Shown piece after piece: positions 1 to 64,000 of a stretch of DNA of 64,000 bases. Origin of the DNA: Planctomycetia bacterium (GTDB taxonomy: Bacteria > Planctomycetota > Planctomycetia > Gemmatales > HRBIN36); the NCBI GenBank assembly GCA_016795155.1, contig JAEUIE010000010.1:1-64000 (forward strand), read 5' to 3'. Below the pieces are notes generated by a model, which was not told the origin of the DNA, made no database searches, and was given only the letters and a program-made list of their open reading frames with translations. A program made the translations under genes and the position numbers. Within the stretch, counting starts at the first letter, position 1, and each line of letters starts with the position of its first letter.

Positions 1-471
1 CCCCACCAGTGCTGCAGACCAATCAGCAATTTTCCCTGGGGCATACCGCCAAATTTTTCCAGGTCCACGAGCGCTTGATACTCTCCACGACCCGTGTAGG
101 CGAAGGCGTCTCCTTGTGCAAAGGGTGGCGGAACCGGTCGATTGATTCCCCCACCAACACCGAAACCAAACTGAGTGATATTACCACCAATGGTGATTCC
201 CTGCTCCTGCAGACGCGGACGCAATCCGTTCCAGTCACCGGTCAATGTCGGGCGATTCCACAGCGAATCGAACCGAGACTGGCAGAAGGAATCACCAACG
301 TTGCTGTTTGCAGGGGTTGGTGCAGCGTCCGAGTTGGGTGCAATCACAATCGATTCAGGTTGAACCGGGATAGAGCTGGCTGAGGCGTTATCCAGCACGC
401 CCTGTGCCTGGGCTGCGGAGAAGCCGGCGGCGATGCAGCTTGAAGCGAGTAACCAACGAAAGGCATGCATT
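1..471 (-). CDS. OprB-like carbohydrate-selective porin, 5' part only
   Basis: The first 157 codons read on the minus strand, and the gene runs off the left edge of the window. The start is the ATG at 469-471. A signal peptide of about 22 residues (MHAFRWLLASSCIAAGFSA, then AQA) is followed by a low-complexity linker. From about residue 75 comes the OprB signature LTGDWNGLRPRLQEQGI, then ITQFGFGVGGGI and GRGEYQALVDLEKFGGMPQG, which match the first strands of the OprB/AlgE-type porin barrel. The product should be an outer-membrane channel for sugars or other small solutes. Family membership rests on recognised motifs, and the C-terminal barrel cannot be checked here. Confidence 0.75.
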
Positions 472-637
472 TTCGGGATCCATCCATGGAATCGAAAAAA
501 GTGGGGAAGTTAGCTAATTCATCGTCTGCCCCACGGGATCAACCCTTGCCGTTTTAGGATAAACAGGACGTTACCGTACATTAAGGGACTTTGAACAGTC
601 GATGGAACCGGCACAATTGTTATGCACGGAGGGTACG

Positions 638-757
638 ATGTACTCGCGTAAATCGTTTATTTCCGCATTGGCGATAATGCTAGGATGTGGAGTTCAGGCA
701 GCACCCGCTCTGATAATGTCTTTCCCCTGCTGCCTGGGTGCCATGCTCACCCCCTAG
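638..757 (+). pseudogene. Signal-peptide-bearing 39-aa ORF truncated by a palindrome
   Basis: A GGAGGG ribosome binding site lies 4-9 bases before an ATG that opens MYSRKSFISALAIMLGCGVQA, a good export signal. The frame ends at a TAG that lies inside the palindrome at 741-767. The likely story is a secreted-protein gene cut off by arrival of the palindrome, which supplied the stop. I see no continuation of the gene downstream. It could also be a genuine short secreted peptide. Confidence 0.35.
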
Positions 758-767
758 GTGAGCATGG
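741..767. repeat. Perfect 11-bp inverted repeat
   Basis: CCATGCTCACC and GGTGAGCATGG are separated by five bases. A second hairpin of the same design lies 31 bases further on. No T-tract follows, so this is more like a REP-type palindrome than a terminator. Confidence 0.7.
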
Positions 768-798
768 TAAGTGTGGTTGGACACCGTATCCAAATTCA

Positions 799-825
799 CC
801 ATGCCCGCCTTGAGGGCGGGCATGG
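799..825. repeat. Perfect 11-bp inverted repeat
   Basis: CCATGCCCGCC and GGCGGGCATGG are separated by TTGAG. It has the same size and the same outer CCATG/CATGG as the hairpin at 741-767, with a different inner stem. The stretch 826-1112 holds no convincing gene. Near its right end (about 1063-1080) it contains a sequence like the right end of the palindrome element at 2001-2102 (CAAACGATGG followed by a CCGAGCT), so it may be a decayed copy of that element family. Confidence 0.65.
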
Positions 826-1154
826 CACTTTAGCGCCTCCGCAGCAGTTACGTTGCGTTCGTCTTCCTGACCGACATCTGATCGGATCATGTCCGCCCTT
901 TTCCAACACGCTCACGACCGATCTCCTGCCTAGCCGCTGTTGGTGATTTGATACCAAGTCCTGCAACCCGATACCGAGGGGCCCACCCTCATCCAAAGGA
1001 CAGTTACAGACCTACAAAGTGCTGACACACCATGTCGTCTTCGTGAAGCACAGTACTGGCAAACGATGGCGTCCGAGCTTATAATTTACAAATCACGCTG
1101 ATACATCGTGAGATGACACCGACCTTTTTAAAAGCTTCCTCTTCAGAGCATGTC

Positions 1155-1676
1155 ATGCGGTTTACTCTGTCGTCCTTGGTTTTGATTCTGAGCATAACGG
1201 TAGCAACGGCTGACGTATCAGCGGCTGACGAAAAGGTGAATTGTCAAAAGGGCCGGTGTTCGGTCCTTTTCCCTGCCAAACCCAAATTGGAATCATCGAA
1301 GAATAACGAGCAGTATGTACTGAGCGAGGACAACGGCAAGAAAGGCTATGTACTGAATGTCAGCATGTTCAATTCCAAGATCAATCTCCAAGACGAAGAA
1401 AAAGTGAAGAAGGCTCTCGACACGGCCTATCTGGGAACCAAGGCTTCTCTCGGAGGAACAAAAGCGAGCAAGATGCTCAAGAGTACCATTGGCACAGATA
1501 AGCTGCCCACCCGTTATTATGAGTTCACCCTTGATGATGGTGGCATCTACTACACCCGACATGTGCTTCGAGAAGATTGTCTCATTCAGATCACCATCTC
1601 GGGTCCGCTCGTTTGGGCCAAGGGGGAACAGGCGCAGGCGTTCATGAAGTCGCTCAGGGTGGAGGCGGGTAAGTAA
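1155..1676 (+). CDS. Secreted protein of unknown function
   Basis: The protein has 173 residues from this ATG. An in-frame ATG at 1113 would add 14 residues, but starting at 1155 gives a clean signal peptide (MRFTLSSLVLILSITVATADVSA). The mature part opens with a short segment holding two cysteines (VNCQKGRCSVLFPAKP) and has no membrane segment. Mixed strands and helices end in FMKSLRVEAGK. The motif order resembles small periplasmic proteins with an N-terminal VxFPxKP segment, but I do not recognise a named family. It stands alone between decayed sequence on both sides. Confidence 0.7.
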   Translation: MRFTLSSLVLILSITVATADVSAADEKVNCQKGRCSVLFPAKPKLESSKNNEQYVLSEDNGKKGYVLNVSMFNSKINLQDEEKVKKALDTAYLGTKASLGGTKASKMLKSTIGTDKLPTRYYEFTLDDGGIYYTRHVLREDCLIQITISGPLVWAKGEQAQAFMKSLRVEAGK

Positions 1677-1807
1677 CGAGCAGAAACGGTGTGAGTTCAG
1701 GTAGCATGAAACTATGAAAGGAGGTCGATCGGGTACTGAGAGTTCCTGGAGACCGTGGTAGCATCGAGGTAGTTCAAGCCCTCAACCCTCCACACCAGGA
1801 GCAACTC

Positions 1808-1987
1808 ATGAAGTACGTCGGCATCGACCTCCACAAGAAGACTAGCGTTATTTGCATCGTCAATAAAGAGCGAAAGGTGCTGCAGCGACACAAATTTCAC
1901 AACAGCGACATGGCCAGGATCGCCCAGTTCTTCCGCGAGTTGGGGCTGTTCAAGTTCGCTGTCGAAGCGTCGGGCAGTTACGAGTGA
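1808..1987 (+). pseudogene. IS110-family transposase, N-terminal stump
   Basis: The 59-codon reading MKYVGIDLHKKTSVICIVNK...FAVEASGSYE is the start of an IS110 DEDD transposase: YVGIDLHKK carries the first catalytic Asp and EASGSYEW the second acidic site. The TGG expected after GSYE is TGA here. The frame then reads LVKL for four codons before running into the palindrome element at about 2001. So there is both a nonsense change and a physical truncation. The left flank of the insertion sequence may reach to about 1690. Confidence 0.8.
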
Positions 1988-2000
1988 CTGGTGAAACTAC

Positions 2001-2102
2001 GCGCCGGGTGCCCTGGTTTGGTCGTACTCGACCTGACTAGGACAAAGCCATCATGTTCCCCGGCATCGTTAGTTGCAGTTCCTGCAAACGATGGCACCCG
2101 AG
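2001..2102. mobile_element. Diverged REP/RAYT-derived palindromic element
   Basis: The left end GCGCCGGGTGCC is a diverged form of the 11-bp end of the elements at 57-59 kb. It is followed by the palindrome with arms GGTCG and CGACC around a TACT loop and the closing TGACTAGGAC. The right end GGCACCCGAGC resembles the family's right end GGCACCCGTGC. It lies exactly between the IS110 stump and a FadL-like remnant. Confidence 0.6.
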
Positions 2103-2344
2103 CTCCTGCCATCATTCAGCACACCTTGACTGTGGGGACGACGCTCGTCCTGACGGAAAACATCTCGACTTCGATCGGATACGCCTATGGTTTCCCCAAT
2201 TCGATCTCGGGGTCAGTGGAACAACTCCCCAACGCCCGCGTGGGGATCGATATGGAGAGCCATGCACTGCTCTTCAACCTGCAGATCAAGTTTGGTTGTC
2301 CCTGGGCTATGAAGCAGGCCGCTTGTTCGACCTGCACTCCATAA
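2102..2344 (+). pseudogene. FadL/OMPP1-type outer-membrane protein, C-terminal remnant
   Basis: The frame reads PAIIQHTLTVGTTLVLTEN, then ISTSIGYAYGFPNSISG, and ends near LLFNLQIKFG. Alternating strands of the kind HTLTVG...T.SIGYAYGF.NSISG and a final aromatic-rich strand are typical of the last strands of FadL-like long-chain fatty acid/aromatic transporters. There is no start; the left edge is the palindrome element. The reading past IKFG (CPWAMKQAAC...) is probably not original. The intact terminator at 2387-2411 fits the old 3' end of this gene. The family call is by pattern only. Confidence 0.45.
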
Positions 2345-2386
2345 GCCAGTTGCGTATTTGAGGTAAGGTGTGTTTATTCCCATCAA

Positions 2387-2411
2387 GCGACTCCGTCAGG
2401 AGTCGCTTTTT
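2387..2411 (+). terminator. Rho-independent terminator
   Basis: GCGACTCC and GGAGTCGC are separated by GTCA and followed by TTTTT. It lies 40 bases after the end of the FadL-like remnant. Confidence 0.8.
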
Positions 2412-2529
2412 CGGTTATACGCCCAGCAAGATGACGTACCTGTCGGATAGCGCTGAGAGCACCAGGTGTACTGGCTCCTTTGAAGCCAGGTTGAAACCAG
2501 ACCACCTGCGGAAACGAATATGTTACCCA

Positions 2530-2545
2530 TGTTTCAATTGAAACA
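2530..2545. promoter_or_regulatory. 16-bp perfect palindrome upstream of the AraC-type gene
   Basis: TGTTTCAATTGAAACA lies about 75 bases before the regulator start at 2622. A two-fold symmetric site there could be an operator. AraC proteins usually bind direct repeats, so another dimeric regulator may be involved. The role is inferred from position only. Confidence 0.35.
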
Positions 2546-2621
2546 GCATACAGCTGAAATAATTTGAGTTCGCAAGAATGCATAGTCTCAACAGAGTTTA
2601 TTCGAAAGCGCCTGGTCCCTG

Positions 2622-3613
2622 ATGAATCACAATGCATTTTCTCCTTCTGCGTCCTCTGGGGCAATCCATGGCTACCAGGTTATTCCGCTGACTGATTTCG
2701 ATAAGGCTTACCAGTTTTTCCCCATTTCCATGGTCGATTGGAACAGATCTCCCGTGGTACATTCCAGGGGAGAATGCAATTCGTCCTGGGCAAGACTTCT
2801 CGAGTTGTGTTTGCGGATAGCAATCAGCAGGTATTGATGCGGGGAGACGAAGCTTCCGGGTTGATGGCGATTTATCCGGTGCTGGCCCAGAACGCTACCA
2901 GCCTCTGGCGCGGGATTAGACTCGTTCCGGGCCAGGTGGTGGTACACGGCCCCGGGACTCATGTCAATCACCTTACGGGCAAGCAATCCAGTAGTTATGG
3001 CATCTATTTGCATCCTCAGGAATTGCAGGATATTGCGTGCAAACTCCTCCATACCGAACAGCTTATCTTTCCCCGGGGTTGGTCCGTAGCCTCGGTGAAT
3101 CCGGCCCATTTCGACAGATTCAACCAGGTCATCAAGCATTGGGTTACCAACGTTGCAGCTTACCCGGGTATCGTTCAGACTATCGAAGGTATGCGTCTCG
3201 AAAAAGAACTACTGCGCTCACTCATCAACATGCTTTTTCCAGAAGTTAACTACAGGAAAGATCTCTCTTATTCCAGCAGGATGCAACTTGTCTCCAAGGC
3301 GGAAGAGTTCATGAGGGCCAACCTCGGCAAAGCCATCGGCAGCGTTGATCTCTGCAAGGAACTGTCAGTGAGTGGTCGAACTCTGCGACTGGCGTTCCAT
3401 GAACGCTATGGTCATGGGCATATGGCCTTTTTTAAGGTGTTGCGTCTGAACAAGGTGCGCGACTTGCTTAAACAGGAAGAAACTGCTTCTGTCAGGGATG
3501 CTGCGAACACTTTGGGCTTTGTCCATCTTGGTAACTTCGCTGCTGATTACTTCCGTCACTTTGGAGAGTTGCCGAGAAATACCTGGAAACGTAACGACCA
3601 GGGTAGCCGCTGA
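2622..3613 (+). CDS. AraC-family regulator with an apparent single-base frameshift
   Basis: The C-terminal AraC double helix-turn-helix is clear: LCKELSVSGRTLRLAFHERYG, then FFKVLRLNKVRDLLKQ and VRDAANTLGFVHLGNFAADYFRHFGELPRNTW. The long frame opens only at a TTG at 2738. The frame before it, from ATG 2622, reads MNHNAFSPSASSG...TDFDKAYQFFPISMVDW and continues sensibly into EQISRGTFQGRMQF if one G is added at the GG of 2740-2741. So the gene is probably one unit of about 330 residues broken by a one-base loss, either real or an assembly error. If the TTG is a true start, the protein is 291 residues. No target gene is obvious; the sulfatase follows 200 bases downstream. Confidence 0.7.
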
Positions 3614-3818
3614 CTTTGGTGAAGATGAAGCTATCGTTGAGATTTTGCCAATTTTGGATATTCGGGTATTTAATGATTTACAAGCATCAGTGAGACTATT
3701 ACGTTAAACTCGTGTCCACATCGTTTTTTGAAGCGTTCGATCTATTAATCGACGGTTGAACTCACTTCGCCATTACACAGTGGGCAAACACTTACAGTTG
3801 CACTACGTGGAGGGCTTT

Positions 3819-5528
3819 ATGCTCAGTCGATCGAAGTTTGCGACCTTCGTGCTTTTGGCCGTGGGAGCAGTCCTGGGTTGGGCTGCCGGGGCCGGGCATC
3901 TCAGTTTCAATAATCGCGTTCAGGCGGCGTCGGACAACCGCTCCACTATTCCGGCAGTATCACCGTCGGATGACGTTTCATGCTGCAGCCAGGGAACCAG
4001 CCCGGCACTCGCGATCATGGCCCACAACAACAAAGTGATGGCCAGGAGCGCTCAGGATGGCAAGAAGCCCAACATCTGCATCATCTGGGGTGACGATATC
4101 GGCTGGAACAACCCCAGCGCGTACCACCGTGGAATGATGGGCTACCAGACTCCCAACATTGATCGCGTCGGCAAGGAAGGTGGATTTTTCACTGATTGGT
4201 ACGGTCAGCAATCCTGCACGGCAGGTCGAGCTGCCTTCATTACCGGCCAAAGCCCCTTCCGCACCGGCTTGCTCAAAGTGGGCCTGCCCGGAGCCAAGGA
4301 AGGTCTTTCCGACAAGGACCCCACCATCCCAGCCCTGCTGAAGAATCACGGCTACATGACCGCCCAGTATGGCAAGAATCACCTGGGCGACCGCGATGAG
4401 CACCTCCCTACCAACCACGGCTTCGACGAGTTCTACGGCAATCTGTATCACCTCAATGCTGAGCAGGAACCCGAACATCCCGATTACTACAAGAATCCAC
4501 AACTCAAGAAGATGTTCGGACCACGTGGCGTCATCAAGTCCTTCGCGAATGGGCAGATCACCGACACTGGTCCTCTGACCATCGAACGCATGAAGACCGT
4601 TGATGAAGAAGTCACCAAAGGTGCCCTGGATTTCATCGACCGCGCTGTGAAGGCCGAGAAGCCCTTCTTCCTCTGGTGGAATTCCACCCGGATGCACATC
4701 TGGACCCACCTGAAGAAAGAGTCTCAGAATGTGACTGGATTGGGTGTTTATCCGGACGGCATGGTCGAACATGATGGACACGTCGGACAGTTGCTTGACA
4801 AGCTCGACAAGCTGGGTATCGCCGACAACACGATTGTGATGTACTCCACCGATAACGGTGCCGAATGCTTCTCCTGGCCCGATGGCGGCAGCACCCCATT
4901 CCGCAATGAAAAGAACTCCAACTGGGAAGGTGGCTACCGCGTGCCCTGCATGATCCGCTGGCCGGGCGTTATCAAGCCTGGCACGGTGTTTAATGGCATC
5001 TGCTCGCACGAAGACATGCTCGTGACCCTGCTGGCGGCAGCTGGTGAACCGGATGTCAAGGAAAAGCTGCTCAAGGGCCACAAGGCGATCGGCCGTGATT
5101 ACAAGGTCCATCTCGATGGCTACAATCTGATTCCCTACTTCAAAGGCGAAGTCAAGGAATCTCCACGCCGCGAGTTCTTCTACTGGACCGACGACGGCAG
5201 CCTGTGCAACCTGCGCTACGACCGCTGGAAGATCGTCTTCATGGAACAGCGGGGCCACGGCCTGGAAGTCTGGCAGGAACCTCTGGTGACCCTCCGATTC
5301 CCGAAACTGTTCTGTCTCCGCACTGATCCGTTTGAACGGGCCGACCACGAAGCTGGCGACTACAACCGCTGGCGCGTCGATCACGCCTTCGTACTGCTGC
5401 CGGCCGCTGCCTTCGTCAGCCAGCACCTGGAGTCGTTTAAAGCGTTCCCACCACGCCAGAAGCCAGGCAGCTTCAACGTGGATGCCATCCTCAAGAAGTT
5501 GCAAGAAGGTGGCGGTGCGGGACATTAA
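3819..5528 (+). CDS. Sulfatase (arylsulfatase A-like, Cys-type formylglycine)
   Basis: The product hydrolyses sulfate esters, probably in the periplasm. A GGAGGG site sits just before the ATG at 3819, preferred over the in-frame ATG at 3756, and is followed by an N-terminal hydrophobic segment (FVLLAVGAVLGWAAGAG) that acts as signal or anchor. The sulfatase core begins at KKPNICIIWGDDIGWNN, with metal-binding Asp pair. The formylglycine motif is CTAGRAAF near residue 133. Later come GKNHLGD, STDNGAE and the substrate-site region GGSTPFRNEKNSNWEGGYRVP. The length of 569 residues is normal. Planctomycetes carry many such genes. A hairpin terminator follows. The substrate cannot be told. Confidence 0.92.
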   Translation: MLSRSKFATFVLLAVGAVLGWAAGAGHLSFNNRVQAASDNRSTIPAVSPSDDVSCCSQGTSPALAIMAHNNKVMARSAQDGKKPNICIIWGDDIGWNNPSAYHRGMMGYQTPNIDRVGKEGGFFTDWYGQQSCTAGRAAFITGQSPFRTGLLKVGLPGAKEGLSDKDPTIPALLKNHGYMTAQYGKNHLGDRDEHLPTNHGFDEFYGNLYHLNAEQEPEHPDYYKNPQLKKMFGPRGVIKSFANGQITDTGPLTIERMKTVDEEVTKGALDFIDRAVKAEKPFFLWWNSTRMHIWTHLKKESQNVTGLGVYPDGMVEHDGHVGQLLDKLDKLGIADNTIVMYSTDNGAECFSWPDGGSTPFRNEKNSNWEGGYRVPCMIRWPGVIKPGTVFNGICSHEDMLVTLLAAAGEPDVKEKLLKGHKAIGRDYKVHLDGYNLIPYFKGEVKESPRREFFYWTDDGSLCNLRYDRWKIVFMEQRGHGLEVWQEPLVTLRFPKLFCLRTDPFERADHEAGDYNRWRVDHAFVLLPAAAFVSQHLESFKAFPPRQKPGSFNVDAILKKLQEGGGAGH

Positions 5529-5586
5529 GCGAATCGGAGCGACCGCTCTGTTCCTCTACTGCCTTGGAAGTGAGCGAATAACCATT

Positions 5587-5615
5587 ACGTGGCCCGGTTG
5601 CCAACCGGGCCACGT
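5587..5615 (+). terminator. Strong hairpin after the sulfatase gene
   Basis: A perfect 13-bp stem, ACGTGGCCCGGTT against its complement, closes a GCC loop, with only a short TTT after it. It lies 59 bases after the sulfatase stop, so it probably terminates transcription or protects the mRNA end. Confidence 0.65.
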
Positions 5616-5671
5616 TTGCCATCTATGTCGTACTTCGCAAGTTAGTCCGGTTAAGAGATATGAGGTTGCCA

Positions 5672-6106
5672 ATGAATCCTACCACTCAGCCTCTTCAGTC
5701 ATTCTTCACGAAGACGGTCAAGCCGTTTTTCCTGTTCACCGGTGCGGGAACCGCTCTGGTGGGGCTCTATGCGTTCGCGCCGGCCTGGACGATGCCCAAC
5801 ATCGGCAAACTCCCCTACCTGCAGGATTACACCATCATCATCCAGCATTGGGGCATCATGGTTTGCCTCATGGGCGTAGCCATGATGGCGGCGGCTGTGG
5901 TACCCGCCTGGCGACTGCCCATTTTCTTGTACAGTGCAATCGAGAAGGCGTTCATGGTGTGGCTCGTGGCATCCAACGCATCCGAGCCGTTCGTGAACGG
6001 GTTCTGGGTCCCGTTCGCACTCGACTCGACCGTAGTACTTTACACCATCGGCTACTTTGCTGTCTGTGGAATTCGTCCTGCCGAAAGCTCCACACAGAAG
6101 AATTGA
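5672..6106 (+). CDS. Small integral membrane protein, unknown function
   Basis: The protein has 144 residues from an ATG preceded by GAGG six bases upstream; an alternative ATG at 5660 has its purine run too close. There are about four hydrophobic helices: PFFLFTGAGTALVGLYAFAP, IIIQHWGIMVCLMGVAMMAAAVV, FLYSAIEKAFMVWLVAS and STVVLYTIGYFAVCGI. The layout resembles small DoxX- or DUF4345-like membrane proteins, but no diagnostic motif was recognised. It is separated from the sulfatase by a terminator, so it is probably transcribed on its own. Confidence 0.75.
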   Translation: MNPTTQPLQSFFTKTVKPFFLFTGAGTALVGLYAFAPAWTMPNIGKLPYLQDYTIIIQHWGIMVCLMGVAMMAAAVVPAWRLPIFLYSAIEKAFMVWLVASNASEPFVNGFWVPFALDSTVVLYTIGYFAVCGIRPAESSTQKN

Positions 6107-6249
6107 TCTCTCAGACTGGCTCGGGTGCCATTGTCTGCCGGTATGTCCGGCTGACTATGCTGCGGGCATGGAATGACTCAACAGAACAATTGCCTATTGC
6201 ATTAGCCAAGCACAGATTGGCACTCAGTACCGTTGAGCATGCGACTATC

Positions 6250-6356
6250 GAGCTACCCCCACCGTGGGACGGGTTCCGATTGATTGGAAGATGCTACCCA
6301 ACAATCCACGCTGGTAGTACAACTAGACCGCTTTCGCGTGGTCACAGCATAGTCAG
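6250..6356. repeat. Decayed copy of the right part of a RAYT-derived element
   Basis: The order of short blocks (GATTG, GAAGATGCT, a GGTAGTACAACTAGAC stretch, a GGTCACA block, TAGTCAGGT) follows the right half of the element at 56984-57392 (blocks at about 57260-57340) with many substitutions. There is no complete palindrome left. This explains most of the 6107-6341 interval, which has no gene. Confidence 0.4.
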
Positions 6357-6953
6357 GTAGCGGCGATTCTTACTTTTCCAACTCAGTGCCGTCATTCCAG
6401 ATATGCCTAAGACTATCATTGCCCAGCTAGCGGGTTCCGGTACGACGGCGACCACGCTGATGTTGTCAATCATGTAAGAATGATCGGAGCCGTTTCGTTC
6501 AGCCTCAAACGCTATCAGATGACTGGAACTAGTTGCAACGAAATTGACGGTGAAGGGAGTCCAGGTCGCTCCAGGATTACCGAGTTGAAGGAGGGTATTC
6601 GAATCGAGCAGAACGCCAAAAGAATTGGCTGGATTGCCGAGAGCAACGTGAATCTGATAGTCACCGGTTACGGTGTACGATTGCCCGATAGACAATCCAG
6701 TAATGGTTTGTTCAATCCTGGGATCCGGAAAAAATCCATTCTCATTGAGAGTAAAGCAACCGCCAGGGTTGCCACCCGTGGCAGCCCAGCCACCACTTCC
6801 GATGGTCGAACTTGTCCAACTGCCACCCGTACCATTACTGGGCACGCTGTCATTGAACGTCCCATTGACGACAAAGTTTTGAGCAAAGGCGGTAGTCGAA
6901 AGCCAACAGGAGAAGAGTAATGTTGGCATGGTAGCTCGGATCAGTCTGAGCAT
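6342..6953 (-). CDS. PEP-CTERM sorting-domain protein
   Basis: The start is the ATG at 6951-6953, which has an AGGAGAT site seven bases before it; an upstream in-frame start lacks one. A signal peptide (MLRLIRATMPTLLFSCWLSTTAFA) leads a beta-rich body: NFVVNGTFNDSVPSNGTGGSW near the front and YMIDNISVVAVVPEPASW at the end, like carbohydrate-binding or DUF642-type jelly rolls. The C-terminus is a textbook PEP-CTERM signal, VPEPASWAMIVLGISGM, then a helix and basic tail (KSKNRR). Such proteins are processed by exosortase and end up at the cell surface or in extracellular polymer. No exosortase gene lies in this window. Confidence 0.9.
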   Translation of the reverse strand: MLRLIRATMPTLLFSCWLSTTAFAQNFVVNGTFNDSVPSNGTGGSWTSSTIGSGGWAATGGNPGGCFTLNENGFFPDPRIEQTITGLSIGQSYTVTGDYQIHVALGNPANSFGVLLDSNTLLQLGNPGATWTPFTVNFVATSSSHLIAFEAERNGSDHSYMIDNISVVAVVPEPASWAMIVLGISGMTALSWKSKNRRYLTML

Positions 6954-7108
6954 CGTTATCTCCTGCATTTGGTGGTTTGGATTTTTCCCTATGAGAAAGT
7001 AAGCGAGGTTTAGCGAAGTTTCCCCCGGAACCGCTTGGAGTTTTTTCAAATCACTGATCCACGATCTGTTCGAGTTTAGACTGCTCGACCATCCTTGTAA
7101 CTCGGCTC

Positions 7109-7175
7109 GGGTGGCTCTGTTTTACACCATGGTTGCCGTGTCACGGCTTCACGTACTCGTGAAGCAATGCCACCC
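7109..7175. repeat. REP-like palindrome with TACT loop
   Basis: GCTTCACG and CGTGAAGC flank TACT at 7146-7165, inside an outer GGGTGGC/GCCACCC pair. The outer pair and the loop match the palindrome family seen at 2.0, 47.5 and 57-59 kb, while the stem differs. The rest of the 6954-7340 gap shows no convincing gene. Confidence 0.55.
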
Positions 7176-7340
7176 ATCCGCTCGCGACGGACGCTGGTAC
7201 AGCAAAAACCACACATTTCCTCTATGCAAACGTAATATTCCGCGTACAGATCAGCGTAGAATACCAATATTCGGCGCAAGTCTTTGGCATCACAACGTCT
7301 TCGAGTTAGACTGTAGTAATGCGTGCAGTGGGGGGCATTC

Positions 7341-9320
7341 ATGAAACTTCATCGTAGACTTCTCGTCTTATGCCTGTTCACAGGGGCATCGGTATTACTG
7401 GCAGCCAGTGGGCAGGAACCTGCTCCACCGGTGCCACCGGCTAAACCTCCGGTCGATGCCCCGGCGGAATTGCCTAAGGGAATGCAGGTAGAAAACCGTG
7501 GGCCGGTGCATGAAGCTTTTGCCAACCCCGGTGCCAGCGTGCGCGGGGCAGCAGATACATCTTTTGCACCGAAAGCACCGCCTCCACCCGTTCCTGAATT
7601 GCCGCCTGAGGAAAAACCTTCAGGCGATAATGTTTCCTGGATTGGTGGTTACTGGCAATGGGATGTCGAGAAGAAAGACTTCATCTGGGTCTCCGGTTTC
7701 TGGCGTAACACCCCTCCAGGCCGAGTCTGGTCACCGGGTGAATGGAAAGTGGAGAATGGCCAGCACCGCTATATCCCCGGCTACTGGAAACCGAGCAACG
7801 AAAACAGTTGGCGAGTTGATTTGCCTGAACCACCCAAGTCGGTGGAAGAAGGTCCGAATGTTCCAGCACCACACGGTGATGCCATCTGGATTCCGGGGCA
7901 CTGGGTCTTCCGCGATGAAAAGTATGTCTGGCAGCCTGGCTACTGGGGTGAAGTCGAAAACAACATGCTCTGGAACCCCGGGCAGTACAACTACACCGGC
8001 AACGGTTATCGCTATGTGCCGGGCTACTGGGATTATTGTTTCGAAGACCGTGGCTTGCTCTATGCTCCTGTTTATTTCACTGAACCACTATGGTTGACAC
8101 CTGGCTGGCGATTCTGCCCGACCTTCGGCATCAACATTGGCTTCGGCGGCGGATGGGGCTGTGGCTACGGTGGATTCTACAACAACCTCTTCATCGGACC
8201 GGGGTATGGCAGTTTCTGGTTTGGCAACTTCGGTGGACCACTCTGGTGGGGCGTCGGCTATCGGCCCTGGTGCTGGACTGGCGGTCGTGGGTATTACAAC
8301 AACTGTTTCCGGCAATACTGCTGGCTTAACCGAGGTAATCCAGGCTGGCGAAACAATATTCAGCAGAATTTTGCTGCCCGCAGCCTGGGGGTAATTCCCG
8401 GCCCAGGCCGACAACTCAACCAGACAGCACTGGGACGCAATGTTGCAGGCAGAACCGGAGTCAACCAAACGACTGTGAATAATGCCACGAATCTGGTTAG
8501 CCGGATTGGCGGCGAACGTGCCGGGCAGCAATTCAACGACCGGCTGCAGCGTGGCCGGGCCATTCAGGATGTCAACCAGGCCTTGAAGCAGACCAGCAGC
8601 AATACTGTGGTGCAGCCTGCGAAAAATGTGTTGCGGAATCAGGAAGTTGCCCGCAATCTGCCTTCGCCGGATAGTGTTCGGAAAACTCCTGGGGCAGCTT
8701 CTGCAAATCGAGCCAACACCACTGGAGATTTAAGCTCCGCCATTCGTTCAGCAGCGCTCAATCGCAATGCAGGCGATATCGCCAGGAACCCGACTACTAC
8801 TGCACGGCTTCCTTCGAGTCGACCCAGCCTGGCGGGCAATTCTGAATCGGTTTTGCGAAGCCAGATTAACAGTGCTATTCGCAATGCCCCTGCAGATCAA
8901 CTAAGCCGAGGCAGCGTGAGCCGATCTTCAGATGGTTTACGCTCTACGGGCGATGCGGGCCGTGGTGTGGGAGATACCATCCGACGCTCTTCGTCCAGCT
9001 TTGATGGTATTCGTGATTCAGCACGTTCGCTTGACAGCTCCATGTCCCGTTCCTCACGCTCGGTTCCCGATACAGGCCGCTCGATGTTGCCACCAAGTGG
9101 AGGCAGCTCCAGCACACGTAACATGCTTCCCTCCACGGGCAGCAGTCGGGGCAGTTTTAATCCCGGATCATCCGGCAGTATTGGCCGCGGCAGCATGGGC
9201 GGCAGCAGCATGGGAGGTTCTCGCGGTGGCTTCGGTGGGGGCAGCATGGGTGGCTCGCGAGGCGGCTTCGGCGGCGGTGGTGGCGGCGGAGCACGTGGAG
9301 GCGGGGGCGGCAAACGATAA
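7341..9320 (+). CDS. YXWXXGXW-repeat secreted protein with Ser/Gly-rich tail
   Basis: The start is the ATG after GGGGGCATTC, giving a signal peptide (MKLHRRLLVLCLFTGASVLLAASG). A proline-rich stretch is followed by six or so short repeats of the type GGYWQWD, SGFWRNTPPGRVWSPGEW, PGYWKPSN, PGHWVFRDEKYVWQPGYW and PGYWDYC. These are the planctomycete YXWXXGXW repeats. A Gly/Trp/Tyr-rich zone (about residues 250-340) comes next, then a long Asn/Ser/Arg-rich region and a terminal tract of GSMGGSRGGFGGG repeats. No enzyme motif is present. It is probably a cell-surface or wall-associated structural protein. Function inside the family is not established. Confidence 0.85.
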   Translation: MKLHRRLLVLCLFTGASVLLAASGQEPAPPVPPAKPPVDAPAELPKGMQVENRGPVHEAFANPGASVRGAADTSFAPKAPPPPVPELPPEEKPSGDNVSWIGGYWQWDVEKKDFIWVSGFWRNTPPGRVWSPGEWKVENGQHRYIPGYWKPSNENSWRVDLPEPPKSVEEGPNVPAPHGDAIWIPGHWVFRDEKYVWQPGYWGEVENNMLWNPGQYNYTGNGYRYVPGYWDYCFEDRGLLYAPVYFTEPLWLTPGWRFCPTFGINIGFGGGWGCGYGGFYNNLFIGPGYGSFWFGNFGGPLWWGVGYRPWCWTGGRGYYNNCFRQYCWLNRGNPGWRNNIQQNFAARSLGVIPGPGRQLNQTALGRNVAGRTGVNQTTVNNATNLVSRIGGERAGQQFNDRLQRGRAIQDVNQALKQTSSNTVVQPAKNVLRNQEVARNLPSPDSVRKTPGAASANRANTTGDLSSAIRSAALNRNAGDIARNPTTTARLPSSRPSLAGNSESVLRSQINSAIRNAPADQLSRGSVSRSSDGLRSTGDAGRGVGDTIRRSSSSFDGIRDSARSLDSSMSRSSRSVPDTGRSMLPPSGGSSSTRNMLPSTGSSRGSFNPGSSGSIGRGSMGGSSMGGSRGGFGGGSMGGSRGGFGGGGGGGARGGGGGKR

Positions 9321-9331
9321 CCATTTCCTTT

Positions 9332-9366
9332 AACCCTCCCGGCATTCAACTACGGGAGGGTTCTTT
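9332..9366 (+). terminator. Terminator between convergent genes
   Basis: AACCCTCCCG and CGGGAGGGTT are separated by 11 bases and followed by CTTTGTTT. It sits between the ends of the YXWXXGXW gene and the minus-strand gene that stops at 9346, and may work in both directions. Confidence 0.75.
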
Positions 9367-11523
9367 GTTTCCCTCCAGACTGTCATTCAGGTGCAGGCCA
9401 ATTTCTGCCAGCTTCATGCGCAGTGCGTTGACTTGCGAAGCATGCACCAGCAAAACACTTGGCCCCAGTCGTTCCAGAATCAGGTTGCGTATCTCGGGCC
9501 ATTGCATCATACCATCGGCCTGCTGTTCACTTTCCGTTCGAAGAATGAGTACCTGTTCCAGTGGCACCTGATTCGTGCTGCGGTCTGACCAAAGCAGTCG
9601 AGCCGAGTGGGGCAGGGGCTGTCCGGTTCGCTGCCCAAACCAGTCGCTCAGAAAACGGAGGCTCAGCCCCTGTGTGCGAGCCTGATCGAGTGTCTGATAG
9701 GTAATGCGATAGAGCCTCTGATCATTGACTACTGAAGGCTGGGTGAAGCGAAGCAGTTCGGTTTCGAGCAACAGATCGGCCCGTGCCGGGTCCACCGTCA
9801 GCGTCACACCATCTTCTGCAACATTGACACACTGCGTGGGGGGCAGGGTGTAATCGCGTGTGCCCAGTGTGCGAAAATGGCGGTAATCGAGATCATCTTC
9901 CTGCTCGATGAGCAGATAACGATCCGCCAGCACCACACCTTGGAAGCCGCGTGCCAGCGCTTCATCGAGATCAGCCTTGGTGAGAAATTCGAGCAGGTTG
10001 ACACCCTGGTACACGGTCAACCTGTCGCGCTTGGCGGCCCAGGTACGCAATGCCTCCACCACATTTCCCGGCGGTGGATGCACACTATGCTGGTCCAGCA
10101 GCGAGCTGATTGATTCAAAGCTGTCGCCTACCTCCATGCCCCGGTGGACACTGTGCTGATCGAGTGTCAGCATGCAGGCGGTGCCCTGCGTTTTCCAGGT
10201 AGCAGCCTGGCTGAGCAGGGCAATCATCTTTGGATTCAGACCTTGCCTGTAGGCTACCATCTCCATGTTGGGTTGAATGAGCAACGTCTTGGGGAACTCT
10301 TGAACAGCAAGTGGTTCCTTCGTGCTGAGTACTGCTCGCCCTGCCTGTGACAGGCGGACGGCATGTTTGCCTGGTTCCAACTCGCAGCTTTGCACCAGCC
10401 GCAGCGGGTAGAGAATGCCCAGCAGTAACGTCTGCACGGCATCAGCCAGTTCAGGCGGATGTTCCAAAGGCGACCAGTAGCAATGATGCTTCACCAGCCA
10501 AGCTGCAAGATCAGCCGGAGTTGTCCATTGGCCCGGCTCCAGCCGCTGCAGTAAGCCGAGCACGACGATGAACGCAGACGACCAGGGATGGGCACCCGCA
10601 GAGACGCCGCACCAGCCATCTGTCACAGACCAGGAATGCAATTCGCTCCACACGCTTACCATGTGGGTTAATGCGGGTTTCCAGCCCTGCAGCCAACTAA
10701 CAGGATAACGGGATCGCTTGACCTGAAGATCATCCAGTTCGAGCAGGCCCAGTCCCAGCCCCAGAGCAACCACGGCATGCCCCTGCTGGGGTAAAGTCAC
10801 TGCTAGATCGGCAACAGACTGATTGAGAAGGGCATCTTCCATCAGGCGATCATGGTCACGTTTGAAGAATGCTCCCTGTTGCGTGAGCCGGGCGGGTGCA
10901 TCATGCAGACTTTGCCAGGCTGCACCCAGTCGAAGAAACCAGTCCAGCCCATCGGCTTCCCGTGGAGTCCCGGGTGGTGTTGTTGAAAGTGTTGACAGTT
11001 CTGGCAGCGATTTCCAATACCCTGCTGCTCGAGACAGAATCTCGGGATCGATCAGGATGCGAAACTGGTGTTTTTCTCCCTGACCGAGCCATTCTTCAAA
11101 ACTGCTGATGCGGCTACGCTCTGCAGAAGGGGCTGCAATCACCATGCCTTGCAGGAACAGTTCCTCGACAACTTTCAACCCATCGCTGGTTGCCTGTGCT
11201 CCATCATCCTTGAGGCAACTGACCAGTTCGAGAAGAGTCCCCATTCGCCAGGTATGACGTTTGCCGAGGTGTAACAGGGACAAAAGGGTACGAGCGCTTT
11301 CCGACAGTTCACGTAGGCGACGATCCACCTGAGGCGGATTCTGTGGCCAGGCAATCAGCTTCTGCCTGAGTTCAACGAGTGGCAGTTTCTGGCGCGGCTT
11401 GATGGCCTCCGACGCCACCTTGCGGAGCAACGCTTCAGAATAGCCTTCCCAGGCCAGGGCCACTGCAGCAGTGTCCCAGCCTGTGTCACTGGTCAGCAGA
11501 TCGTTCAGAGGATGACTCCCCAA
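9346..11523 (-). CDS. Helicase_C_3 (XPB/Ssl2-like) domain protein without a helicase core
   Basis: The protein has 725 residues from a TTG start; no better ATG lies near it. The N-terminal half is helical (SEALLRKVASEAIKPRQKLPLVELRQKL). The region LLIQPNMEMVAYRQGL...LDQHSVHPPPGNVVEALRTWAAKRDRLTVYQGVNLLEF resembles the Helicase_C_3 domain (Pfam PF13625), found in proteins related to the N-terminal part of bacterial XPB. No Walker A or DEAD/DEAH box is present, so it is not a helicase by itself. A role in DNA repair or transcription coupling is only a guess. The heptad LDQHSVH occurs twice, 28 residues apart. Confidence 0.65.
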   Translation of the reverse strand: MGSHPLNDLLTSDTGWDTAAVALAWEGYSEALLRKVASEAIKPRQKLPLVELRQKLIAWPQNPPQVDRRLRELSESARTLLSLLHLGKRHTWRMGTLLELVSCLKDDGAQATSDGLKVVEELFLQGMVIAAPSAERSRISSFEEWLGQGEKHQFRILIDPEILSRAAGYWKSLPELSTLSTTPPGTPREADGLDWFLRLGAAWQSLHDAPARLTQQGAFFKRDHDRLMEDALLNQSVADLAVTLPQQGHAVVALGLGLGLLELDDLQVKRSRYPVSWLQGWKPALTHMVSVWSELHSWSVTDGWCGVSAGAHPWSSAFIVVLGLLQRLEPGQWTTPADLAAWLVKHHCYWSPLEHPPELADAVQTLLLGILYPLRLVQSCELEPGKHAVRLSQAGRAVLSTKEPLAVQEFPKTLLIQPNMEMVAYRQGLNPKMIALLSQAATWKTQGTACMLTLDQHSVHRGMEVGDSFESISSLLDQHSVHPPPGNVVEALRTWAAKRDRLTVYQGVNLLEFLTKADLDEALARGFQGVVLADRYLLIEQEDDLDYRHFRTLGTRDYTLPPTQCVNVAEDGVTLTVDPARADLLLETELLRFTQPSVVNDQRLYRITYQTLDQARTQGLSLRFLSDWFGQRTGQPLPHSARLLWSDRSTNQVPLEQVLILRTESEQQADGMMQWPEIRNLILERLGPSVLLVHASQVNALRMKLAEIGLHLNDSLEGNKEPSRS

Positions 11524-11525
11524 AA

Positions 11526-11559
11526 GCTATCAGCTGTCAGCTATCTGCTGTCAGCTATT
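11526..11559. repeat. Short degenerate tandem repeat (AGCTATC/AGCTGTC units)
   Basis: Units of AGCTATC, AGCTGTC and TGCTGTC repeat about five times just upstream of the helicase-like gene. The same units recur at 25197-25228 after glnA. They look like a low-order intergenic repeat rather than a regulatory site. Confidence 0.5.
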
Positions 11560-11636
11560 TGGTAATCAGTTAATGTATGTCCGCAACAGTTGATTTTCTC
11601 TACATCCATCAGCTTTATTACCGATAGCTCCCTTTT

Positions 11637-12506
11637 CTACCCCGCCAGCCGCAGTGCCTGGGCTTCGCGCCAGGCGACAATGCTCACACCATAACGATCT
11701 GCCATATCGATGACTGCTTCCCGATCCAGCACAATGGTCTTGCCTGCTTCGATAGCCAGCGTGGTTGCACCGGCTTGAATCACCTGATCAATGGTATAGA
11801 GGCCAATGGTGGGAACATCAAAACGCATATCCTGCTGAGGCTTGGCAACTTTCACCACGGTGAAACCACCTGCCGGGCACAAGTCTCCAGCACGTTTGAT
11901 GCAGGCATCGGTGCCTTCGATGGCTTCAATCGCCAGTACTGCTTTTTCCTTGACACACACGCTTTGACCGATATCCAGGCGGCCCATTTCCTTGGCCATT
12001 TCCCAGCCGAAGGAAATGTCTGCCATTTCACGTGCCGTGGGCTGTCGGCGAGTCAACACACCTTCGGGTGCCAGCAGATCGGGATAGAAATCGAGGGCGG
12101 AGCCGAACTCCATGCCATCCCGTTTGAATTCAGCGATCATGGCGAGTAACAAGGTATCGTCCTTTCTGTCTCGCAGCGAACGGTTGTACCAGAAACGGAT
12201 GCAGCGCAGGTCAGGCACCAGGCTGAGTATTCGCCACGGGGCAAAGAGCACCTTGTGCTTGTGAATCTTGCCGCACATGACAATCTTCTTGCACCCGGCC
12301 TGCTTGAACAGGCGGATGATGCGGCCCAGCTTGGCTACACCAGCCCAGGCAAAGTCATCGACCTGCTGAGCCAACTGTGGATCTGCTTCATGCTTGATGC
12401 CGACGCAGAATACTGGTGTACCCAGGGAGCGTGCCTTTTCCGCCACCACCAGCGGAAAGCGTCCCCAGCCTGCCAGTAATCCTAATGGTGCATTACTGCG
12501 TTGCAT
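11637..12506 (-). CDS. lpxI: UDP-2,3-diacylglucosamine pyrophosphatase LpxI
   Basis: The product cleaves UDP-2,3-diacylglucosamine to lipid X and UMP in lipid A synthesis; LpxI is the alternative to LpxH. The N-terminal GLLAGWGRFPLVVAEKARSLG and the C-terminal block GGFTVVKVAKPQQDMRFDVPTIGLYTIDQVIQAGATTLAIEAGKTIVLD are characteristic of the DUF1009/LpxI family, whose catalytic Asp lies in the DMRFDVP motif. The length of 289 residues is typical. The start lies three bases after the lpxD stop, so the two form an operon with lpxD first. The pair implies that the organism makes lipid A. Confidence 0.93.
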   Translation of the reverse strand: MQRSNAPLGLLAGWGRFPLVVAEKARSLGTPVFCVGIKHEADPQLAQQVDDFAWAGVAKLGRIIRLFKQAGCKKIVMCGKIHKHKVLFAPWRILSLVPDLRCIRFWYNRSLRDRKDDTLLLAMIAEFKRDGMEFGSALDFYPDLLAPEGVLTRRQPTAREMADISFGWEMAKEMGRLDIGQSVCVKEKAVLAIEAIEGTDACIKRAGDLCPAGGFTVVKVAKPQQDMRFDVPTIGLYTIDQVIQAGATTLAIEAGKTIVLDREAVIDMADRYGVSIVAWREAQALRLAG

Positions 12507-12509
12507 GAC

Positions 12510-13544
12510 TTACCCCGTCATGCCCAAATGCTGTTTGATTTTGCGGACATCCTGCCGGAGTTCGGGCAGCTTATCCAGGCTGAGCAGAATGACCTTGGCA
12601 TCTCGCTCGGGCCTTGCTGGTGCACCGAGCACTCGTGTCTTGGCAGGAATATCGCTGGGCACACCGGCCTGGGCGCCGAGAACCGCCTGATCGCCAATGT
12701 GAACATGATCCGCCACGCCGACCTGGCCAGCGATCACCACATAGTCGCCGGTAGTGCTGGAGCCGCCGATACCCACCTGGCTGACGAGCAGGTTATGCTT
12801 GCCGATGCGACAGTTGTGGCCGATCTGCACCAGGTTATCGATCTTGGTGCCTTGTCCCACACGGGTTGGTTCAAAGGTGCCTCGATCAATCATGCTGCCT
12901 GCACCTACTTCCACATCGTCGGCCAGTTCCACACCGGCGAGTTGCGGAATCTTGACATGTTTGCCTTTATCGAGACGGTAGCCAAACCCATCCGCACCAA
13001 TGACAGCATGCGAGTGAAGGATAACGCGATGCCCCAGTGTGCAGCCATCATACACCACAGCCTGTGGATAGAGGATGCAGTCATCACCCACTTTGCACTG
13101 CCTGCCGATGGTGACACCCGGATGGAGTTTGCATCGGTCGCCGATGATGCTCCCTGCACCCACGACGGCATACGGCCCGATGTAACAGCCTTCACCAATC
13201 TGGGCAGTGGGATCGATGACCGCACGCGGATCGATGCTGCATTCCAAGGCAGGCAACTCAGGATGGAAGTGCTGGTAGATTTTCAGAAAGGCAGAAAAGG
13301 GATCAGCCACTTCGATGACAGGCAGATCGTTGTGCCTGACGCCCGGCTTGGCCAGCAAGGCTGCAGCGCGCGTCTGGGCCAGGTTGCGCTGTTGGCGGTC
13401 ATCGGCAACAAAAGAGATATCGTGTTCACCAGCATCGAGCAGTGCCCGAGCACCGGTGATAGGCGTTTCCGCCGGGCCGATGAGTGTGCCGCCAACCATC
13501 TCGGCAATCTGGCTGATGCGCAGTAAAGGGAGTATCGTCGCCAT
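12510..13544 (-). CDS. lpxD: UDP-3-O-acylglucosamine N-acyltransferase LpxD
   Basis: The product adds the N-linked hydroxyacyl chain in the third step of lipid A synthesis. The ATG at 13542-13544 has an AGGA site seven bases upstream and gives 344 residues, the normal size. An N-terminal uridine-binding region (LRISQIAEMVGGTLIGPAETPI) is followed by a left-handed beta-helix of hexapeptide repeats (IGEGCYIGPYAVVGAGSIIG and onward). The catalytic His lies in LVQIGHNCRIG. The C-terminal helix (LDKLPELRQDVRKIKQHLG) is also as expected. lpxI follows directly. Confidence 0.95.
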   Translation of the reverse strand: MATILPLLRISQIAEMVGGTLIGPAETPITGARALLDAGEHDISFVADDRQQRNLAQTRAAALLAKPGVRHNDLPVIEVADPFSAFLKIYQHFHPELPALECSIDPRAVIDPTAQIGEGCYIGPYAVVGAGSIIGDRCKLHPGVTIGRQCKVGDDCILYPQAVVYDGCTLGHRVILHSHAVIGADGFGYRLDKGKHVKIPQLAGVELADDVEVGAGSMIDRGTFEPTRVGQGTKIDNLVQIGHNCRIGKHNLLVSQVGIGGSSTTGDYVVIAGQVGVADHVHIGDQAVLGAQAGVPSDIPAKTRVLGAPARPERDAKVILLSLDKLPELRQDVRKIKQHLGMTG

Positions 13545-13720
13545 GGGCACATCCTTTCGCCCTGGTGTGGAAGAAAATGTCGATGAATCGTGCCTTAGCC
13601 TAAACCAAGGAGAGAAAAGGGGCAAGGGGAACTGGCTGTACCCTCAACAAAGTGCCCAATAGGTTATGCTTTAAGAGGTGTGTTAGCCCGGATGCACAAA
13701 CGATCTGAGGGTACACAGCC

Positions 13721-14147
13721 ATGAAACCAAAAAGTGATCAAGACCCAAGCGGAGTACGAAGCTGCGATGGCGCGCGTCGAAGAAATTTTCGATGCCAAGC
13801 CAGGCACACCGAAAGGTGATGAACTTGAACTGCTCTTGCTACTGGTGGATAGTTACGAAGAGAAAGCTTTTCCCATCAACCTACCCGATCCTGTTACAGC
13901 CATCCGCTTTCGCATGAATCAGCAGAATCTGAAAGCGAAAGATCTCGTTCCGTTTCTGGGCAGCAAGTGCAAGGTCTCGGAAGTGCTGCATGGCCAGCGT
14001 GATCTGAGCCTGACTATGATCCGTAAACTGGTAAACGGTCTGGGAATACCGGCTGAAGTGCTGTTGCAGGAAACAGCCGGGAAACTTGAATCAAGGAAGC
14101 AAGTGAAGTCAAGCAAATGCCGAGCAACTACGACTGCTCGGCGATGA
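13721..14147 (+). CDS. HigA-like antitoxin / XRE regulator, apparent frameshift near the start
   Basis: The body matches chromosomal HigA-type antitoxins: KTQAEYEAAMARVEEIFDAKPGTPKGDELELLLLLVDSYEEK, then PVTAIRFRMNQQNLKAKDLVPFLGSKCKVSEVLHGQRDLSL, the helix-turn-helix. An ATG at 13721 has a GAGGG site nine bases upstream, but its frame is lost after MKPK because the A run at 13729-13733 has five A. With four A it would read MKPKVIKTQAEYEAAM, as expected for the family. The open frame starts only at a GTG at 13734, with no ribosome site. So this is either a one-base insertion in the genome or a sequence error. No HigB toxin gene is adjacent. Confidence 0.7.
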
Positions 14148-14166
14148 AGACTTTGCCTTTCAGTGA

Positions 14167-17100
14167 TCACCGCTTCGGCTGATTCCGCTTCTCCGTGAAC
14201 CGCTGATAGGATGAGGAAAGCTCATCGGGTACATCGGTTGCGGGGTCGATGATCTGCTCGGTGGTGCGACGGCCGCTGGTCAGTGTTTTGCCCGGTCCCT
14301 GATCGGATTGCTTGCCAGTACCTCGCACGCGCTGCAGTTGCTGGTTCTGCACCATCTTGAGCGCTTCTTCTTTCGTGAGATTCAGTTCCTTCATCTTGTC
14401 CGCCAGTTTGCGGTCGATGTCGCCTCGCTTGAGTTTCTCTGCCAGGCTATCGAGCGCCAGTTCTCGCTTGCGGGCAGCTTCCTGGTCGACTTCCTGCCCT
14501 TTCTGATCATCCTTGGCCGCAGCAGGCTTGGCATTGAAGTTCGATTTCTCGGGTGCACGGTTATCCTTGGAAACCTGTTCGAGAATCTTGCTCAGATCAC
14601 CTTTGTCCTGCGGATCGGTGCCTTGGCCACTGCCAGGCATGCCTTTATCTTTGCTGGTTTTCTCGCTGGGTTTGTCTCCCTGTTTATCGCCCTGTTTTTC
14701 GCCAGGCTGTTCAGCGGATTTATCACCTTGCTTTTCGTTCATATCTCCCTTGTCGCCCTTTTCGCTGCCTTGCTTATCGCCAGCCTGTTTATCACCCTTC
14801 TCGTTGGCTTGCTTATCTCCCTTTTCACTACCCTGCTTGTCACCCTTTTCGTTCTTGTCCCGAGACTCTTTGTCACCTTTTTCGTTCTTGTCTCCAGACT
14901 GTTTCTCTGATGCTTGTTCGCCGGTCTGCTTATCGCCCTTCTCGTTGGCTTGCTTATCTTCCTTTTCATTACCCTGCTTGTCACTCTTTTCGTTCTTGTC
15001 CCGAGACTCTTTGTCACCTTTCTCGTTCTTGTCACCAGACTGTTTCTCGGACGATTGTTCGCCGGTCTGCTTGTCACCCTTCTCGTTGGCCTGTTTATCG
15101 CCTTTTTCACTGCCTTGCTTGTCACCTTTTTCGTTCTTATCACCAGACTGTTTCTCGGATGATTGTTCGCCACTCTGCTTATCGCCCTTCTCGTTAGCCT
15201 GCTTGTCACCCTTTTCACTGCCTTGCTTCTCGCTGGCTTGCTTGTCACCTTTTTCGTTCTTGTTACCGGATTGCTTATCTCCCTTGTCACCCTGCTTTTC
15301 GTTCATATCGCCCTTATCACCTGACTGTTTGTCACCTTTTTCGCTCTTGTCGCCAGACTGCTTCTCGGATGACTGTTCGCCACTCTGCTTATCGCCCTTC
15401 TCGTTAGCCTGCTTGTCACCCTTTTCACTGCCTTGCTTCTCGCTGGCTTGCTTGTCACCTTTTTCGTTCTTGTTACCGGATTGCTTATCTCCCTTTTCTC
15501 CCTGCTTTTCGTTCGAATCACCTTTATCGCCTGACTGCTTGTCAGACTTATCACCGGACTGCTTGTCACCTTTTTCGTTTTTGTTGCCGGATTGCTTATC
15601 TCCCTTTTCTCCCTGCTTTTCGTTCGAATCACCCTTATCACCTGACTGTTTGTCACCCTTTTCGCCAGTTTGCTTTTCCGACTTCTCGCCTGATTGCTTC
15701 TCGCCCTTCTCGCCAGACTGCTGGTTGCCTTTCTCTCCCGACTGTTTCTCGGATTTCTCACCCTGCTGTTTGTCACCCTTATCACCCTGCTGATCTTCAT
15801 TCTTCTCCTGCTGATTATTCTCCGGCTGCTGCTGTTCTCTTTCCTTCTTCTGCTGTTCGTGCTGCTGCTTCTGTTTATCAGCCTGCTTCTGCTGCTCGTT
15901 GCGTTGTTCCTGGTTGGCTTCACCCTTGAGCTTCAGTCGAATCAACTGCGATACCCCTACCTGGGCCACAGGCTCGGAGGTGTCAGCAGCTTCCACTACC
16001 ATTTCCACGATGGTGCCCGGCTTGAGCTGGATCGGCTTGGCATTTTCTGACTGGTTGTCGTACGTCAGCTTGCTGAGATCAAGCGTTAACAGGAAAGGAA
16101 CCGGCGGCGAGGTAAAGCCATTAGCTTTCTGCAGGTTCTTTTCCATGGGAGCCTTTCCCACGAAGTACAGATCGCGGCCATCCGATGTTTTCAATTTGAA
16201 CGAGACCTGCCCGACAGCTATATCATCATGGGCAATGCCCGAGACAGGCAGCACCGCATTGGCTTCCACTTCAAGCTCGTTCTGATCCTTGGCCAGCGTG
16301 GTGTCCTTGATCTTCTGGATTTCCACGCGCGGCGCCAGGTTGCTGGTCACTTCGAGAGGATACTTGGGAGACAATCCCGTCAAATTCTCCGGACTGACCA
16401 GTGCAAGCTGGTAAAAGAATTTTTGCTTCTTATCGTCCTTACTGACATAGCCGGGAATCAGTCGCAATGGCTCAGCCAGTGCCAGCCGGTTGTCATCCGA
16501 TTTGTTAACCGGCCGAACCAGCTTGATCGTCTGTCTGCGGTTGGCAATGATGCGGCCATCATCTGCCATCTGTTCTTCAATCACTTCGAGTTCGCCGGAA
16601 GCAGCAGGGCGATCTGCGGTAACTTCCAGGTCGACTACGGTATCCTGAATGGCACGAATAGGACCCATGCCCTGAATCGTTGGCCGTCGTTTGGTGTACG
16701 CAGGATAATTCAGCTTCACTTCCAGGTCGCTGACCGATGGTGGCACGCGTGAGACCACCACGAGCTTGAACTTACGAGTCATGCCATCGTTGGCACGGAA
16801 CCAGAATTCAAAACCATCAACAGGGATATCGCTGCTGGAAAGGGCCACGCGCCACGGCTGGGAACTGTCGCCACTCTTATCCTGTCGAAGCGGCTTGACC
16901 ATAGGCAGTCTGTCGCCTGCAGCCTGCGATTCCATCACCACTTCTTCGGGTATCTTGCCGTGGGTCAGCACGCGGAATTCTACCGGCTGGCCTCGTTCCA
17001 CCATTACTTCCCGGATGGGCATGGTGCTGACATCTTCTTCGGGCACCGGTTCCTCTACCGGCTTGAGTACTTCCAAGCGGGTATGGGTGGGGATAATCGT

Positions 17101-17694
17101 CGATTTGAACGGGAACAGCGCCCGCTTGAACAGGCTGCCGATCTGATCGGGCAGTACGAATGCAACGAAAATGATTGCCAGCAGAATCACGCCCAGAATA
17201 ATGCCCGTGCGAATCGGCTTACGGGTGGGGATCGCTTCTTCCATATTGGCAGAATCGAGTTCATGTACGGCACGTCGGCTGAGAGAGTCGCGCACGATGG
17301 GATTGATCTTTTCATTACGCAGATCAAGCCAGTTGATAATGCCATTTTTGCTGCCCGGCGTCGCTTTTTCGATCATGCGGGCCGTGTAATACGGATTGAT
17401 ATGCTGAAGCAGCGGATAGGCAATCTTCCAGCCGATGAAGGCCAGAGCGCCGATACCTGCCACTGCCCACAAAGCTTGCCTGACGCCATCCTTTAAGTGG
17501 AGCCAGTAATCGAGGCCGATAATGATGAGCAGATAAGTGAGCACGCCACCTGCGAGCAGACAGATGGAATAGATGGTGTCTACCGTACGCAGGCGTAGTT
17601 GGGCACGTTCCAGTTCACGTTCCACCAGTTGTGGCCGCTGACTGGCAGGCCGGGCTTTGCTGCGGATGCGAGGTAACTGTGCAGACTTGCTCAT
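14167..17694 (-). CDS. Giant membrane-anchored protein with a long K/D/E/G/Q/S repeat tract
   Basis: The start is the ATG at 17692-17694 with GAGGTGG just before it, giving 1175 residues. The N-terminus has basic residues and coiled helix, then three membrane segments: SICLLAGGVLTYLLIIIGLDYWL, LWAVAGIGALAFIGWKIAYPLL and TGIILGVILLAIIFVAFVLP near residue 175. A beta-rich region to about residue 610 resembles DUF4175-type planctomycete proteins. Then follow a Gln-rich coil and about 370 residues of EKGDKQSGEK-type repeats, and an Ala/Lys/Leu-rich helical C-terminus (LALDSLAEKLKRGDIDRKLADKMKELNLTKEEA). The repeats should be disordered and highly charged. Length and repeat number probably vary between strains. 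No enzymatic motif was seen. Confidence 0.8.
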   Translation of the reverse strand: MSKSAQLPRIRSKARPASQRPQLVERELERAQLRLRTVDTIYSICLLAGGVLTYLLIIIGLDYWLHLKDGVRQALWAVAGIGALAFIGWKIAYPLLQHINPYYTARMIEKATPGSKNGIINWLDLRNEKINPIVRDSLSRRAVHELDSANMEEAIPTRKPIRTGIILGVILLAIIFVAFVLPDQIGSLFKRALFPFKSTIIPTHTRLEVLKPVEEPVPEEDVSTMPIREVMVERGQPVEFRVLTHGKIPEEVVMESQAAGDRLPMVKPLRQDKSGDSSQPWRVALSSSDIPVDGFEFWFRANDGMTRKFKLVVVSRVPPSVSDLEVKLNYPAYTKRRPTIQGMGPIRAIQDTVVDLEVTADRPAASGELEVIEEQMADDGRIIANRRQTIKLVRPVNKSDDNRLALAEPLRLIPGYVSKDDKKQKFFYQLALVSPENLTGLSPKYPLEVTSNLAPRVEIQKIKDTTLAKDQNELEVEANAVLPVSGIAHDDIAVGQVSFKLKTSDGRDLYFVGKAPMEKNLQKANGFTSPPVPFLLTLDLSKLTYDNQSENAKPIQLKPGTIVEMVVEAADTSEPVAQVGVSQLIRLKLKGEANQEQRNEQQKQADKQKQQHEQQKKEREQQQPENNQQEKNEDQQGDKGDKQQGEKSEKQSGEKGNQQSGEKGEKQSGEKSEKQTGEKGDKQSGDKGDSNEKQGEKGDKQSGNKNEKGDKQSGDKSDKQSGDKGDSNEKQGEKGDKQSGNKNEKGDKQASEKQGSEKGDKQANEKGDKQSGEQSSEKQSGDKSEKGDKQSGDKGDMNEKQGDKGDKQSGNKNEKGDKQASEKQGSEKGDKQANEKGDKQSGEQSSEKQSGDKNEKGDKQGSEKGDKQANEKGDKQTGEQSSEKQSGDKNEKGDKESRDKNEKSDKQGNEKEDKQANEKGDKQTGEQASEKQSGDKNEKGDKESRDKNEKGDKQGSEKGDKQANEKGDKQAGDKQGSEKGDKGDMNEKQGDKSAEQPGEKQGDKQGDKPSEKTSKDKGMPGSGQGTDPQDKGDLSKILEQVSKDNRAPEKSNFNAKPAAAKDDQKGQEVDQEAARKRELALDSLAEKLKRGDIDRKLADKMKELNLTKEEALKMVQNQQLQRVRGTGKQSDQGPGKTLTSGRRTTEQIIDPATDVPDELSSSYQRFTEKRNQPKR
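14700..15785. repeat. Coding minisatellite inside the giant membrane protein gene
   Basis: Short units of 12-33 bases encoding GDKQ/SEKQ/NEKGDKQ are nested in longer ones. A block of about 120 bases from about 15168 recurs nearly identically 210 bases further on, at about 15378. Another long block around 14921 recurs near 15062. All units keep the reading frame, so variation would change length without breaking the gene. Confidence 0.85.
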
Positions 17695-17929
17695 AACCAC
17701 CTCAAACGACGGGCATATGGATTATACCTGAATGCTGACGTTTCGTACCGCAAATAGTGTCTTTCATCCCTCTTTTATTGGCTCATTTCACTGCAATGGA
17801 TGTTCATCCGTACAGAATAGAAGTGAAAAACCGGGGAGAGCCTCCCTCATTATTAGTGTAGCTGGTTACCCTTGTGGCATGGCATCATAGAATCTAATCA
17901 CACCTTTTTTCTGCGAAAGGACTGTTTGC

Positions 17930-19111
17930 ATGTCCTTATTCATATGGTTTACGACTGCCTGCCTTTTTCTTCCGGTTCAGGATGCTGCACCGGCCAAAGA
18001 GGATAAGGAAGACGTTCTCCCCAAGCCCAAGAAAGTGGAAAACCCCGCTTCCTCCGGCGAAATAGACAATGCCATCAAACGCGGCATTGCCTACCTGGTC
18101 GATCATCAGAATAAAGATGGCTCCTGGGGCGATGCCCGCAATACCAAAGACCTGAATATCTACGCACCGACGGCAGCTTCGCATCTGGCTTACCGGGGTG
18201 GCTGCACGGCTCTCGTAGTCTGTGCCATGTGTGAAACAGCCACCGGCGACCCTGCTGCTGTCAAAGCACTCGAAAAGGGGGAACAGTGGATTTTTGAAAA
18301 GCTGCCTCATCTTCGTCGTGATACCCCCGATGTCATCTACAACATCTGGGGCCATGCCTATGGCATCAAGGCATTGGTGCGCATGCACAAGCGATTGCCT
18401 AACGACAAGGAACGGCAAAAGAAAATCGAAGCCGCCATCGCTCACCAGATTGATCTGCTGGGACGGTTTGAATCGGTCGATGGAGGCTGGGGGTATTACG
18501 ACTTCAAGGCAGGTACACAAAAGCCTGCTACCGATGCCACCAGTTTCATCACTGCCACGGTGCTGATTGCTCTCAAGGAAGCGGATGAGCTGGGTGTCAA
18601 AACTCCCGAAAAGCTGATTAAGCGTGCCGTTGCTTCGATTGAACGACAACGCAAGAAGGACAACAGCTATCTGTACGGCGAATATTTGAAGTATAAGCCC
18701 ATGATGCCGATCAATCGACCGGCAGGCAGCCTGGGCCGCTCACAGGCCTGCAACCTGGCATTGAAACTCTGGGGCGATAAAACTATCGACGACACCGTCT
18801 TCAAGACTTGGCTCGATCGACTTTATGCTCGCAACCTCTGGCTCGACATTGGCCGCAAGCGACCGGTGCCTCATGAAGCCTACTTCCAGATCGCAGGCTA
18901 CTTCTTCTACTATGGCCACTACTATGGCGCACTCTGTATAGAAGCCCTGCCCGAAAAAGACCGGCCTTTCTATCAGGAACATCTCGCCAAAGTGATGCTG
19001 CCATTGCAGGAAAAGGATGGATCGTGGTGGGATTACCCGCTTTACAATTATCATCAATCGTACGGCACCGCTTACGTTCTGATGTCACTCAAGCGGGCAC
19101 AGAAGAAGTAG
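17930..19111 (+). CDS. Secreted protein with prenyltransferase/squalene-oxidase (alpha-toroid) repeats
   Basis: The protein has 393 residues with an AAAGGA site before the ATG and a short signal peptide (MSLFIWFTTACLFLPVQDA). The body has repeats of the terpenoid cyclase/prenyltransferase fold: IKRGIAYLVDHQNKDGSWGD, HLAYRGGCTALVVCAMCE, IDLLGRFESVDGGWGYYDF and PLQEKDGSWWDYPLYNYHQSYGTAYVLMSL. The QxxxGSW-like motifs are those of structural repeats. The DxDD and other catalytic acids of true cyclases were not found. Such proteins are common in planctomycetes and are probably not triterpene cyclases. Function unknown. Confidence 0.8.
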   Translation: MSLFIWFTTACLFLPVQDAAPAKEDKEDVLPKPKKVENPASSGEIDNAIKRGIAYLVDHQNKDGSWGDARNTKDLNIYAPTAASHLAYRGGCTALVVCAMCETATGDPAAVKALEKGEQWIFEKLPHLRRDTPDVIYNIWGHAYGIKALVRMHKRLPNDKERQKKIEAAIAHQIDLLGRFESVDGGWGYYDFKAGTQKPATDATSFITATVLIALKEADELGVKTPEKLIKRAVASIERQRKKDNSYLYGEYLKYKPMMPINRPAGSLGRSQACNLALKLWGDKTIDDTVFKTWLDRLYARNLWLDIGRKRPVPHEAYFQIAGYFFYYGHYYGALCIEALPEKDRPFYQEHLAKVMLPLQEKDGSWWDYPLYNYHQSYGTAYVLMSLKRAQKK

Positions 19112-19139
19112 CTTCGAAGAACTGGATGTCGAACCTGTT

Positions 19140-19370
19140 ATGAACCAACAGCAAAAGGACCTTTGGAAAAAGAAACTGCACGGCTGGGAGATGCTGGCCC
19201 GTCGCGAGCGGGCCATAGCAGTTGCTCAAACCGCTCATGAGAAGCTGGAAGAAATCTGTTCGCTTCAGGAGTTTGCAAAGGCTTTACCTGTTTCAAGGCA
19301 GGAAGAGCGCGAACTAAAGGAAGTTCGACAACGATGGATCAAGATCAAACGTGGCAAAAAAAAGAACTGA
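19140..19370 (+). CDS. Small helical protein paired with a nucleotidyltransferase
   Basis: The protein has 76 residues and is mostly helix: MNQQQKDLWKKKLHGWEMLARRERAIA, then EKLEEICSLQEFAKALPVSRQEERELKEVRQRW and a basic tail. It begins 28 bases after the previous stop. The nucleotidyltransferase gene starts inside its last seven codons, so the two are translationally linked. The size, charge and position fit an antitoxin-like or accessory partner, but I recognise no family, so that role is inference. Confidence 0.6.
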   Translation: MNQQQKDLWKKKLHGWEMLARRERAIAVAQTAHEKLEEICSLQEFAKALPVSRQEERELKEVRQRWIKIKRGKKKN

Positions 19371-19944
19371 TGAATCACTGTACGATGCTGTTGCTGCCTT
19401 GATTCGCTGGCTGCGATCAGAACATGTTTCCTTCATGATTATTGGTGGATTTGCAGTCAGCTTGCTGAGTCGTCCCCGAGCAACACGAGATGTTGATGCC
19501 GTGATGACCATTCCTCATGATCGATGGAAAGCCTTGCTCAAAAGTGGAAAACCTTTCGGCATTGAGCCACGTATGCGTGATTGCCTGGCATTTGCCCAGG
19601 AATCCATGGTTTTTCTTCTCAAACACTTACCCTCCAGTACTCCAATTGACCTCTCGATTGGATCATCCGAGTTCGAACAACAGGCACTGGCGCATCGTCA
19701 CTCAAAACGATTGAAGAGGCTGACTGTACCTTTGCCACGTGTTGAAGATATCATCATCATGAAAGCTGTTGCACGAAGACCTGTAGACTTTGCTGATATC
19801 AGCACCATGCTGATGCATCACCATAAGGTGGATAAGCAACACATTCTGCACTGGCTGGATACATTCAGCGAATTGCTTCAGGATGATTCTCTGATTCGTG
19901 ACTTTGAACAGTGCATGAAGAATGTGATGCGAAAAGGGAGGTAG
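19351..19944 (+). CDS. Nucleotidyltransferase-fold protein (AbiEii / DUF6036-like)
   Basis: The GTG start overlaps the previous gene by 20 bases; the product is 197 residues. The motif FMIIGGFAVSLLSRPRATRDVDAVM is the G-G-(x)n-D-x-D signature of the polymerase-beta-like nucleotidyltransferases used by AbiEii and related toxins. A third carboxylate candidate is the Asp in STPIDLSIG. VPLPRVEDIIIMKAVARRPVDFADI is the conserved Lys/Asp block of the same families. The two-gene unit has the shape of a type IV toxin-antitoxin pair, but the small partner is not AbiEi-like. Whether it is toxic cannot be told. Confidence 0.7.
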   Translation: MAKKRTDESLYDAVAALIRWLRSEHVSFMIIGGFAVSLLSRPRATRDVDAVMTIPHDRWKALLKSGKPFGIEPRMRDCLAFAQESMVFLLKHLPSSTPIDLSIGSSEFEQQALAHRHSKRLKRLTVPLPRVEDIIIMKAVARRPVDFADISTMLMHHHKVDKQHILHWLDTFSELLQDDSLIRDFEQCMKNVMRKGR

Positions 19945-20141
19945 CAGGTCGCTCATTGATTACAGGCATAATACCTGTCTCATGGAATTTGACATCTGCA
20001 TGCCTTGTATAGGATCGCGCCAGTACTTAAGGCTGAGAACGAGCAGGGCAGCGGTAAACGTGAAGCCAAAGTCCAAGAAATATCATGACTGCCAACAGCA
20101 GGCCGAGACGTATTCCCGGCTGTTGCAGTGGATTAGGCATA

Positions 20142-20936
20142 TTACTTTTTCAGCTCTCCCGGCACCGCGCTTTGCACTTCACCCGTGGCGGCCCATTCGA
20201 TGCCACGGAGCAGCAAGGCCTGGAATCCCGAGCTGCTCTTCATTGCAGCGACATCATGGCCGAGCACATTCTCACACACCCGACCCTTGCCATACATCGC
20301 CACCCAGACCACCGGTTCTTCACGGCCGGAGTTTTTCGGGTCAATCTTCTTGTCTGAGAATGCGGTAGCCAACGTGGTGCTGTCGGGGAACATCTTCGAG
20401 TTCTGATACAGTTCATCGTTGCTGTGGGCAAACTCACTGGGCATGCCCCTGGTAATGGGGTGGTCATTCTTGCGGATGGTGACATTGAACTCATGTCGTT
20501 TGCCGTGGTTGCCCTGTTTTCTCCATCCGCCAGAGATCATCTTTTCAAACTCGGCATCAAATGCTGCATTGCCCACAAATGCCGAGGAGGCGTGGTGATA
20601 AACCACCAGTCCCTTGCCTGATTTGACAGCATCCGTAAAAGCTTGTTTGTTCGCATCGGTCCAGCGCGAAGCGGGTGTGCCATTGCGGGTATCCTTGTAG
20701 TTGAGCAGCAGTACATCGAAGCGAGCCAGGTTCTTCTCGGTAAGATCGGTGCTCGGTGTTTCGGTCACTTCCACCTTCATGCCAGCCCCGCTGAGCAAGT
20801 CGCGAAGATACGGGGTAGTTTCTTTCCAGGCATGTCCATGATCGCCGGTAATGATAAGCACATGGATGGGCTTGCGGTCTTGTGCATTCAGTGTCAATGG
20901 ACAAACGACGCACAGCAGTGATAACAATCGCAACAT
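20142..20936 (-). CDS. ThuA-domain secreted protein
   Basis: The protein has 264 residues, a GGAG site before the ATG, and a signal peptide (MLRLLSLLCVVCPLTLNAQ). The ThuA fold is visible: HVLIITGDHGHAWKETTPYLRDLL, FDVLLLNYKD, VKSGKGLVVYHHASSAF, HEFNVTIRKNDHPITRGMP, DELYQNSKMFP and EEPVVWVAMYGKGRVCENVLGHD. This is a class I glutamine amidotransferase-like fold without its catalytic Cys. The family was named for trehalose utilisation, and planctomycetes have many secreted paralogs of unknown substrate. It stands alone in the minus direction. Confidence 0.88.
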   Translation of the reverse strand: MLRLLSLLCVVCPLTLNAQDRKPIHVLIITGDHGHAWKETTPYLRDLLSGAGMKVEVTETPSTDLTEKNLARFDVLLLNYKDTRNGTPASRWTDANKQAFTDAVKSGKGLVVYHHASSAFVGNAAFDAEFEKMISGGWRKQGNHGKRHEFNVTIRKNDHPITRGMPSEFAHSNDELYQNSKMFPDSTTLATAFSDKKIDPKNSGREEPVVWVAMYGKGRVCENVLGHDVAAMKSSSGFQALLLRGIEWAATGEVQSAVPGELKK

Positions 20937-21014
20937 GATCGCTCCAGATGGGAATGCAGAGCAGGTGGGCAGTTCAACATGTAAAGTGTATCAATCTCGA
21001 TCACGATAGATACC

Positions 21015-22553
21015 TCAATGGCGCAAGGATGGCACTTCTGGATAGAGCACAATCCTCACTTCCTCCACGCCAGTCAGCCCGCAATAGAGAACCTTTGCCA
21101 ACTGGTAGAAAATCGTATCCAGGCAGACACCTTGCGGGTAACCACCAGCACCGGTGCCGAGCAGGGGTATTGCCAGCGTAGTAATGCGGTAAGTATCAGC
21201 CTGCATGATGATGTGATGAATCAATTCCGTAATCAGGTCTTTACTGAGTTCCCGGTCACTCAAGCCACTGCGATCAAGCACTGCAGCATGGAAGACCAGG
21301 CGGGCGGGAAGTTTGCCTGCGGTAGAGACAGCCACCCGCCCGTGACGAATCGGGCTGAGCCGATCCACCATCAGTGCATACTCCGGTCCAGCGGCGCGCT
21401 TGATGGCTGCTGACGTGCCACCACCCATTGTCAGGTAATTATCATCGGAACTGACGATGGCCCCTACCTGCTGGTCGATGATATTTCCCGAAACCACCAT
21501 CAATGCTTTGCCATCGGGAAATTCGTAGCGATCTGGAGTTTGTGCCAGGCTGGCATGATCGCCACTCAGGTAAAACGCCCGGCGAGCCTGGTATGCCTTC
21601 ATGATCTCCTGCAGCTCAGGTTCATCCTGTTCCCAGGCATTCTGAGTGTTGGATGACTGAAGCTGTGACAGCAGATCCTTAAACGATGCAAATCGCTGAT
21701 CAGGCGACTTGGCCATGCACCGCTCGATGATTTCATTCATCCGTGCCGAGATTTTCGGATTCAGCGACCGGGGCGAAACGAGCGGATCAAACTTGTGCTT
21801 GCACAGAATGGAGAAGACCGATTCACCATCAAAAGGAAACTTGCCGGTGAGTGCTTTGTAAAGGGTGGCGCCGAAGCTGTAGATATCGGCACGGGTATCG
21901 ACGTGTTTAGGATTCTCCGCCTGCTCCGGCGCCATGAAGTGGGGCGTGCCCATGATGTCACCCGTCATGGACAGGTGGCTGAGATCCATGGTGCCTCGAG
22001 CCAGTCCAAAGTCTGCCACCCGTGCGTTGCCCAGCCGGTCGATCAGAATGTTAGCCGGTTTCAGATCACGATGGATGATGCCCAGGTCAGCCGCTTCCGC
22101 CATGCCTTGCGCCACCTGACGCATGATGGGCAGCAGTTCCGATTCCTCCATGCCGCCGGGTTTTTCTTTAATTCTTTTGGAGAGATCAGTTCCCTCGATC
22201 CAATCCATGACCAGCATGGGGGAACCATCGGCCAGGACATCGAAATCATGAATAGCAACCACATGGGCAGATTTGATTTTGGCCAGCATGCGGGCTTCGC
22301 GGAGAAAGCGTTCTGCGGAGTGCCTGCCCTGCGTGATTTTGATGGCTACCAGCTTATCCAGATGCCGATGCCTGGCTTGGTAGACCACACCCATGCCGCC
22401 GCGTGCCACCAGTTCAATGACTTCATACCGCTGGTGATTGGGCATATCGACAACGGTGAAAGCCGTGTTCTGCTGATCGAGAGTATCCCCTTGAGAAACC
22501 GTCTGTGGTTCTGCAGCAGATGCCGGTATTTTGTTGGCGTTCTCAGGGTGCAT
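21015..22553 (-). CDS. Ser/Thr protein kinase fused to a macro domain
   Basis: The protein has 512 residues and no membrane segment. The kinase domain spans about residues 42-300: the glycine loop ARGGMGVVY (51-58), the catalytic Lys72 in VAIKIT, HRDLKPANI (161-169), DFGLA (181-185) and APEQ (208-211). All key residues are present, so it should be active. A short linker leads to a macro domain, about residues 335-512. It has VVSGNIIDQQVGAIVSSDDNYLTMGGGTSAAI, the ADP-ribose-binding signature, and IPLLGTGAGGYP, the second phosphate loop. It would tie phosphorylation to ADP-ribose or to a related nucleotide signal. I know of no standard protein with this order. It could instead remove ADP-ribose from targets. 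Confidence 0.88.
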   Translation of the reverse strand: MHPENANKIPASAAEPQTVSQGDTLDQQNTAFTVVDMPNHQRYEVIELVARGGMGVVYQARHRHLDKLVAIKITQGRHSAERFLREARMLAKIKSAHVVAIHDFDVLADGSPMLVMDWIEGTDLSKRIKEKPGGMEESELLPIMRQVAQGMAEAADLGIIHRDLKPANILIDRLGNARVADFGLARGTMDLSHLSMTGDIMGTPHFMAPEQAENPKHVDTRADIYSFGATLYKALTGKFPFDGESVFSILCKHKFDPLVSPRSLNPKISARMNEIIERCMAKSPDQRFASFKDLLSQLQSSNTQNAWEQDEPELQEIMKAYQARRAFYLSGDHASLAQTPDRYEFPDGKALMVVSGNIIDQQVGAIVSSDDNYLTMGGGTSAAIKRAAGPEYALMVDRLSPIRHGRVAVSTAGKLPARLVFHAAVLDRSGLSDRELSKDLITELIHHIIMQADTYRITTLAIPLLGTGAGGYPQGVCLDTIFYQLAKVLYCGLTGVEEVRIVLYPEVPSLRH

Positions 22554-22690
22554 CTATTTCTACTCAATAACCACTGACACTATCATGACGTCTGCTGGGG
22601 TTTAGTTCAACAAACTAAACGAACTCTGTTCTGGAATATCCTGACTGGTAAGCTTTCGATCAATACACTCGCATGCTCGATTACAACCCG

Positions 22691-23461
22691 TTAAACCCGT
22701 TGATAGATTCCTAACAGGCAGTTTTCAGGGTATCGAAGACAAACCAATCGAAAGCATCTCCAGAATAGTAATTCAAGGTAATTCATCATTCGGAACTTGC
22801 TGAACACGGAGAGATCATCCAGCTTGTTGAAGGCAATTTCCTGGAAGCCGTTCATTTCGAACAATTTCTTTAATTGATGCCTGGTATTCATCCGGTACTG
22901 AACCGGGAAGGTATCTTCTTCTTCGCCACCCCAGAACATTTTCTTGATGGGGTGATGTAATCTGAAAGGGATCACTCTGGAAAGAAGTGTCAACGGCGAC
23001 CATTTGTTCACGGTAAAGACTACTGCAATACCTTCGGGCTTAAGCAGCCGGGCCAGGTTTTTTACAAATGCGTCTGGTGTGCTCACATGTTCAACCACCA
23101 TTCTCATGGTGGCCAGGTTAAACTGCTTTTCCGGCTGATAGTCTTCCAGAAGACTTTGCACTTTTTCATGTACCAATTCGTTCTTGAGAACATTCTCGCT
23201 GGGATCGAGTGCCGTTACATGCTGAGCACGCGTGACTAACTCCTTTGACAACCGTGGGTTTTCGGGAAAGATGGCATGTCCCCCTCCTACATCAAGCCAG
23301 ACTATTCCCTGCGTTACCGCCTGACGGACCGTAGCTTCATAATAATCGGCTGGTGAGTAATGCCCAAATCGGTATCGACGTCGGGGTGCTGGGCCTGTGG
23401 TCGCCGGATCGCCATATTTTTGACGAAACAACTCTTCCATTTGCTGAGGTGTTGGCAACAT
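22691..23461 (-). CDS. Class I SAM-dependent methyltransferase
   Basis: The protein has 256 residues from the ATG at 23459-23461. The SAM-binding site is IVWLDVGGGHAIF (motif I), with an acidic end in HVTALDPSENV, then FNLATMRMVVEHVSTPDAFVKNLARLLKPEGIAVVFT (motifs III-V). The C-terminal half is helical and basic with an Arg/Phe-rich end. It looks like a UbiE/Ubi-like small-molecule methyltransferase. No neighbour suggests the substrate; the next gene upstream in the opposite direction is glnA. Confidence 0.8.
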   Translation of the reverse strand: MLPTPQQMEELFRQKYGDPATTGPAPRRRYRFGHYSPADYYEATVRQAVTQGIVWLDVGGGHAIFPENPRLSKELVTRAQHVTALDPSENVLKNELVHEKVQSLLEDYQPEKQFNLATMRMVVEHVSTPDAFVKNLARLLKPEGIAVVFTVNKWSPLTLLSRVIPFRLHHPIKKMFWGGEEEDTFPVQYRMNTRHQLKKLFEMNGFQEIAFNKLDDLSVFSKFRMMNYLELLFWRCFRLVCLRYPENCLLGIYQRV

Positions 23462-23771
23462 TGTCAATCCTAGTCATCCGGACGATGGATGATCATGGCA
23501 GAGAATTTCACTGAAGCCAATAGTTTATTGGAAAACCATACACGGATTCTATCGTAATTCCAGCTTCTTTGTTGCACGTCATACCATCTTCAACATTCCA
23601 TCACAAAAATCTTGCCGAGCTGACGTTTCTCCCTTAAATTGCTCCAGTCTAGTCAGAACCGTGCTGTCTTTATTCCCTCCCTTCTTGGCAGCAGCGGTCC
23701 TCGATCAAACTACCGTTTTTCTTGTCCCTGTTATCCCAGGTCGTGTTCTACGTTTTCAGGAGCTGTCCCCT

Positions 23772-25196
23772 ATGAAACCGAAAGAAGTACTGGCGCTGAT
23801 TAAAGAAAAGGAGATCAGGGCCGTTGATCTCCGCTTCATGGATTTCCCCGGCATCTGGCAACACTTCACCATCCCTAGTGAAGAAATGGAAGAGAGCATC
23901 TTCGAAGAAGGCCTCGGCTTCGATGGGTCGTCCATCCGCGGCTGGCAGGCGATCAATGAATCTGACATGCTCGTTATCCCCCAGGCGGAAACGGCATTTG
24001 TCGATCCCTTCTGTGCCACGCCAACGCTCACCATTATCTGTAACATTCAGGACCCGCTCACCCGCGAAGATTACACTCGCGACCCTCGCAACATTGCCCG
24101 TAAAGCTGTCAACTACATGAAGAGCCTGGGGCTCGCAGATGTCGCCTACTTCGGCCCTGAGCCGGAGTTTTTTGTTTTTGATACCGTGCGTTTCGATCAG
24201 AACCAGCACAGTGGCTACTACTTCCTCGATTCCGAAGAAGGCGCCTGGAACACCGGACGCGAGTTCGAAATCGATGGCCGGCCCAACCTTGGCTACAAGC
24301 TCCGGTACAAGGAAGGTTACTTCCCCTGTCCCCCCGCTGACTCTCAGGACGATATGCGTTCTGAAATGATGCTGATCATGAACGCCTGCGGCATGCAGGT
24401 GGAACGCCAGCACCACGAAGTCGCCACCGGCGGACAAGCCGAAATCGACATTCGCTTCAACGACCTTGTTACGATGGCAGACAATGTGCTCAAGCTGAAG
24501 TACATCGTCAAGAATGTTGCCAAGAAGCATGGCAAGACAGCCACCTTCATGCCCAAGCCACTCTTCGGCGATAATGGTTCCGGCATGCATGTCCACGCCA
24601 GCTTGTGGAAGGGTGGCCAGAACCTCTTCGCTGGATCCGGCTACGCAGGCATGTCTGACATTGCGATGTTCGCTATCGGCGGTTTGCTGAAACATGCACC
24701 GGCTCTCTGTGGTTTCTGTAACCCGACCACCAACAGCTACAAGCGACTGGTGCCTGGCTACGAAGCTCCGGTCAACCTGGCTTATAGCCGACGTAACCGC
24801 TCTGCATCCATCCGCATTCCGGTCTACAGCCCATCACCGAAGCAGAAGCGACTGGAGTTCCGCTGTCCTGATCCTTCATGCAATCCTTACCTCGCCTTTG
24901 CAGCGATGTTGATGGCCATGATCGACGGCATCCAGAACAAGATTCACCCCGGCGAGCCGCTGGATAAGGACATTTACGATCTGGAACCGGAAGAGCTCGC
25001 CAAGGTACCCAAGGCACCCGGCTCACTCGATGAAGCACTGGCCGCCCTGCGCAGCAACCACCAGTTCCTGCTCAAGGGCGATGTCTTCACTCCCGATGTC
25101 ATCGACACCTGGATCTGGTACAAGACCGAGAAGGAAGCCGATGCCGTCCGCCTGCGTCCTCATCCGTATGAGTTCATGATGTACTACGATATTTAA
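23772..25196 (+). CDS. glnA: Type I glutamine synthetase
   Basis: The product makes glutamine from glutamate, ammonia and ATP. Of several in-frame starts, the ATG at 23772 has AGGAG ten bases upstream and begins [27 protein letters not shown] as in other GlnA proteins. The length of 474 residues is typical. Signatures: [31 protein letters not shown], the ATP site [18 protein letters not shown], and [34 protein letters not shown]. The Tyr in [12 protein letters not shown] is at the place of the adenylylation Tyr, so control by adenylylation is likely (the GSI-beta type). A strong terminator follows, so it is probably monocistronic. Confidence 0.96.
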
Positions 25197-25234
25197 GCTG
25201 TCAGCCGTCAGCTTTTAGCTATCAGCCAAACGAG

Positions 25235-25263
25235 AGGCGGAAGCGGTTGCTTCCGCCTTTCTT
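25235..25263 (+). terminator. Rho-independent terminator of glnA
   Basis: AGGCGGAAGC and GCTTCCGCCT flank GGTT, followed by TTCTT. It lies 39 bases after the glnA stop. Confidence 0.85.
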
Positions 25264-25421
25264 CATTGATTCCAACTGAGCAACTTCGCTACCTGTATTC
25301 CTTGGCGCTCCTTGGCTTCTTGGCGGTTTATCCTTAATTAAACGCCGAGACAATCACATGAATTCAGCAAGACGCAACTGACGCCTGTACTTGTGTGATG
25401 CTGTCGGTTATGCTGAACTGC

Positions 25422-26765
25422 GTAATGAAGAAATGGTTCTTGTTGCTCCAACTGCTGTTGCTGGCCGTCGTTGTCAGCGTCATCTACTGGTGGCCTGCTT
25501 CGCCAGTGTGGGAACGGGCGATTGGTCATGGTCGTATTCTCGGTTTTGATGCAACCAGCCAGCGGGTTATGACGATCAGCAGCAGTAACCCCAGCACCCG
25601 ACTCAGTGATCTCACCATCCATAGATTTGATGTTACCACTGGTAGTGAAGTGGACCGCAAGACGTTTGCAGGCGAGAACAACTGGTGGGTGTGCGACTGC
25701 CATCTGATTAACAATCAAACGCAAATCTTTCTCGCGAGAGAGTTCATTGACCCGTCGAAGTATAATCCGGAGCAGGAAGCTGCAGGCAACTGGCCCATCA
25801 GGCCAAAGACCTATGAACTACTCGATGCCGCGACGTTTCAACGGATAGCGGGTCCCTTTCCATTCGAGGGTCAACGTTGGCCTGCTTTTTCACCCAATGG
25901 TAAATGGATATGGAGTATCTTGTACGGGCGGGGAGATATCACTCCCACAGCGCTGATCGAAGCAGACACTGGCAGGATTGTAAGGGAGTTTCGCCCTTCT
26001 TCCGGCTGTAGACCCAGCCATGCCGCCGGCTTCTCGCCCGATGGCAGTGCGATGGCCATACAGTGGATTGACCATACCAACAAACAGTGGAGCATCGAAA
26101 TCGTCAACCTGCCTGATGGGAAGACCCGGTTTGTCCACACTTTGCCGAATGGTCCTTGGAGCGTGATCAATCACTGGGCAGACAACCGACTGTATCTGGA
26201 AACTAATACCTCGGTGGCCCCACAATGTTATCGTATTGGCTGCAGCTCTCTGGAAGTGCAGGCAGGGCGATTGGGCGAGCCTCGAGAAGAACCATCCTTG
26301 ACAGGTTTCGTGGATTATCGTGTTAACCACCTACCCATTATGAGCAACTGGAAGTTTGTTGGCGACATGCAGATTCAGCTACAACATGGTTCACTGGACA
26401 ACAAGCCTGACTGGTTCAACGCCACGCTGGAGTGGTTCGACGAGAAGGCTGGCACATCGTTACGGCACCCCAAAAGAGTACCAACGATGGTAAGGCTCAG
26501 TGAAAGAAACACCGGAAGACAGATCGCAGAACTACGATCCACTCGTCTGGGTTATCCGTGGATGATTGCGGTCAGCCCCGATTGCAACTATGTCGCGAGT
26601 ATTCAGCAAGGGTATGAGCCTACGGGCATGGGGCTGCTGCTGTGGAATGCCCAACCAGGATCACGCTGGCCCTGGGCATGGGGGGCGGGCATTGGGTCTG
26701 TCATTGTCCTGCGGTTAATTGTAAAACGGCTAATTCGTTCACGTGGTATTGCCGTGAAGGTATAA
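25422..26765 (+). CDS. Membrane-anchored protein with a beta-propeller-like body
   Basis: The ATG at 25422 gives 447 residues and an N-terminal membrane helix (MKKWFLLLQLLLLAVVVSVIYWW). An upstream ATG at 25395 is possible. Degenerate repeats with the pattern FSPxGKxxW (WPAFSPNGKWIWSIL, AAGFSPDGSAMAIQW, IAVSPDCNYVASI) indicate a WD40/TolB-like propeller, but the D-[AV]-R-[IV]-W ends of standard WD repeats are missing. A second hydrophobic helix at the C-terminus (AWGAGIGSVIVLRLIV) is followed by a basic tail. It is probably a periplasmic propeller held at both ends. Function unknown. Confidence 0.65.
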   Translation, partial: VMKKWFLLLQLLLLAVVVSVIYWWPASPVWERAIGHGRILGFDATSQRVMTISSSNPSTRLSDLTIHRFDVTTGSEVDRKTFAGENNWWVCDCHLINNQTQIFLAREFIDPSKYNPEQEAAGNWPIRPKTYELLDAATFQRIAGPFPFEGQRWPAFSPNGKWIWSILYGRGDITPTALIEADTGRIVREFRPSSGCRPSHAAGFSPDGSAMAIQWIDHTNKQWSIEIVNLPDGKTRFVHTLPNGPWSVINHWADNRLYLETNTSVAPQCYRIGCSSLEVQAGRLGEPREEPSLTGFVDYRVNHLPIMSNWKFVGDMQIQLQHGSLDNKPDWFNATLEWFDEKAGTSLRHPKRVPTMVRLSERNTGRQIAELRSTRLGYPWMIAVSPDCNYVASIQQGYEPTGMGLLLWNAQPGSRWPWAWGAGIGSVIVLRLIVKRLIRSRGIAVKV

Positions 26766-26801
26766 CTGTCTTTTGTCACGATACAATCGTGACCCACGGT
26801 T

Positions 26802-29048
26802 TTACAACTGCGTTCTTTCCATCGTGGCGTTTGCTTCACTTCTCGCTGTCGTCATAGCAGCTTCATGCAACTCGGCAGTGAATACTTGCGTTTCCTGCTG
26901 TCGTTGATCCTGTCTATTTTTCCACCAGATGGCTGCGTCGCTTTCTGTCCATGTGCCTTGGAACGCGCACTGGTTCAGCTCTTTCAGTACATCGTTGGCG
27001 TTGGCTGGTCTATCAGCCTGCGACTTGGCCAGGCAGCGTAGGATCAGTGATTCTACTTGTGGGGAAATGGATTTGCTGGATCGTTCTGACGGCGTTTCTG
27101 GCTTTTCCCGTACATGCTTCATGCAGATTTCGACAACCGATTGGCCGGAGAATACGGTGCTGCCTGTCAGCAGAAAGTACATCACCGCACCCAGTGCATA
27201 GACATCCGAGCGGACATCTACCTGGTCAGGCTGGGAAATGCCTTCCGGCGAAAGATAATGAGGCGTGCCGGTTACCGCATTGGTTGAGGTCAGGTGAGCC
27301 TGTTCGCTATCGGATACGGTTTTCACCAGTCCGAAGTCAAGCACTTTGACAAAGTCCTGTACGCCACCCCGCTGCGTCAGGAAGATGTTTGCTGGTTTGA
27401 TGTCGCGATGCACCAGCCCGGCAGCGTGTGCTTCACCCAATGAGCCACATACCTGCCGCAGAATGTATACCAAGCGGGCTTCGGGCAGGGGACCATGTCG
27501 CGTCACCAGGTCGTCGAGGTTGATGCCTTCGAGATACTCCATGGCATAGTAGAAGATGCCTTCGGGTGTGCGGCCATAATCGAAGATGGAAACCGTATTG
27601 GGATGGGTGAGTGTCGCAGTGATCTGCACTTCACGCTCGAAGCGGGCAATGCTGCTTCCTGAGATTTTGTCGACATCGAGGAGTTTCAGCGCCGTAGGCC
27701 GACGGAGCATGGCGTGTCGGGCTTTGTAGACTGTGCCCATGCCGCCTGAACCCAGTTTTTCTTCCAGGGCATACTGGCCCAGTTGTTTAGCCTGGAGCAC
27801 TGCGGCCTGCAACATTTTCTGCTGCTTGGCCATCAGGAACATGGCAACATAAATCGCCACCGAGGCAATACCCAGCAGAATCATCAAGCCCCAGAACGCC
27901 CGGCGAAGGATATAGACCGGAGCGTAGGCTTCTTCCACATCTATTTCCGTGCAGACACCAAAATCATAATCGGTAAGCCAGGTCCAGGCGCCCACCACTG
28001 GCACGCCTCGATAATCGCGGTATTCCCACGGCTCGCATCCCGATTTTCCCTGGATGGCATCAGCTACATTGAAGGGCAATGGTTGATCGTTGCGAAGTTG
28101 CTCCGGCCTTTCCCCTTTCATCATGTTCACGCCAGGGTTGCGTAACTTCAACGTCAGAATGGATTGCGATTCAGGCAGGTCAGCGAGCAGACCGATGCGC
28201 TTCAGATCGTTGTCAAATCGGCTGTTGGAAAGGAGCAGGCCGTCTTTGTCGAAGGCATAGGTCTCGCCCGTCTGCCCAGCTTGAGCCACACGCAGAATCT
28301 GGGAAAACTGCATGTCAGGGCGAATACGCAAACCGAGAACGGCATGAACCTTTCCATCCGATTGCTTGAGCGGGGCTGCAGCAAACATGGTTGGCAGATT
28401 GGCACGGTACTCGCCTGATTCGTCCTGCAGCAACAGCGGACTTCGGTACGGCTTGGATACTGAGGGTCCAGATTGGAACACGCGATCAAAAAACTCTTTG
28501 CGATAGCCACCCATTTGCTTGCCTACCGGGGCATCCTGTTCAGCAGCGATGGTGACACCATTCTCTGCGACGATGAAATAACCCATGTAACCCAGCGATG
28601 AGAGGATGGGCTTCAAACGAGTTCTGATTTCTGTTTGGGTTTTGGAGTAAATCAGGGACCGTTCACCCTCCACACCTCCGGTATTACTCTGCAGGAGTTG
28701 AGCGATCATGTCCTGTAGTTTTTCATCCCGTGCCACCAGTTCTGCTGTCTGTCCCTGATCTTCCATCCATATTTTCAGTGCTTCCACATCTGCATTGAGG
28801 ATGGTGTTCAACTCGGCTTCACGTTGCCGGCTCATGGCTTTGTCGACCGACTGCTCCACGAGTAGACCCGTGACACCAAGGATGATGGCAGCCAGGATCG
28901 GCCATATCCAGAGTTGTTGCCGGAGGAATTTCCCCGTGGCTTGAACACTCGAACGGCTGGCCAGTCGGCGCATCGCCGGGCCTACCGCTGAGAGTGCAGT
29001 GAAGCTGGCACGAGCAAGAGATTTGGAGATGGAATTCTTCGCTGTCAC
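26802..29048 (-). CDS. Transmembrane Ser/Thr kinase with an extracytoplasmic Cache-type sensor
   Basis: The protein has 748 residues from a GTG start. The domain order is a basic N-terminus, membrane helix 1 (about 45-65), an extracytoplasmic sensor (about 66-385) and membrane helix 2 (about 386-407). The sensor contains LGYMGYFIVAENGVTIAAEQD and AGQTGETYAFDKDGLLL, typical of double-Cache domains. A cytoplasmic kinase follows with GSGGMGTVYKA (433-443), Lys455, HRDIKPANIF (547) and LDFGL. All catalytic residues are present. It should sense a periplasmic small ligand and phosphorylate cytoplasmic proteins. It stands next to the DciA-like gene, but in this reading order the kinase comes after it and need not share its role. 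Confidence 0.9.
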   Translation of the reverse strand: MTAKNSISKSLARASFTALSAVGPAMRRLASRSSVQATGKFLRQQLWIWPILAAIILGVTGLLVEQSVDKAMSRQREAELNTILNADVEALKIWMEDQGQTAELVARDEKLQDMIAQLLQSNTGGVEGERSLIYSKTQTEIRTRLKPILSSLGYMGYFIVAENGVTIAAEQDAPVGKQMGGYRKEFFDRVFQSGPSVSKPYRSPLLLQDESGEYRANLPTMFAAAPLKQSDGKVHAVLGLRIRPDMQFSQILRVAQAGQTGETYAFDKDGLLLSNSRFDNDLKRIGLLADLPESQSILTLKLRNPGVNMMKGERPEQLRNDQPLPFNVADAIQGKSGCEPWEYRDYRGVPVVGAWTWLTDYDFGVCTEIDVEEAYAPVYILRRAFWGLMILLGIASVAIYVAMFLMAKQQKMLQAAVLQAKQLGQYALEEKLGSGGMGTVYKARHAMLRRPTALKLLDVDKISGSSIARFEREVQITATLTHPNTVSIFDYGRTPEGIFYYAMEYLEGINLDDLVTRHGPLPEARLVYILRQVCGSLGEAHAAGLVHRDIKPANIFLTQRGGVQDFVKVLDFGLVKTVSDSEQAHLTSTNAVTGTPHYLSPEGISQPDQVDVRSDVYALGAVMYFLLTGSTVFSGQSVVEICMKHVREKPETPSERSSKSISPQVESLILRCLAKSQADRPANANDVLKELNQCAFQGTWTESDAAIWWKNRQDQRQQETQVFTAELHEAAMTTARSEANATMERTQL

Positions 29049-29097
29049 TCAAGCGGTCCTTGTATTTCTGCAATAATCCATTCTGCAAACGTCTTCG

Positions 29098-29412
29098 TTA
29101 TCCGACACGCATCCTGATGGTCTGAATCGTGGTACCCAATTGCTTCTGCATATCCTTCATCAGTCTGGACTGCATCATGACCAGGTGTTGATGGGTCAAT
29201 GCGTCAGTTACTCTGACCTCGAGCATTCCCCTTTTGAACGCAACTACCTGGCTCAAGCCATTCCAGGGCTCACCGACAACTTTGTTCCAGGCAGATTCGA
29301 GCCTTGCCTGAGCACTGACCTTGCCCCAGCCCCGATGCAGCATAACCCGTGACAGAACCTCCTTCAATGGTTCCACGCCACGGTCTTCAGGAAATGGGAC
29401 AAAGGTGGACAT
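29098..29412 (-). CDS. DciA-like (DUF721) protein
   Basis: The protein has 104 residues. The pattern PLKEVLSRVMLHRGWGKVSAQARLESAWNKVVGEPWNGLSQVVAFKRGMLEVRVTDALTHQHLVMMQSRLMKDMQ is that of DUF721/DciA. Members bind DNA and load the replicative helicase DnaB in bacteria that lack DnaC. It lies 89 bases after the dnaN stop in the same direction, which is the common dnaN-neighbour arrangement and supports the call. The next gene, a kinase, starts 49 bases later. Confidence 0.85.
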   Translation of the reverse strand: MSTFVPFPEDRGVEPLKEVLSRVMLHRGWGKVSAQARLESAWNKVVGEPWNGLSQVVAFKRGMLEVRVTDALTHQHLVMMQSRLMKDMQKQLGTTIQTIRMRVG

Positions 29413-29501
29413 ACCTTACGAGTGTAAGGGAAATGTCCAGTGAGAAAAAGAGGATTTGAGTGAGACTTCGGGTCAAGGGAGATCCAAGGCTTGTATATCC
29501 C

Positions 29502-30623
29502 TTACTTTCCTTCCCCACGTGTCAACGGTACCACGATGTAGCTGTAATTGCCTGGAGCGGTAAACAGGGCTACTGTGTTGTTCTCGACGAGTTCCAGAGT
29601 GATTTCGGTGTCTGGTTCCAGCACGCGGAGCATATCCAGCACCAGCTTTGGATCGAACGTGGTGCTCATCGATTTGCTGTCATATGCCACCGGCAATTGG
29701 ATTTTGGCCCGGCCTTTTTCTGCAACACGGGCCTGCAACGTCAGTGTTCCTTTCGCAAAGCTGAAATCAACGCCGCGAGTATCTTCATCCGTAAGAATCG
29801 CAGCCTGCCTGACGACGGAACTAAGCGGACCAACCATCAGCGGTATTTTGACTGCTGTTTTCTTGGGAAACACTTCGCGGTACGTTGGGTAACGCCCTTC
29901 CACCAGTCGGCCATAGATTTCCGATTTGCCTACTTTGAAGAGCACATCGTTGGGGCTGAAGCGCACCAGCACGGGGTCTTCAGTATCAGCCAGGTTCTTA
30001 TCGAGCAATTGCATCACTTTGGTCGGCACCACTGGAGTCTGGTTGCCGGTGGTATGTCCGCCATGTGCTTCGCCGTTGCCATCCACCACGGCCATGCGTT
30101 TGCCATCAGTCGCTACCAGGCGAACCTTGTCTTCGTTCAGTTCCCACATCACACCGGTAAGGGCATAGCGGGCCGATTCGGTAGCTGCTGCAAAAATGGT
30201 CCGGTGAATCATTTCCTTAAGTTGTTTCGACGGGATACTGTGATATTTGTCTCCCTCAAAACCCGCTACCGTGGGGTACTGATCTGCATCTTCGCCAGGC
30301 AGTTCGAATTCACTGTACTGGCCGCGAAGACAAACGCCTTCACCATCGCCTTCTATTTTCAGTTCCTGATCACTGCATTCGCGCAGGATGGAATTCACCC
30401 GACCTGTTGGAAGGAGGATATCGCCCGGTTCCTCAACCTGCACGCCCCGCACTTCCATGCTGATGCCTACCGATTCCAGATCCGTAGCTTTGAGCGTTGC
30501 ATGTTTCTTGGTGACACTCAATTTGACGTTCTGCAGGATCACCTTGGGCGTGCGTGCCGGAACGACACTGCTGGTGAGTTGAAATGCCTGGGCCAGAGCT
30601 TCCCGGTCAAAGACCGCTTTCAT
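29502..30623 (-). CDS. dnaN: DNA polymerase III beta subunit (sliding clamp)
   Basis: The protein has 373 residues with AGAGG eight bases before the ATG. It is the ring-shaped clamp that holds the replicative polymerase on DNA. Typical blocks are MKAVFDREALAQAFQLTSSVVPARTPKVILQNVKL, VEEPGDILLPTGRVNSILRE, YALTGVMWELNEDKVRLVATDGKRMAVV, and the end ALFTAPGNYSYIVVPLTRG. This places a DciA-like gene directly downstream. dnaA is not in the window. Confidence 0.96.
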   Translation of the reverse strand: MKAVFDREALAQAFQLTSSVVPARTPKVILQNVKLSVTKKHATLKATDLESVGISMEVRGVQVEEPGDILLPTGRVNSILRECSDQELKIEGDGEGVCLRGQYSEFELPGEDADQYPTVAGFEGDKYHSIPSKQLKEMIHRTIFAAATESARYALTGVMWELNEDKVRLVATDGKRMAVVDGNGEAHGGHTTGNQTPVVPTKVMQLLDKNLADTEDPVLVRFSPNDVLFKVGKSEIYGRLVEGRYPTYREVFPKKTAVKIPLMVGPLSSVVRQAAILTDEDTRGVDFSFAKGTLTLQARVAEKGRAKIQLPVAYDSKSMSTTFDPKLVLDMLRVLEPDTEITLELVENNTVALFTAPGNYSYIVVPLTRGEGK

Positions 30624-30799
30624 GCGTGATGCCTCTTGTTGTTCTGTTATGGAAGATAGCAGGTTTACCCGCGTTGGGTAGCATAGAAATGATTCCCCCA
30701 GCGTTCTTTTTTCAGACAGGCTGGCTGGGTCGGTTCAGACTACTCTGTCTTTTCTTTTTAAGAATAAAAGAAGAACAGCAGAAGATACAGTAGGGAGCA

Positions 30800-31015
30800 G
30801 TTGAACTGTTCATAACTATCTGGAATAGGTTCTAAGCATCAGTCCCCCAGATAGATGGAGCAATAAGTAGGCTGTCGATAACCTGTCAATGGTTTGTCGG
30901 GATAATTGTTGTCTGTGTGTGATTAAAGTAGAGTTCATGAACAGTCAGAGTTTGTCAAAATTGATGAACAAGTTATGAACAGGCTCATTGACGGAGTTAT
31001 TGTCACTGGTTACAC
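30800..31015. other. AT-rich intergenic region with DnaA-box-like 9-mers
   Basis: The 498-base gap between dnaN and the next divergent gene holds no ORF of note. It contains TTATGAACA at 30973-30981 and the same word reversed (TGTTCATAA) at 30807-30815, plus TCATGAACA (30937) and TGATGAACA (30962) in one orientation. These differ at one or two places from the DnaA box TTATCCACA. The region is richer in A/T than the flanking genes. It may be the dnaN promoter region, or part of the replication origin. Confidence 0.35.
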
Positions 31016-31121
31016 AATCAACCAACATACTTATGCACTGCCAGTTGTCAGGAAAAATTCTGACAAAGTTTGTATCTGAAGATTGAAGCGGTAGACTCGA
31101 AGCCAACCCGAGGAGTTCCAC

Positions 31122-32003
31122 ATGCAACATCAGATGTCTCGACGCAGTATTCTAGGGACTAGCCTGGCATCCATGGTGACTTTGCCGATGATGAGCCAGG
31201 CAGAAGAGACGAAGCCAAGCGCAGGCAAGCCATTGTTTCAATTAGGTTTGGTGACCTACAACCTGGCAGCGGAATGGGATGTTCCCACCATCTTGAAGAA
31301 CTGCAAGGAAACGGGAGTGGCAGCGGTAGAACTCAGAACCACGCATAAACATGGAGTAGAGCCTGATATTTCTGTGGAACGTCGCAGGGAAATAAAGCAA
31401 CAATTTGCCGATGCAGGCATAGTGCTCTGGGGTTTGGGCAGTACCTGCGAGTTTCACAGCCCGGACGCCAGCGTGGTGAAGAATCAGATAGAAACCTGCA
31501 AACAGTTTCTTGAACTGGCCCATGACTTGGATGCCCGTGGCGTAAAGGTACGACCCAATGGCTTACCCAAGAATGTGCCGGAAGAAAAGACACTGGAACA
31601 GATAGGAAAAGCTCTGACGCAGTGTGGGCAGGAAGCATCCAACCTGGGTTGTGAAATATGGGTTGAAGTACATGGTGGAGGAACGAGCCATCCGCCACGG
31701 ATGAAAACGATTCTGGAACATGCCAATCATCCCCAGGTGGGAATCACCTGGAACTCCAACCAGAGCGATATCAAGGATGGCTCAGTGAAGTCTTACTTTG
31801 AACTGCTCAAACCCTGGCTGAAGTCGTGTCATATCAACGCCCTGTATGGCAGCTATCCCTATCGGGAATTGTTTACCTGCTTGAAAGAAGCCAACTATGA
31901 TCGCAACACTCTGATCGAGATAGGCGAGAAACTGGACCCTGTCAGTGGTGCACTCTTCCTCAAGTATTACAAGGCGCTGTGGCGGGAACTGGCTGGCGCT
32001 TAA
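31122..32003 (+). CDS. Sugar phosphate isomerase/epimerase-like TIM-barrel protein, exported
   Basis: The protein has 293 residues with GAGGAG before the ATG. A twin-arginine-like leader (MSRRSILGTSLASMVTLPMMSQA) indicates export. The TIM barrel of the xylose-isomerase-like family follows: LFQLGLVTYNLAAEWDVPTILKNCKETGVAAVELRT, LGCEIWVEVHGGG, and VGITWNSNQSD, with a Glu and His pair at metal-site positions. The C-terminal part LIEIGEKLDPVSGALFLKYYKALWREL is also typical. The substrate is unknown. Such exported isomerase-like proteins are frequent in planctomycetes and may act in polysaccharide breakdown. Confidence 0.85.
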   Translation: MQHQMSRRSILGTSLASMVTLPMMSQAEETKPSAGKPLFQLGLVTYNLAAEWDVPTILKNCKETGVAAVELRTTHKHGVEPDISVERRREIKQQFADAGIVLWGLGSTCEFHSPDASVVKNQIETCKQFLELAHDLDARGVKVRPNGLPKNVPEEKTLEQIGKALTQCGQEASNLGCEIWVEVHGGGTSHPPRMKTILEHANHPQVGITWNSNQSDIKDGSVKSYFELLKPWLKSCHINALYGSYPYRELFTCLKEANYDRNTLIEIGEKLDPVSGALFLKYYKALWRELAGA

Positions 32004-32529
32004 GCCGGTACAGCACATGTCGGCAGAGCGGATGCTCTTTCGCCAGCAACGGATGATCAAAATCATCCTCCGGGTTACGCTGCATTCCCAGCGTCTCCAT
32101 CACCCGGCGGGAACCGATATTTCCCACTGCAGTGAAAGAAACGATTTCTTCAAGGCCCAGTTGATCGAATCCAAACTGCAAAGCCCGGCGTGCTCCTTCG
32201 GTGGCGTAGCCTTTGCCCCAATAGAGTGGAGCGAGCCGCCAGCCTATTTCGACACAGGGCGTGAAGTGTGTTTGATAACTAGGATGAGCCAGGCCAATGA
32301 ACCCTGCAAAGGGGGTGTGCCCTTTGACTTCCACGGCCCACATGCCGAAGCCGTGGCGTACAAAGTGATCTTCAATGCGATCAGCCTGGGCATCACTTTC
32401 CTGTCGGGTGAGTACCGAAGGGAAGAACTCCATGACCTTGGGGTCGGCATTGAGAGCTGCAAACGGAACACGATCAGAATCGCGCCACGGCCTGAGAATC
32501 AAACGCTCGGTATCGAGAGTCAGCTTCAT
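31960..32529 (-). CDS. GNAT-family N-acetyltransferase (RimJ/RimL-like)
   Basis: The ATG at 32527-32529 follows a GGTGGTG stretch, giving 189 residues. Motifs: LDTERLILRPWRDSDRVPF at the front, then FAGFIGLAHPSYQTHFTPCVEIGWRLAPLYWGKGYATEGARRALQFGF, the acetyl-CoA pyrophosphate loop (WGKGYATEG), and the end VGNIGSRRVMETLGMQ, which is the typical N-x-x-S motif. The substrate could be an amino acid N-terminus or a small amine. The 3' end overlaps the end of the isomerase-like gene by 44 bases in a tail-to-tail arrangement. Confidence 0.9.
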   Translation of the reverse strand: MKLTLDTERLILRPWRDSDRVPFAALNADPKVMEFFPSVLTRQESDAQADRIEDHFVRHGFGMWAVEVKGHTPFAGFIGLAHPSYQTHFTPCVEIGWRLAPLYWGKGYATEGARRALQFGFDQLGLEEIVSFTAVGNIGSRRVMETLGMQRNPEDDFDHPLLAKEHPLCRHVLYRLKRQPVPATAPCNT

Positions 32530-32804
32530 GAATTCACCACCCCACATCTAACGTCCCAAGTTGCCCAGACTACCCATTCCTCTTTCACGTAAGATTTGAG
32601 GTATAAGCTATAAAAAAACCCATGCTTTTAAGACATCCTAGTAGAGAAGGGTTGTAAAATTCTCTAGAATATCAGTCGTCAGATTGAGGCATTGCGCGAC
32701 ACGGATGGTCGTGCCTTTTCATTCAATCAGGAAGATACCAGTTCACCCTGCCCCTGGCCCATTGCCAGACTACTGGATTTCATTGTCCTGCTGAGGATTC
32801 CATT

Positions 32805-34244
32805 GTGAAAAGTCTGTTGTTATTCATACTGCTGGTAGCAGGCGGTGTAGTAGGGTACTTTTACTGGCAGCAAACACGTTATGTGACGTCCACTGAAGAA
32901 CCAAAGGTGGAAGCGATCCGCAAAGGGAACCTCGAAGAAAAGATCACCGGCAGTGGCAAGCTGGAACTCAAAGGCGGTGTTTACTACGTTGTTGCAGAAA
33001 CTGCTGGCAAGATTGAAAAAGTAACACCTGAGTTGTCTGTTGGCAAGCACGTCAAAAAAGGTGATGTGCTCATCAATCTCGACAGTTCCATTGCACAGAA
33101 TAGGGTTTCTGAAGCGGAAGCAGCGGTGAAAACGGCTCAGGCCGATTTGAAACGGGCCGAAGCTAACAAAGTCGAAAAGATAGCTCAGATTAACGCCATT
33201 GAAAAGGAACTGGAGTTTGTTCGCGCCGGCGTGAAGCGCATGGAAGAGTTGAAAGATAGTGTCGAAGGTGGCAAACTCAATTTAGCCAAAAAAGAACTTG
33301 AAAAAGCTGAAGCATCAGCTCAAGCCAGTTATGCACTCAGAGATGTTGCGGAAGCCAATATCACTCTGGCACTGGCCAATCTTCAGCGTGCCGAAGCGGG
33401 ATTAACTCTTGCTCGCCGTGGCCTCGAAGCCATGACCATCAACTCCCCTTGTGATGGCATCATTCTCGAAATGAACAAGCTGGTGAAAGATGGCCAGCCG
33501 ATCAATGCCGGTCCTGTGAACGGATCGGCATTGTTTATAGTTGCACCAGGCATGGATGAGTGGGAAATCAAAGCCCAGATCAGTGAGCAGGATATTGGCA
33601 AGTTGCACAGCAAACTGAAAACGTTTACTCCAGAACAATTAAAAGCTGGACAGGGTGTGCCTGTACGTTTCAATGTCGAAGCCTACTCGGCGGAACGCAT
33701 CAAGTTTACCGGCAAGGTGTTGCGAGTTGATCCGCTGCCTGCAGTCGCTCAACGAACGGGCATGGCAGGTCTGGAAGCCCTGATGGCGATGAGTGGCGGA
33801 GGAGTTGCCAATAATTCCGGCCCTGCTTCCTACAACGTGATCATCAGTGTTGATCCACTCGATGCAGCGATGCGGAAAACCCATCCGCTGTTTGTGGGGT
33901 ATACCGCTTCCGACCTTCAGATCATTGTGGAGAACTTCAGCAACATCGTCACAGTGCCCTCTGCAGCGCTTTCGTTCACGCCGGAAGGGATGAATGAGGC
34001 TCAGCAGAAAGAATTGAAGAAGAATGAAGAAGAGGGCTGGAGTGTTGTCTGGTTCTGGAACAAAGGCACTTATGAGCCGAAGTATGTGAAAGCCGGCGCC
34101 AGTGAAGAAGGGCAGACCCACATCAAGGAAGTGCTCGGTGGTAAACCGGAAGATCTGCTGGGCAAACAGGCGGTCACTGAAGCTCCCAAGAAACCAGAAC
34201 CCAGTGGTTTGTTTGGCGGCAAGACATTCCGCATGCCGGGCTAA
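32805..34244 (+). CDS. Periplasmic adaptor of an ABC exporter (MacA/HlyD-like)
   Basis: The protein has 479 residues from a GTG that follows TGAGGATT. One N-terminal membrane helix (SLLLFILLVAGGVVGYFYW) precedes a barrel-sandwich domain (GSGKLELKGGVYYVVAETAGKIEKV...GKHVKKGDVLINLD). A long coiled-coil hairpin (about 85-215) follows, then the return half INSPCDGIILEMNKLVKDGQPI and beta-barrel regions. It should link the inner-membrane transporter to an outer-membrane exit duct. A permease and ATPase follow in the same direction. No TolC gene is nearby. Confidence 0.9.
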   Translation: MKSLLLFILLVAGGVVGYFYWQQTRYVTSTEEPKVEAIRKGNLEEKITGSGKLELKGGVYYVVAETAGKIEKVTPELSVGKHVKKGDVLINLDSSIAQNRVSEAEAAVKTAQADLKRAEANKVEKIAQINAIEKELEFVRAGVKRMEELKDSVEGGKLNLAKKELEKAEASAQASYALRDVAEANITLALANLQRAEAGLTLARRGLEAMTINSPCDGIILEMNKLVKDGQPINAGPVNGSALFIVAPGMDEWEIKAQISEQDIGKLHSKLKTFTPEQLKAGQGVPVRFNVEAYSAERIKFTGKVLRVDPLPAVAQRTGMAGLEALMAMSGGGVANNSGPASYNVIISVDPLDAAMRKTHPLFVGYTASDLQIIVENFSNIVTVPSAALSFTPEGMNEAQQKELKKNEEEGWSVVWFWNKGTYEPKYVKAGASEEGQTHIKEVLGGKPEDLLGKQAVTEAPKKPEPSGLFGGKTFRMPG

Positions 34245-34297
34245 GGTTCGCCATCAAACATTTCACCACGAGCAATACCCACACTAAAGAATCCTGC

Positions 34298-35107
34298 ATG
34301 GCCGCCATCATCCAAATCCAGAACGTTCGCAAGGTCTACGACACCGGTGAGGTGAAAGTAGTGGCGCTGCGTGGTGTCAGTTTCGACATCAATCCGGGTG
34401 AATTCGTGGCCATCATGGGCACCAGCGGTTCGGGTAAATCGACGCTGATGAATATCCTCGGCTGCCTGGATCGCCCTACCGAAGGACTCTATCGTCTGGG
34501 TGGCCAGGACGTCGGCAAGATGAACCGCTTTCAGCTTGCCAAGCTACGCAATGAAAAGCTCGGCTTTGTGTTCCAGGGTTTCAATCTCCTGAAGAGGTAT
34601 ACCGCACTGGAAAATGTGGAACTGCCGCTGCTCTATGCCGGTCTGGGGCCACGAGAACGACGAAGAAGATCGCAGGCCAAGCTTGAACTGGTGGGCCTGG
34701 GGCAGCGCAGCGGACACATGCCCAATCAACTTTCCGGCGGACAGCAACAACGTGTTGCCATTGCCCGGGCATTGGTCAACGATCCGCAGCTACTGCTGGC
34801 CGATGAACCGACCGGCAATCTTGACAGCAAAACCTCGGTCGAAATTCTCGCTGAGTTCCAGAGGCTGAACCGCGATCTGGGTCAGACGATCATCATCGTG
34901 ACTCATGAACCCGATATTGCTCATCATGCCAAGCGCTGCCTGATCGTGAAAGACGGTCTGATTGCAGAAGATTATTACAACGACAGGCCTATTGATGCAC
35001 GCGATTCGCTGGCAGCCATCAATAATGGTGAGAATGGCAACGGCTCCATGACACGTGGCGTCACCTTGCCTTTGCCCCAGGCACAGCCCCATGCGGCTTC
35101 GGCCTGA
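34298..35107 (+). CDS. ABC transporter ATP-binding protein (MacB/LolD-like)
   Basis: The protein has 269 residues. Walker A is GTSGSGKST (about residue 42), the Q-loop lies in FVFQGFNLL, the signature is [15 protein letters not shown] and Walker B is [13 protein letters not shown]; the H-loop is in [11 protein letters not shown]. The order and spacing match the MacB/LolD/FtsE class. The C-terminal 30 residues ([19 protein letters not shown]) are an unusual low-complexity tail. It powers the permease two genes downstream, with a small membrane protein gene in between. Confidence 0.95.
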
Positions 35108-35123
35108 AGAGAGGAGGCACACG

Positions 35124-35357
35124 ATGAATCATCAGAAGCTTCCCGATTATCCGGAGCACCCCGAACCCACTGAAGCCATCAGCAACTCGGAGTTCGAAAG
35201 GGAAACCAGGCCCCGTACTTCGCCTGGCAGTATGGTCTGGATGGGCATCGGTCTTCTGGTCTGCCTGTACGTGCTGGATCGAACGGTGAATTACCTGCAG
35301 GAATGGAACAAGGGTAACAACGTGGTTAAGTCTGTCCCTGCGAAACAAGGAAACTAA
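35124..35357 (+). CDS. Small single-pass membrane protein within the exporter operon
   Basis: The protein has 77 residues. A GAGGAGG site sits before the ATG at 35124. The N-terminal half is polar and rich in Pro and Glu (MNHQKLPDYPEHPEPTEAI), then comes one membrane helix (SMVWMGIGLLVCLYVLDRTV) and a short Lys/Asn-rich end. It lies 16 bases after the ATPase and six bases before the permease, so it is clearly part of the unit. I recognise no family. It could be a small accessory subunit that fits the permease. Confidence 0.75.
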   Translation: MNHQKLPDYPEHPEPTEAISNSEFERETRPRTSPGSMVWMGIGLLVCLYVLDRTVNYLQEWNKGNNVVKSVPAKQGN

Positions 35358-35363
35358 CGGACG

Positions 35364-36590
35364 ATGGGTTTCTTTTCGGCATTACGTGTAGCCCTGGCAG
35401 CCTTGTTTGTGAACAAGGGCCGTTCCACGCTGACCAGTCTGGGCATTGTCATCGGCATTGCAGCTGTCATCGCGATGGTGGCAGCAGGTAATGGCGCCAA
35501 GGAAAAGCTCGATGACCGGCTCGAAAGCGTCGGCAAGAACATTGTCCTGGTTCGCCCCGGCGGCCGTACCAGCACCGGCATCACCGTGCATAGTACCCCC
35601 ATCACCAGCGAAGATGCTGCAGCCATCCGGGCTGATGCAGCACTCAAGAAAATGACAATCGGCGTGGCGGAATCGCAGGCTACGCAGGATCAAGTCACCA
35701 ACGCTACTGGCACATTTCTGACGACTATCTCCGGCATCTGGCCTGACATGTTCCTGGTCCGCAAGTGGACCGTTTCAGCCGGCAGATTGTTTGGCCATGC
35801 CGAAAATCGCAGTGCCAGTGCGGTGGGGGTAATTGGTGAATCACTGGCCAAGAAGCTGTTTCCCGGCCGCCGACCTGCCGACATGATTGGCCAGCGTTTG
35901 AAACTCTATGGGCAGTCTCTTGAAATTATTGGCGTACTGGCTCCCAAGGGCAAGAATCCTATCGGCCAGGATCAGGACGATCAGGTTTTTGTACCTATCA
36001 ACACCATTCAGCAGCGTCTGGGACGTGAACCACGCGTTTCCGTCATCACGTGCACCACGCGAAGCAATGAGGACATCGGCCCGACGCAGGAACGCATCAC
36101 CAAGATACTTCGCGAACGACGCAATCTGAGGGGCAACATGCCCAACGATTTCGATGTTACGAGTGTCGAGGAAATGGCAGCGATCGGTCTGCTGCTCACC
36201 AATACGCTGAACATTCTGGTCATTGTCATTGCCAGCATCTCACTCATCGTCGGTGGCATCGGCATCATGAACATCATGCTGGTCTCGGTGACGGAACGTA
36301 CCCGCGAGATTGGCATCCGCATGGCGGTGGGCGCCACACCCAACGATGTGCGCAACCAGTTCCTGATTGAATCGGTGGTGCTATCATTGGGCGGAGGCTT
36401 GATCGGCGTGCTACTGGGGTTGAGCTTTGCCTACATCATCACCGATCTGCTCGAATGGCCACTCAGGCTGTCCCCCATTTATCCAACGGTAGCTTTCGGC
36501 GTGGCTGCCAGCGTGGGCGTGTTCTTCGGCTATTACCCTGCCATGAAAGCTTCGCAGCTCGATCCCATTGAAGCGTTGCGATATGAATAA
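35364..36590 (+). CDS. ABC transporter permease (MacB-like, FtsX domain)
   Basis: The protein has 408 residues. An N-terminal membrane helix (LTSLGIVIGIAAVIAMVAAGNGAKEKL) leads a periplasmic MacB core domain: NIVLVRPGG, the region around GIWPDMFLVRKWTVSAGRLF, then VIGESLAKKLFPG and QRLKLYGQSLEIIGVLAPKG. The FtsX domain has three helices, starting NTLNILVIVIASISLIVGGIGIMNIMLVSVTERTREIGIRMAVGA. This is the standard layout of a MacB permease without the fused ATPase. Together with the ATPase and adaptor it should expel macrolides, peptides or lipoprotein-type substrates; the actual substrate is unknown. The next gene overlaps its stop. Confidence 0.95.
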   Translation: MGFFSALRVALAALFVNKGRSTLTSLGIVIGIAAVIAMVAAGNGAKEKLDDRLESVGKNIVLVRPGGRTSTGITVHSTPITSEDAAAIRADAALKKMTIGVAESQATQDQVTNATGTFLTTISGIWPDMFLVRKWTVSAGRLFGHAENRSASAVGVIGESLAKKLFPGRRPADMIGQRLKLYGQSLEIIGVLAPKGKNPIGQDQDDQVFVPINTIQQRLGREPRVSVITCTTRSNEDIGPTQERITKILRERRNLRGNMPNDFDVTSVEEMAAIGLLLTNTLNILVIVIASISLIVGGIGIMNIMLVSVTERTREIGIRMAVGATPNDVRNQFLIESVVLSLGGGLIGVLLGLSFAYIITDLLEWPLRLSPIYPTVAFGVAASVGVFFGYYPAMKASQLDPIEALRYE

Positions 36591-36990
36591 CCTTCCCAAT
36601 TCCTGGCGTGATTCGCTGACAGCGCTGCGAACGGCGCTGCTGCACCTGCATAAATCGCTGCTCGATGCGGAACGGCAAAGTTATGAAACCGAGCATGGCC
36701 CCATTCGCAGCAATGGCGAATATCTGCAACTGCTGATCAACCACGAGCGGTTCCAGTGGCTGCAGCCTTACACCAGCCTCGTGGTAGTGTGTGATGAAAC
36801 CCTGGAATCGAAGGAAGCTATTGCTGCAGAAGCTGTTGAGGCACTCTGGACCAAAGCCCGGGAACTGACCGAAACCATGAAAGCGGATACGAATTCCCGC
36901 TATGCGTTGATTCTGAAATCATCGCCCGTGGTTCAGATGACCGATGCCGAAGTCAGCCAGTTGCTCGAAATGCATGGCAGCAAGTCGTAG
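36583..36990 (+). CDS. Cytoplasmic helical protein coupled to the exporter operon
   Basis: The protein has 135 residues. The ATG lies eight bases inside the permease end, so it is probably translated by coupling. It has long amphipathic helices (SWRDSLTALRTALLHLHKSLLDAERQSYE, NHERFQWLQPYTSLVVVCDE, VEALWTKARELTETMKADTN) and no signal or membrane segment. I recognise no family. Its position suggests a role linked to the exporter or its substrate. Confidence 0.65.
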   Translation: MNNLPNSWRDSLTALRTALLHLHKSLLDAERQSYETEHGPIRSNGEYLQLLINHERFQWLQPYTSLVVVCDETLESKEAIAAEAVEALWTKARELTETMKADTNSRYALILKSSPVVQMTDAEVSQLLEMHGSKS

Positions 36991-37191
36991 TCTGGTAAGG
37001 TCCGGAAAATCTAACAGGAAAACCATCTAAATCGGCTGTTCTTGTCGTAACAGGTGGATGAATGCTGCCGGAACCTGGCAGAAAATCTGTCGAAAGCTAT
37101 GGACTTTTCCTTACCCGATGCGTCACAATATGGCATGGTTGGGTAGGACCATGATTCCGCCTCTGTGGTGGAATGACTCAGGGGGCCTGCC

Positions 37192-37410
37192 ATGCGACCA
37201 CCACGATATCTGCTGATCAGTGCGGGATTGCTGTGTTCAGTCATCGTCGGGTGTCAGTCGCTGAAGGCGCCTTCCTGGTCTTCTGCCCCGCCTCGTCGGT
37301 CGGACGATCCGCTGTTGTGCACGGATGCGGAACGGAAGCGCCCGCGTGATCTGTATGCGACCACGTCTGATTCCCGTTACCTCGAGCCTGTCGCTGCTGC
37401 AGTCAAGTAA
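37192..37410 (+). CDS. Small lipoprotein
   Basis: The protein has 72 residues. The leader MRPPRYLLISAGLLCSVIVGC has a lipobox (VIVGC) with lipidated Cys at 21, after a GGGGGC ribosome site. The mature part is Pro/Ser/Arg-rich and ends EPVAAAVK, with no recognised domain. Another lipoprotein gene begins 35 bases later in the same direction, so the two are probably co-transcribed. Confidence 0.6.
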   Translation: MRPPRYLLISAGLLCSVIVGCQSLKAPSWSSAPPRRSDDPLLCTDAERKRPRDLYATTSDSRYLEPVAAAVK

Positions 37411-37445
37411 TGCAACCAGTGCCGGGCTGATGCAAGGCACTGATC

Positions 37446-37925
37446 ATGGTTCGCACCCGCCATTCTTCCCGCGTTGTCACATTGTTCATTCTCTGCCTGG
37501 CTGGCTGCCAGTCTGCGGAGAAAGCCTCACTCACCCCGCTGGCTCCCGATGTGGTTCCCACGTTTGCCGAGCTGATGCAGCGAGGCAAATCGCAGATCAA
37601 TGCTGCTCACGAATTCTATTACAGTGACCGCTGGAAAGATGTTGAGATGGCTGCAATCGCCATCAAGGAAACGGGTACGTACCTGACCAAGCTTCCATTG
37701 CCCAATGCGACCGAAGAACAGAAGGTGAAACTCGCCTCGCTGACCAAAGAGTTCAATGAAGCGGCAGACCAGTTGAAGGTGGCAGGTACCGAGCAGAATG
37801 CGACCAAGACCAACCAGATTTTCCAGAAGCTCAATGAAGTCTATCGTCAGCTTCGCGTGCAGCAGGCCGTTGTCGGCCAGATCAGCGAACCGGAAGTGAA
37901 GCCGCCAGTACCGCCGGTGAAGTAG
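37446..37925 (+). CDS. Helical lipoprotein
   Basis: The protein has 159 residues with a leader VVTLFILCLAGC whose lipobox (CLAGC) places the lipidated Cys at 21. The mature protein is a helical bundle: FAELMQRGKSQINAAHEFYYSDRWKDVEMAAIAIKETGTYLTKLP and QLKVAGTEQNATKTNQIFQKLNEVYRQLRV. The arrangement resembles cytochrome c'-like or DUF bundles without the CxxCH haem site. The tail PEVKPPVPPVK is proline-rich. It follows another lipoprotein gene closely. Confidence 0.7.
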   Translation: MVRTRHSSRVVTLFILCLAGCQSAEKASLTPLAPDVVPTFAELMQRGKSQINAAHEFYYSDRWKDVEMAAIAIKETGTYLTKLPLPNATEEQKVKLASLTKEFNEAADQLKVAGTEQNATKTNQIFQKLNEVYRQLRVQQAVVGQISEPEVKPPVPPVK

Positions 37926-37979
37926 TAAAGAGTGAAGAAGTGTTATCTTGCGGAATAGAAGACGTTCGAAAGCCAGACA

Positions 37980-38552
37980 ATGTCATTCGACGAACTGAGT
38001 GAGTCGGTCTACGAAGACTTGGATGGGCACATCGTTACAGTCAGCAACGATGGCAAGACATACCGCATCATCTTTGAATGTGACGACTGGTGCGGCCAAG
38101 AGCGTCGCCGACGATTCGAGTTAATCTTTCAGGATGTTGCGGAAGCTAACGCTACGCCCTCGACGTGTGAATACTTGCACATCGTTGACGAGCACCCGTT
38201 GCTCTGGCAACATAATGACGAGAGCGTCTCGATGTTCTTTTCCTCCGCGTTATCCGAACCACAATCGCTGCTCGGACAGCTTTACGAGGCGCATGAAGCG
38301 TTGTTTGGTGGTTGGCGTAAATTGTCGGATTATTGGTACGCCAGTTCAGGCTTGCTTCGGACGGGCTATGGGCTTTTAGCTGAAGGACCGCGCCGAGTCA
38401 TCGAAGAGTACGCACGAGTTGTTGGAGATAGCTTGCGTTACTCAATTATTCATCGACACAGTCCTCGCGGTAAGTATCGCGTCGTATTACTAAATGACTG
38501 CTATGTTGTTTGCAGCAGTGTGTCAGTCAATGAGCAGGAATTGTCCGTGTAA
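37980..38552 (+). CDS. Hypothetical cytoplasmic protein
   Basis: The protein has 190 residues with no signal peptide or membrane helix. It is rich in Tyr, Trp and acidic residues; the first half resembles a small beta domain (GHIVTVSNDGKTYRIIFECDDWCGQERRRRFELIFQDV) and the second is helical (SDYWYASSGLLRTGYGLLAEGPRRVIEEYARVVG). No family was recognised. The reading is convincing mainly from its length. It stands 54 bases after the lipoprotein gene. Confidence 0.5.
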   Translation: MSFDELSESVYEDLDGHIVTVSNDGKTYRIIFECDDWCGQERRRRFELIFQDVAEANATPSTCEYLHIVDEHPLLWQHNDESVSMFFSSALSEPQSLLGQLYEAHEALFGGWRKLSDYWYASSGLLRTGYGLLAEGPRRVIEEYARVVGDSLRYSIIHRHSPRGKYRVVLLNDCYVVCSSVSVNEQELSV

Positions 38553-38590
38553 CGTGTCACTGCACCCGTGGCGGCGCATCACGGTTTGGG

Positions 38591-39127
38591 TTATTTGTTA
38601 AGTTTCGGTTTCACCTGGTACTGCACGTACACGCAGCCATTCTTGAATGGCTTGCATTTCATGAGTTCCAGTTTAGTCTCGCAATTCATGATGTGATACA
38701 CGGGGATGCCACTGCCCAGCAGAACGGGATGGATGTTGAAGCCGATCTCATCGATGAGATTGGCTTCAAACAGAGTTTTCGCCAGCGAGCCGCCACCCAT
38801 CAGGCAAATGTCTTTGCCCTTGCCCGACTTCATCTCCCGCACTACCTCAGCGGCATTCTCACGCACCAGCACCGCATTCTTGTCGGGGAGTGATGTCAGT
38901 GTCCGCGAGAAGACGTAACCTGTGATGCCTGGCATGCTGCCTTGCGGCCCTTTACGCAGAGCCACTTCATACGTCTTGCGGCCCATGAGCACGGTATCGA
39001 TGGTGGACCAGTAATCGCCCATGATCTCCGCAGCTTCATCGCTCCACTGCAGCCAGTCCACGCCATCGTCGAGCCGAGCGAGGTAGTTATCAAGACTGAT
39101 AGCCCCGCCAAAGGTGATTTTGCGCAT
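38591..39127 (-). CDS. Dihydrofolate-reductase-like (RibD C-terminal domain) protein
   Basis: The ATG at 39125-39127 has AAGGATG upstream and gives 178 residues. The fold marks are MRKITFGGAISLDNYLARLDDGVDWLQW, the nucleotide region IDTVLMGRKTYEVAL, YVFSRTL, and ICLMGGGSLAKTLFEANLIDEIGFNIHPVLLGSGIPVY. This is the RibD_C/YwjB-type family of DHFR-fold reductases, whose members reduce pteridine- or pyrimidine-like compounds. It is not a true FolA. The substrate is not known. It lies alone in the minus direction. Confidence 0.88.
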   Translation of the reverse strand: MRKITFGGAISLDNYLARLDDGVDWLQWSDEAAEIMGDYWSTIDTVLMGRKTYEVALRKGPQGSMPGITGYVFSRTLTSLPDKNAVLVRENAAEVVREMKSGKGKDICLMGGGSLAKTLFEANLIDEIGFNIHPVLLGSGIPVYHIMNCETKLELMKCKPFKNGCVYVQYQVKPKLNK

Positions 39128-39278
39128 GGTACATCCTTCAATTGACAGTGACATCCTAATCGTCGCACTGCGACATCACAAACAGAAAGTAATCTAGACA
39201 GATCTTACGCTGGCAGCAGAGCGGCATCGTCCGTATCCTTTCTTCGTCAGCCGCATTTAATTCCAAGGATCATTCTCC

Positions 39279-40664
39279 ATGTCATCGTTACCCCTGGCGC
39301 GTCGGTTTGCTCAGTATGCCTGCAAGCTTCAGTATGATCACATCCCTGCTGGCGTACTGCATGAAGCCAAGCGTCGTTTTCTTGACAGTTTTGCTACCGC
39401 AGTGGGTGCCATGCCTGCTGATGCATATCACATCGCTAAAAAAGTTGCAGGGCACATGAGCAGTACACCCGGTGCCAGCCTGCTCGGCGGTGGCACCAGC
39501 AGCATTGAATGGGCCACCTTCGTCAACGGACTGCTCATTCGTTACCTCGATTTCAACGATACCTACCTGAGCAAGGAACCGGCACACCCCAGCGATAACC
39601 TGGCTGCGGTGCTCAGCGTCGGTGAAATGGTCAACGCGACCGGCAAGGAGATGCTGGTTGCAGCAGTGCTGGCGTATGAAATCCAGTGCCGATTGTGCGA
39701 TGCCAGCAGCTTGCGGAAGTATGGGATCGATCATGTCACGTATGGCGCTATTTCATCGTGCCTGGCTGCCTGCAAACTGCTTAAGCTGGATGAAACCAAG
39801 ACCACGCATGCGGTAGGTATCGCAGGAGTGTGTAATGCCGCCTTGCGACAAACTCGCGCCGGTGAAATGAGCATGTGGAAAGGCTGTGCCTTTGCCAATG
39901 CCGCCAAGCAGGGAGTGTTTGCAGCACTTCTGGCCAACGAAGGCATGACTGGCCCCGCTCCCATCTTTGAAGGCGAACTAGGGTTCATGAAACTGCTGAC
40001 CCGCGAGACTTTTGAAGTTGCTCCGATGGGCGCAGAAAACGGCCCATCCAAGAACGATGACGACTTCATGATCAGCCACACGTACATCAAGTACTGGCCG
40101 GTGGAATATCATGCCCAGTCAGCGGTCGATGCGATCTTGCAACTGCGTCCGCAGGTGGGCGACTGGAAGAACGTCGAAAAGATTGACATTCACACGTTCG
40201 ATGCTGCGGTCGATATCATCGGCAAAGATCCGGAGAAGTATCGTCCCACCACACGCGAGACGGCAGATCATTCCATGCCTTACTGTGTCGCAGTGGCGTT
40301 GATTGAAGGCGATGTGGGTCTGGACAGCTTCGATGATGCTCACCTAAAGAATGCTCCACTGATTGAACTGACCAACAAGGTGAAACTGCATCGCGATGCC
40401 TCTGCCAACGCACGTTATCCCAAGAGTATTCCCAACAAGTTGACCGTGACGATGCGCGATGGCAAGACACATGTGCTGGAAGTGGTGAATCCACCCGGAC
40501 ATGCCTTGAACAAAATGACCGATGCCCAGGTGGAAAAGAAGTTCCGAGCCTGTGCACTGGCCAAGTTTGGTGAAACGAAAGTTGCAGCGATCGTGAAGAA
40601 CACGCTGGCAATGGATACGCTTGGCGCCGGCGCTGCGAAAACGATGATCGGTTGGTTTGCGTAA
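39279..40664 (+). CDS. MmgE/PrpD-family protein
   Basis: The protein has 461 residues. The family signature is clear: AKRRFLDSFATAVGAMPADAYHIAKKV, SLLGGGTSSIEWATFVNGLLIRYLDFNDTYLSKEPAHPSDNLAAVLSVGEM, IDHVTYGAISSCLAACKLLKLDE and YWPVEYHAQSAVDAILQLRP. Members include 2-methylcitrate dehydratase and cis-aconitate decarboxylase. The conserved Asp and His of NDTY...HPSDN are present. Without prpC/prpB neighbours the reaction cannot be fixed; 2-methylcitrate dehydration is the default guess. Confidence 0.88.
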   Translation: MSSLPLARRFAQYACKLQYDHIPAGVLHEAKRRFLDSFATAVGAMPADAYHIAKKVAGHMSSTPGASLLGGGTSSIEWATFVNGLLIRYLDFNDTYLSKEPAHPSDNLAAVLSVGEMVNATGKEMLVAAVLAYEIQCRLCDASSLRKYGIDHVTYGAISSCLAACKLLKLDETKTTHAVGIAGVCNAALRQTRAGEMSMWKGCAFANAAKQGVFAALLANEGMTGPAPIFEGELGFMKLLTRETFEVAPMGAENGPSKNDDDFMISHTYIKYWPVEYHAQSAVDAILQLRPQVGDWKNVEKIDIHTFDAAVDIIGKDPEKYRPTTRETADHSMPYCVAVALIEGDVGLDSFDDAHLKNAPLIELTNKVKLHRDASANARYPKSIPNKLTVTMRDGKTHVLEVVNPPGHALNKMTDAQVEKKFRACALAKFGETKVAAIVKNTLAMDTLGAGAAKTMIGWFA

Positions 40665-40710
40665 CTCGAGCATAGATATGCCCTTTTGCTCTGAAAGAGC
40701 CTTCGGTTTT

Positions 40711-40882
40711 AGCCAGGCCCGGAAGGGCCTGGTTTCAAGAACGCGATATGGAAAGCTCCAACGGAGCGTTCGAGCCTTGGAGTACTTCTCTTCTCGATAC
40801 GAGCGCTCCGTTGGAGCTTGAGATAATTTCTCAACTCGCCACCAGGCCCTTCCGGGCCTGGCTAACATCGGTGGCTCCTTTG
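40711..40882. repeat. Nested long inverted repeats
   Basis: A perfect 23-base arm at 40711-40733 pairs with 40841-40863. Inside it a perfect 16-base arm at 40753-40768 (AAGCTCCAACGGAGCG) pairs with 40804-40819, and each arm is itself partly palindromic (CCGGAAGGGCC). A further hairpin (GGCTCCTTTGGAGCC) follows at 40872-40886. The RNA would fold into a multi-branched structure. The 40665-40980 gap has no other content, and I cannot tell a mobile palindrome from an mRNA-end structure. Confidence 0.75.
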
Positions 40883-40980
40883 GAGCCGGGCAGCATGCAT
40901 GCTTATCCGAGAGCGTCTAAGAAAAGGAAACACTCTCTCACCAGAGGAAAGGAGAGAAAACGAGAATCATTTCCATTTGC

Positions 40981-42012
40981 TCACACCCCTATGGCATCCG
41001 CCAACTTGAGCAGCAATTCATCATGCACGATGACTTGTTCAATCAAGGCTGCGCCCCGTTCGGTGGCTTTCTCCGGTTCCAGGTAATGATCCCCCATTAA
41101 TTCGGGCAAGGATCGGCTTGGCTTCTCACCCGTCAGATGCAGCAGGTGCCTGACCGTTTCGGTCCACTGAGCGCTGTCTTTGATGATGCCCAGTTGTTCA
41201 ATGAGGTAGCTCAATGCATAGAGCAGCGGTGCTGGGATAATGATGGGCACATCATCCGCTTCCGGTTCAGGCAACTGATTAAAGGGATTGTTGATGATGG
41301 CAGGCGTGAGGTAGCGTTCCCAATCATCCGGCGGGGCAGCTTCCTTATCGAGAACGAAGGCTCCTTCCATCGCACCGAAATAAATGCTGATCCAGCGTAC
41401 TTCCCGCCGGGCTTCATGCAACCCATCTTCAATATGGGTCAGGTCGAGTTCCAGAATGGTATGATGCAGCGACTTCAAATCCTTCATGAGCCATTTGCGC
41501 AGTGCTTTAGCTTCCTTGGCGGGTGAAAGCCAATCAACGGCTTTGAGTTTTTTGGCGAATTTGACAGGCAGCAGATCGTTGCCATCGTGATATCGGCAGG
41601 CAATCCAATCCTGCGATTGAATCCAGGCCCAGGCCCGGCCGGTGGCATCAATGGTCCGCTCCCGTGCCAGTTGGGCTACTCCTGCAGGCAATGACCATGC
41701 TTGGTACTGTTTGGTCAATGCAGTCCAGAAATCAATAAGCCCCAGGGCGTCTTCTACAATCTTCGATTCGAGTCTGATGCGGGCAAACAGTTTGTCATCC
41801 AGATCGAGCTTGCCGTATACTCGAGCCAACCCCTGCAGCATGAACATGGGAGCACGAGTGTTGCTCTGAAAGAGAATCTGAGCAGGGGAAACATCCTGAT
41901 TCAGGGCATCGGCTTCCTGCAGCAGTTGTTGAAACTGAGCCAGGTGTTTAAGAAACCGGCGGCGGGCATGCGGGCCTTTAATGGCTAAGGTAGTATTTTC
42001 GGTACTAGTCAT
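40981..42012 (-). CDS. Hypothetical alpha-helical protein
   Basis: The protein has 343 residues from the ATG at 42010-42012; another ATG lies four codons upstream. It is almost all helix and soluble: HARRRFLKHLAQFQQLLQEADAL, RIRLESKIVEDALGLIDFWTALTKQYQAW, SPAKEAKALRKWLMKDLKSLHHTILELDLTHIEDGLHEARREVRWISIYFGAMEG. The middle and end are proline-poor coil with acid runs. The family is unknown to me. It is divergent from the deacylase gene, with starts about 120 bases apart. Confidence 0.7.
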   Translation of the reverse strand: MTSTENTTLAIKGPHARRRFLKHLAQFQQLLQEADALNQDVSPAQILFQSNTRAPMFMLQGLARVYGKLDLDDKLFARIRLESKIVEDALGLIDFWTALTKQYQAWSLPAGVAQLARERTIDATGRAWAWIQSQDWIACRYHDGNDLLPVKFAKKLKAVDWLSPAKEAKALRKWLMKDLKSLHHTILELDLTHIEDGLHEARREVRWISIYFGAMEGAFVLDKEAAPPDDWERYLTPAIINNPFNQLPEPEADDVPIIIPAPLLYALSYLIEQLGIIKDSAQWTETVRHLLHLTGEKPSRSLPELMGDHYLEPEKATERGAALIEQVIVHDELLLKLADAIGV

Positions 42013-42129
42013 GATGGTACTCACGGATGTAGTGTGTACAGACTACAACAGCAGAATGCCGGTCACAAGATGCTAAATGGAACAGACAGCTACGTTTCCC
42101 GGTGGTGCAGCCTCACGATTGGAATCACC

Positions 42130-42609
42130 ATGACCCCTGCGATCAAGTTGCTGGAACAAGCAGGTGTGCCTTTCCAGGTGCTGACCTACGAACATGATGA
42201 TGCATGCATGGAGTACGGTCTGGAAGCAGCAGGCAAATTGCAGGTTGATCCAGCAAGCATGTTCAAAACGCTGGTCGTCAAAAGCGACACTGGCACCTTG
42301 GCGATAGCTTTGCTGAGTGTTCAGGACAAAGTCGATCTGAAAAAGCTGGCCCATGCGTTTGGCACACGGAAAGCTGACTTGGCCGATTCCACGCTGGCGG
42401 AGAAGACAACCGGCTATGTCATCGGTGGTATCAGTCCGCTCGGTGGTCGCAAGAAACTGATGACGTTCATCGACGAAGCGGTGATCCTGGTAGAAACAAT
42501 TTATGTGAGTGCCGGGAAGCGAGGCATGCAGTTAAAACTGGCTGCCGACGATCTGATACGTCTTACTGCCGCCAGCGTGGTTCCGCTCGCGGTCGTCAGC
42601 CAGGGGTAA
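42130..42609 (+). CDS. ybaK: Cys-tRNA(Pro)/Cys-tRNA(Cys) deacylase YbaK-like
   Basis: The ATG at 42130 gives 159 residues, the standard size; upstream in-frame ATGs extend it without homology. The family blocks are MTPAIKLLEQAGVPFQVLTYEHD, then YGLEAAGKLQVDPASMFKTLVVKSD, DKVDLKKLAHAFGTRKADLADSTLAEKTTGYVIGGISPLGGRKKLMTFIDEAV, and the end ISAGKRGMQLKLAADDLI-like VSAGKRGMQLKLAADDLI. It edits mischarged tRNA in trans. The 3' end overlaps the histidine kinase gene by 78 bases tail to tail. Confidence 0.92.
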   Translation: MTPAIKLLEQAGVPFQVLTYEHDDACMEYGLEAAGKLQVDPASMFKTLVVKSDTGTLAIALLSVQDKVDLKKLAHAFGTRKADLADSTLAEKTTGYVIGGISPLGGRKKLMTFIDEAVILVETIYVSAGKRGMQLKLAADDLIRLTAASVVPLAVVSQG

Positions 42610-43968
42610 CGACACCAGGAAGCTGCTGCCTTGCCCCAACTGGCTCTGCACTTCGATGGTGCCACCCTGGGCTTGCACCAGGTGTTTGACAATGCTGAGC
42701 CCTAGTCCGGTGCCGGGGTCTTGGCGGTCGCGGGCACGATCCGCACGGAAGAAACGTTCAAAAATGCGAGGCAGGTCTTTCTCGGCAATGCCGAACCCGT
42801 TGTCCTTGATCTCAAACCGGGCGTAGCCTGGCACCTTGGAGGCTTTTAAGGTGATGGTGCCTTCTTCCGGCGTGTACTTGATGGCGTTGTCAACCAGGTT
42901 ATCGAGAATCTGATCGAGCGCGAGATCATCTGCCAGGGCTTCGACAGGCTGGCTGCCTTCAGCGAGGATGAGTTGCTGGCGACGGGCTTGCGTGCGATGT
43001 TCAAACCGCTGGATGCAGGCTTCGAGTGCGGGGATGAGCGGAGTCGCAGTCAATTCAATGCTCTGCTGACCAGTTTCAATGCGGGACAGTTCCAGTAGAT
43101 CGTTTACCAGTCGATTGAGACGATCTACATTCTCGTTAATACGTGCCAGGAAGTTCACATTGTGCTTGGGGTCATGCAAGGCGCCATCAAGCAGCGTCTC
43201 CACGGTGGCCTGCATGGCAGCGAGTGGTGTTTTCAGTTCGTGTGAAACGTTGGAGAAAAAGTCCTGCCGCATCCGTTCCAGGCGGTGCATATCGGTGACA
43301 TCGTGCAGCACCAGCACCGCGCCGCTGCGCTGATTGCGGGTCAATTTCATCGCCTGCATACGCACCTTGCGGTCGGAAGGCAGATCGAAAACCTGTCCCT
43401 GGTTGGGGTCCGGTTCATCTTTCAGGATAGCTTCCGCCGTTTCCACGATGTTTCGTTGTCTGATGACTTCCCACAGTTTGCGTCCGACGACAGCATTGGG
43501 TTGCAGCTTAAACAGTTTGCAGGCAGCTTCGTTGATGAACTGCACTTTTTCATCCGGGTTGATGACGATGACGCTTTCGATCATCGAGCGAAGCACGGTG
43601 CGTGAGAGGTCACGTTCCTGACCATGCCGGGTCAGGTGTTGTTGCAGTTCATCCTGCAGAGTATCGATCACCTGGGCGAGAGTGCGGATTTCATCGCGGG
43701 TGGAAGAGTTGGCAGGCTCCTGAATCTTGGTAAGTGCCTTGGCAGCGGCAGCCAGGCGTACCAGCGGAGCCATCATCATGCGGGCAATGAGATAACTGAC
43801 CACCAGGGCAATGGCGATAAGGATGCCTGCGAGGAACCAGGGCGATTGCAGCAGAGGCGATTCAGCTTCTGCCAGGGCCTGCTTGAGCGCCGCCGAGGCG
43901 AGCAGCAGTGCTGAGAGGAGCAGGCCGTACGACAGGAAGATCTTCAGAAACAGTCGGGAACGGAGCAT
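42532..43968 (-). CDS. Membrane-bound PAS sensor histidine kinase (PhoR-like)
   Basis: The protein has 478 residues. Two membrane helices (FLKIFLSYGLLLSALLLASAAL; WFLAGILIAIALVVSYLIARMM) enclose a very short periplasmic loop, then a HAMP-like coil, a PAS domain (MIESVIVINPDEKVQFINEAACKLFKL), a HisKA domain with the phosphoacceptor His in FFSNVSHELKTPLAAM, and an ATPase domain with N-box LDNLVDNAIKYTPEEG, G1 KDNGFGIAEKDL and G2 GTGLGLSIVKHL. No response regulator lies next to it, so it is an orphan or its partner is elsewhere. The last 20 residues extend past the family end and overlap ybaK. Confidence 0.92.
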   Translation of the reverse strand: MLRSRLFLKIFLSYGLLLSALLLASAALKQALAEAESPLLQSPWFLAGILIAIALVVSYLIARMMMAPLVRLAAAAKALTKIQEPANSSTRDEIRTLAQVIDTLQDELQQHLTRHGQERDLSRTVLRSMIESVIVINPDEKVQFINEAACKLFKLQPNAVVGRKLWEVIRQRNIVETAEAILKDEPDPNQGQVFDLPSDRKVRMQAMKLTRNQRSGAVLVLHDVTDMHRLERMRQDFFSNVSHELKTPLAAMQATVETLLDGALHDPKHNVNFLARINENVDRLNRLVNDLLELSRIETGQQSIELTATPLIPALEACIQRFEHRTQARRQQLILAEGSQPVEALADDLALDQILDNLVDNAIKYTPEEGTITLKASKVPGYARFEIKDNGFGIAEKDLPRIFERFFRADRARDRQDPGTGLGLSIVKHLVQAQGGTIEVQSQLGQGSSFLVSLPLADDRERNHAGGSKTYQIVGSQF

Positions 43969-44086
43969 GAGGGTATTCTAAGTGACGTGTTTTTATCTGC
44001 CAGTAAACTTCATGCCTCTTTTAGACAAGTAGAGGTGATATGTTAATATGTGTTTGGAGAGCAGATTACCAGATAGGCATCTAGCC

Positions 44087-44455
44087 ATGCTTCGATATTT
44101 GTTTTTGTCGATAATCATAGCAGCAGGCTGTTCCTCTGAAGATCTGACTAAACCTGTCAAGGTACCACCAAAGACCAGGGCGTGGTCTACCCGCCATGCC
44201 CCACTTATCCTCAGTAGTATACCAGTCACTCCGTATCTACGTTCGGATTTAGAATCCATGCTAATAGGAAAAACCCCAGAAGAAGTAACAATAAAAATCG
44301 GTGAACCACATATCCGAATTGATGATACGTGGGAATACAAACTACCATCAGTTGACAAAGCAAAACAAAAAACGAGTTATTCGTTTACCATTCACTGGAT
44401 ACACGATAGTGAAAACTGGAACTTAGTGAAAGTCGAGAAGCTCAGCTTTGAATAG
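44087..44455 (+). CDS. Small lipoprotein
   Basis: The ATG at 44087 gives 122 residues with a leader MLRYLFLSIIIAAGC whose lipobox (IAAGC) places the lipidated Cys at 15. An upstream ATG at 44048 only adds a non-leader stretch. The mature part carries SDLESMLIGKTPEEVTIKIGEPHIRIDDTWEYKLPSVD, which looks like the SmpA/BamE-type fold (GKTxxEVxxxLGxP), and ends EKLSFE. The fit suggests a BamE/OmlA-like domain, but the rest is too short to be certain. Confidence 0.65.
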   Translation: MLRYLFLSIIIAAGCSSEDLTKPVKVPPKTRAWSTRHAPLILSSIPVTPYLRSDLESMLIGKTPEEVTIKIGEPHIRIDDTWEYKLPSVDKAKQKTSYSFTIHWIHDSENWNLVKVEKLSFE

Positions 44456-44567
44456 CAGAGAAGTGGGTACTTCTTCTCCCCAAATCTTCAACTACCTGCT
44501 TCACAAGACCATCACAATCGGGTACAAGAGACTTTGCACCATGGAATGACGCAACAGGATTATCCCC

Positions 44568-45275
44568 TTGATTATCTACCCTGCTATCGATCTCCGTGCA
44601 GGCCAGTGTGTTCGGCTCAGGCAAGGCGATTTTCAGCAGGAAACCGTTTACGGCAACGACCCCGGCCAGATGGCCCTGCATTGGCAAAGCCAGGGTGCCA
44701 AGGCATTGCACCTGGTTGATCTCGATGGCGCCAAGGCGGGCAAGCCAGCAAATCTGCAGGCACTAGAGTCTATTCGCAAAGCAGTCACAATCCCCTTGCA
44801 AGTGGGGGGTGGTTTGCGAACAGAAAATGATCTGAACACCATCTTTGAACTAGGCATCGAACGTGCCATCCTGGGTTCTCAAGCCTGCAAAGACCCGGCC
44901 TGGCTGGCACAGATGGCCCGGCGGTATCCTCAGCGCATTCTTCTCGGTATCGATGCCAAAAACGGACTGGTCGCTACCGAAGGCTGGCTCGAAGTTTCCT
45001 CGATCAAAGCCATCGAACTGGCGATGGACGTCGCATCATTACCATTGGCTGGCATCATCTACACCGACATCGCCAAAGACGGCATGATGGCCGGCCCCAA
45101 TATTGAAGCGCTTGCCGAGATGTCGCACGCCACGCCACTGCCGCTGATTGCATCGGGTGGCGTGACGACGGCAGACGATGTCTACCGCCTGCGCAATATG
45201 AACCTGGCGGGCTGCATCATCGGCCGGGCACTTTACGAAAAATCCATTACTCTCCCTCAAATCCTCTCGGAGTAA
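44568..45275 (+). CDS. hisA: ProFAR isomerase HisA
   Basis: The product isomerises the ProFAR intermediate in histidine synthesis. The (beta-alpha)8 barrel reads IYPAIDLRAGQCVRLRQGDFQQETVYGNDPGQMALHWQSQGAKALHLVDLDGA, IPLQVGGGLRTENDLNTIFELGIERAILGS, and LLGIDAKNGLVATEGWLE, with the catalytic Asp pair (first in PAIDLRAG, second in YTDIAKDGMMAGPN). The start is a TTG with AGGA upstream; no ATG or GTG is nearby. It is 235 residues, as expected. An EF-G-like gene starts five bases after its stop. Other his genes are not present. Confidence 0.95.
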   Translation: MIIYPAIDLRAGQCVRLRQGDFQQETVYGNDPGQMALHWQSQGAKALHLVDLDGAKAGKPANLQALESIRKAVTIPLQVGGGLRTENDLNTIFELGIERAILGSQACKDPAWLAQMARRYPQRILLGIDAKNGLVATEGWLEVSSIKAIELAMDVASLPLAGIIYTDIAKDGMMAGPNIEALAEMSHATPLPLIASGGVTTADDVYRLRNMNLAGCIIGRALYEKSITLPQILSE

Positions 45276-45280
45276 TCATC

Positions 45281-47446
45281 ATGGCCAGACATCATATGGA
45301 AGACGTTCGCAACATTGCGCTGGTGGGGCATGCCGGTGCGGGAAAGACCACGCTGGCCGACGGCTTGCTCCATCAGGCAAAGGCAGTGGATCGACGTGGT
45401 TCGGTAGACGAAGGCACCAGTTTCTCCGATTACGATGAAGAAGCCAAACGCCGCAAGTTCTCCATCGACAGTACCGTGCTCCATTTTGAAGACCTGGGCA
45501 AGTTCATCAACATGATCGATACGCCAGGCTACCCCGATTTTGTCGGCCAGGCTTTGTGCGGCCTGCACGCTGTCGAAAACGCCTTGATCGTCATCAATGC
45601 CACCCGTGGCGTGGAGCCTAACACCCGCAAGCTCTTCCATGAAGCAGGCAAGCTCGATCTGTGCCGGTTCATTGTCATCAACAAGCTCGATGTGGAAAAT
45701 GTCGATTTCCAGTCGCTGGTGGATAACATTCGCGAATCGTTCGGCAAAGGGTGCGTGCTGTTCAATGCACCCATCGAAATGGGACCGGCATTCCGTGGTG
45801 TAGTGGAAATCCTCGATCCGCATGGCAACAAGGTGGAAGGGTGCCCGATTGATCTCAATAAGGCCCGCACGCAGATTGTTGAAGCCATCATCGATGCTGA
45901 TGAAGGACTGATGGAAAAGTATCTTGCCGAGGGCGATCTGAAGAATGAAGATGTGCTGCCTGCGTTGCCTAAGGCCATGCATGCCGGCACCATTGTCCCC
46001 ATGTTCTGCGTGTCTGCCAAGAAGGACATTGGCATGCACGACCTGATGGATGACATTGCCAAGTATGGTGTGAACCCGGCTCAGGGGCCGCATCATCAGA
46101 TTGAAGATGACGAGGATGAAGAGAAGCCCAAGGCCGGTGTTCATGAGCATGAACTCAAAATTAAGGAAGAAGGCCCGGCTATCGGCCAAATCTTCAAAGT
46201 CATCAATGACAAGTATGTTGGTTCACTCAGCTTCATGCGGCTGTTTGCTGGAAAAATAACGACGGATACGCATTTCTACAATGCCCGCACCGGCAAGCAG
46301 GTGCGAGGCGGCGGCATGTTTCTCGTCCAGGGCAAAACCACCAAGCCCATGACCGAAGCGGTAGCAGGTGACATTGTCGCTCTGGCCAAAATGGAAGACC
46401 TGCATGTGGGTGATACGCTCGGCACCAGTTCCCATGTAGGCAAGATGCCTCATCCACATTTCCCCACGCCCATGTTCAGCCTCGCCGTGGAACCCAAGAA
46501 CCGGGGCGACGAGCAGAAGATTTCCCAATCGCTGGCCAAGATGACCGAGGAAGACCCGACGTTCAAATCGCATCGCGATCCTGCCACGCATGAACTGGTG
46601 GTCAGTGGCATGAGTCCGCTGCATCTGGATGTGATTCAGCATCGGCTCAAGTCTCGGTTCAATCTCGAAATCATCACGCATGAGCCGAAGGTGGCCTACC
46701 GCGAAACCGTCACCCGCAATGGCGAGGGCAACCACAAGCACAAGAAACAATCTGGCGGACGCGGCCAGTTTGGCGAAGTGCACCTGCGCGTTTATCCCTT
46801 GCCACGAGAAATCACCTCGGAAGAGCAGTGCAAGAAGGAGTTCATGAACAAGGCTAAGTTTCCCCATTACCGGGAAGATCATAGCCGCTACGATCCTGCT
46901 CATAACTTTGCCTTCATCGATTCGATTGTGGGTGGCACCATTCCCAACCAGTTCTTGCCGGCTATCTACAAAGGCTGCCAGGAAGTGCTGGAACGTGGCG
47001 CCCTGGCAGGGAACCGCATGCAGGATATCGCGGTGGAAATCCATTTCGGCAAAGATCATCCGGTGGACAGTTCCGAAGCTGCCTTCAAGACAGCTGGCCG
47101 TATTGCCTTCAAGAATGGCATCCTGAATGCCCATGCGGTGTTGCTCGAACCGATTGTGAGCCTGGAAGTCACGGCGCCGAGCCGGTTTGTCGGCGCTATC
47201 CTGGGCGATCTGAACACCAAGCGAGCCCGTGTGGAAGATCAGGATACCTTACCTGGCGACCTGCAGGTCATTCGGGCGAAAGCACCGCTGGCGGAAGTGA
47301 TGCGTTACGCTGCCCAACTGGGAAGTATCACACAGGGGCAGGGGTCGTACTCGATGGAGTTCAGCCATTACGACCAGGTGCCCGGCAACGTGCAGCAACA
47401 GATCGTCGCCAAGGCCGGCAAGATTCATCATGAGGATGATGAATAA
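45281..47446 (+). CDS. EF-G-like GTPase, paralog (EF-G subfamily II)
   Basis: The protein has 721 residues. P-loop GHAGAGKTT (16-24) replaces the usual AHIDAGKTT, and NKLD gives the guanine-binding NKxD. Switch II reads DTPGYPDF: the His of DTPGHVDF is Tyr here, as in the long-known EF-G-like paralogs of actinobacteria and other phyla. That change should slow or alter GTP hydrolysis. Domains II-V follow (GPAIGQIFKV, SGMSPLHLDVIQHRLK, EPKVAYRETV, EPIVSLEVTAPSRFVGAILGDLNTKR). It lacks the role of the main EF-G and may act in ribosome recycling or stress. A REP palindrome follows the stop. Confidence 0.9.
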   Translation: MARHHMEDVRNIALVGHAGAGKTTLADGLLHQAKAVDRRGSVDEGTSFSDYDEEAKRRKFSIDSTVLHFEDLGKFINMIDTPGYPDFVGQALCGLHAVENALIVINATRGVEPNTRKLFHEAGKLDLCRFIVINKLDVENVDFQSLVDNIRESFGKGCVLFNAPIEMGPAFRGVVEILDPHGNKVEGCPIDLNKARTQIVEAIIDADEGLMEKYLAEGDLKNEDVLPALPKAMHAGTIVPMFCVSAKKDIGMHDLMDDIAKYGVNPAQGPHHQIEDDEDEEKPKAGVHEHELKIKEEGPAIGQIFKVINDKYVGSLSFMRLFAGKITTDTHFYNARTGKQVRGGGMFLVQGKTTKPMTEAVAGDIVALAKMEDLHVGDTLGTSSHVGKMPHPHFPTPMFSLAVEPKNRGDEQKISQSLAKMTEEDPTFKSHRDPATHELVVSGMSPLHLDVIQHRLKSRFNLEIITHEPKVAYRETVTRNGEGNHKHKKQSGGRGQFGEVHLRVYPLPREITSEEQCKKEFMNKAKFPHYREDHSRYDPAHNFAFIDSIVGGTIPNQFLPAIYKGCQEVLERGALAGNRMQDIAVEIHFGKDHPVDSSEAAFKTAGRIAFKNGILNAHAVLLEPIVSLEVTAPSRFVGAILGDLNTKRARVEDQDTLPGDLQVIRAKAPLAEVMRYAAQLGSITQGQGSYSMEFSHYDQVPGNVQQQIVAKAGKIHHEDDE

Positions 47447-47460
47447 AAATCATGCGGGTC

Positions 47461-47500
47461 GGGTGCCACGGTTTGCGTGTACTCACGCTAACCGTGCCAA
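47461..47500. repeat. REP-like palindrome with TACT loop
   Basis: CACGGTTTGCGTG and CACGCTAACCGTG flank TACT, with 12 of 13 pairs, directly after the EF-G-like stop. The preceding GGGTGCC is the same flank as at the 2.0 and 57-59 kb palindromes. It may also serve as the transcript end. Confidence 0.7.
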
Positions 47501-47537
47501 TTCACCGCACAGTTGCTTTTGCGGGCTTACTTTGATG

Positions 47538-48149
47538 TCACATCGCCTCCGACATCCGCGGATAGTCTTCACGAGCCCTATAGAGTGCTTGCCGGGCCAT
47601 CACAAACCGGGGCATGCGGTAAAGGCTGGAGCGGATGCAACCTGCCAGCTCGGCAATCTGTTCATCTGACCAGTCGGGGTGATCTGCCAATGCAGCCAGG
47701 ACCATCGCTTCCTTGCTGAGTCGTTGACGCTTACTGACTCGTTGCCGGGTGGGAAAAATCACGAGCGCTGGTTTGTTCTTCTCATCAGCCGGTTCTTCCA
47801 GCCAGTACATACCCTTGTCATCGGTACGCAGAATGCCATCCTGGCGGATGGCATGGCTGGCAAACGCATCGAGTTCCAGCGGCACCATGCGACTGCCTTG
47901 CCGATATTGTTCCACCAGATGCCTGATATGATGCGATTCATCATCAGAGAAAAGGTAATCGCGACCCCACGCTCGCAGATGCCTGCCACAGGGGCTTAAG
48001 CGCAAAGGCTGCAAGCGTTCGAGAATGCGCTGAATGTCGTTTTGCAAAAACGGATAATGACAGGCACAAAGCTTGGCGAGTTCAGTAGCCAATTGGTAGG
48101 CCCGGGCCTTATCGAGCATGGCGCCAGACCAGCGGCGAACTGCGGACAT
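47538..48149 (-). CDS. Hypothetical protein with a winged-helix-like C-terminus
   Basis: The ATG at 48147-48149 follows CGAGG and gives 203 residues. A front helical part (AYQLATELAKLCACHYPFLQNDIQRILERLQ) and a middle with acid/His groups (DDESHHIRHLVEQYRQGSRMVPLELDAFASHAIRQDG) lead to a basic C-terminus AMVLAALADHPDWSDEQIAELAGCIRSSLYRMPRFVMARQALYR, which has the spacing of a winged-helix DNA-binding domain. The family is unknown to me. It faces the EF-G-like gene tail to tail. Confidence 0.6.
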   Translation of the reverse strand: MSAVRRWSGAMLDKARAYQLATELAKLCACHYPFLQNDIQRILERLQPLRLSPCGRHLRAWGRDYLFSDDESHHIRHLVEQYRQGSRMVPLELDAFASHAIRQDGILRTDDKGMYWLEEPADEKNKPALVIFPTRQRVSKRQRLSKEAMVLAALADHPDWSDEQIAELAGCIRSSLYRMPRFVMARQALYRAREDYPRMSEAM

Positions 48150-48508
48150 GGTAAACCTCGTGAGCAATGCCAGCCCCTTATATCCAAATCGATTGGACCT
48201 GGCGTGGGAAAGAAGACGCATCGTGCATATCCGGGAGTGTAGCAGATAGGTGTATACTTATATAGTGTACAGGGGAACATTTTCTTGGACGAACAGTAGG
48301 ATTGAGTTGGATTGCATAAAGCCAGAATCAACTTACGACTTGCATGCTTGTCACGAAGGCTTGGTTTGTCGGAACCAGGGTGGATACCTTGAGATATTGA
48401 GCATCTTTTCTCAAAACGATTACAATGACTGCATCTTCTCCAGAGGGTTATCAAACTTCATTCACCCCAGAAGATATTTCGACCTTTGAAGAATAGTGAG
48501 GCAAGAAC
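48150..48508. other. Intergenic stretch without a convincing gene
   Basis: A poor 79-codon frame (48250-48489) lacks a ribosome site and family resemblance, so I leave it out. The AT-rich GTATACTTATATAGTGTAC at about 48252 is a near-palindrome and could be a promoter element. Confidence 0.35.
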
Positions 48509-48964
48509 ATGCATCATCTACTATTGATGTTCACGCTCATTTCTTTCATTGGACTGGTCATGAGCCTGACAAAGTATTGCTTTTTGCTGGTTGGTTGGGC
48601 CGATCCACTTGGTCCATTTTCACGCTGGTTATTTCCCTGGATGCTCGTTGGTGTCTGGATACCAGCAATATTAGCGATGGGATGGTTGACTAAAGAACAA
48701 AAAGGGAATTGGCAAGTTGCTCTACGCGGATGCCCAAGTTGGATGCGTTTGCTAATGTACCTGTTCTTTGGATATGCCATATTCAGTTATTTCTTCGTTA
48801 AGCCAATAGCGCCACAGCAAGGCCTGCCCCCCGGCGGGAGGCCGCCAGAAGCAGTGTTGGGGCATACGGGCATGATCATGGCATTTTTTGCAATTGCGAC
48901 TTGCATTCATTACTCGGCATACCGGGTAATTTCAGTTTCAAGAAAAGAGATAGGTTCCGAGTAG
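48509..48964 (+). CDS. Integral membrane protein, unknown function
   Basis: The protein has 151 residues with GAGGC before the ATG. Four hydrophobic segments are seen: LLLMFTLISFIGLVMSLTKYCFLL, WLFPWMLVGVWIPAILAMGWL, WMRLLMYLFFGYAIFSYFFV and GHTGMIMAFFAIATCIHYSAY. A Pro/Gly loop (QGLPPGGRPPEA) separates the last two. I recognise no family. It points toward the nucleotidyltransferase gene, tail to tail with a seven-base gap. Confidence 0.65.
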   Translation: MHHLLLMFTLISFIGLVMSLTKYCFLLVGWADPLGPFSRWLFPWMLVGVWIPAILAMGWLTKEQKGNWQVALRGCPSWMRLLMYLFFGYAIFSYFFVKPIAPQQGLPPGGRPPEAVLGHTGMIMAFFAIATCIHYSAYRVISVSRKEIGSE

Positions 48965-48970
48965 TATTCT

Positions 48971-49540
48971 CTACATCTCTTTCATTACTCGTTCGAGGTT
49001 TTCCATCGCATCGTCGCGATACGAATCGCCTTCCGTGTACCAGAGAAACGCACTTTCAAATCGTTCTCGCAACAGGACAGGGTTCAAAGGTTGGCCGCGT
49101 ATTTCCAGTTCATTCAACAGGTGCCTGATGTCTGCTTGATCCCACGTTCGGAATACTCTTATTTTGGAGATGATCAGATCATATGGATCAAGTCTCCATA
49201 GCCGGATAACTTTCCAGTTCCCCTTTATCTCTTCGCTTCTTCCCTGGTATCCGCTCGGAAGTGGTGGAAGGCTGGGGTTTACTGCGTCCAGGTACAATCC
49301 CAGTTCCCTGGCATTTCGGGTTTCCTTCCCAAATGCTGCCAGTGCGTTTTGCATCAACGGTGACTTCGGCAAGTCAACGACATCGAAATCCTTAGTGACG
49401 CGAAGAGACTCGTAGTGCATTACCAACACAGCCCCACCCAACTGGTATAGATCAAGATGATCACCTGGTTGAATCTGGCCTGCCAGATGATCATCGAGAG
49501 CCTGTAGAAAGTCACTGATTACTGCTTTCATTTCAGCCAT
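48971..49540 (-). CDS. DUF6036-like nucleotidyltransferase
   Basis: The ATG at 49538-49540 overlaps the stop of the upstream HTH gene (ATGGCTGA), giving 189 residues. The nucleotidyltransferase signature is LYQLGGAVLVMHYESLRVTKDFDVVDL (GG then a D-x-D pair). LWRLDPYDLIISKIRVFRTWDQADIRHLL is the Lys/Asp block of AbiEii/DUF6036 proteins. With the overlapping HTH partner it forms a two-gene unit like type IV toxin-antitoxin systems. Toxicity is not shown by sequence alone. Confidence 0.75.
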   Translation of the reverse strand: MAEMKAVISDFLQALDDHLAGQIQPGDHLDLYQLGGAVLVMHYESLRVTKDFDVVDLPKSPLMQNALAAFGKETRNARELGLYLDAVNPSLPPLPSGYQGRSEEIKGNWKVIRLWRLDPYDLIISKIRVFRTWDQADIRHLLNELEIRGQPLNPVLLRERFESAFLWYTEGDSYRDDAMENLERVMKEM

Positions 49541-50255
49541 ATCGTCCTGCCTCTCCCAGTGCTTTTGCCCGCTCGATGAAACCTGACAGGGTTGTGGCGT
49601 AACTGATTTTCCAGCGCCGATGTACGGCAGGCAATGATGCCGGTTTCTCAGTCGGAAATCCCATGCCGTCCGTGTGCTTGCTGCGTTTGTCCCATGCCTG
49701 CTTCCTGATCCATTCAAGTACACTGTCGGATACAGGATCGACTTGATGAGGCAACTTCTCTCGGATGATGAACGCGATATCTATCAACCAGCCAAGACGC
49801 ACTAGCGCACGCGCATCATACTTCCGGGCATATGCATAGAGCAACCACCGATCCCATTTCCGGTTTACCAGGATAAATGGAACAGCCTCCAGCACTCGTG
49901 GATCAACCTCATCGCCACGCAGGGACAAGATCAGAACTTCTTCTGGCGTGCGAAAGGCTCCCGGTACTTTCACTTTACTCGCCAGCAGATCAGATATACC
50001 CAACGCACGTAGTTCGAGAGCAATATCCTCTGGAGCATACCCTGGTTGTACTTTCCCGTTGATGAACCACTGTAAGGGAACATCGAGTCGTTCAGCGAAA
50101 GCTGCCAATTGATCCAGCGTTGGCTTTCGCTTGCCCAGTTCGATATGCGAAAGATAACTCTGCTTGATCCCACAGGCTTGAGCCAACGCACCTTGGCTTA
50201 ATCCAAGCGCAATGCGTCGATTCTTGAGATGAACGCTCAGACTCTTCCATTCCAC
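49533..50255 (-). CDS. XRE-family regulator, partner of the nucleotidyltransferase
   Basis: The protein has 240 residues. The N-terminal helix-turn-helix is VHLKNRRIALGLSQGALAQACGIKQSYLSHIELGKRKPTLDQLAAFAERLDV. The rest (ELRALGISDLLASKVKVPGAFRTPEEVLILSLRGDEVDPRVLEAVPFILVNRKWDRWLLYAYARKYDARALVRLGWLIDIAF) resembles the linker and effector part of AbiEi-type antitoxins by position and composition, not by a motif I can name. It overlaps the nucleotidyltransferase by eight bases. An AT-rich promoter region of about 60 bases lies upstream. Confidence 0.75.
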   Translation of the reverse strand: MEWKSLSVHLKNRRIALGLSQGALAQACGIKQSYLSHIELGKRKPTLDQLAAFAERLDVPLQWFINGKVQPGYAPEDIALELRALGISDLLASKVKVPGAFRTPEEVLILSLRGDEVDPRVLEAVPFILVNRKWDRWLLYAYARKYDARALVRLGWLIDIAFIIREKLPHQVDPVSDSVLEWIRKQAWDKRSKHTDGMGFPTEKPASLPAVHRRWKISYATTLSGFIERAKALGEAGRYG

Positions 50256-50460
50256 GCGAGTTCTTTGAATTGCAGCGAAAGCGAATCCTCCCCGATGATT
50301 ATTACCAATGATAATAATATATTACTATTAGTATTACAATATTACTTATAGATATTTTACGTTGGATCTGAAACAAAAGCCTTTTGATCGGTAGGCTTAT
50401 CAGAAGGGTTAATAATCGCCACATTGCTCCACCCCGCCTGCACCTGTAGAGTGAGGGAAC

Positions 50461-51111
50461 ATGGCAACGGAAGTGCATTCCAAGTCTGGTTTCTTCCTCT
50501 CCTTCGATGGTGTCGATGGTGCAGGCAAAAGTACGCAGATACAGTTGGTGACGCAATGGCTCCGTGAGCAGAATCATCGGGTGACGAACTGCCGCGATCC
50601 GGGGGGAACGCCGGGGGGTGATCGCATTCGGCATCTGCTACTGGATCGGAGCACCGGGCACCTGTCGCCTCTGACTGAAACGTTTCTCTACATGGCCAGC
50701 CGGTGCCAACTCGTGTCGGAAATCATCCGGCCTGCACTGGATCGTGGTGACATCGTGGTGTGTGATCGCTTTGTTCTCTCCACGGTGGTGTATCAGGGCT
50801 ATGCGGGTGAACTCGATCCGGCTTTGTGTTGGGAACTGGGTCGTACAGCTACCAGTAACACGCTGCCTGATCTGACATTGATTTTCGACATGCCAGTGGA
50901 TGCAGCCCTGGCTCGCAAGTCTGGCCCCGATGACAGGATGGAAGACAAGGGCAGGGCGTATCTCGAAAAAGTGCGTGCCGGGTTTCTCGAAGAAGCCCGT
51001 CTCGATCCGGAGCATCATCGCATCATCCAAGCGGATGCCAGTGTGGAAGCAGTACAGCAACAGATACGAAAGGAGATCAGCCATGCCCTGGGCCGGCATC
51101 TACGGACATGA
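50461..51111 (+). CDS. tmk: Thymidylate kinase
   Basis: The product phosphorylates dTMP to dTDP. The protein has 216 residues with GAGGGAAC before the ATG. The P-loop is FDGVDGAGKST (about 15-25), then the DRx site CDRFVLSTVVYQGYA and the lid-like part ARKSGPDDRMEDKGRAYLEKVRAGF. The usual DR(Y/F) motif and the dTMP pocket are present. The holB gene begins inside its last ten codons, so the two are co-translated, which is a common arrangement. Confidence 0.95.
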   Translation: MATEVHSKSGFFLSFDGVDGAGKSTQIQLVTQWLREQNHRVTNCRDPGGTPGGDRIRHLLLDRSTGHLSPLTETFLYMASRCQLVSEIIRPALDRGDIVVCDRFVLSTVVYQGYAGELDPALCWELGRTATSNTLPDLTLIFDMPVDAALARKSGPDDRMEDKGRAYLEKVRAGFLEEARLDPEHHRIIQADASVEAVQQQIRKEISHALGRHLRT

Positions 51112-52126
51112 TGCACAGCGCGACGCTTTGCTGCGCGCTTATCAGCGCGATCGGCTCGGGCACAGCTACCTGTTCACCGGTCCGGAAGGCATTGGCAAGA
51201 AACGGTTTGCCCTCACCCTGGCTCAATCGCTGCTGTGCGAAAACCTGGCAAACAGGTTGCGAAATCCAGATGATCAGAACTACGCAACCATGGAACCGTG
51301 TGGCGAGTGCCCGGCATGTGTTCAGATTAAGGCAGACACCTATCCCGATCTGCATGTAACCGGCCTGCCGGAAGACAAGCAGGAATTCCCCATTGCGGTG
51401 ATGCTGGAACTGATCCAGTCGCTGAGCTTGAAGCCCACGCGCGAAGGGAGCAGGCGTATTGCCATCATTGATGATGCGGATGTGTTCAACGAAGAGTCTG
51501 CCAACAGTTTTCTGAAGACACTGGAGGAGCCGCCGCCGGAGTCGTTGCTCATTCTGCTGGGCACCGCTCCTGAAAGGCAATTGCCTACGATTCTGTCGCG
51601 TTGCCAGGTGATCAGCTTTCAGCCACTTTCCGAGGCTGATTTCCAGGCAGCGGCTCAAGCTGCAGGGATTGTGGAGAAGCCAGCCGAGGCTCAGACACTT
51701 TATCGCTTGTCGCAGGGTTCCTTATCGAAAGCTCAACTGCTGAAAGATCCGGAGATGCAGGCGATCACGGGCGAGATTGCCAAGGCATTTCAGTCGCCCA
51801 AGTTTGCCAGCGTGGCCCTCGGAATCATGCTGGTGAAGTTTGCCGAGGGTTCCAAGGAAGGCGCTATTAAGAGGCAACGGGCCCACTTTGCCATCGAGTT
51901 CATTGTTCAACTGCTGCAAGCAGCATTGCTGCAGGCGGAAACCGGACAAGCCCAGACCGGCCCGCACCAGGCTGCGGTGCAACGTCTGGCGACACTCACC
52001 AACATCGAAGCGGTTCCGCAACTTATCGAAGCGTGTCTGGAAGCGGAATACCACATCGATCGCCGATTTCAGTTGGCGTTGCTGCTAGAAGCGTTCGCGG
52101 ACAAGTTGGGGCGGTATATGCGGTAG
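51083..52126 (+). CDS. holB: DNA polymerase III delta' subunit
   Basis: The ATG at 51083 has AAGGAG upstream and gives 347 residues. The AAA+ clamp-loader core reads MPWAGIYGHDAQRDALLRAYQRDRLGHSYLFTGPEGIGKKRFALTLAQSLLCE, with a Walker A in GPEGIGKKRF and the zinc-binding CGECPACVQIKADTYPD. It has IAIIDDADVFNEESANSFLKTLEEPPPESLLILLGTAPERQLPTILSRCQVISF, with the SRC motif. The C-terminal helical lid is present. The gene overlaps tmk by 29 bases. Confidence 0.93.
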   Translation: MPWAGIYGHDAQRDALLRAYQRDRLGHSYLFTGPEGIGKKRFALTLAQSLLCENLANRLRNPDDQNYATMEPCGECPACVQIKADTYPDLHVTGLPEDKQEFPIAVMLELIQSLSLKPTREGSRRIAIIDDADVFNEESANSFLKTLEEPPPESLLILLGTAPERQLPTILSRCQVISFQPLSEADFQAAAQAAGIVEKPAEAQTLYRLSQGSLSKAQLLKDPEMQAITGEIAKAFQSPKFASVALGIMLVKFAEGSKEGAIKRQRAHFAIEFIVQLLQAALLQAETGQAQTGPHQAAVQRLATLTNIEAVPQLIEACLEAEYHIDRRFQLALLLEAFADKLGRYMR

Positions 52127-52166
52127 GGATTGCATCTACACTTCGTCGGCTGATGATCAACTTCCA

Positions 52167-55100
52167 TTATTTCTTCTGTTTTGATGCTTCAAGTACTGCT
52201 TCCGCGAGAAGCCAGTTCTGATGAAAGAGAGCCGCGGGAAGGTTGCCTTCTTTCAAGCACTGACGTATTTGGTTCTCACGCCAATGACGAGCAGCAGAAG
52301 AAGAAATCCCGAACAATTCAGGATATTTCTTTGTGAGACGACCATAAAGTGTTTGATATTCGACGCTTGTCAGAGTTTTTTTTCCACCAAGTCTATCAAG
52401 GCTATAACCAGAATAAAGAGTTGAAATGTCTATTGCATCAATCGGTAACACATACCAATGGGAAATATCCCAAACTCGTGCATGTAAAGTATAACTTGAA
52501 GTTACTAACGACTTTCCATCCGGACTAAAATCTGCATTCATTACTGCACCGGGGTGTTGGAGTGGTGGCGTTCGAGGGAAGCCAGTAGCCACATCCCAAA
52601 CTCTAGCTGTCTTATCACTGCTTGCAGTAACAACAGACCGACCATCTGCACTAAAGTTAACATGATTTACATCATTTTCGTGTACCATGGGTGGAGTAAG
52701 TGGTAGACCTGTGGCATAATCCCATATTCGAGCAGTATGATCATCGCTTGCAGTAACAATAGACTTACCATCTGGACTAAACGCTACGACATTAACAGAC
52801 TGTGCATGGAAAATTGGGGAATAAACAGGCTGACCCGTCGTTGCATCCCATACCTTCACACTTTTATCCGCGCTAGCGGTGGCAACAAATCGTCCATTCG
52901 GACTAAATACCGCATGCCGCACTTGACTGTCGTGTTTCAAAGGTGGTGTACTTGGTTTGCCAGTAGACGAATCCCAAATCTGCGCAGTCCAATCATCACT
53001 GCAAGAAATAATGCTACGGCTATCCGGACTTATTGATACGTGATTAACATAACCAGTACTAGCAAACTTCTTACCATGTTTTAATGGTTCGAAACGTGGC
53101 TGACCTGTGTAAGCGTCCCAGACTTGAACAGTTTCATCGCGGCTAGCAGTGACTACGAATCTACCATCTGGACTAAATGCTACGCTCCAAACCTCAAGTT
53201 TATGTTGTAACACCGGGGTACGCTGCTTTCCCGTAGCGGTATCCCATACTCGTCCTGTTTTATCAAGGCAAGCTGTAGCTATTGCACTTCCATCAGGGCT
53301 AAATGCAATTCGATAAACGCTACTATCATGCTGCAGAGGTGGGGTTAGTGCCTCACCAGAAATGGAATCCCATATCCGTGCTGTTTTATCATCACTTGCA
53401 GTAGCAATTTTCCGACCATCAGGGCTGAATATTGCATAGTGCACGTTATGATTGTGTCGCAAAAGCTTTGAACTTGACTGAAATGCACCGATGTCCCATG
53501 CTCGTACAACCATATCTTTGGTGGTGATGTCTGTGCGGAAACCATCATCATAATAATTCTTGTCGTCACTAATGGTGGTGATGGTTCGACCATTTGGACT
53601 GAATGTCGCACGTCGTACTGCACCTTCATGTCGTAATGGAGGGGAACGCAATTGCCCAGTTAATGCATCCCATACTCTAACAGTCTTGTCGCCACTTGAA
53701 GTGATCACGAGACGGCTATCAGGACTGATCGAAGCGTGTAAAACCTCTCTTTCGTGGCGTAGTGGTGGAGTTCGTGGTAGTCCTGTCGTTGCATCCCATA
53801 TTCTAGCAGTCATATCATTACATGCAGTGACAAGTATGTTACAGTCAGGACTGAATGTTGCGCATTTTAACGGACCTCCATGTTTAAGTGGAGGAAAACG
53901 TGGCTGACCAGTTTTTGCATTCCATATCCGTGAAGTTTTATCATGGCTGGAAGTTACGATGGATTTGCCGTCTGCGCTGAATTCCGCATGAATTACCACA
54001 CCATCATGTTGCATAGGAGGGGTACAAGGATCACCGTTGTTAATATCCCATATCCTTGCTGTATTATCATAGCTGGCTGTTACGACGGTTTTGTTGTCGG
54101 GACTGAAGGCTGCATGATAAACATCTCTTTCGTGGCGTAGTGGTGGAGTTCGTGGTAGTCCTGTCGTTGCATCCCAGACCTGTGCCGTATTATTTGAACT
54201 GGCGGTTACAAGCAATTTACCGTCAGGGCTGAATGCTGCATACCACACATGCCTATCTTCTTTGATTGGCTTAAAGCGTAATTTACCAGTGTCTGCATCT
54301 ACAATGCGGACCTCTGAGTCTTTCCGAATTAATCGCCAACGACCATCTGGACTGAGTTCGTTCAGGGCAGGCAACTGTTCAATAGCAGCATTTGATAAAT
54401 GCAATCGCATCCCAGAATGCCGTAAATAGTCTCCCAATCTTTGTAAGTATGGAGCTGCACGGTCTGCTGTCAGTCCTCGTTCTTGTATTAAGGGGCGTGT
54501 AAACCAGGGTAGGGCTGCTCCAGGATCTCCGCCATCAGCAATGCGTATGCCCTCTTGGATCGACATGCGGTCAAGGTGACTAAGAGCCTCTTCTGCTTTT
54601 TCATTAGCACGTTGAGCCTGCCAGAGTGCCAGTCCCGTGCCCACCAACAAAGCTGCTGCTATTGACATAGAAGAAATCGTGAGAATGCGATGTCGTTTGA
54701 TCCATTTAATCGCCCGTTCTACACTACTAACCGGTCGAGCGGCAATCGGCTCCCCACGTAAATACCTCCCCAAGTCATCCGCCAACTCTTTCGCACTCCC
54801 ATACCTCTTCCCCGGCTCTTTCTGCAAACACTTGTGGCAAATCGTTTCCAGATCGATGGGAGTCTTGGCTTGCAGTTGTCGGATGCTGACAGGTTCATCA
54901 CTGAGCACCTGCAAAATGGTATCCAGCGGGGTGGCGGCTTTGAAGGGTGGGCGGCCTACCAGGCATTCATACAGAATCGCACCGAGAGCATAGATGTCGG
55001 TTGCCGGGCCAACGTCTTTTTTGCCTTCAGCTTGCTCAGGCGACATGTAGCTGGGTGTGCCCATGACCTTGCCGGTGGCGGTCAGGTTGCTGCCGCCTGT

Positions 55101-55799
55101 TTTCGCCAGGCCAAAATCGGTGATCTTCGGTTCGCCCGCCGGAGTAAGCAGAATGTTAGCGGGTTTCAAATCGCGGTGGACGATGCCCAGGTCGTGGGCA
55201 GCTTGCAAAGCCTCGGCCAGCTTTTTGACAAGTGCTGCTGCTTCGTTCGGCGGTAAGGGCGATCCAGCCAGTTTCTTATCCAGAGTGCCATCCGGCAGAT
55301 ACTCCATGGCGAAGTAGGGATGTTCGCCATGCGTGCCAAAATCGTAAATCTGCACGATGCCCGGATGATGCAATTTTGCAATGGTCTCAGCTTCGGCAAG
55401 GAACCGCAATCGTTCATCGGAACTGGCATGTTCGCCGGAGAGTATCATCTTGAGGGCAACAGGCCTGTTGAGAAGCACCTGCACAGCACGGTACACCACT
55501 CCCATGCCACCGCGACCCAGCACAGCTTCTGTTCGATAGTTGGGGATGTTGGGTAATGCGATGGGTTCGTCTGCATCGTTGCCATAGAGGGTCATCACGG
55601 AAGTGGGATTCTTCGTAAATGACCTCGTAACGTCTGTATTCTGGATGGTCTTGCGCCTGGCGAGTTGCGTTTTGACTTCCTCCAGCAACTCGGGATGGTC
55701 CTGGCAAAGTACTTCGGGGGTGATGTGATTGCCACGTTCCAACTCTGTTTCCCAAAGAGCAATGAGGGAGAGAACTTGAGAGTGGTGATTCGACGACAT
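52167..55799 (-). CDS. Ser/Thr kinase with a transmembrane helix and 14 WD40 blades
   Basis: The protein has 1210 residues. The kinase spans about residues 85-350: LGRGGMGVVYRA, Lys in ALKMIL, HRDLKPANIL, DFGLAK and SPEQ. One membrane helix (about 376-398, ILTISSMSIAAALLVGTGLALW) separates it from a coiled linker. From about residue 500 there are 14 WD blades with FSPDGK...DxTARVWD ends, enough for two seven-bladed propellers. The DNA of the WD part is visibly richer in A/T than the kinase part. The propellers are probably outside the cytoplasm and bind proteins or peptides. Planctomycetes have several such kinases. The final 80 residues carry a non-WD end (LYSGYSLDRLGGKKTLTSVEYQTLYGRL). Confidence 0.93.
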   Translation of the reverse strand: MSSNHHSQVLSLIALWETELERGNHITPEVLCQDHPELLEEVKTQLARRKTIQNTDVTRSFTKNPTSVMTLYGNDADEPIALPNIPNYRTEAVLGRGGMGVVYRAVQVLLNRPVALKMILSGEHASSDERLRFLAEAETIAKLHHPGIVQIYDFGTHGEHPYFAMEYLPDGTLDKKLAGSPLPPNEAAALVKKLAEALQAAHDLGIVHRDLKPANILLTPAGEPKITDFGLAKTGGSNLTATGKVMGTPSYMSPEQAEGKKDVGPATDIYALGAILYECLVGRPPFKAATPLDTILQVLSDEPVSIRQLQAKTPIDLETICHKCLQKEPGKRYGSAKELADDLGRYLRGEPIAARPVSSVERAIKWIKRHRILTISSMSIAAALLVGTGLALWQAQRANEKAEEALSHLDRMSIQEGIRIADGGDPGAALPWFTRPLIQERGLTADRAAPYLQRLGDYLRHSGMRLHLSNAAIEQLPALNELSPDGRWRLIRKDSEVRIVDADTGKLRFKPIKEDRHVWYAAFSPDGKLLVTASSNNTAQVWDATTGLPRTPPLRHERDVYHAAFSPDNKTVVTASYDNTARIWDINNGDPCTPPMQHDGVVIHAEFSADGKSIVTSSHDKTSRIWNAKTGQPRFPPLKHGGPLKCATFSPDCNILVTACNDMTARIWDATTGLPRTPPLRHEREVLHASISPDSRLVITSSGDKTVRVWDALTGQLRSPPLRHEGAVRRATFSPNGRTITTISDDKNYYDDGFRTDITTKDMVVRAWDIGAFQSSSKLLRHNHNVHYAIFSPDGRKIATASDDKTARIWDSISGEALTPPLQHDSSVYRIAFSPDGSAIATACLDKTGRVWDTATGKQRTPVLQHKLEVWSVAFSPDGRFVVTASRDETVQVWDAYTGQPRFEPLKHGKKFASTGYVNHVSISPDSRSIISCSDDWTAQIWDSSTGKPSTPPLKHDSQVRHAVFSPNGRFVATASADKSVKVWDATTGQPVYSPIFHAQSVNVVAFSPDGKSIVTASDDHTARIWDYATGLPLTPPMVHENDVNHVNFSADGRSVVTASSDKTARVWDVATGFPRTPPLQHPGAVMNADFSPDGKSLVTSSYTLHARVWDISHWYVLPIDAIDISTLYSGYSLDRLGGKKTLTSVEYQTLYGRLTKKYPELFGISSSAARHWRENQIRQCLKEGNLPAALFHQNWLLAEAVLEASKQKK

Positions 55800-55824
55800 G
55801 AAGACTGCTCACTGCTGAAGGAGT

Positions 55825-56043
55825 TTATTGAGGCTTTTGTTCCACATCTTTTACAGCACGACGGATAATAGTGCTTTTCAGGTTTTCCCAGAAGCGCCTG
55901 GGAAGGCTGTCAGGAGGTGCTTCTTTTCGAGTGATGACAAAACGATTTTTGCAGTAAGCGCATTTCACGGTGACGCCGACAGGAACGGAATCAGGCACGT
56001 TGAGAACTTTCATGCATTGGGTACAGCAAACCGTTGATTTCAT
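55825..56043 (-). CDS. Small zinc-ribbon protein
   Basis: The ATG at 56041-56043 has AGGA upstream and gives 72 residues. Two CxxC pairs (CCTQCMKVLNVP and VKCAYCKNRFVITRK) form a zinc ribbon of the type seen in MJ0042-like finger domains, and a basic helical tail follows. Such ribbons often lie beside kinase and sensor genes in planctomycetes. It ends 25 bases before the WD40 kinase start, so the two are probably co-transcribed, but the role is unknown. Confidence 0.65.
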   Translation of the reverse strand: MKSTVCCTQCMKVLNVPDSVPVGVTVKCAYCKNRFVITRKEAPPDSLPRRFWENLKSTIIRRAVKDVEQKPQ

Positions 56044-56199
56044 GGCTTGTTCCTGATGTAACTGTTTGCGAGCGATATCCATTTTTTGATGGTGCTACAC
56101 ACTGGTAAGCACTAATTGGTAAATACTAAACCAGAAAATACGTAAAGTCACGCATTAAAGACAAAGTGCTAATTCAACATATCCAACGTGATCAAGCAG

Positions 56200-56925
56200 C
56201 TACTTGCTACGTTGTATTGCCACGTAAATACGTCCATCATCGATCAATGCATACTCAGGTTCCAGCAGTGGGCCAGTGTGCTGGCTTTCTGCGATGAGTT
56301 CAACCGCACCACGGTCGCGTAAGAGCAATAGCCCGTGCTGAAAATCAGGTATGGTGAGTTCGCGGAAGCCTGCCGTTTCCAGTGCATGAAATACTGCAGG
56401 CAACTCGATGGGTTCGGCTTGCTTTTCCAATAACAACAGCACTTCGACCTGCCAAGGTTCCAGGGCCTCGGTGAGCGTGGGCAGTTTGCCTTGCTCCAGT
56501 CGTCTGAGCACGGCTTCGGTGCGGGTGATCAATGCGGTGAGAGTGGCTCCCTGCTGCTCCAGGAAATTCAATGAGCGTAGTCGAAAGGAGGCAAACTGAG
56601 CATCGATCTCAGCAAGCCAGCGAGGCATTGATTGCTGATGATTCCGCAGGAGAGACAACAATTCTTCCAGAGTAGGGCGTGGGTCGAGATGTTCACGGAG
56701 AAACGCTTCGCCTCGCGAAGTGAGCCTGACGGTTTCAGCTTTGTTTTCGGTGCGGAGCAGTTCCAGGTAGCCTGCCTGCAGGGCGTATTGTGCCGCCTCA
56801 CCAGCAGGGCCAGTGCGAGCGCTGAACAGCCCGGGATTCTTGCCCACCTTGTAGAGGGCAATGCCTTCAGGATGTTGCGATGCTTCCTTGCAGGCTGCAA
56901 TCAGTAGTTCGATCCATCGTTCCAT
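56200..56925 (-). CDS. Protein with winged-helix-like segments
   Basis: The protein has 241 residues from the ATG at 56923-56925. The front part (MERWIELLIAACKEASQHPEGIALYKVGKNPGLFSARTGPAGEAAQYALQAGYLELLR) and the TVRLTSRGEAFLREHLDPRPT block have the spacing of a winged helix. The middle is helical with a coiled-coil (AQFASFRLRSLNFLEQQGATLTALITRTEAVLRRLEQGK). The end is a second, similar fold (PDFQHGLLLLRDRGAVELIAESQ). Family unknown. The 5' side is followed by the RAYT-derived element at 56984. Confidence 0.6.
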   Translation of the reverse strand: MERWIELLIAACKEASQHPEGIALYKVGKNPGLFSARTGPAGEAAQYALQAGYLELLRTENKAETVRLTSRGEAFLREHLDPRPTLEELLSLLRNHQQSMPRWLAEIDAQFASFRLRSLNFLEQQGATLTALITRTEAVLRRLEQGKLPTLTEALEPWQVEVLLLLEKQAEPIELPAVFHALETAGFRELTIPDFQHGLLLLRDRGAVELIAESQHTGPLLEPEYALIDDGRIYVAIQRSK

Positions 56926-56983
56926 GCACACATCATGCCCCAGACCGCCAGTCCGTCAAGAGGAATACGCGTAGCAGATACAG

Positions 56984-57392
56984 GCACGGGTGCCCTAGTC
57001 TGGTCGTACTCGACCTGACTAGGACGGAACTTTGAAGGTTCATGCTATCCTTTGCTGATCTCCCGGCAAACGAAGCGTCACAGGAAATCCCATGGCAACT
57101 CTCTACCGCGTTTAACCTGTGGACAGATGCCAAGATCTGGGACAAGATAGACTATTGCCACGAGAATCCCATTCGCCGCAAGCTCGTCATTCGACCGGAA
57201 GATTGGGAATGGTCTAGCTATCGGGATTACCGTGCAGCACAGTCTGTGGGAAGAGAGGCAATCGATTGAAAGACGCTTCCCGATGATATCCGCAGGGAGT
57301 ACCACTAGACAGACTTCACAAGGTCACACCCTAGTCAGGTCGAATACGACCAGACTAGGGCACCCAATCTCGGCAGACAATGGCACCCGTGC
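56984..57392. mobile_element. Non-autonomous RAYT-derived element with 11-bp terminal inverted repeats
   Basis: The ends are GCACGGGTGCC (56984-56994) and its complement GGCACCCGTGC (57382-57392). Inside each end lies a palindrome: 56994-57023 (arms CCTAGTC-T-GGTCG, loop TACT) and, inverted, 57330-57359 (loop AATA). Between them are the start region of a RAYT gene (CACAGGAAATCCCATGGCAACTC) joined to its C-terminal part. The whole is 409 bases. It should be moved in trans by a RAYT elsewhere. Confidence 0.75.
57042..57269 (+). pseudogene. RAYT (Y1 transposase) internal-deletion remnant
   Basis: The reading ends FNLWTDAKIWDKIDYCHENPIRRKLVIRPEDWEWSSYRDYRAAQS, which is the C-terminal block of REP-associated tyrosine transposases (KIxYIHxNPVxRGLVxxPEDWxWSSYRxY). 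The N-terminal HUH and catalytic region is absent: only the ribosome site and first codons (ATGGCAACTC, in another frame) precede the junction. So the remnant cannot be active. Confidence 0.85.
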
Positions 57393-57427
57393 TACATCCT
57401 CGAAGACCGGTGGCATTGCAATTGGGG

Positions 57428-58042
57428 TCAGACTGCACTAAACATCACTCTGGAAACATTTGAAGATTCCAAGGCTTGCTTAATGACATCGGATACTATA
57501 ACCGCAACTACCCAACCTTTGGGACGAAAAATATGATGCCCCGATACGCGATCCGGGTCGATTATTATTTTGGTAATCATTTCAGGAGAGCCAGCCAGGT
57601 CGGGACGAACTTCATTGCCTTCTTCATACCATTGAATCTCAGATTTTTGCGTATCAATGCAGTCAATACACGAAATTGCGTTAATGATCTCGAATTCGTC
57701 AGTCTGCGATTCAATTTGAGTCGGAATTCTCTGAACATCAGCATCCGCTATCGATGCTAATAGAGTTGCAGTTTTGATTGTAGCAACCGGCATGTCAAAC
57801 GCAGCAAAGGTCAAATCCAATGGTTTCCCGACTCTACTTAGGGTTACCTTCAGTGGTTGGCTGACTTCGATAGTCCGGTATTCATGTGCTAACGAGACCC
57901 TAAGGGGTGGTCCAATTTCAATGGGTCTTCCATAACTAAAGTATCGAGAATCCAATTCGATACCCGCACCATCATAGAGCCCGTTCAGGTACCATCTACC
58001 CTTTACGAAAACATCGTCTTCCATTCTGAAGTATCTACTCAT
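57428..58042 (-). CDS. Imm11-like immunity protein
   Basis: The ATG at 58040-58042 gives 204 residues; an upstream in-frame ATG adds only a Trp/Lys-rich lead. The end KIIIDPDRVSGHHIFRPKGWVVAVIVSDVIKQALESSNVSRVMFSAV is typical of the Imm11 (DUF1629) family: V-S-G-x-x-I-F-R, then V-S-D-x-x-K-x-A-L. The front half is a beta-rich domain. Members protect against toxin domains of polymorphic or contact-dependent systems. It lies between two RAYT-derived elements, next to a second immunity-type gene. Assignment is from recall of the family pattern. Confidence 0.7.
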   Translation of the reverse strand: MSRYFRMEDDVFVKGRWYLNGLYDGAGIELDSRYFSYGRPIEIGPPLRVSLAHEYRTIEVSQPLKVTLSRVGKPLDLTFAAFDMPVATIKTATLLASIADADVQRIPTQIESQTDEFEIINAISCIDCIDTQKSEIQWYEEGNEVRPDLAGSPEMITKIIIDPDRVSGHHIFRPKGWVVAVIVSDVIKQALESSNVSRVMFSAV

Positions 58043-58116
58043 TGTTTTTCTCTTCGCATATTCCTCATCCACCAGTTGCCAAACCAGTATCCCCATAACT
58101 CACGATTAGATTTGCC

Positions 58117-58749
58117 TCAATTTTGAACTCCGACGTTTTCTTTAATCGGGATCAGATCTAACCCCTTCAGGTTTGCATTTGACAGAGCCTTCGCCGCCAC
58201 TTCACCACAGATCAAAATTGGGTGTTTTTGGTCGCCACTGCCGAATTCCAGATCAGTACGAACAAACTCACGCCCATCAATTTCAGTTCCTGCCTTGAGA
58301 AAGACAGGCGTTGCCCCAACAACCGATTCATAGCGTCCGCATTGATTGCAGGGTTGAATAAATCGGGTCTTTCGTCGCTCAGCGTCGAATTCCACGGTCT
58401 TCGAAGCTTGAACGGCAAAAAAATCAGCATCATTTGACAGTTGCCGGAATACCAGACCCGAGAGATTATTATCGCTGCAGGCCGATTTGAACTTTTGAGA
58501 GATTATTAACACTCCGTCATAGGTAATGGAGATGTCGTATTTGCGTTTCTTAATGACGAGACCCAAAAGAGGTTCTTCCCATTTCGAGGTAAGCTCTCCA
58601 CATATTTCACAGCGATGAATTCCAGGATGGCTTGCTCCCGAAACGTCAGGGACCAGTTCTTGATGAGTTCGCTGATTCTCTGTCAAGGGTGGATAGTCAC
58701 GGAAAGCGTAAGTGTCGTTATACTGTAGCGAAGTACGGAAAATTCCCAA
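58117..58749 (-). CDS. Double-CXXCG motif protein (SitI6-like immunity family)
   Basis: The protein has 210 residues from a TTG with AGGAG eight bases upstream. Two CxxCG sites (HRCEICGELTSKW and QPCNQCGRYESVV) define the family known from Gemmata and Myxococcus paralogs (TIGR02264, as I recall). Myxococcal members protect against SitA lipoprotein toxins. The GHDRFFVRTDLEF-like block (EIDGREFVRTDLEFGSGDQ) and LICGEVAAKALSNANLKGLDLIPI complete the pattern. The gene follows a 42-codon open end that is probably the 3' end of its toxin gene. Confidence 0.78.
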   Translation of the reverse strand: MGIFRTSLQYNDTYAFRDYPPLTENQRTHQELVPDVSGASHPGIHRCEICGELTSKWEEPLLGLVIKKRKYDISITYDGVLIISQKFKSACSDNNLSGLVFRQLSNDADFFAVQASKTVEFDAERRKTRFIQPCNQCGRYESVVGATPVFLKAGTEIDGREFVRTDLEFGSGDQKHPILICGEVAAKALSNANLKGLDLIPIKENVGVQN

Positions 58750-58760
58750 TGCTGATACTC

Positions 58761-58887
58761 CTATTTCAAGTGCGGGTGCTGTTTGAAGAAATCACGTGCA
58801 GCATCAGGGTACTTACCCATAAACTTTTTGTAGAATTCTGCTAGTGCGTTTAGCAGTTCTTGGCGAGTAAAATTCTGTTGAATATCG
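58761..58887 (-). pseudogene. 3' stump of a gene upstream of the double-CXXCG gene
   Basis: On the minus strand the open frame reads DIQQNFTRQELLNALAEFYKKFMGKYPDAARDFFKQHPHLK and stops at 58761-58763, 11 bases before the TTG of the immunity gene. It is helical and basic, as are toxin ends. Upstream, the frame is cut at the GCACGGGTGCC end of the element at 58888. The family cannot be named from 42 residues. Confidence 0.5.
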
Positions 58888-59060
58888 GCACGGGTGCCCT
58901 AGTCTGGTCGTACTCGACCTGACTAGGACGGAACTTGGAAGGTTCATGCTATCCTTTGCTGATCTCCCGGCAAACGAAGCGTCACAGGAAATCCCATGGC
59001 AACTCTCTACCGCGTTTAACCTGTGGACAGATGCCAAGATCTGGGACAAGATAGACTATT
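58888..59060. mobile_element. RAYT-derived element, left part
   Basis: From GCACGGGTGCC at 58888 the sequence is nearly identical to 56984-57155 of the 409-base element: palindrome, CGGAACTTG spacer, ribosome site and the first part of the deletion junction, ending at ACTATTGC. Its right part is missing and another element starts directly at 59061. Confidence 0.75.
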
Positions 59061-59248
59061 GCACGGGTGCCCTAGTCTGGTCGTACTCGACCTGACTAGG
59101 ACGGAACTTTGAAGGTTCATGCTATCCTTTGCTGATCTCCCGGCAAACGAAACGTCACAGGAAATCCCATGGCAACTCCGCATCGTCGTCGGCTCAAACA
59201 CTACAACGACGATGGGCACCCAATTTCGGCAGATAATGGCACCCGTGC
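59061..59248. mobile_element. RAYT-derived element, short form with RAYT start
   Basis: It runs from GCACGGGTGCC at 59061 to GGCACCCGTGC at 59238-59248. After the palindrome and ribosome site it codes for MATPHRRRLKHYNDDGHP (from 59169), the N-terminus of a RAYT, then passes at GGGCACCCA into the right end. So it keeps the 5' end that the 409-base form lost. The 59249-59340 stretch holds nothing recognised. Confidence 0.75.
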
Positions 59249-59341
59249 GATGGTGACGGGCATGGGGAGGTCGTTGCGGAGATCACTGGCGGATTGCTTC
59301 TGCCCGATCTCAAATCAACCCGATTTTCGCCGTTCCGAAGC

Positions 59342-59368
59342 CCAAAAACACCTGTTTTTGGCTGTTTT
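59342..59368 (+). terminator. Hairpin with T-tract upstream of the HU gene
   Basis: CCAAAAACA and TGTTTTTGG flank CC and are followed by CTGTTTTTTT. It could end transcripts coming from the element at 59061-59248 before the HU promoter. Confidence 0.6.
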
Positions 59369-59381
59369 TTTATGAATATTG

Positions 59382-59410
59382 TTGACAACACGCTTTCGGA
59401 GTCCTAGCGT
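59382..59410 (+). promoter_or_regulatory. Sigma-70-like promoter of the HU gene
   Basis: TTGACA at 59382-59387 and TAGCGT at 59405-59410 are separated by exactly 17 bases, 50 bases before the HU start. A short inverted repeat (TGTTGACAACA) overlaps the -35 box and could be a repressor site. Confidence 0.6.
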
Positions 59411-59460
59411 GTTGACTGTCGAAAGGATTTTTCTGTCTGTAACACCTGAGAGGATTAGAG

Positions 59461-59790
59461 ATGGCCGCAGCAAAAGTGAAAGCAACCTCCAAGTCGAACA
59501 TGATCAAGAACCTGGCTGAGACCACGGGCGTCAGCAAGAAGGATGTCACCGCAGTGCTCGACGCACTGGGCAACCACATCCGTGAAGACCTCGCCAAGAA
59601 GGGCGTAGGCGTTTTCACGCTCCCCGGTCTGGTCAAGTTCAAACTCGATATCAAGAAGGCTGTTCCTGCTGGTGAACGCAAGGACCCGTTCTCAGGTCAG
59701 ATGAAGTTCTATCCTGCCAAGCCTGCCAAGAAAGTGGTCAAGGCACGCCCTGTCAAGGCACTCAAGGATTTCGCAGCCAGCGTGAAGTAA
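59461..59790 (+). CDS. HU-family DNA-binding protein
   Basis: The protein has 109 residues. The HU/IHF fold reads KSNMIKNLAETTGVSKKDVTAVLDALGNHIREDLAKKGVGVFTLPGLVKFKLDIKKAVPAGERKDPFSGQMKFYPAKPAKKVVKARPVKALKDF. The Pro at the arm tip is in KPAKK. A ten-residue basic lead and a Lys-rich tail extend the usual 90 residues. It bends DNA and organises the nucleoid. It has a sigma-70-like promoter upstream and a terminator after the stop, so it is probably monocistronic. Confidence 0.93.
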   Translation: MAAAKVKATSKSNMIKNLAETTGVSKKDVTAVLDALGNHIREDLAKKGVGVFTLPGLVKFKLDIKKAVPAGERKDPFSGQMKFYPAKPAKKVVKARPVKALKDFAASVK

Positions 59791-59811
59791 GGCTCTCTGC
59801 GTTCATGTCAT

Positions 59812-59843
59812 CAGCACCGGGAACACGTTCTCGGTGCTGTTTT
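59812..59843 (+). terminator. Rho-independent terminator of the HU gene
   Basis: CAGCACCG and CGGTGCTG pair around an inner GAAC/GTTC stem, followed by TTTTGTT. Confidence 0.85.
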
Positions 59844-59857
59844 GTTAAAGGTGTGCC

Positions 59858-60793
59858 GTGCGAAAAGTGCTAGTTACCGGCGGAGCTGGATTTATCGGTT
59901 CCCATCTGACAGAAGGCCTGCTCCAGGCAGGCAATGATGTTGTCGTGCTGGATGATCTTAGCACCGGCAGGGAATCCAACCTGGCTGCTGTCCGTGACCG
60001 GATTACGCTGGTCAAGGGTAGCATTACTGACCGGCAGACTGTAGATCAGGCAGTGCGTGGTGTGGAAGTTGTCTTTCACCTGGCTGCTTTGCCTTCCGTG
60101 CAGCGGAGCGTGGAAGCCCCACTGTTGTCTCACGAAGCCTGTGCAAGCGGCACACTGAATGTGCTGGAAGCAGCTCGTTTAGCTGGAGCCCGTCGCGTGG
60201 TGTATGCTGCCAGCAGCAGTGCCTATGGCGATACTCCCGGTGCCTTGCGTCATGAGACGGATGCCATTGCTCCACTATCCCCCTATGCAGCAGCCAAGCT
60301 GGCGGGGGAACACTACTGCAAGGCATTCACTGCCAGTTATGGATTTGAAACAGTCCGACTTCGCTTCTTCAACATCTTTGGCCCCAGGCAGGATCCCAAG
60401 AATCCCTACACCGGCGTGATTGCGTTATTCATCGATGCCATGAGCCAGGGCAAGCAGCCCATCATCTTTGGTGATGGTTTGCAATCAAGGGATTTTACTT
60501 ACGTACTGAATGCCACGCAGGCGGTCATGAAGGCGGCTGATGCTCCACGAGCTGTAGGCAAAGTCTACAACATCGGTGTGGGTGGTAACGTCACGTTGTT
60601 GGATTTGATAGCAGGGCTCAATGAACTTCTGGGCAAGAAGCTGGAACCTGTCTTCAAGGAAGCACGTGCCGGCGATGTGCGTCACTCACAGGCCGATATT
60701 ACTGCAGCACGAGCTGACCTGGGATATGAGCCGACCTATTCCTTTATGCAGGGGTTGAAAGCGACATTGGAGGCTTATCAGGCAGGGATATAA
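59858..60793 (+). CDS. NAD-dependent epimerase (GalE/WbpP-like)
   Basis: The protein has 311 residues from a GTG with AAAGGTG upstream. The Rossmann loop is TGGAGFIGSHL, and the SDR catalytic site is SSSAYG then SPYAAAKLAGEHY (Y-x3-K). RFFNIFGPRQDPKNPYTGVIALFIDAMSQGKQPIIFGDGLQSRDFTYV is the substrate-binding region of UDP-hexose 4-epimerases. The YAASSSAYGD and ARAGDVRHSQAD blocks favour the WbpP/GNE-like class that acts on UDP-GlcNAc. It could supply sugar for the cell envelope. Confidence 0.88.
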   Translation: MRKVLVTGGAGFIGSHLTEGLLQAGNDVVVLDDLSTGRESNLAAVRDRITLVKGSITDRQTVDQAVRGVEVVFHLAALPSVQRSVEAPLLSHEACASGTLNVLEAARLAGARRVVYAASSSAYGDTPGALRHETDAIAPLSPYAAAKLAGEHYCKAFTASYGFETVRLRFFNIFGPRQDPKNPYTGVIALFIDAMSQGKQPIIFGDGLQSRDFTYVLNATQAVMKAADAPRAVGKVYNIGVGGNVTLLDLIAGLNELLGKKLEPVFKEARAGDVRHSQADITAARADLGYEPTYSFMQGLKATLEAYQAGI

Positions 60794-60808
60794 TGTGATA
60801 CTTCGCTC

Positions 60809-61669
60809 TTGTGCAGATTGTGTGGGAAGCCGGACTTGAGTATTGATTCCAGTCGATTGATCCATCATCGCCACTTTCGTTCGGAACACCTGGGGAACGA
60901 GCGTCAGGTTTCGGTCTATTTGCCTCCTGATTATCATCTACAGCATGCAACGCGTTATCCGGTCGTTTATCTGCATGATGGGCAGAATGTTTTTGAACAT
61001 CATACCTCGGCATTCGGCATAGCCTGGGATGCCGCCAGCACCGCTGATCACCTGACCGAACAGGGGAGACTCCAGCCGATTATTCAGGTTGCGGTGCACA
61101 ATACCTCGGATCGTCTGCTGGAATACGCTCCGTTTCCCGATCCTAATGTCAATGTGAACGAAGGCCGCAATCACGCTTATGGCCAGTTCTTGCTGGATGA
61201 AGTAAAACCGTTTATTGATCTGCATTACCGGACGCATAGTGGTCGAGAGCATACTGCCATTGTCGGTTCCTCCATGGGGGCACTGTCCACCTTGTCCCTG
61301 GCCTGGAAAAGGCACCGGGATTTCAGCCTGTGTGGCATTCTGTCTCCATCGCTGTGGTGGGCTCGCAACCGCATTTTGCGAGAGCTGGAAACGGTAGAAT
61401 CATATCCCTGGCTGCGCACCATGAAATTCTGGCTCGATATGGGCAACAAGGAAGGTGGAGCGCGGGCAGTGGTGCCTCCGGCCTTGCAGCGTACCCGGCG
61501 GCTGGTGGAACTTTTTGACCAGGCAGGGCTTCTTCCCGGCTTCGACTATTACTACTGGGAAGTGGCAGGGGGTGAGCATAATGAAGCTCACTGGGCAGCA
61601 CGATACGACAAAGTTCTACTGTTTTTCTTCGGTAAGCATAGTTATGAGAATGGTGCAATAACTCTGTAG
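60809..61669 (+). CDS. Putative esterase (alpha/beta hydrolase)
   Basis: The frame gives 286 residues from a TTG start; other TTG/GTG codons downstream are possible and none has a good ribosome site. The fold reads HFRSEHLGNERQVSVYLPPDYHLQHATRYPVVYLHDGQNVF, then LLDEVKPFIDLHYRTHSGREHTAIVGSSMGALSTLSLAWKRH, with a nucleophile Ser in G-S-S-M-G, and EVAGGEHNEAHWAARYDKVLLFF with the catalytic His. It belongs to the Esterase D/Fes-like family. The substrate is unknown. No signal peptide was seen. Confidence 0.85.
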   Translation: MCRLCGKPDLSIDSSRLIHHRHFRSEHLGNERQVSVYLPPDYHLQHATRYPVVYLHDGQNVFEHHTSAFGIAWDAASTADHLTEQGRLQPIIQVAVHNTSDRLLEYAPFPDPNVNVNEGRNHAYGQFLLDEVKPFIDLHYRTHSGREHTAIVGSSMGALSTLSLAWKRHRDFSLCGILSPSLWWARNRILRELETVESYPWLRTMKFWLDMGNKEGGARAVVPPALQRTRRLVELFDQAGLLPGFDYYYWEVAGGEHNEAHWAARYDKVLLFFFGKHSYENGAITL

Positions 61670-61779
61670 AAAAGAGTCAGTCTCATCTTCGTGAAAACTT
61701 CTTTTATTGCGTTGCAATCTCAAGTTGGGTTTTTTATCATTGCCCACTCACATTTCTTTCACCCTGTCAGGAACTCCTC

Positions 61780-62526
61780 ATGTTGCAGTTGGTTAGTCTC
61801 TGTTTTCTGCTATGTCTGATGCCTCAAACTGGACATGCCGATCCTCGCGATGATCGCATTAAAGAATTTCTCAAACGATCCAACGTAGAAGCCTGGGAAC
61901 AATATCTGTGGAACAATCCTCAGCGTAATGTGACGTTAAACGATATCATGCTGATCTACAAGAAACAGTATGGTCTGGATGTTGCCATCAATTACCGTGC
62001 ATTTGGTAACGAAAAGAAACATGTGCTTCTTGATCGATCGGTGAAGAAAATTGCCAGCCGCGACGAGTTTATTCCCCGTGGGCTGGCGCTGCAGTTTTAT
62101 CTGGATAGTTTGAACAACGGTGATCTGACTTACCATGTTCAGAATGGAACCATCTGGATCGTGCCAGGCAAAGGCACTCTTTCCGATGAATCGAAGAACA
62201 GTGAACTGAGTGAGACGCTCCGCAAGACGAAGCCATCCTACGATGACAAGTTGAACCTGGAAGCATCCAATCGTTCCCGCGTGCCGCCCACGGACCTACT
62301 GAAGGCCATCCAATTTTTTGCTGATGAAAGTCAGGGCAACTTCCGCTTTTTCGTTCGCGAACGCGGAATGCCCCGCAACCTGATGCATACCCAGATCAAA
62401 GTGCCAGCCTTTGCTGATCTTTCTTACGATGCCATCCTGAAAAATATCCTCGATCAGGTAAATGCGAGCTATATTATTCATGACAATGCAGTGATCATTG
62501 TGCCCGGCAAGAATGGTTCACGATAA
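61780..62526 (+). CDS. Secreted protein with two STN/secretin-N-like repeats
   Basis: The protein has 248 residues, an AGGA site before the ATG, and a leader (MLQLVSLCFLLCLMPQTGHA). Two related segments, GLDVAINYRAFGNE...LALQFYLDSLNNGDLTYHVQNGTIWIVPGK and NFRFFVRERGMPRNLMHTQIKVPAF...ILKNILDQVNASYIIHDNAVIIVPGK, both end in I-x-I-V-P-G-K. This is the beta-alpha-beta pattern of STN/secretin-N domains, but no secretin pore part is present. It may be an adaptor or a shortened relative. The methyltransferase gene starts inside its end. Confidence 0.7.
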   Translation: MLQLVSLCFLLCLMPQTGHADPRDDRIKEFLKRSNVEAWEQYLWNNPQRNVTLNDIMLIYKKQYGLDVAINYRAFGNEKKHVLLDRSVKKIASRDEFIPRGLALQFYLDSLNNGDLTYHVQNGTIWIVPGKGTLSDESKNSELSETLRKTKPSYDDKLNLEASNRSRVPPTDLLKAIQFFADESQGNFRFFVRERGMPRNLMHTQIKVPAFADLSYDAILKNILDQVNASYIIHDNAVIIVPGKNGSR

Positions 62527-63277
62527 GACTGATGCCAAAGCCGTATTGACCTTACCAGCCCATCATGAGGCCAGCCTTTCAGGCTGGCCTCGTTTTACAC
62601 CTGCCGAAGCGCTGGGCCCTCTGGTGCAGGAACAGGTGATTCTGGGTGAACACACTTTTTCGATGTGGAGACCTGCTGAGCCTGACCGCTTGCTGGAACA
62701 CCCGGCAACAGTTGCAGCGTTTGCCCAGGACGAATACATGCCCTACTGGTGCGATCTGTGGCCAGCCTCACGCATGCTGGCCAAGGCATTGTTACAGCAG
62801 GTATTGCCCGCCCATCAGAGCGTACTGGAACTCGGCTGCGGTCTGGGCATGGCGGGGATTGCAGCCCTCGCACGAGGCTGTCACGTTGTCTTCAGCGATT
62901 ACGATGCCACGGCGTTACGTTTTGCAGCGGCCAATGCACTGCATCATCAGTTCGACCAGTTTGAGTTACTGCCTTTGAACTGGTGTCAGCCGCCTCAACG
63001 TACTTTCGATTGGATTATTGCTGCTGATCTGCTCTATGAAGTGCGCAGTGTCGTTCCCGTGGCAGAGTGCCTGGCGAAAATGCTGGCGCCACACGGCGTG
63101 GTATGGATTACCGATCAGGATCGCAGCCCGGCACCCGTCTGGAAACAGGCCTTGCAGGAACGGGGCTGGAGCTATCAGATGATACCGATGCATGCTGGCC
63201 AGCCGGCTGGGCCAGGGCAGGTAGCACGACGGGTGAAAGGCACACTCTATCAGATTCAGCGGACGGCACAGGCCTGA
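62513..63277 (+). CDS. Nicotinamide N-methyltransferase-like (METTL21-type) methyltransferase
   Basis: The ATG at 62513 gives 254 residues and overlaps the previous gene by 14 bases; another ATG at 62498 is in frame. The SAM site is SVLELGCGLGMAGIAALARGCHVVFSDYDATALRFAAANAL, with ITDQD and the motif DWIIAADLLYE (D-W-x-x-x-x-D-x-x-Y) seen in the METTL21/NNMT lysine-methyltransferase class. Bacterial members methylate proteins. The substrate is unknown. The end overlaps the DUF58 gene by 22 bases tail to tail. Confidence 0.85.
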   Translation: MVHDKTDAKAVLTLPAHHEASLSGWPRFTPAEALGPLVQEQVILGEHTFSMWRPAEPDRLLEHPATVAAFAQDEYMPYWCDLWPASRMLAKALLQQVLPAHQSVLELGCGLGMAGIAALARGCHVVFSDYDATALRFAAANALHHQFDQFELLPLNWCQPPQRTFDWIIAADLLYEVRSVVPVAECLAKMLAPHGVVWITDQDRSPAPVWKQALQERGWSYQMIPMHAGQPAGPGQVARRVKGTLYQIQRTAQA

Positions 63278-64000
63278 CTGGCGAAGAACCGCTGTAGAGA
63301 CAATTTGTTGGAGACATCCAGCAATTGCACGGTGCGAGCCAGATTATGCTGCAGGGTTTGAGCCAGTGGGCTGGCATACGGAGCGATCAGGATGATGGTG
63401 CCAGGGTCTTGCGACTGATTCTGCAACAATCGCATCAGCGGGGCAGCGTCGGGTGATGGAACAGCAGTAACCTGGGCCAGTCTCTCCATGACGGGAGTCA
63501 GTTGCTTGAGTGTTGGCCCGCTTTCCAGCAGGACGGGAAGCGAACTTGCTCCATCTACAATTCCGAGAGATATTGTTGATCCCAGCTTGCGTGTCCAGGT
63601 GTGGCACAAGGTGCAAGCCAGACTGACGGCTTGTTCGATATGGTTCAGAGGATCAACGCATGCCTTGAGTTTCTCTTCCCGTTTCAGTTCCGAGGGCAAT
63701 GGATTTTTTGACTGGAGTTGTGCCTGCCGCAGGGGTAATTCCAGTACCAGCTCATTCCAGTTTTTGCGTAAGGTTTCTTCGGTATCAGGCAGCCAGGCTT
63801 CAAGGATAATGGTGATATGTTGTTCGGGTGGTTCTTCAAATTCCCGAACCATGGGTGTGCCCACGCGAGCAGTGGTACGCCAGTGAATCCAGCGGGCACT
63901 GTCTCCTGGACGATAGGAACGTATGCCGTAGAAATCAGCAGGCGCTGCGGTGCGGCGGGAGCGGGCACGGGTCTGCAGTGCTGCTGCACGCCGGCTGGCC
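63256..64000 (-). CDS. DUF58-domain protein, 3' part only
   Basis: The gene enters from the right edge. The visible 248 codons begin SRRAAALQTRARSRR, then DFYGIRSYRPGDSARWIHWRTTARVGTPMVREFEEP, which is the DUF58 signature (G-D-x-x-R-x-I-H-W-x-x-x-A-R). The C-terminal half follows the von Willebrand-like fold (TIILIAPYASPLAQTLQHNLARTVQLLD). DUF58 proteins work with MoxR ATPases and VWA proteins; the partner genes would lie to the right of the window. The N-terminal part is missing. Confidence 0.85.
   Translation of the reverse strand, partial: ASRRAAALQTRARSRRTAAPADFYGIRSYRPGDSARWIHWRTTARVGTPMVREFEEPPEQHITIILEAWLPDTEETLRKNWNELVLELPLRQAQLQSKNPLPSELKREEKLKACVDPLNHIEQAVSLACTLCHTWTRKLGSTISLGIVDGASSLPVLLESGPTLKQLTPVMERLAQVTAVPSPDAAPLMRLLQNQSQDPGTIILIAPYASPLAQTLQHNLARTVQLLDVSNKLSLQRFFASQACAVR

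Follow-up and report, generated by a model that had tools for sequence, protein, structure and literature searches.

In the window, i.e., the whole 64,000-nucleotide stretch of planctomycete DNA that was analyzed, one gene joins a Hanks-type serine/threonine kinase to a macro domain, and it raises two questions: whether the fusion is genuine, and what a macro domain does for a kinase. The gene encodes a protein of 512 residues on the minus strand at 21015–22553, from the ATG at 22553 to the stop codon at 21015, as defined by the open reading frame and its translation, Pfam, and full-length homologues. The first-pass annotation had given these coordinates exactly and had named no strand; all features of the gene given below lie on the minus strand. 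A one-off or artefactual fusion and a chance reading frame were ruled out by the full-length homologues, which in the family alignment were 43–50% identical over both domains (32–34% for the two most distant).

Domain composition of the protein

Residues 1–40 (22434–22553) form an N-terminal tail that is predicted to be disordered (pLDDT below 50 at residues 1–34) and is unconserved in the family alignment. The tail is followed by a PknB/StkP-like kinase domain (residues 41–300, 21654–22433), a linker (residues 301–339, 21537–21653), and the macro domain (residues 340–505, 21039–21536). The linker contains a conserved segment at residues 312–329, which is helical in the models, and carries the pattern SPW..DD..L..YL..Y.ARR..YL in relatives; the shorter form SPW..DD..L..Y..RR..Y was found between the kinase and macro domains in most family members. 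The AlphaFold model of the full protein had a mean pLDDT of 80 and a pTM of 0.79. Residues 1–34 and 184–200 (the activation-loop region) were poorly ordered in this model, and the macro domain was soluble and linked to the kinase by a helix.

The kinase domain was assigned from Pfam PF00069, PDB sequence matches, fold, and motifs. Pfam Pkinase matched residues 43–294 with an E-value of 1e-45, far above the cut-off. The catalytic motifs were complete (G-loop at 52–55, VAIK with K72, E86, HRDLKPAN at 161–168, DFG at 181–183, and APE at 208–210) and were invariant or nearly so over the 12 rows of the family alignment, except that the G-loop of two rows is degenerate. The fold matched that of M. 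tuberculosis PknB (Z 31.5 over 252 residues, rmsd 2.3). By domain, motifs, and fold, the protein is a Hanks-type Ser/Thr kinase, which bears out its earlier description as a complete kinase with all catalytic motifs, and it is predicted to be catalytically active. StkP and PknB were the best PDB sequence matches, and the window protein shares the fold and all catalytic motifs with Hanks kinases of this type. It differs from the PASTA kinases among them in having a macro domain after the helical linker and no PASTA domain (no PASTA match in Pfam, and an NCBIfam PknB_PASTA score of 267 bits, below the cut-off of 450).

Pfam Macro (PF01661) matched residues 371–477 with an E-value of 1.5e-16, also far above the cut-off. 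Modelled alone, the macro part reached a mean pLDDT of 89 and a pTM of 0.87, and its best fold match was macroH2A with ADP-ribose (Z 22.8 over 170 residues, rmsd 2.6), followed by OiMacroD with ADPr (Z 21.7) and PARP14 macro 1 (Z 20.8). Structure prediction thus supports the macro fold and, by this fold and PF01661, the C-terminal part is a member of the macro superfamily. The first-pass annotation had called the macro domain complete, which holds for the fold (structure prediction, PDB matches, and Pfam); the residues of the ligand site are atypical, with SSDD in place of NAAN and Ser at the catalytic Asp of MacroD.

The macro part resembles two groups of characterized domains. It shares the fold and the phosphate loop with the reader macrodomains macroH2A1.1 and PARP14 macro 1, and PARP14 was its best PDB sequence match; these readers have a NAAN-type motif, whereas the window protein has SSDD in a bacterial domain fused to a kinase. 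With the MacroD-type hydrolases (OiMacroD, YmdB, and MacroD1/2) and TTHA0132, it shares the fold and the GGG and GTG loops. It differs from the hydrolases in having Ser at the catalytic Asp and Asp at the ribose-contacting Asn, and its family has no conserved catalytic-loop Gly. TTHA0132 is the closest solved bacterial relative of the macro part by sequence, with 36% identity over the structural alignment.

The ligand site across the family

Residues of the binding site were counted in an alignment of 21 fused macro domains and 72 other macro domains. Phosphate-binding loop 2, GTG (residues 466–468, 21150–21158), was conserved, and its two glycines (G466 and G468, GxG) and G379 were invariant in 21/21 fused macro domains. 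The ribose and catalytic region was systematically altered. NAAN was the commonest form in the other macro domains, whereas the fused ones mostly had SSDD, which lies at residues 368–371 (21441–21452) in the window protein. The first position was Ser in 19 of the 21 fused domains and Asn in 66 of the 72 others; the fourth was Asp in 19 fused domains and Asn in none, as against Asn in 65 of the others. This fourth residue, D371, corresponds in the alignment to the Asn that binds ribose (MacroD2 Asn92, OiMacroD N30), the residue match being counted from the motif. At the position of MacroD2 D102/OiMacroD D40, the window protein has S381; the fused domains had Ala (12) or Ser (9) and never Asp, which was present in 23/72 others. 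Loop 1, GGG (residues 377–379, 21417–21425), is present in the window protein and variable in the family, being remodelled with inserts in two members. Gly occupies its position equivalent to OiMacroD G37 in the window protein (G378) and in 8/21 fused domains in all, compared to 48/72 others, with Met, Ala, Ser, Thr, and Glu among the replacements. The adenine-site Asp was absent from the window protein (N357) and from five other fusions.

Mutants of OiMacroD allow these replacements to be read. The ribose-binding roles of MacroD2 Asn92 and OiMacroD N30 were described in PMC7050489 and PMC5413906. According to the same sources, N30A mainly raised Km and kept most of kcat, G37V lowered kcat while ADPr binding was unaffected, and D40A lowered kcat, and none of the three abolished activity. 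PMC5413906 further reports that the catalytic Asp is also missing in TTHA0132 and Af1521; this Asp is not universal among MacroD-type members. Microbial PARGs offer a precedent for an Asp at the position that contacts the ribose (PMC7050489).

As the phosphate grip is kept and the catalytic positions drift, a reader fits better than an enzyme. The closeness of the fold to ADP-ribose-bound structures also argues for a reader. In our judgement, there is about an even chance that the macro domain reads an ADP-ribose derivative and thereby tunes the kinase, rather than acting as an eraser. Given N357 at the adenine-site Asp and Asp at the N30 position, the affinity of the window protein for ADP-ribose could be weak.

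The macro fold may instead serve another ligand (NAD, ADP, RNA, or another nucleotide) or act as a protein platform that recruits substrates, with ADP-ribose uninvolved. The systematic replacement of the ribose-contacting Asn, the missing adenine-site Asp in six fusions including the window protein, and the remodelled loop 1 with its inserts are consistent with this alternative. We nevertheless consider it unlikely, given the well-kept phosphate loop and fold, the ADP-ribose bound in the closest structures, and the PARG precedent for the Asp.

It is also doubtful that the macro domain acts as an eraser, with ADP-ribosylhydrolase or OAADPr deacylase activity, and that the kinase regulates it or merely shares its targets. 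The window protein retains the full GGG and GTG loops, and with its GGG kept, hydrolysis could occur there; the lack of the catalytic Asp in TTHA0132 and the remaining activity of OiMacroD mutants at that Asp or at N30 (PMC5413906) point the same way. No ADP-ribosylglycohydrolase gene (PF03747) and no second macro-domain gene were found in the window's genome, which would make the fusion the only candidate eraser of that genome. However, a conserved enzymatic role should retain the catalytic-loop positions, and these drift in the family, as the G37 position illustrates. Processing of Appr-1-p with Tpt1 was rejected, as no PF01885 gene was found in the window's genome.

Distribution and origin of the fusion

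A search for the kinase plus macro architecture showed that the fusion recurs in planctomycetes. Of the 398 genomes sampled from the class, at least 13 gave the full kinase–linker–macro match at E ≤ 1e-60, a lower bound since scoring was limited to a few candidates in each genome; four further matches among the 398 genomes covered the kinase only. In a scan of named genomes, planctomycetes such as Aquisphaera insulae and the cyanobacterium Leptolyngbya sp. Heron Island J proved to have the kinase–linker–macro architecture. Two more cases came from the cyanobacterial class sample, a complete fusion (G856) and another cut off by the end of its contig (G963), so that three cyanobacterial genomes have the fusion in all. 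In G547 (loci L112 and L163), a planctomycete from a second class, the fusion involves a different kinase. In two planctomycete fusions (L031 and L060, the latter being the same protein as L047), a SpoIIE-type phosphatase domain follows the macro domain.

The first-pass annotation had judged the domain order not to be a standard architecture. This judgement needs qualifying, since the family recurs in the class, in another planctomycete class, and in cyanobacteria; no paper describing a kinase–macro fusion was found. The main text of a planctomycete kinase survey covering 307 architectures does not mention the macro domain (PMC11032199), and studies of conflict systems in multicellular bacteria list macro domains and kinases as modules of such systems without mentioning their fusion. 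The kinase class is known, and its macro sensor architecture is apparently undescribed; the proteins would form an apparently undescribed, conserved family of Hanks kinases whose C-terminal macro domain is of the reader type.

A tree of 104 macro domains placed 20 of the 21 fused ones in one clade (96 SH-aLRT). In a careful tree search without the four motif columns, support for the kinase–macro clade was 100/97. Removal of the motif columns also left a split (90/98) between 32 signalling macro domains, from kinase, cyanobacterial (AAA_35/GUN4/TPR or other), and CHAT proteins, and the 72 others. The persistence of these clades rules out that the signalling grouping is an artefact of the motif itself. 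On the kinase side, the main family also formed one clade (99/98), from which the cyanobacterial fragment L128, a member of the macro clade, is absent because it has no complete kinase. The main family is thus of common descent on both sides of the linker and, since its macro domains and its kinase domains each form one clade, the simplest reading of the trees is a single fusion that would then have spread, including between planctomycetes and cyanobacteria. The 21st fusion, L112, fell outside the main family on the kinase side, on a very long branch and with few non-fused kinases sampled; this placement makes it likely that a fusion arose a second time, independently.

The nearest macro domains elsewhere were C-terminal modules of cyanobacterial AAA_35/GUN4/TPR proteins, and a CHAT-protease fusion branched next. 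Five cyanobacterial proteins that end in an SSDD-type macro domain (L054, 8384–10507; L057, 8009–10501; L061, 6683–10537; L056, 9053–10534; and L130) formed one clade of the macro tree; AAA_35 was present in three of them, of which two have GUN4 and one has TPR. The AAA_35/GUN4/TPR proteins (L054, L057, and L061) resemble the kinase fusions in their SSDD-type motif, the C-terminal position of the macro domain, and the shared grouping apart from the 72 mostly NAAN-type domains, and they differ in that their output is the AAA_35 module and not a kinase. Planctomycete proteins that join a macro domain to CHAT, a caspase-like protease domain, were found in L099 (412–2022, minus strand), L113 (445–2004, minus strand), L108, and L116. 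In these proteins, the macro domain is N-terminal, with NSEN or SSEN as the motif and GVR instead of GTG. The macro domains of L099 and L113 also group apart from the 72, but they are coupled to the CHAT protease as output. By eye, four further cyanobacterial proteins (L134, L135, L137, and L126) seem to carry von Willebrand A domains and, after these, a macro domain in which NSTD, NSSD, or NSTN stands in place of NAAN.

The C-terminal position of the related SSDD macro domains in the multidomain AAA_35, GUN4, and TPR proteins is in line with the proposed reader role, as are the CHAT-protease fusions on the next branch and the SpoIIE-type phosphatase domain in two fusions. We tentatively suggest, as a possibility somewhat short of even, that SSDD-type reader macros are one dedicated lineage within a widespread and undescribed set of NAD/ADP-ribose sensors with several outputs, of which the window protein would be the kinase version. 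The outputs of this class would comprise a Ser/Thr kinase, a kinase plus SpoIIE phosphatase, an AAA_35/GUN4 module, and, more distantly, a CHAT protease.

Signalling model and gene context

Under the reader interpretation, the protein would be a cytosolic Hanks-type Ser/Thr kinase with the C-terminal macro domain as a built-in reader. Candidate ligands are free ADP-ribose, O-acetyl-ADP-ribose, a related NAD breakdown product, or an ADP-ribosylated protein. Binding in the macro cleft would be signalled via the conserved helical linker and would alter the activity or substrate choice of the kinase. A kinase responding to ADP-ribosylation or NAD-derived signals had been suggested from the outset. 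Both domains proved real and this remains the best reading of the anatomy, from which we infer the response itself, i.e., ADP-ribose or a relative as the ligand, reading and not hydrolysis, and regulation of the kinase by binding. The window's genome contains two sirtuin genes and one TIR gene, the products of which may generate ADP-ribose signals; next to the fusions themselves, no gene for an ADP-ribosyltransferase or a sirtuin and no NAD gene was observed.

Planctomycetes have many Hanks kinases, the signals of which are known for a minority at most. An ADP-ribose reader built into the kinase would provide one conserved family with a defined chemical input and would link NAD metabolism directly to Ser/Thr phosphorylation in bacteria. 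The recurrence of the fusion with its unusual pocket suggests a not-yet-described conversion of an NAD-derived signal into protein phosphorylation, and the SSDD-type macro domain is a simple, testable marker for finding related sensors.

A methyltransferase gene lies upstream of the fusion gene (137 bp gap) and a ThuA-like gene downstream, both on the same strand; these two neighbours, identified by Pfam, were the ones considered in a comparison with DarT-DarG. Neighbours were common only to close relatives, and no operon partner was conserved across the family. In one branch, the fusion gene adjoins a Sigma70_ECF gene, which begins 4 bp past the stop codon of the fusion in L161 and L059 and overlaps the fusion end in L053 and, by ORF coordinates, in L055 (where the gene was assigned by similarity only). 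An ECF gene is also located approximately 490 bp upstream of the fusion in L156, and L051 has a possible sigma-like upstream gene with no Pfam match. A gene resembling that of a single-stranded DNA-binding protein was noted by eye just downstream of the ECF sigma gene in L053, L055, L059, and L161.

For PknS-EcfK, it is established that the Hanks kinase phosphorylates the ECF sigma factor directly, PknT-EcfP is a further precedent, and several planctomycete ECF groups (ECF59/61/62/217) are predicted to be regulated by kinases likewise. The ECF-adjacent branch resembles these pathways in having the sigma gene directly 3′ of the kinase gene, and because of this arrangement the sigma factor is a plausible kinase substrate in that branch. 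The fusions differ in having a macro domain as the sensor, and the window has no adjacent sigma gene (32 Sigma70_ECF matches in its genome, none beside the fusion).

The first-pass annotation had also raised stress or anti-phage defence as a possible setting. As a defence kinase, the fusion would sense a change in NAD or ADP-ribose on infection and elicit an abortive response. The PADLOC kinase models PD-T4-6 and MAD6 matched strongly and the CHAT–macro relatives carry a caspase-like protease domain, but this role is very improbable: the PADLOC matches covered the kinase domain only, as expected for any Hanks kinase, so the likeness to the PD-T4-6 and MADS kinases involved neither the whole protein nor a defence context, the neighbourhoods were unconserved between lineages with no defence genes in the annotated parts, and plasmids gave no match at E ≤ 1e-60. 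A phage origin was rejected as well, with only distant macro matches in phages and no PHROG for the macro part.

A scan for promoters and terminators around the gene gave nothing above the shuffled background. Elsewhere in the window, a second Hanks kinase gene (26802–29048, minus strand) shows, in its N-terminal part, a weak match to dCache_1 that stays below the threshold, and it adjoins a sliding-clamp-like gene at 29502–30623. An ORF of 1177 aa at 14167–17700 on the minus strand contains a long, highly repetitive low-complexity region of the GDKQSGEKG type.
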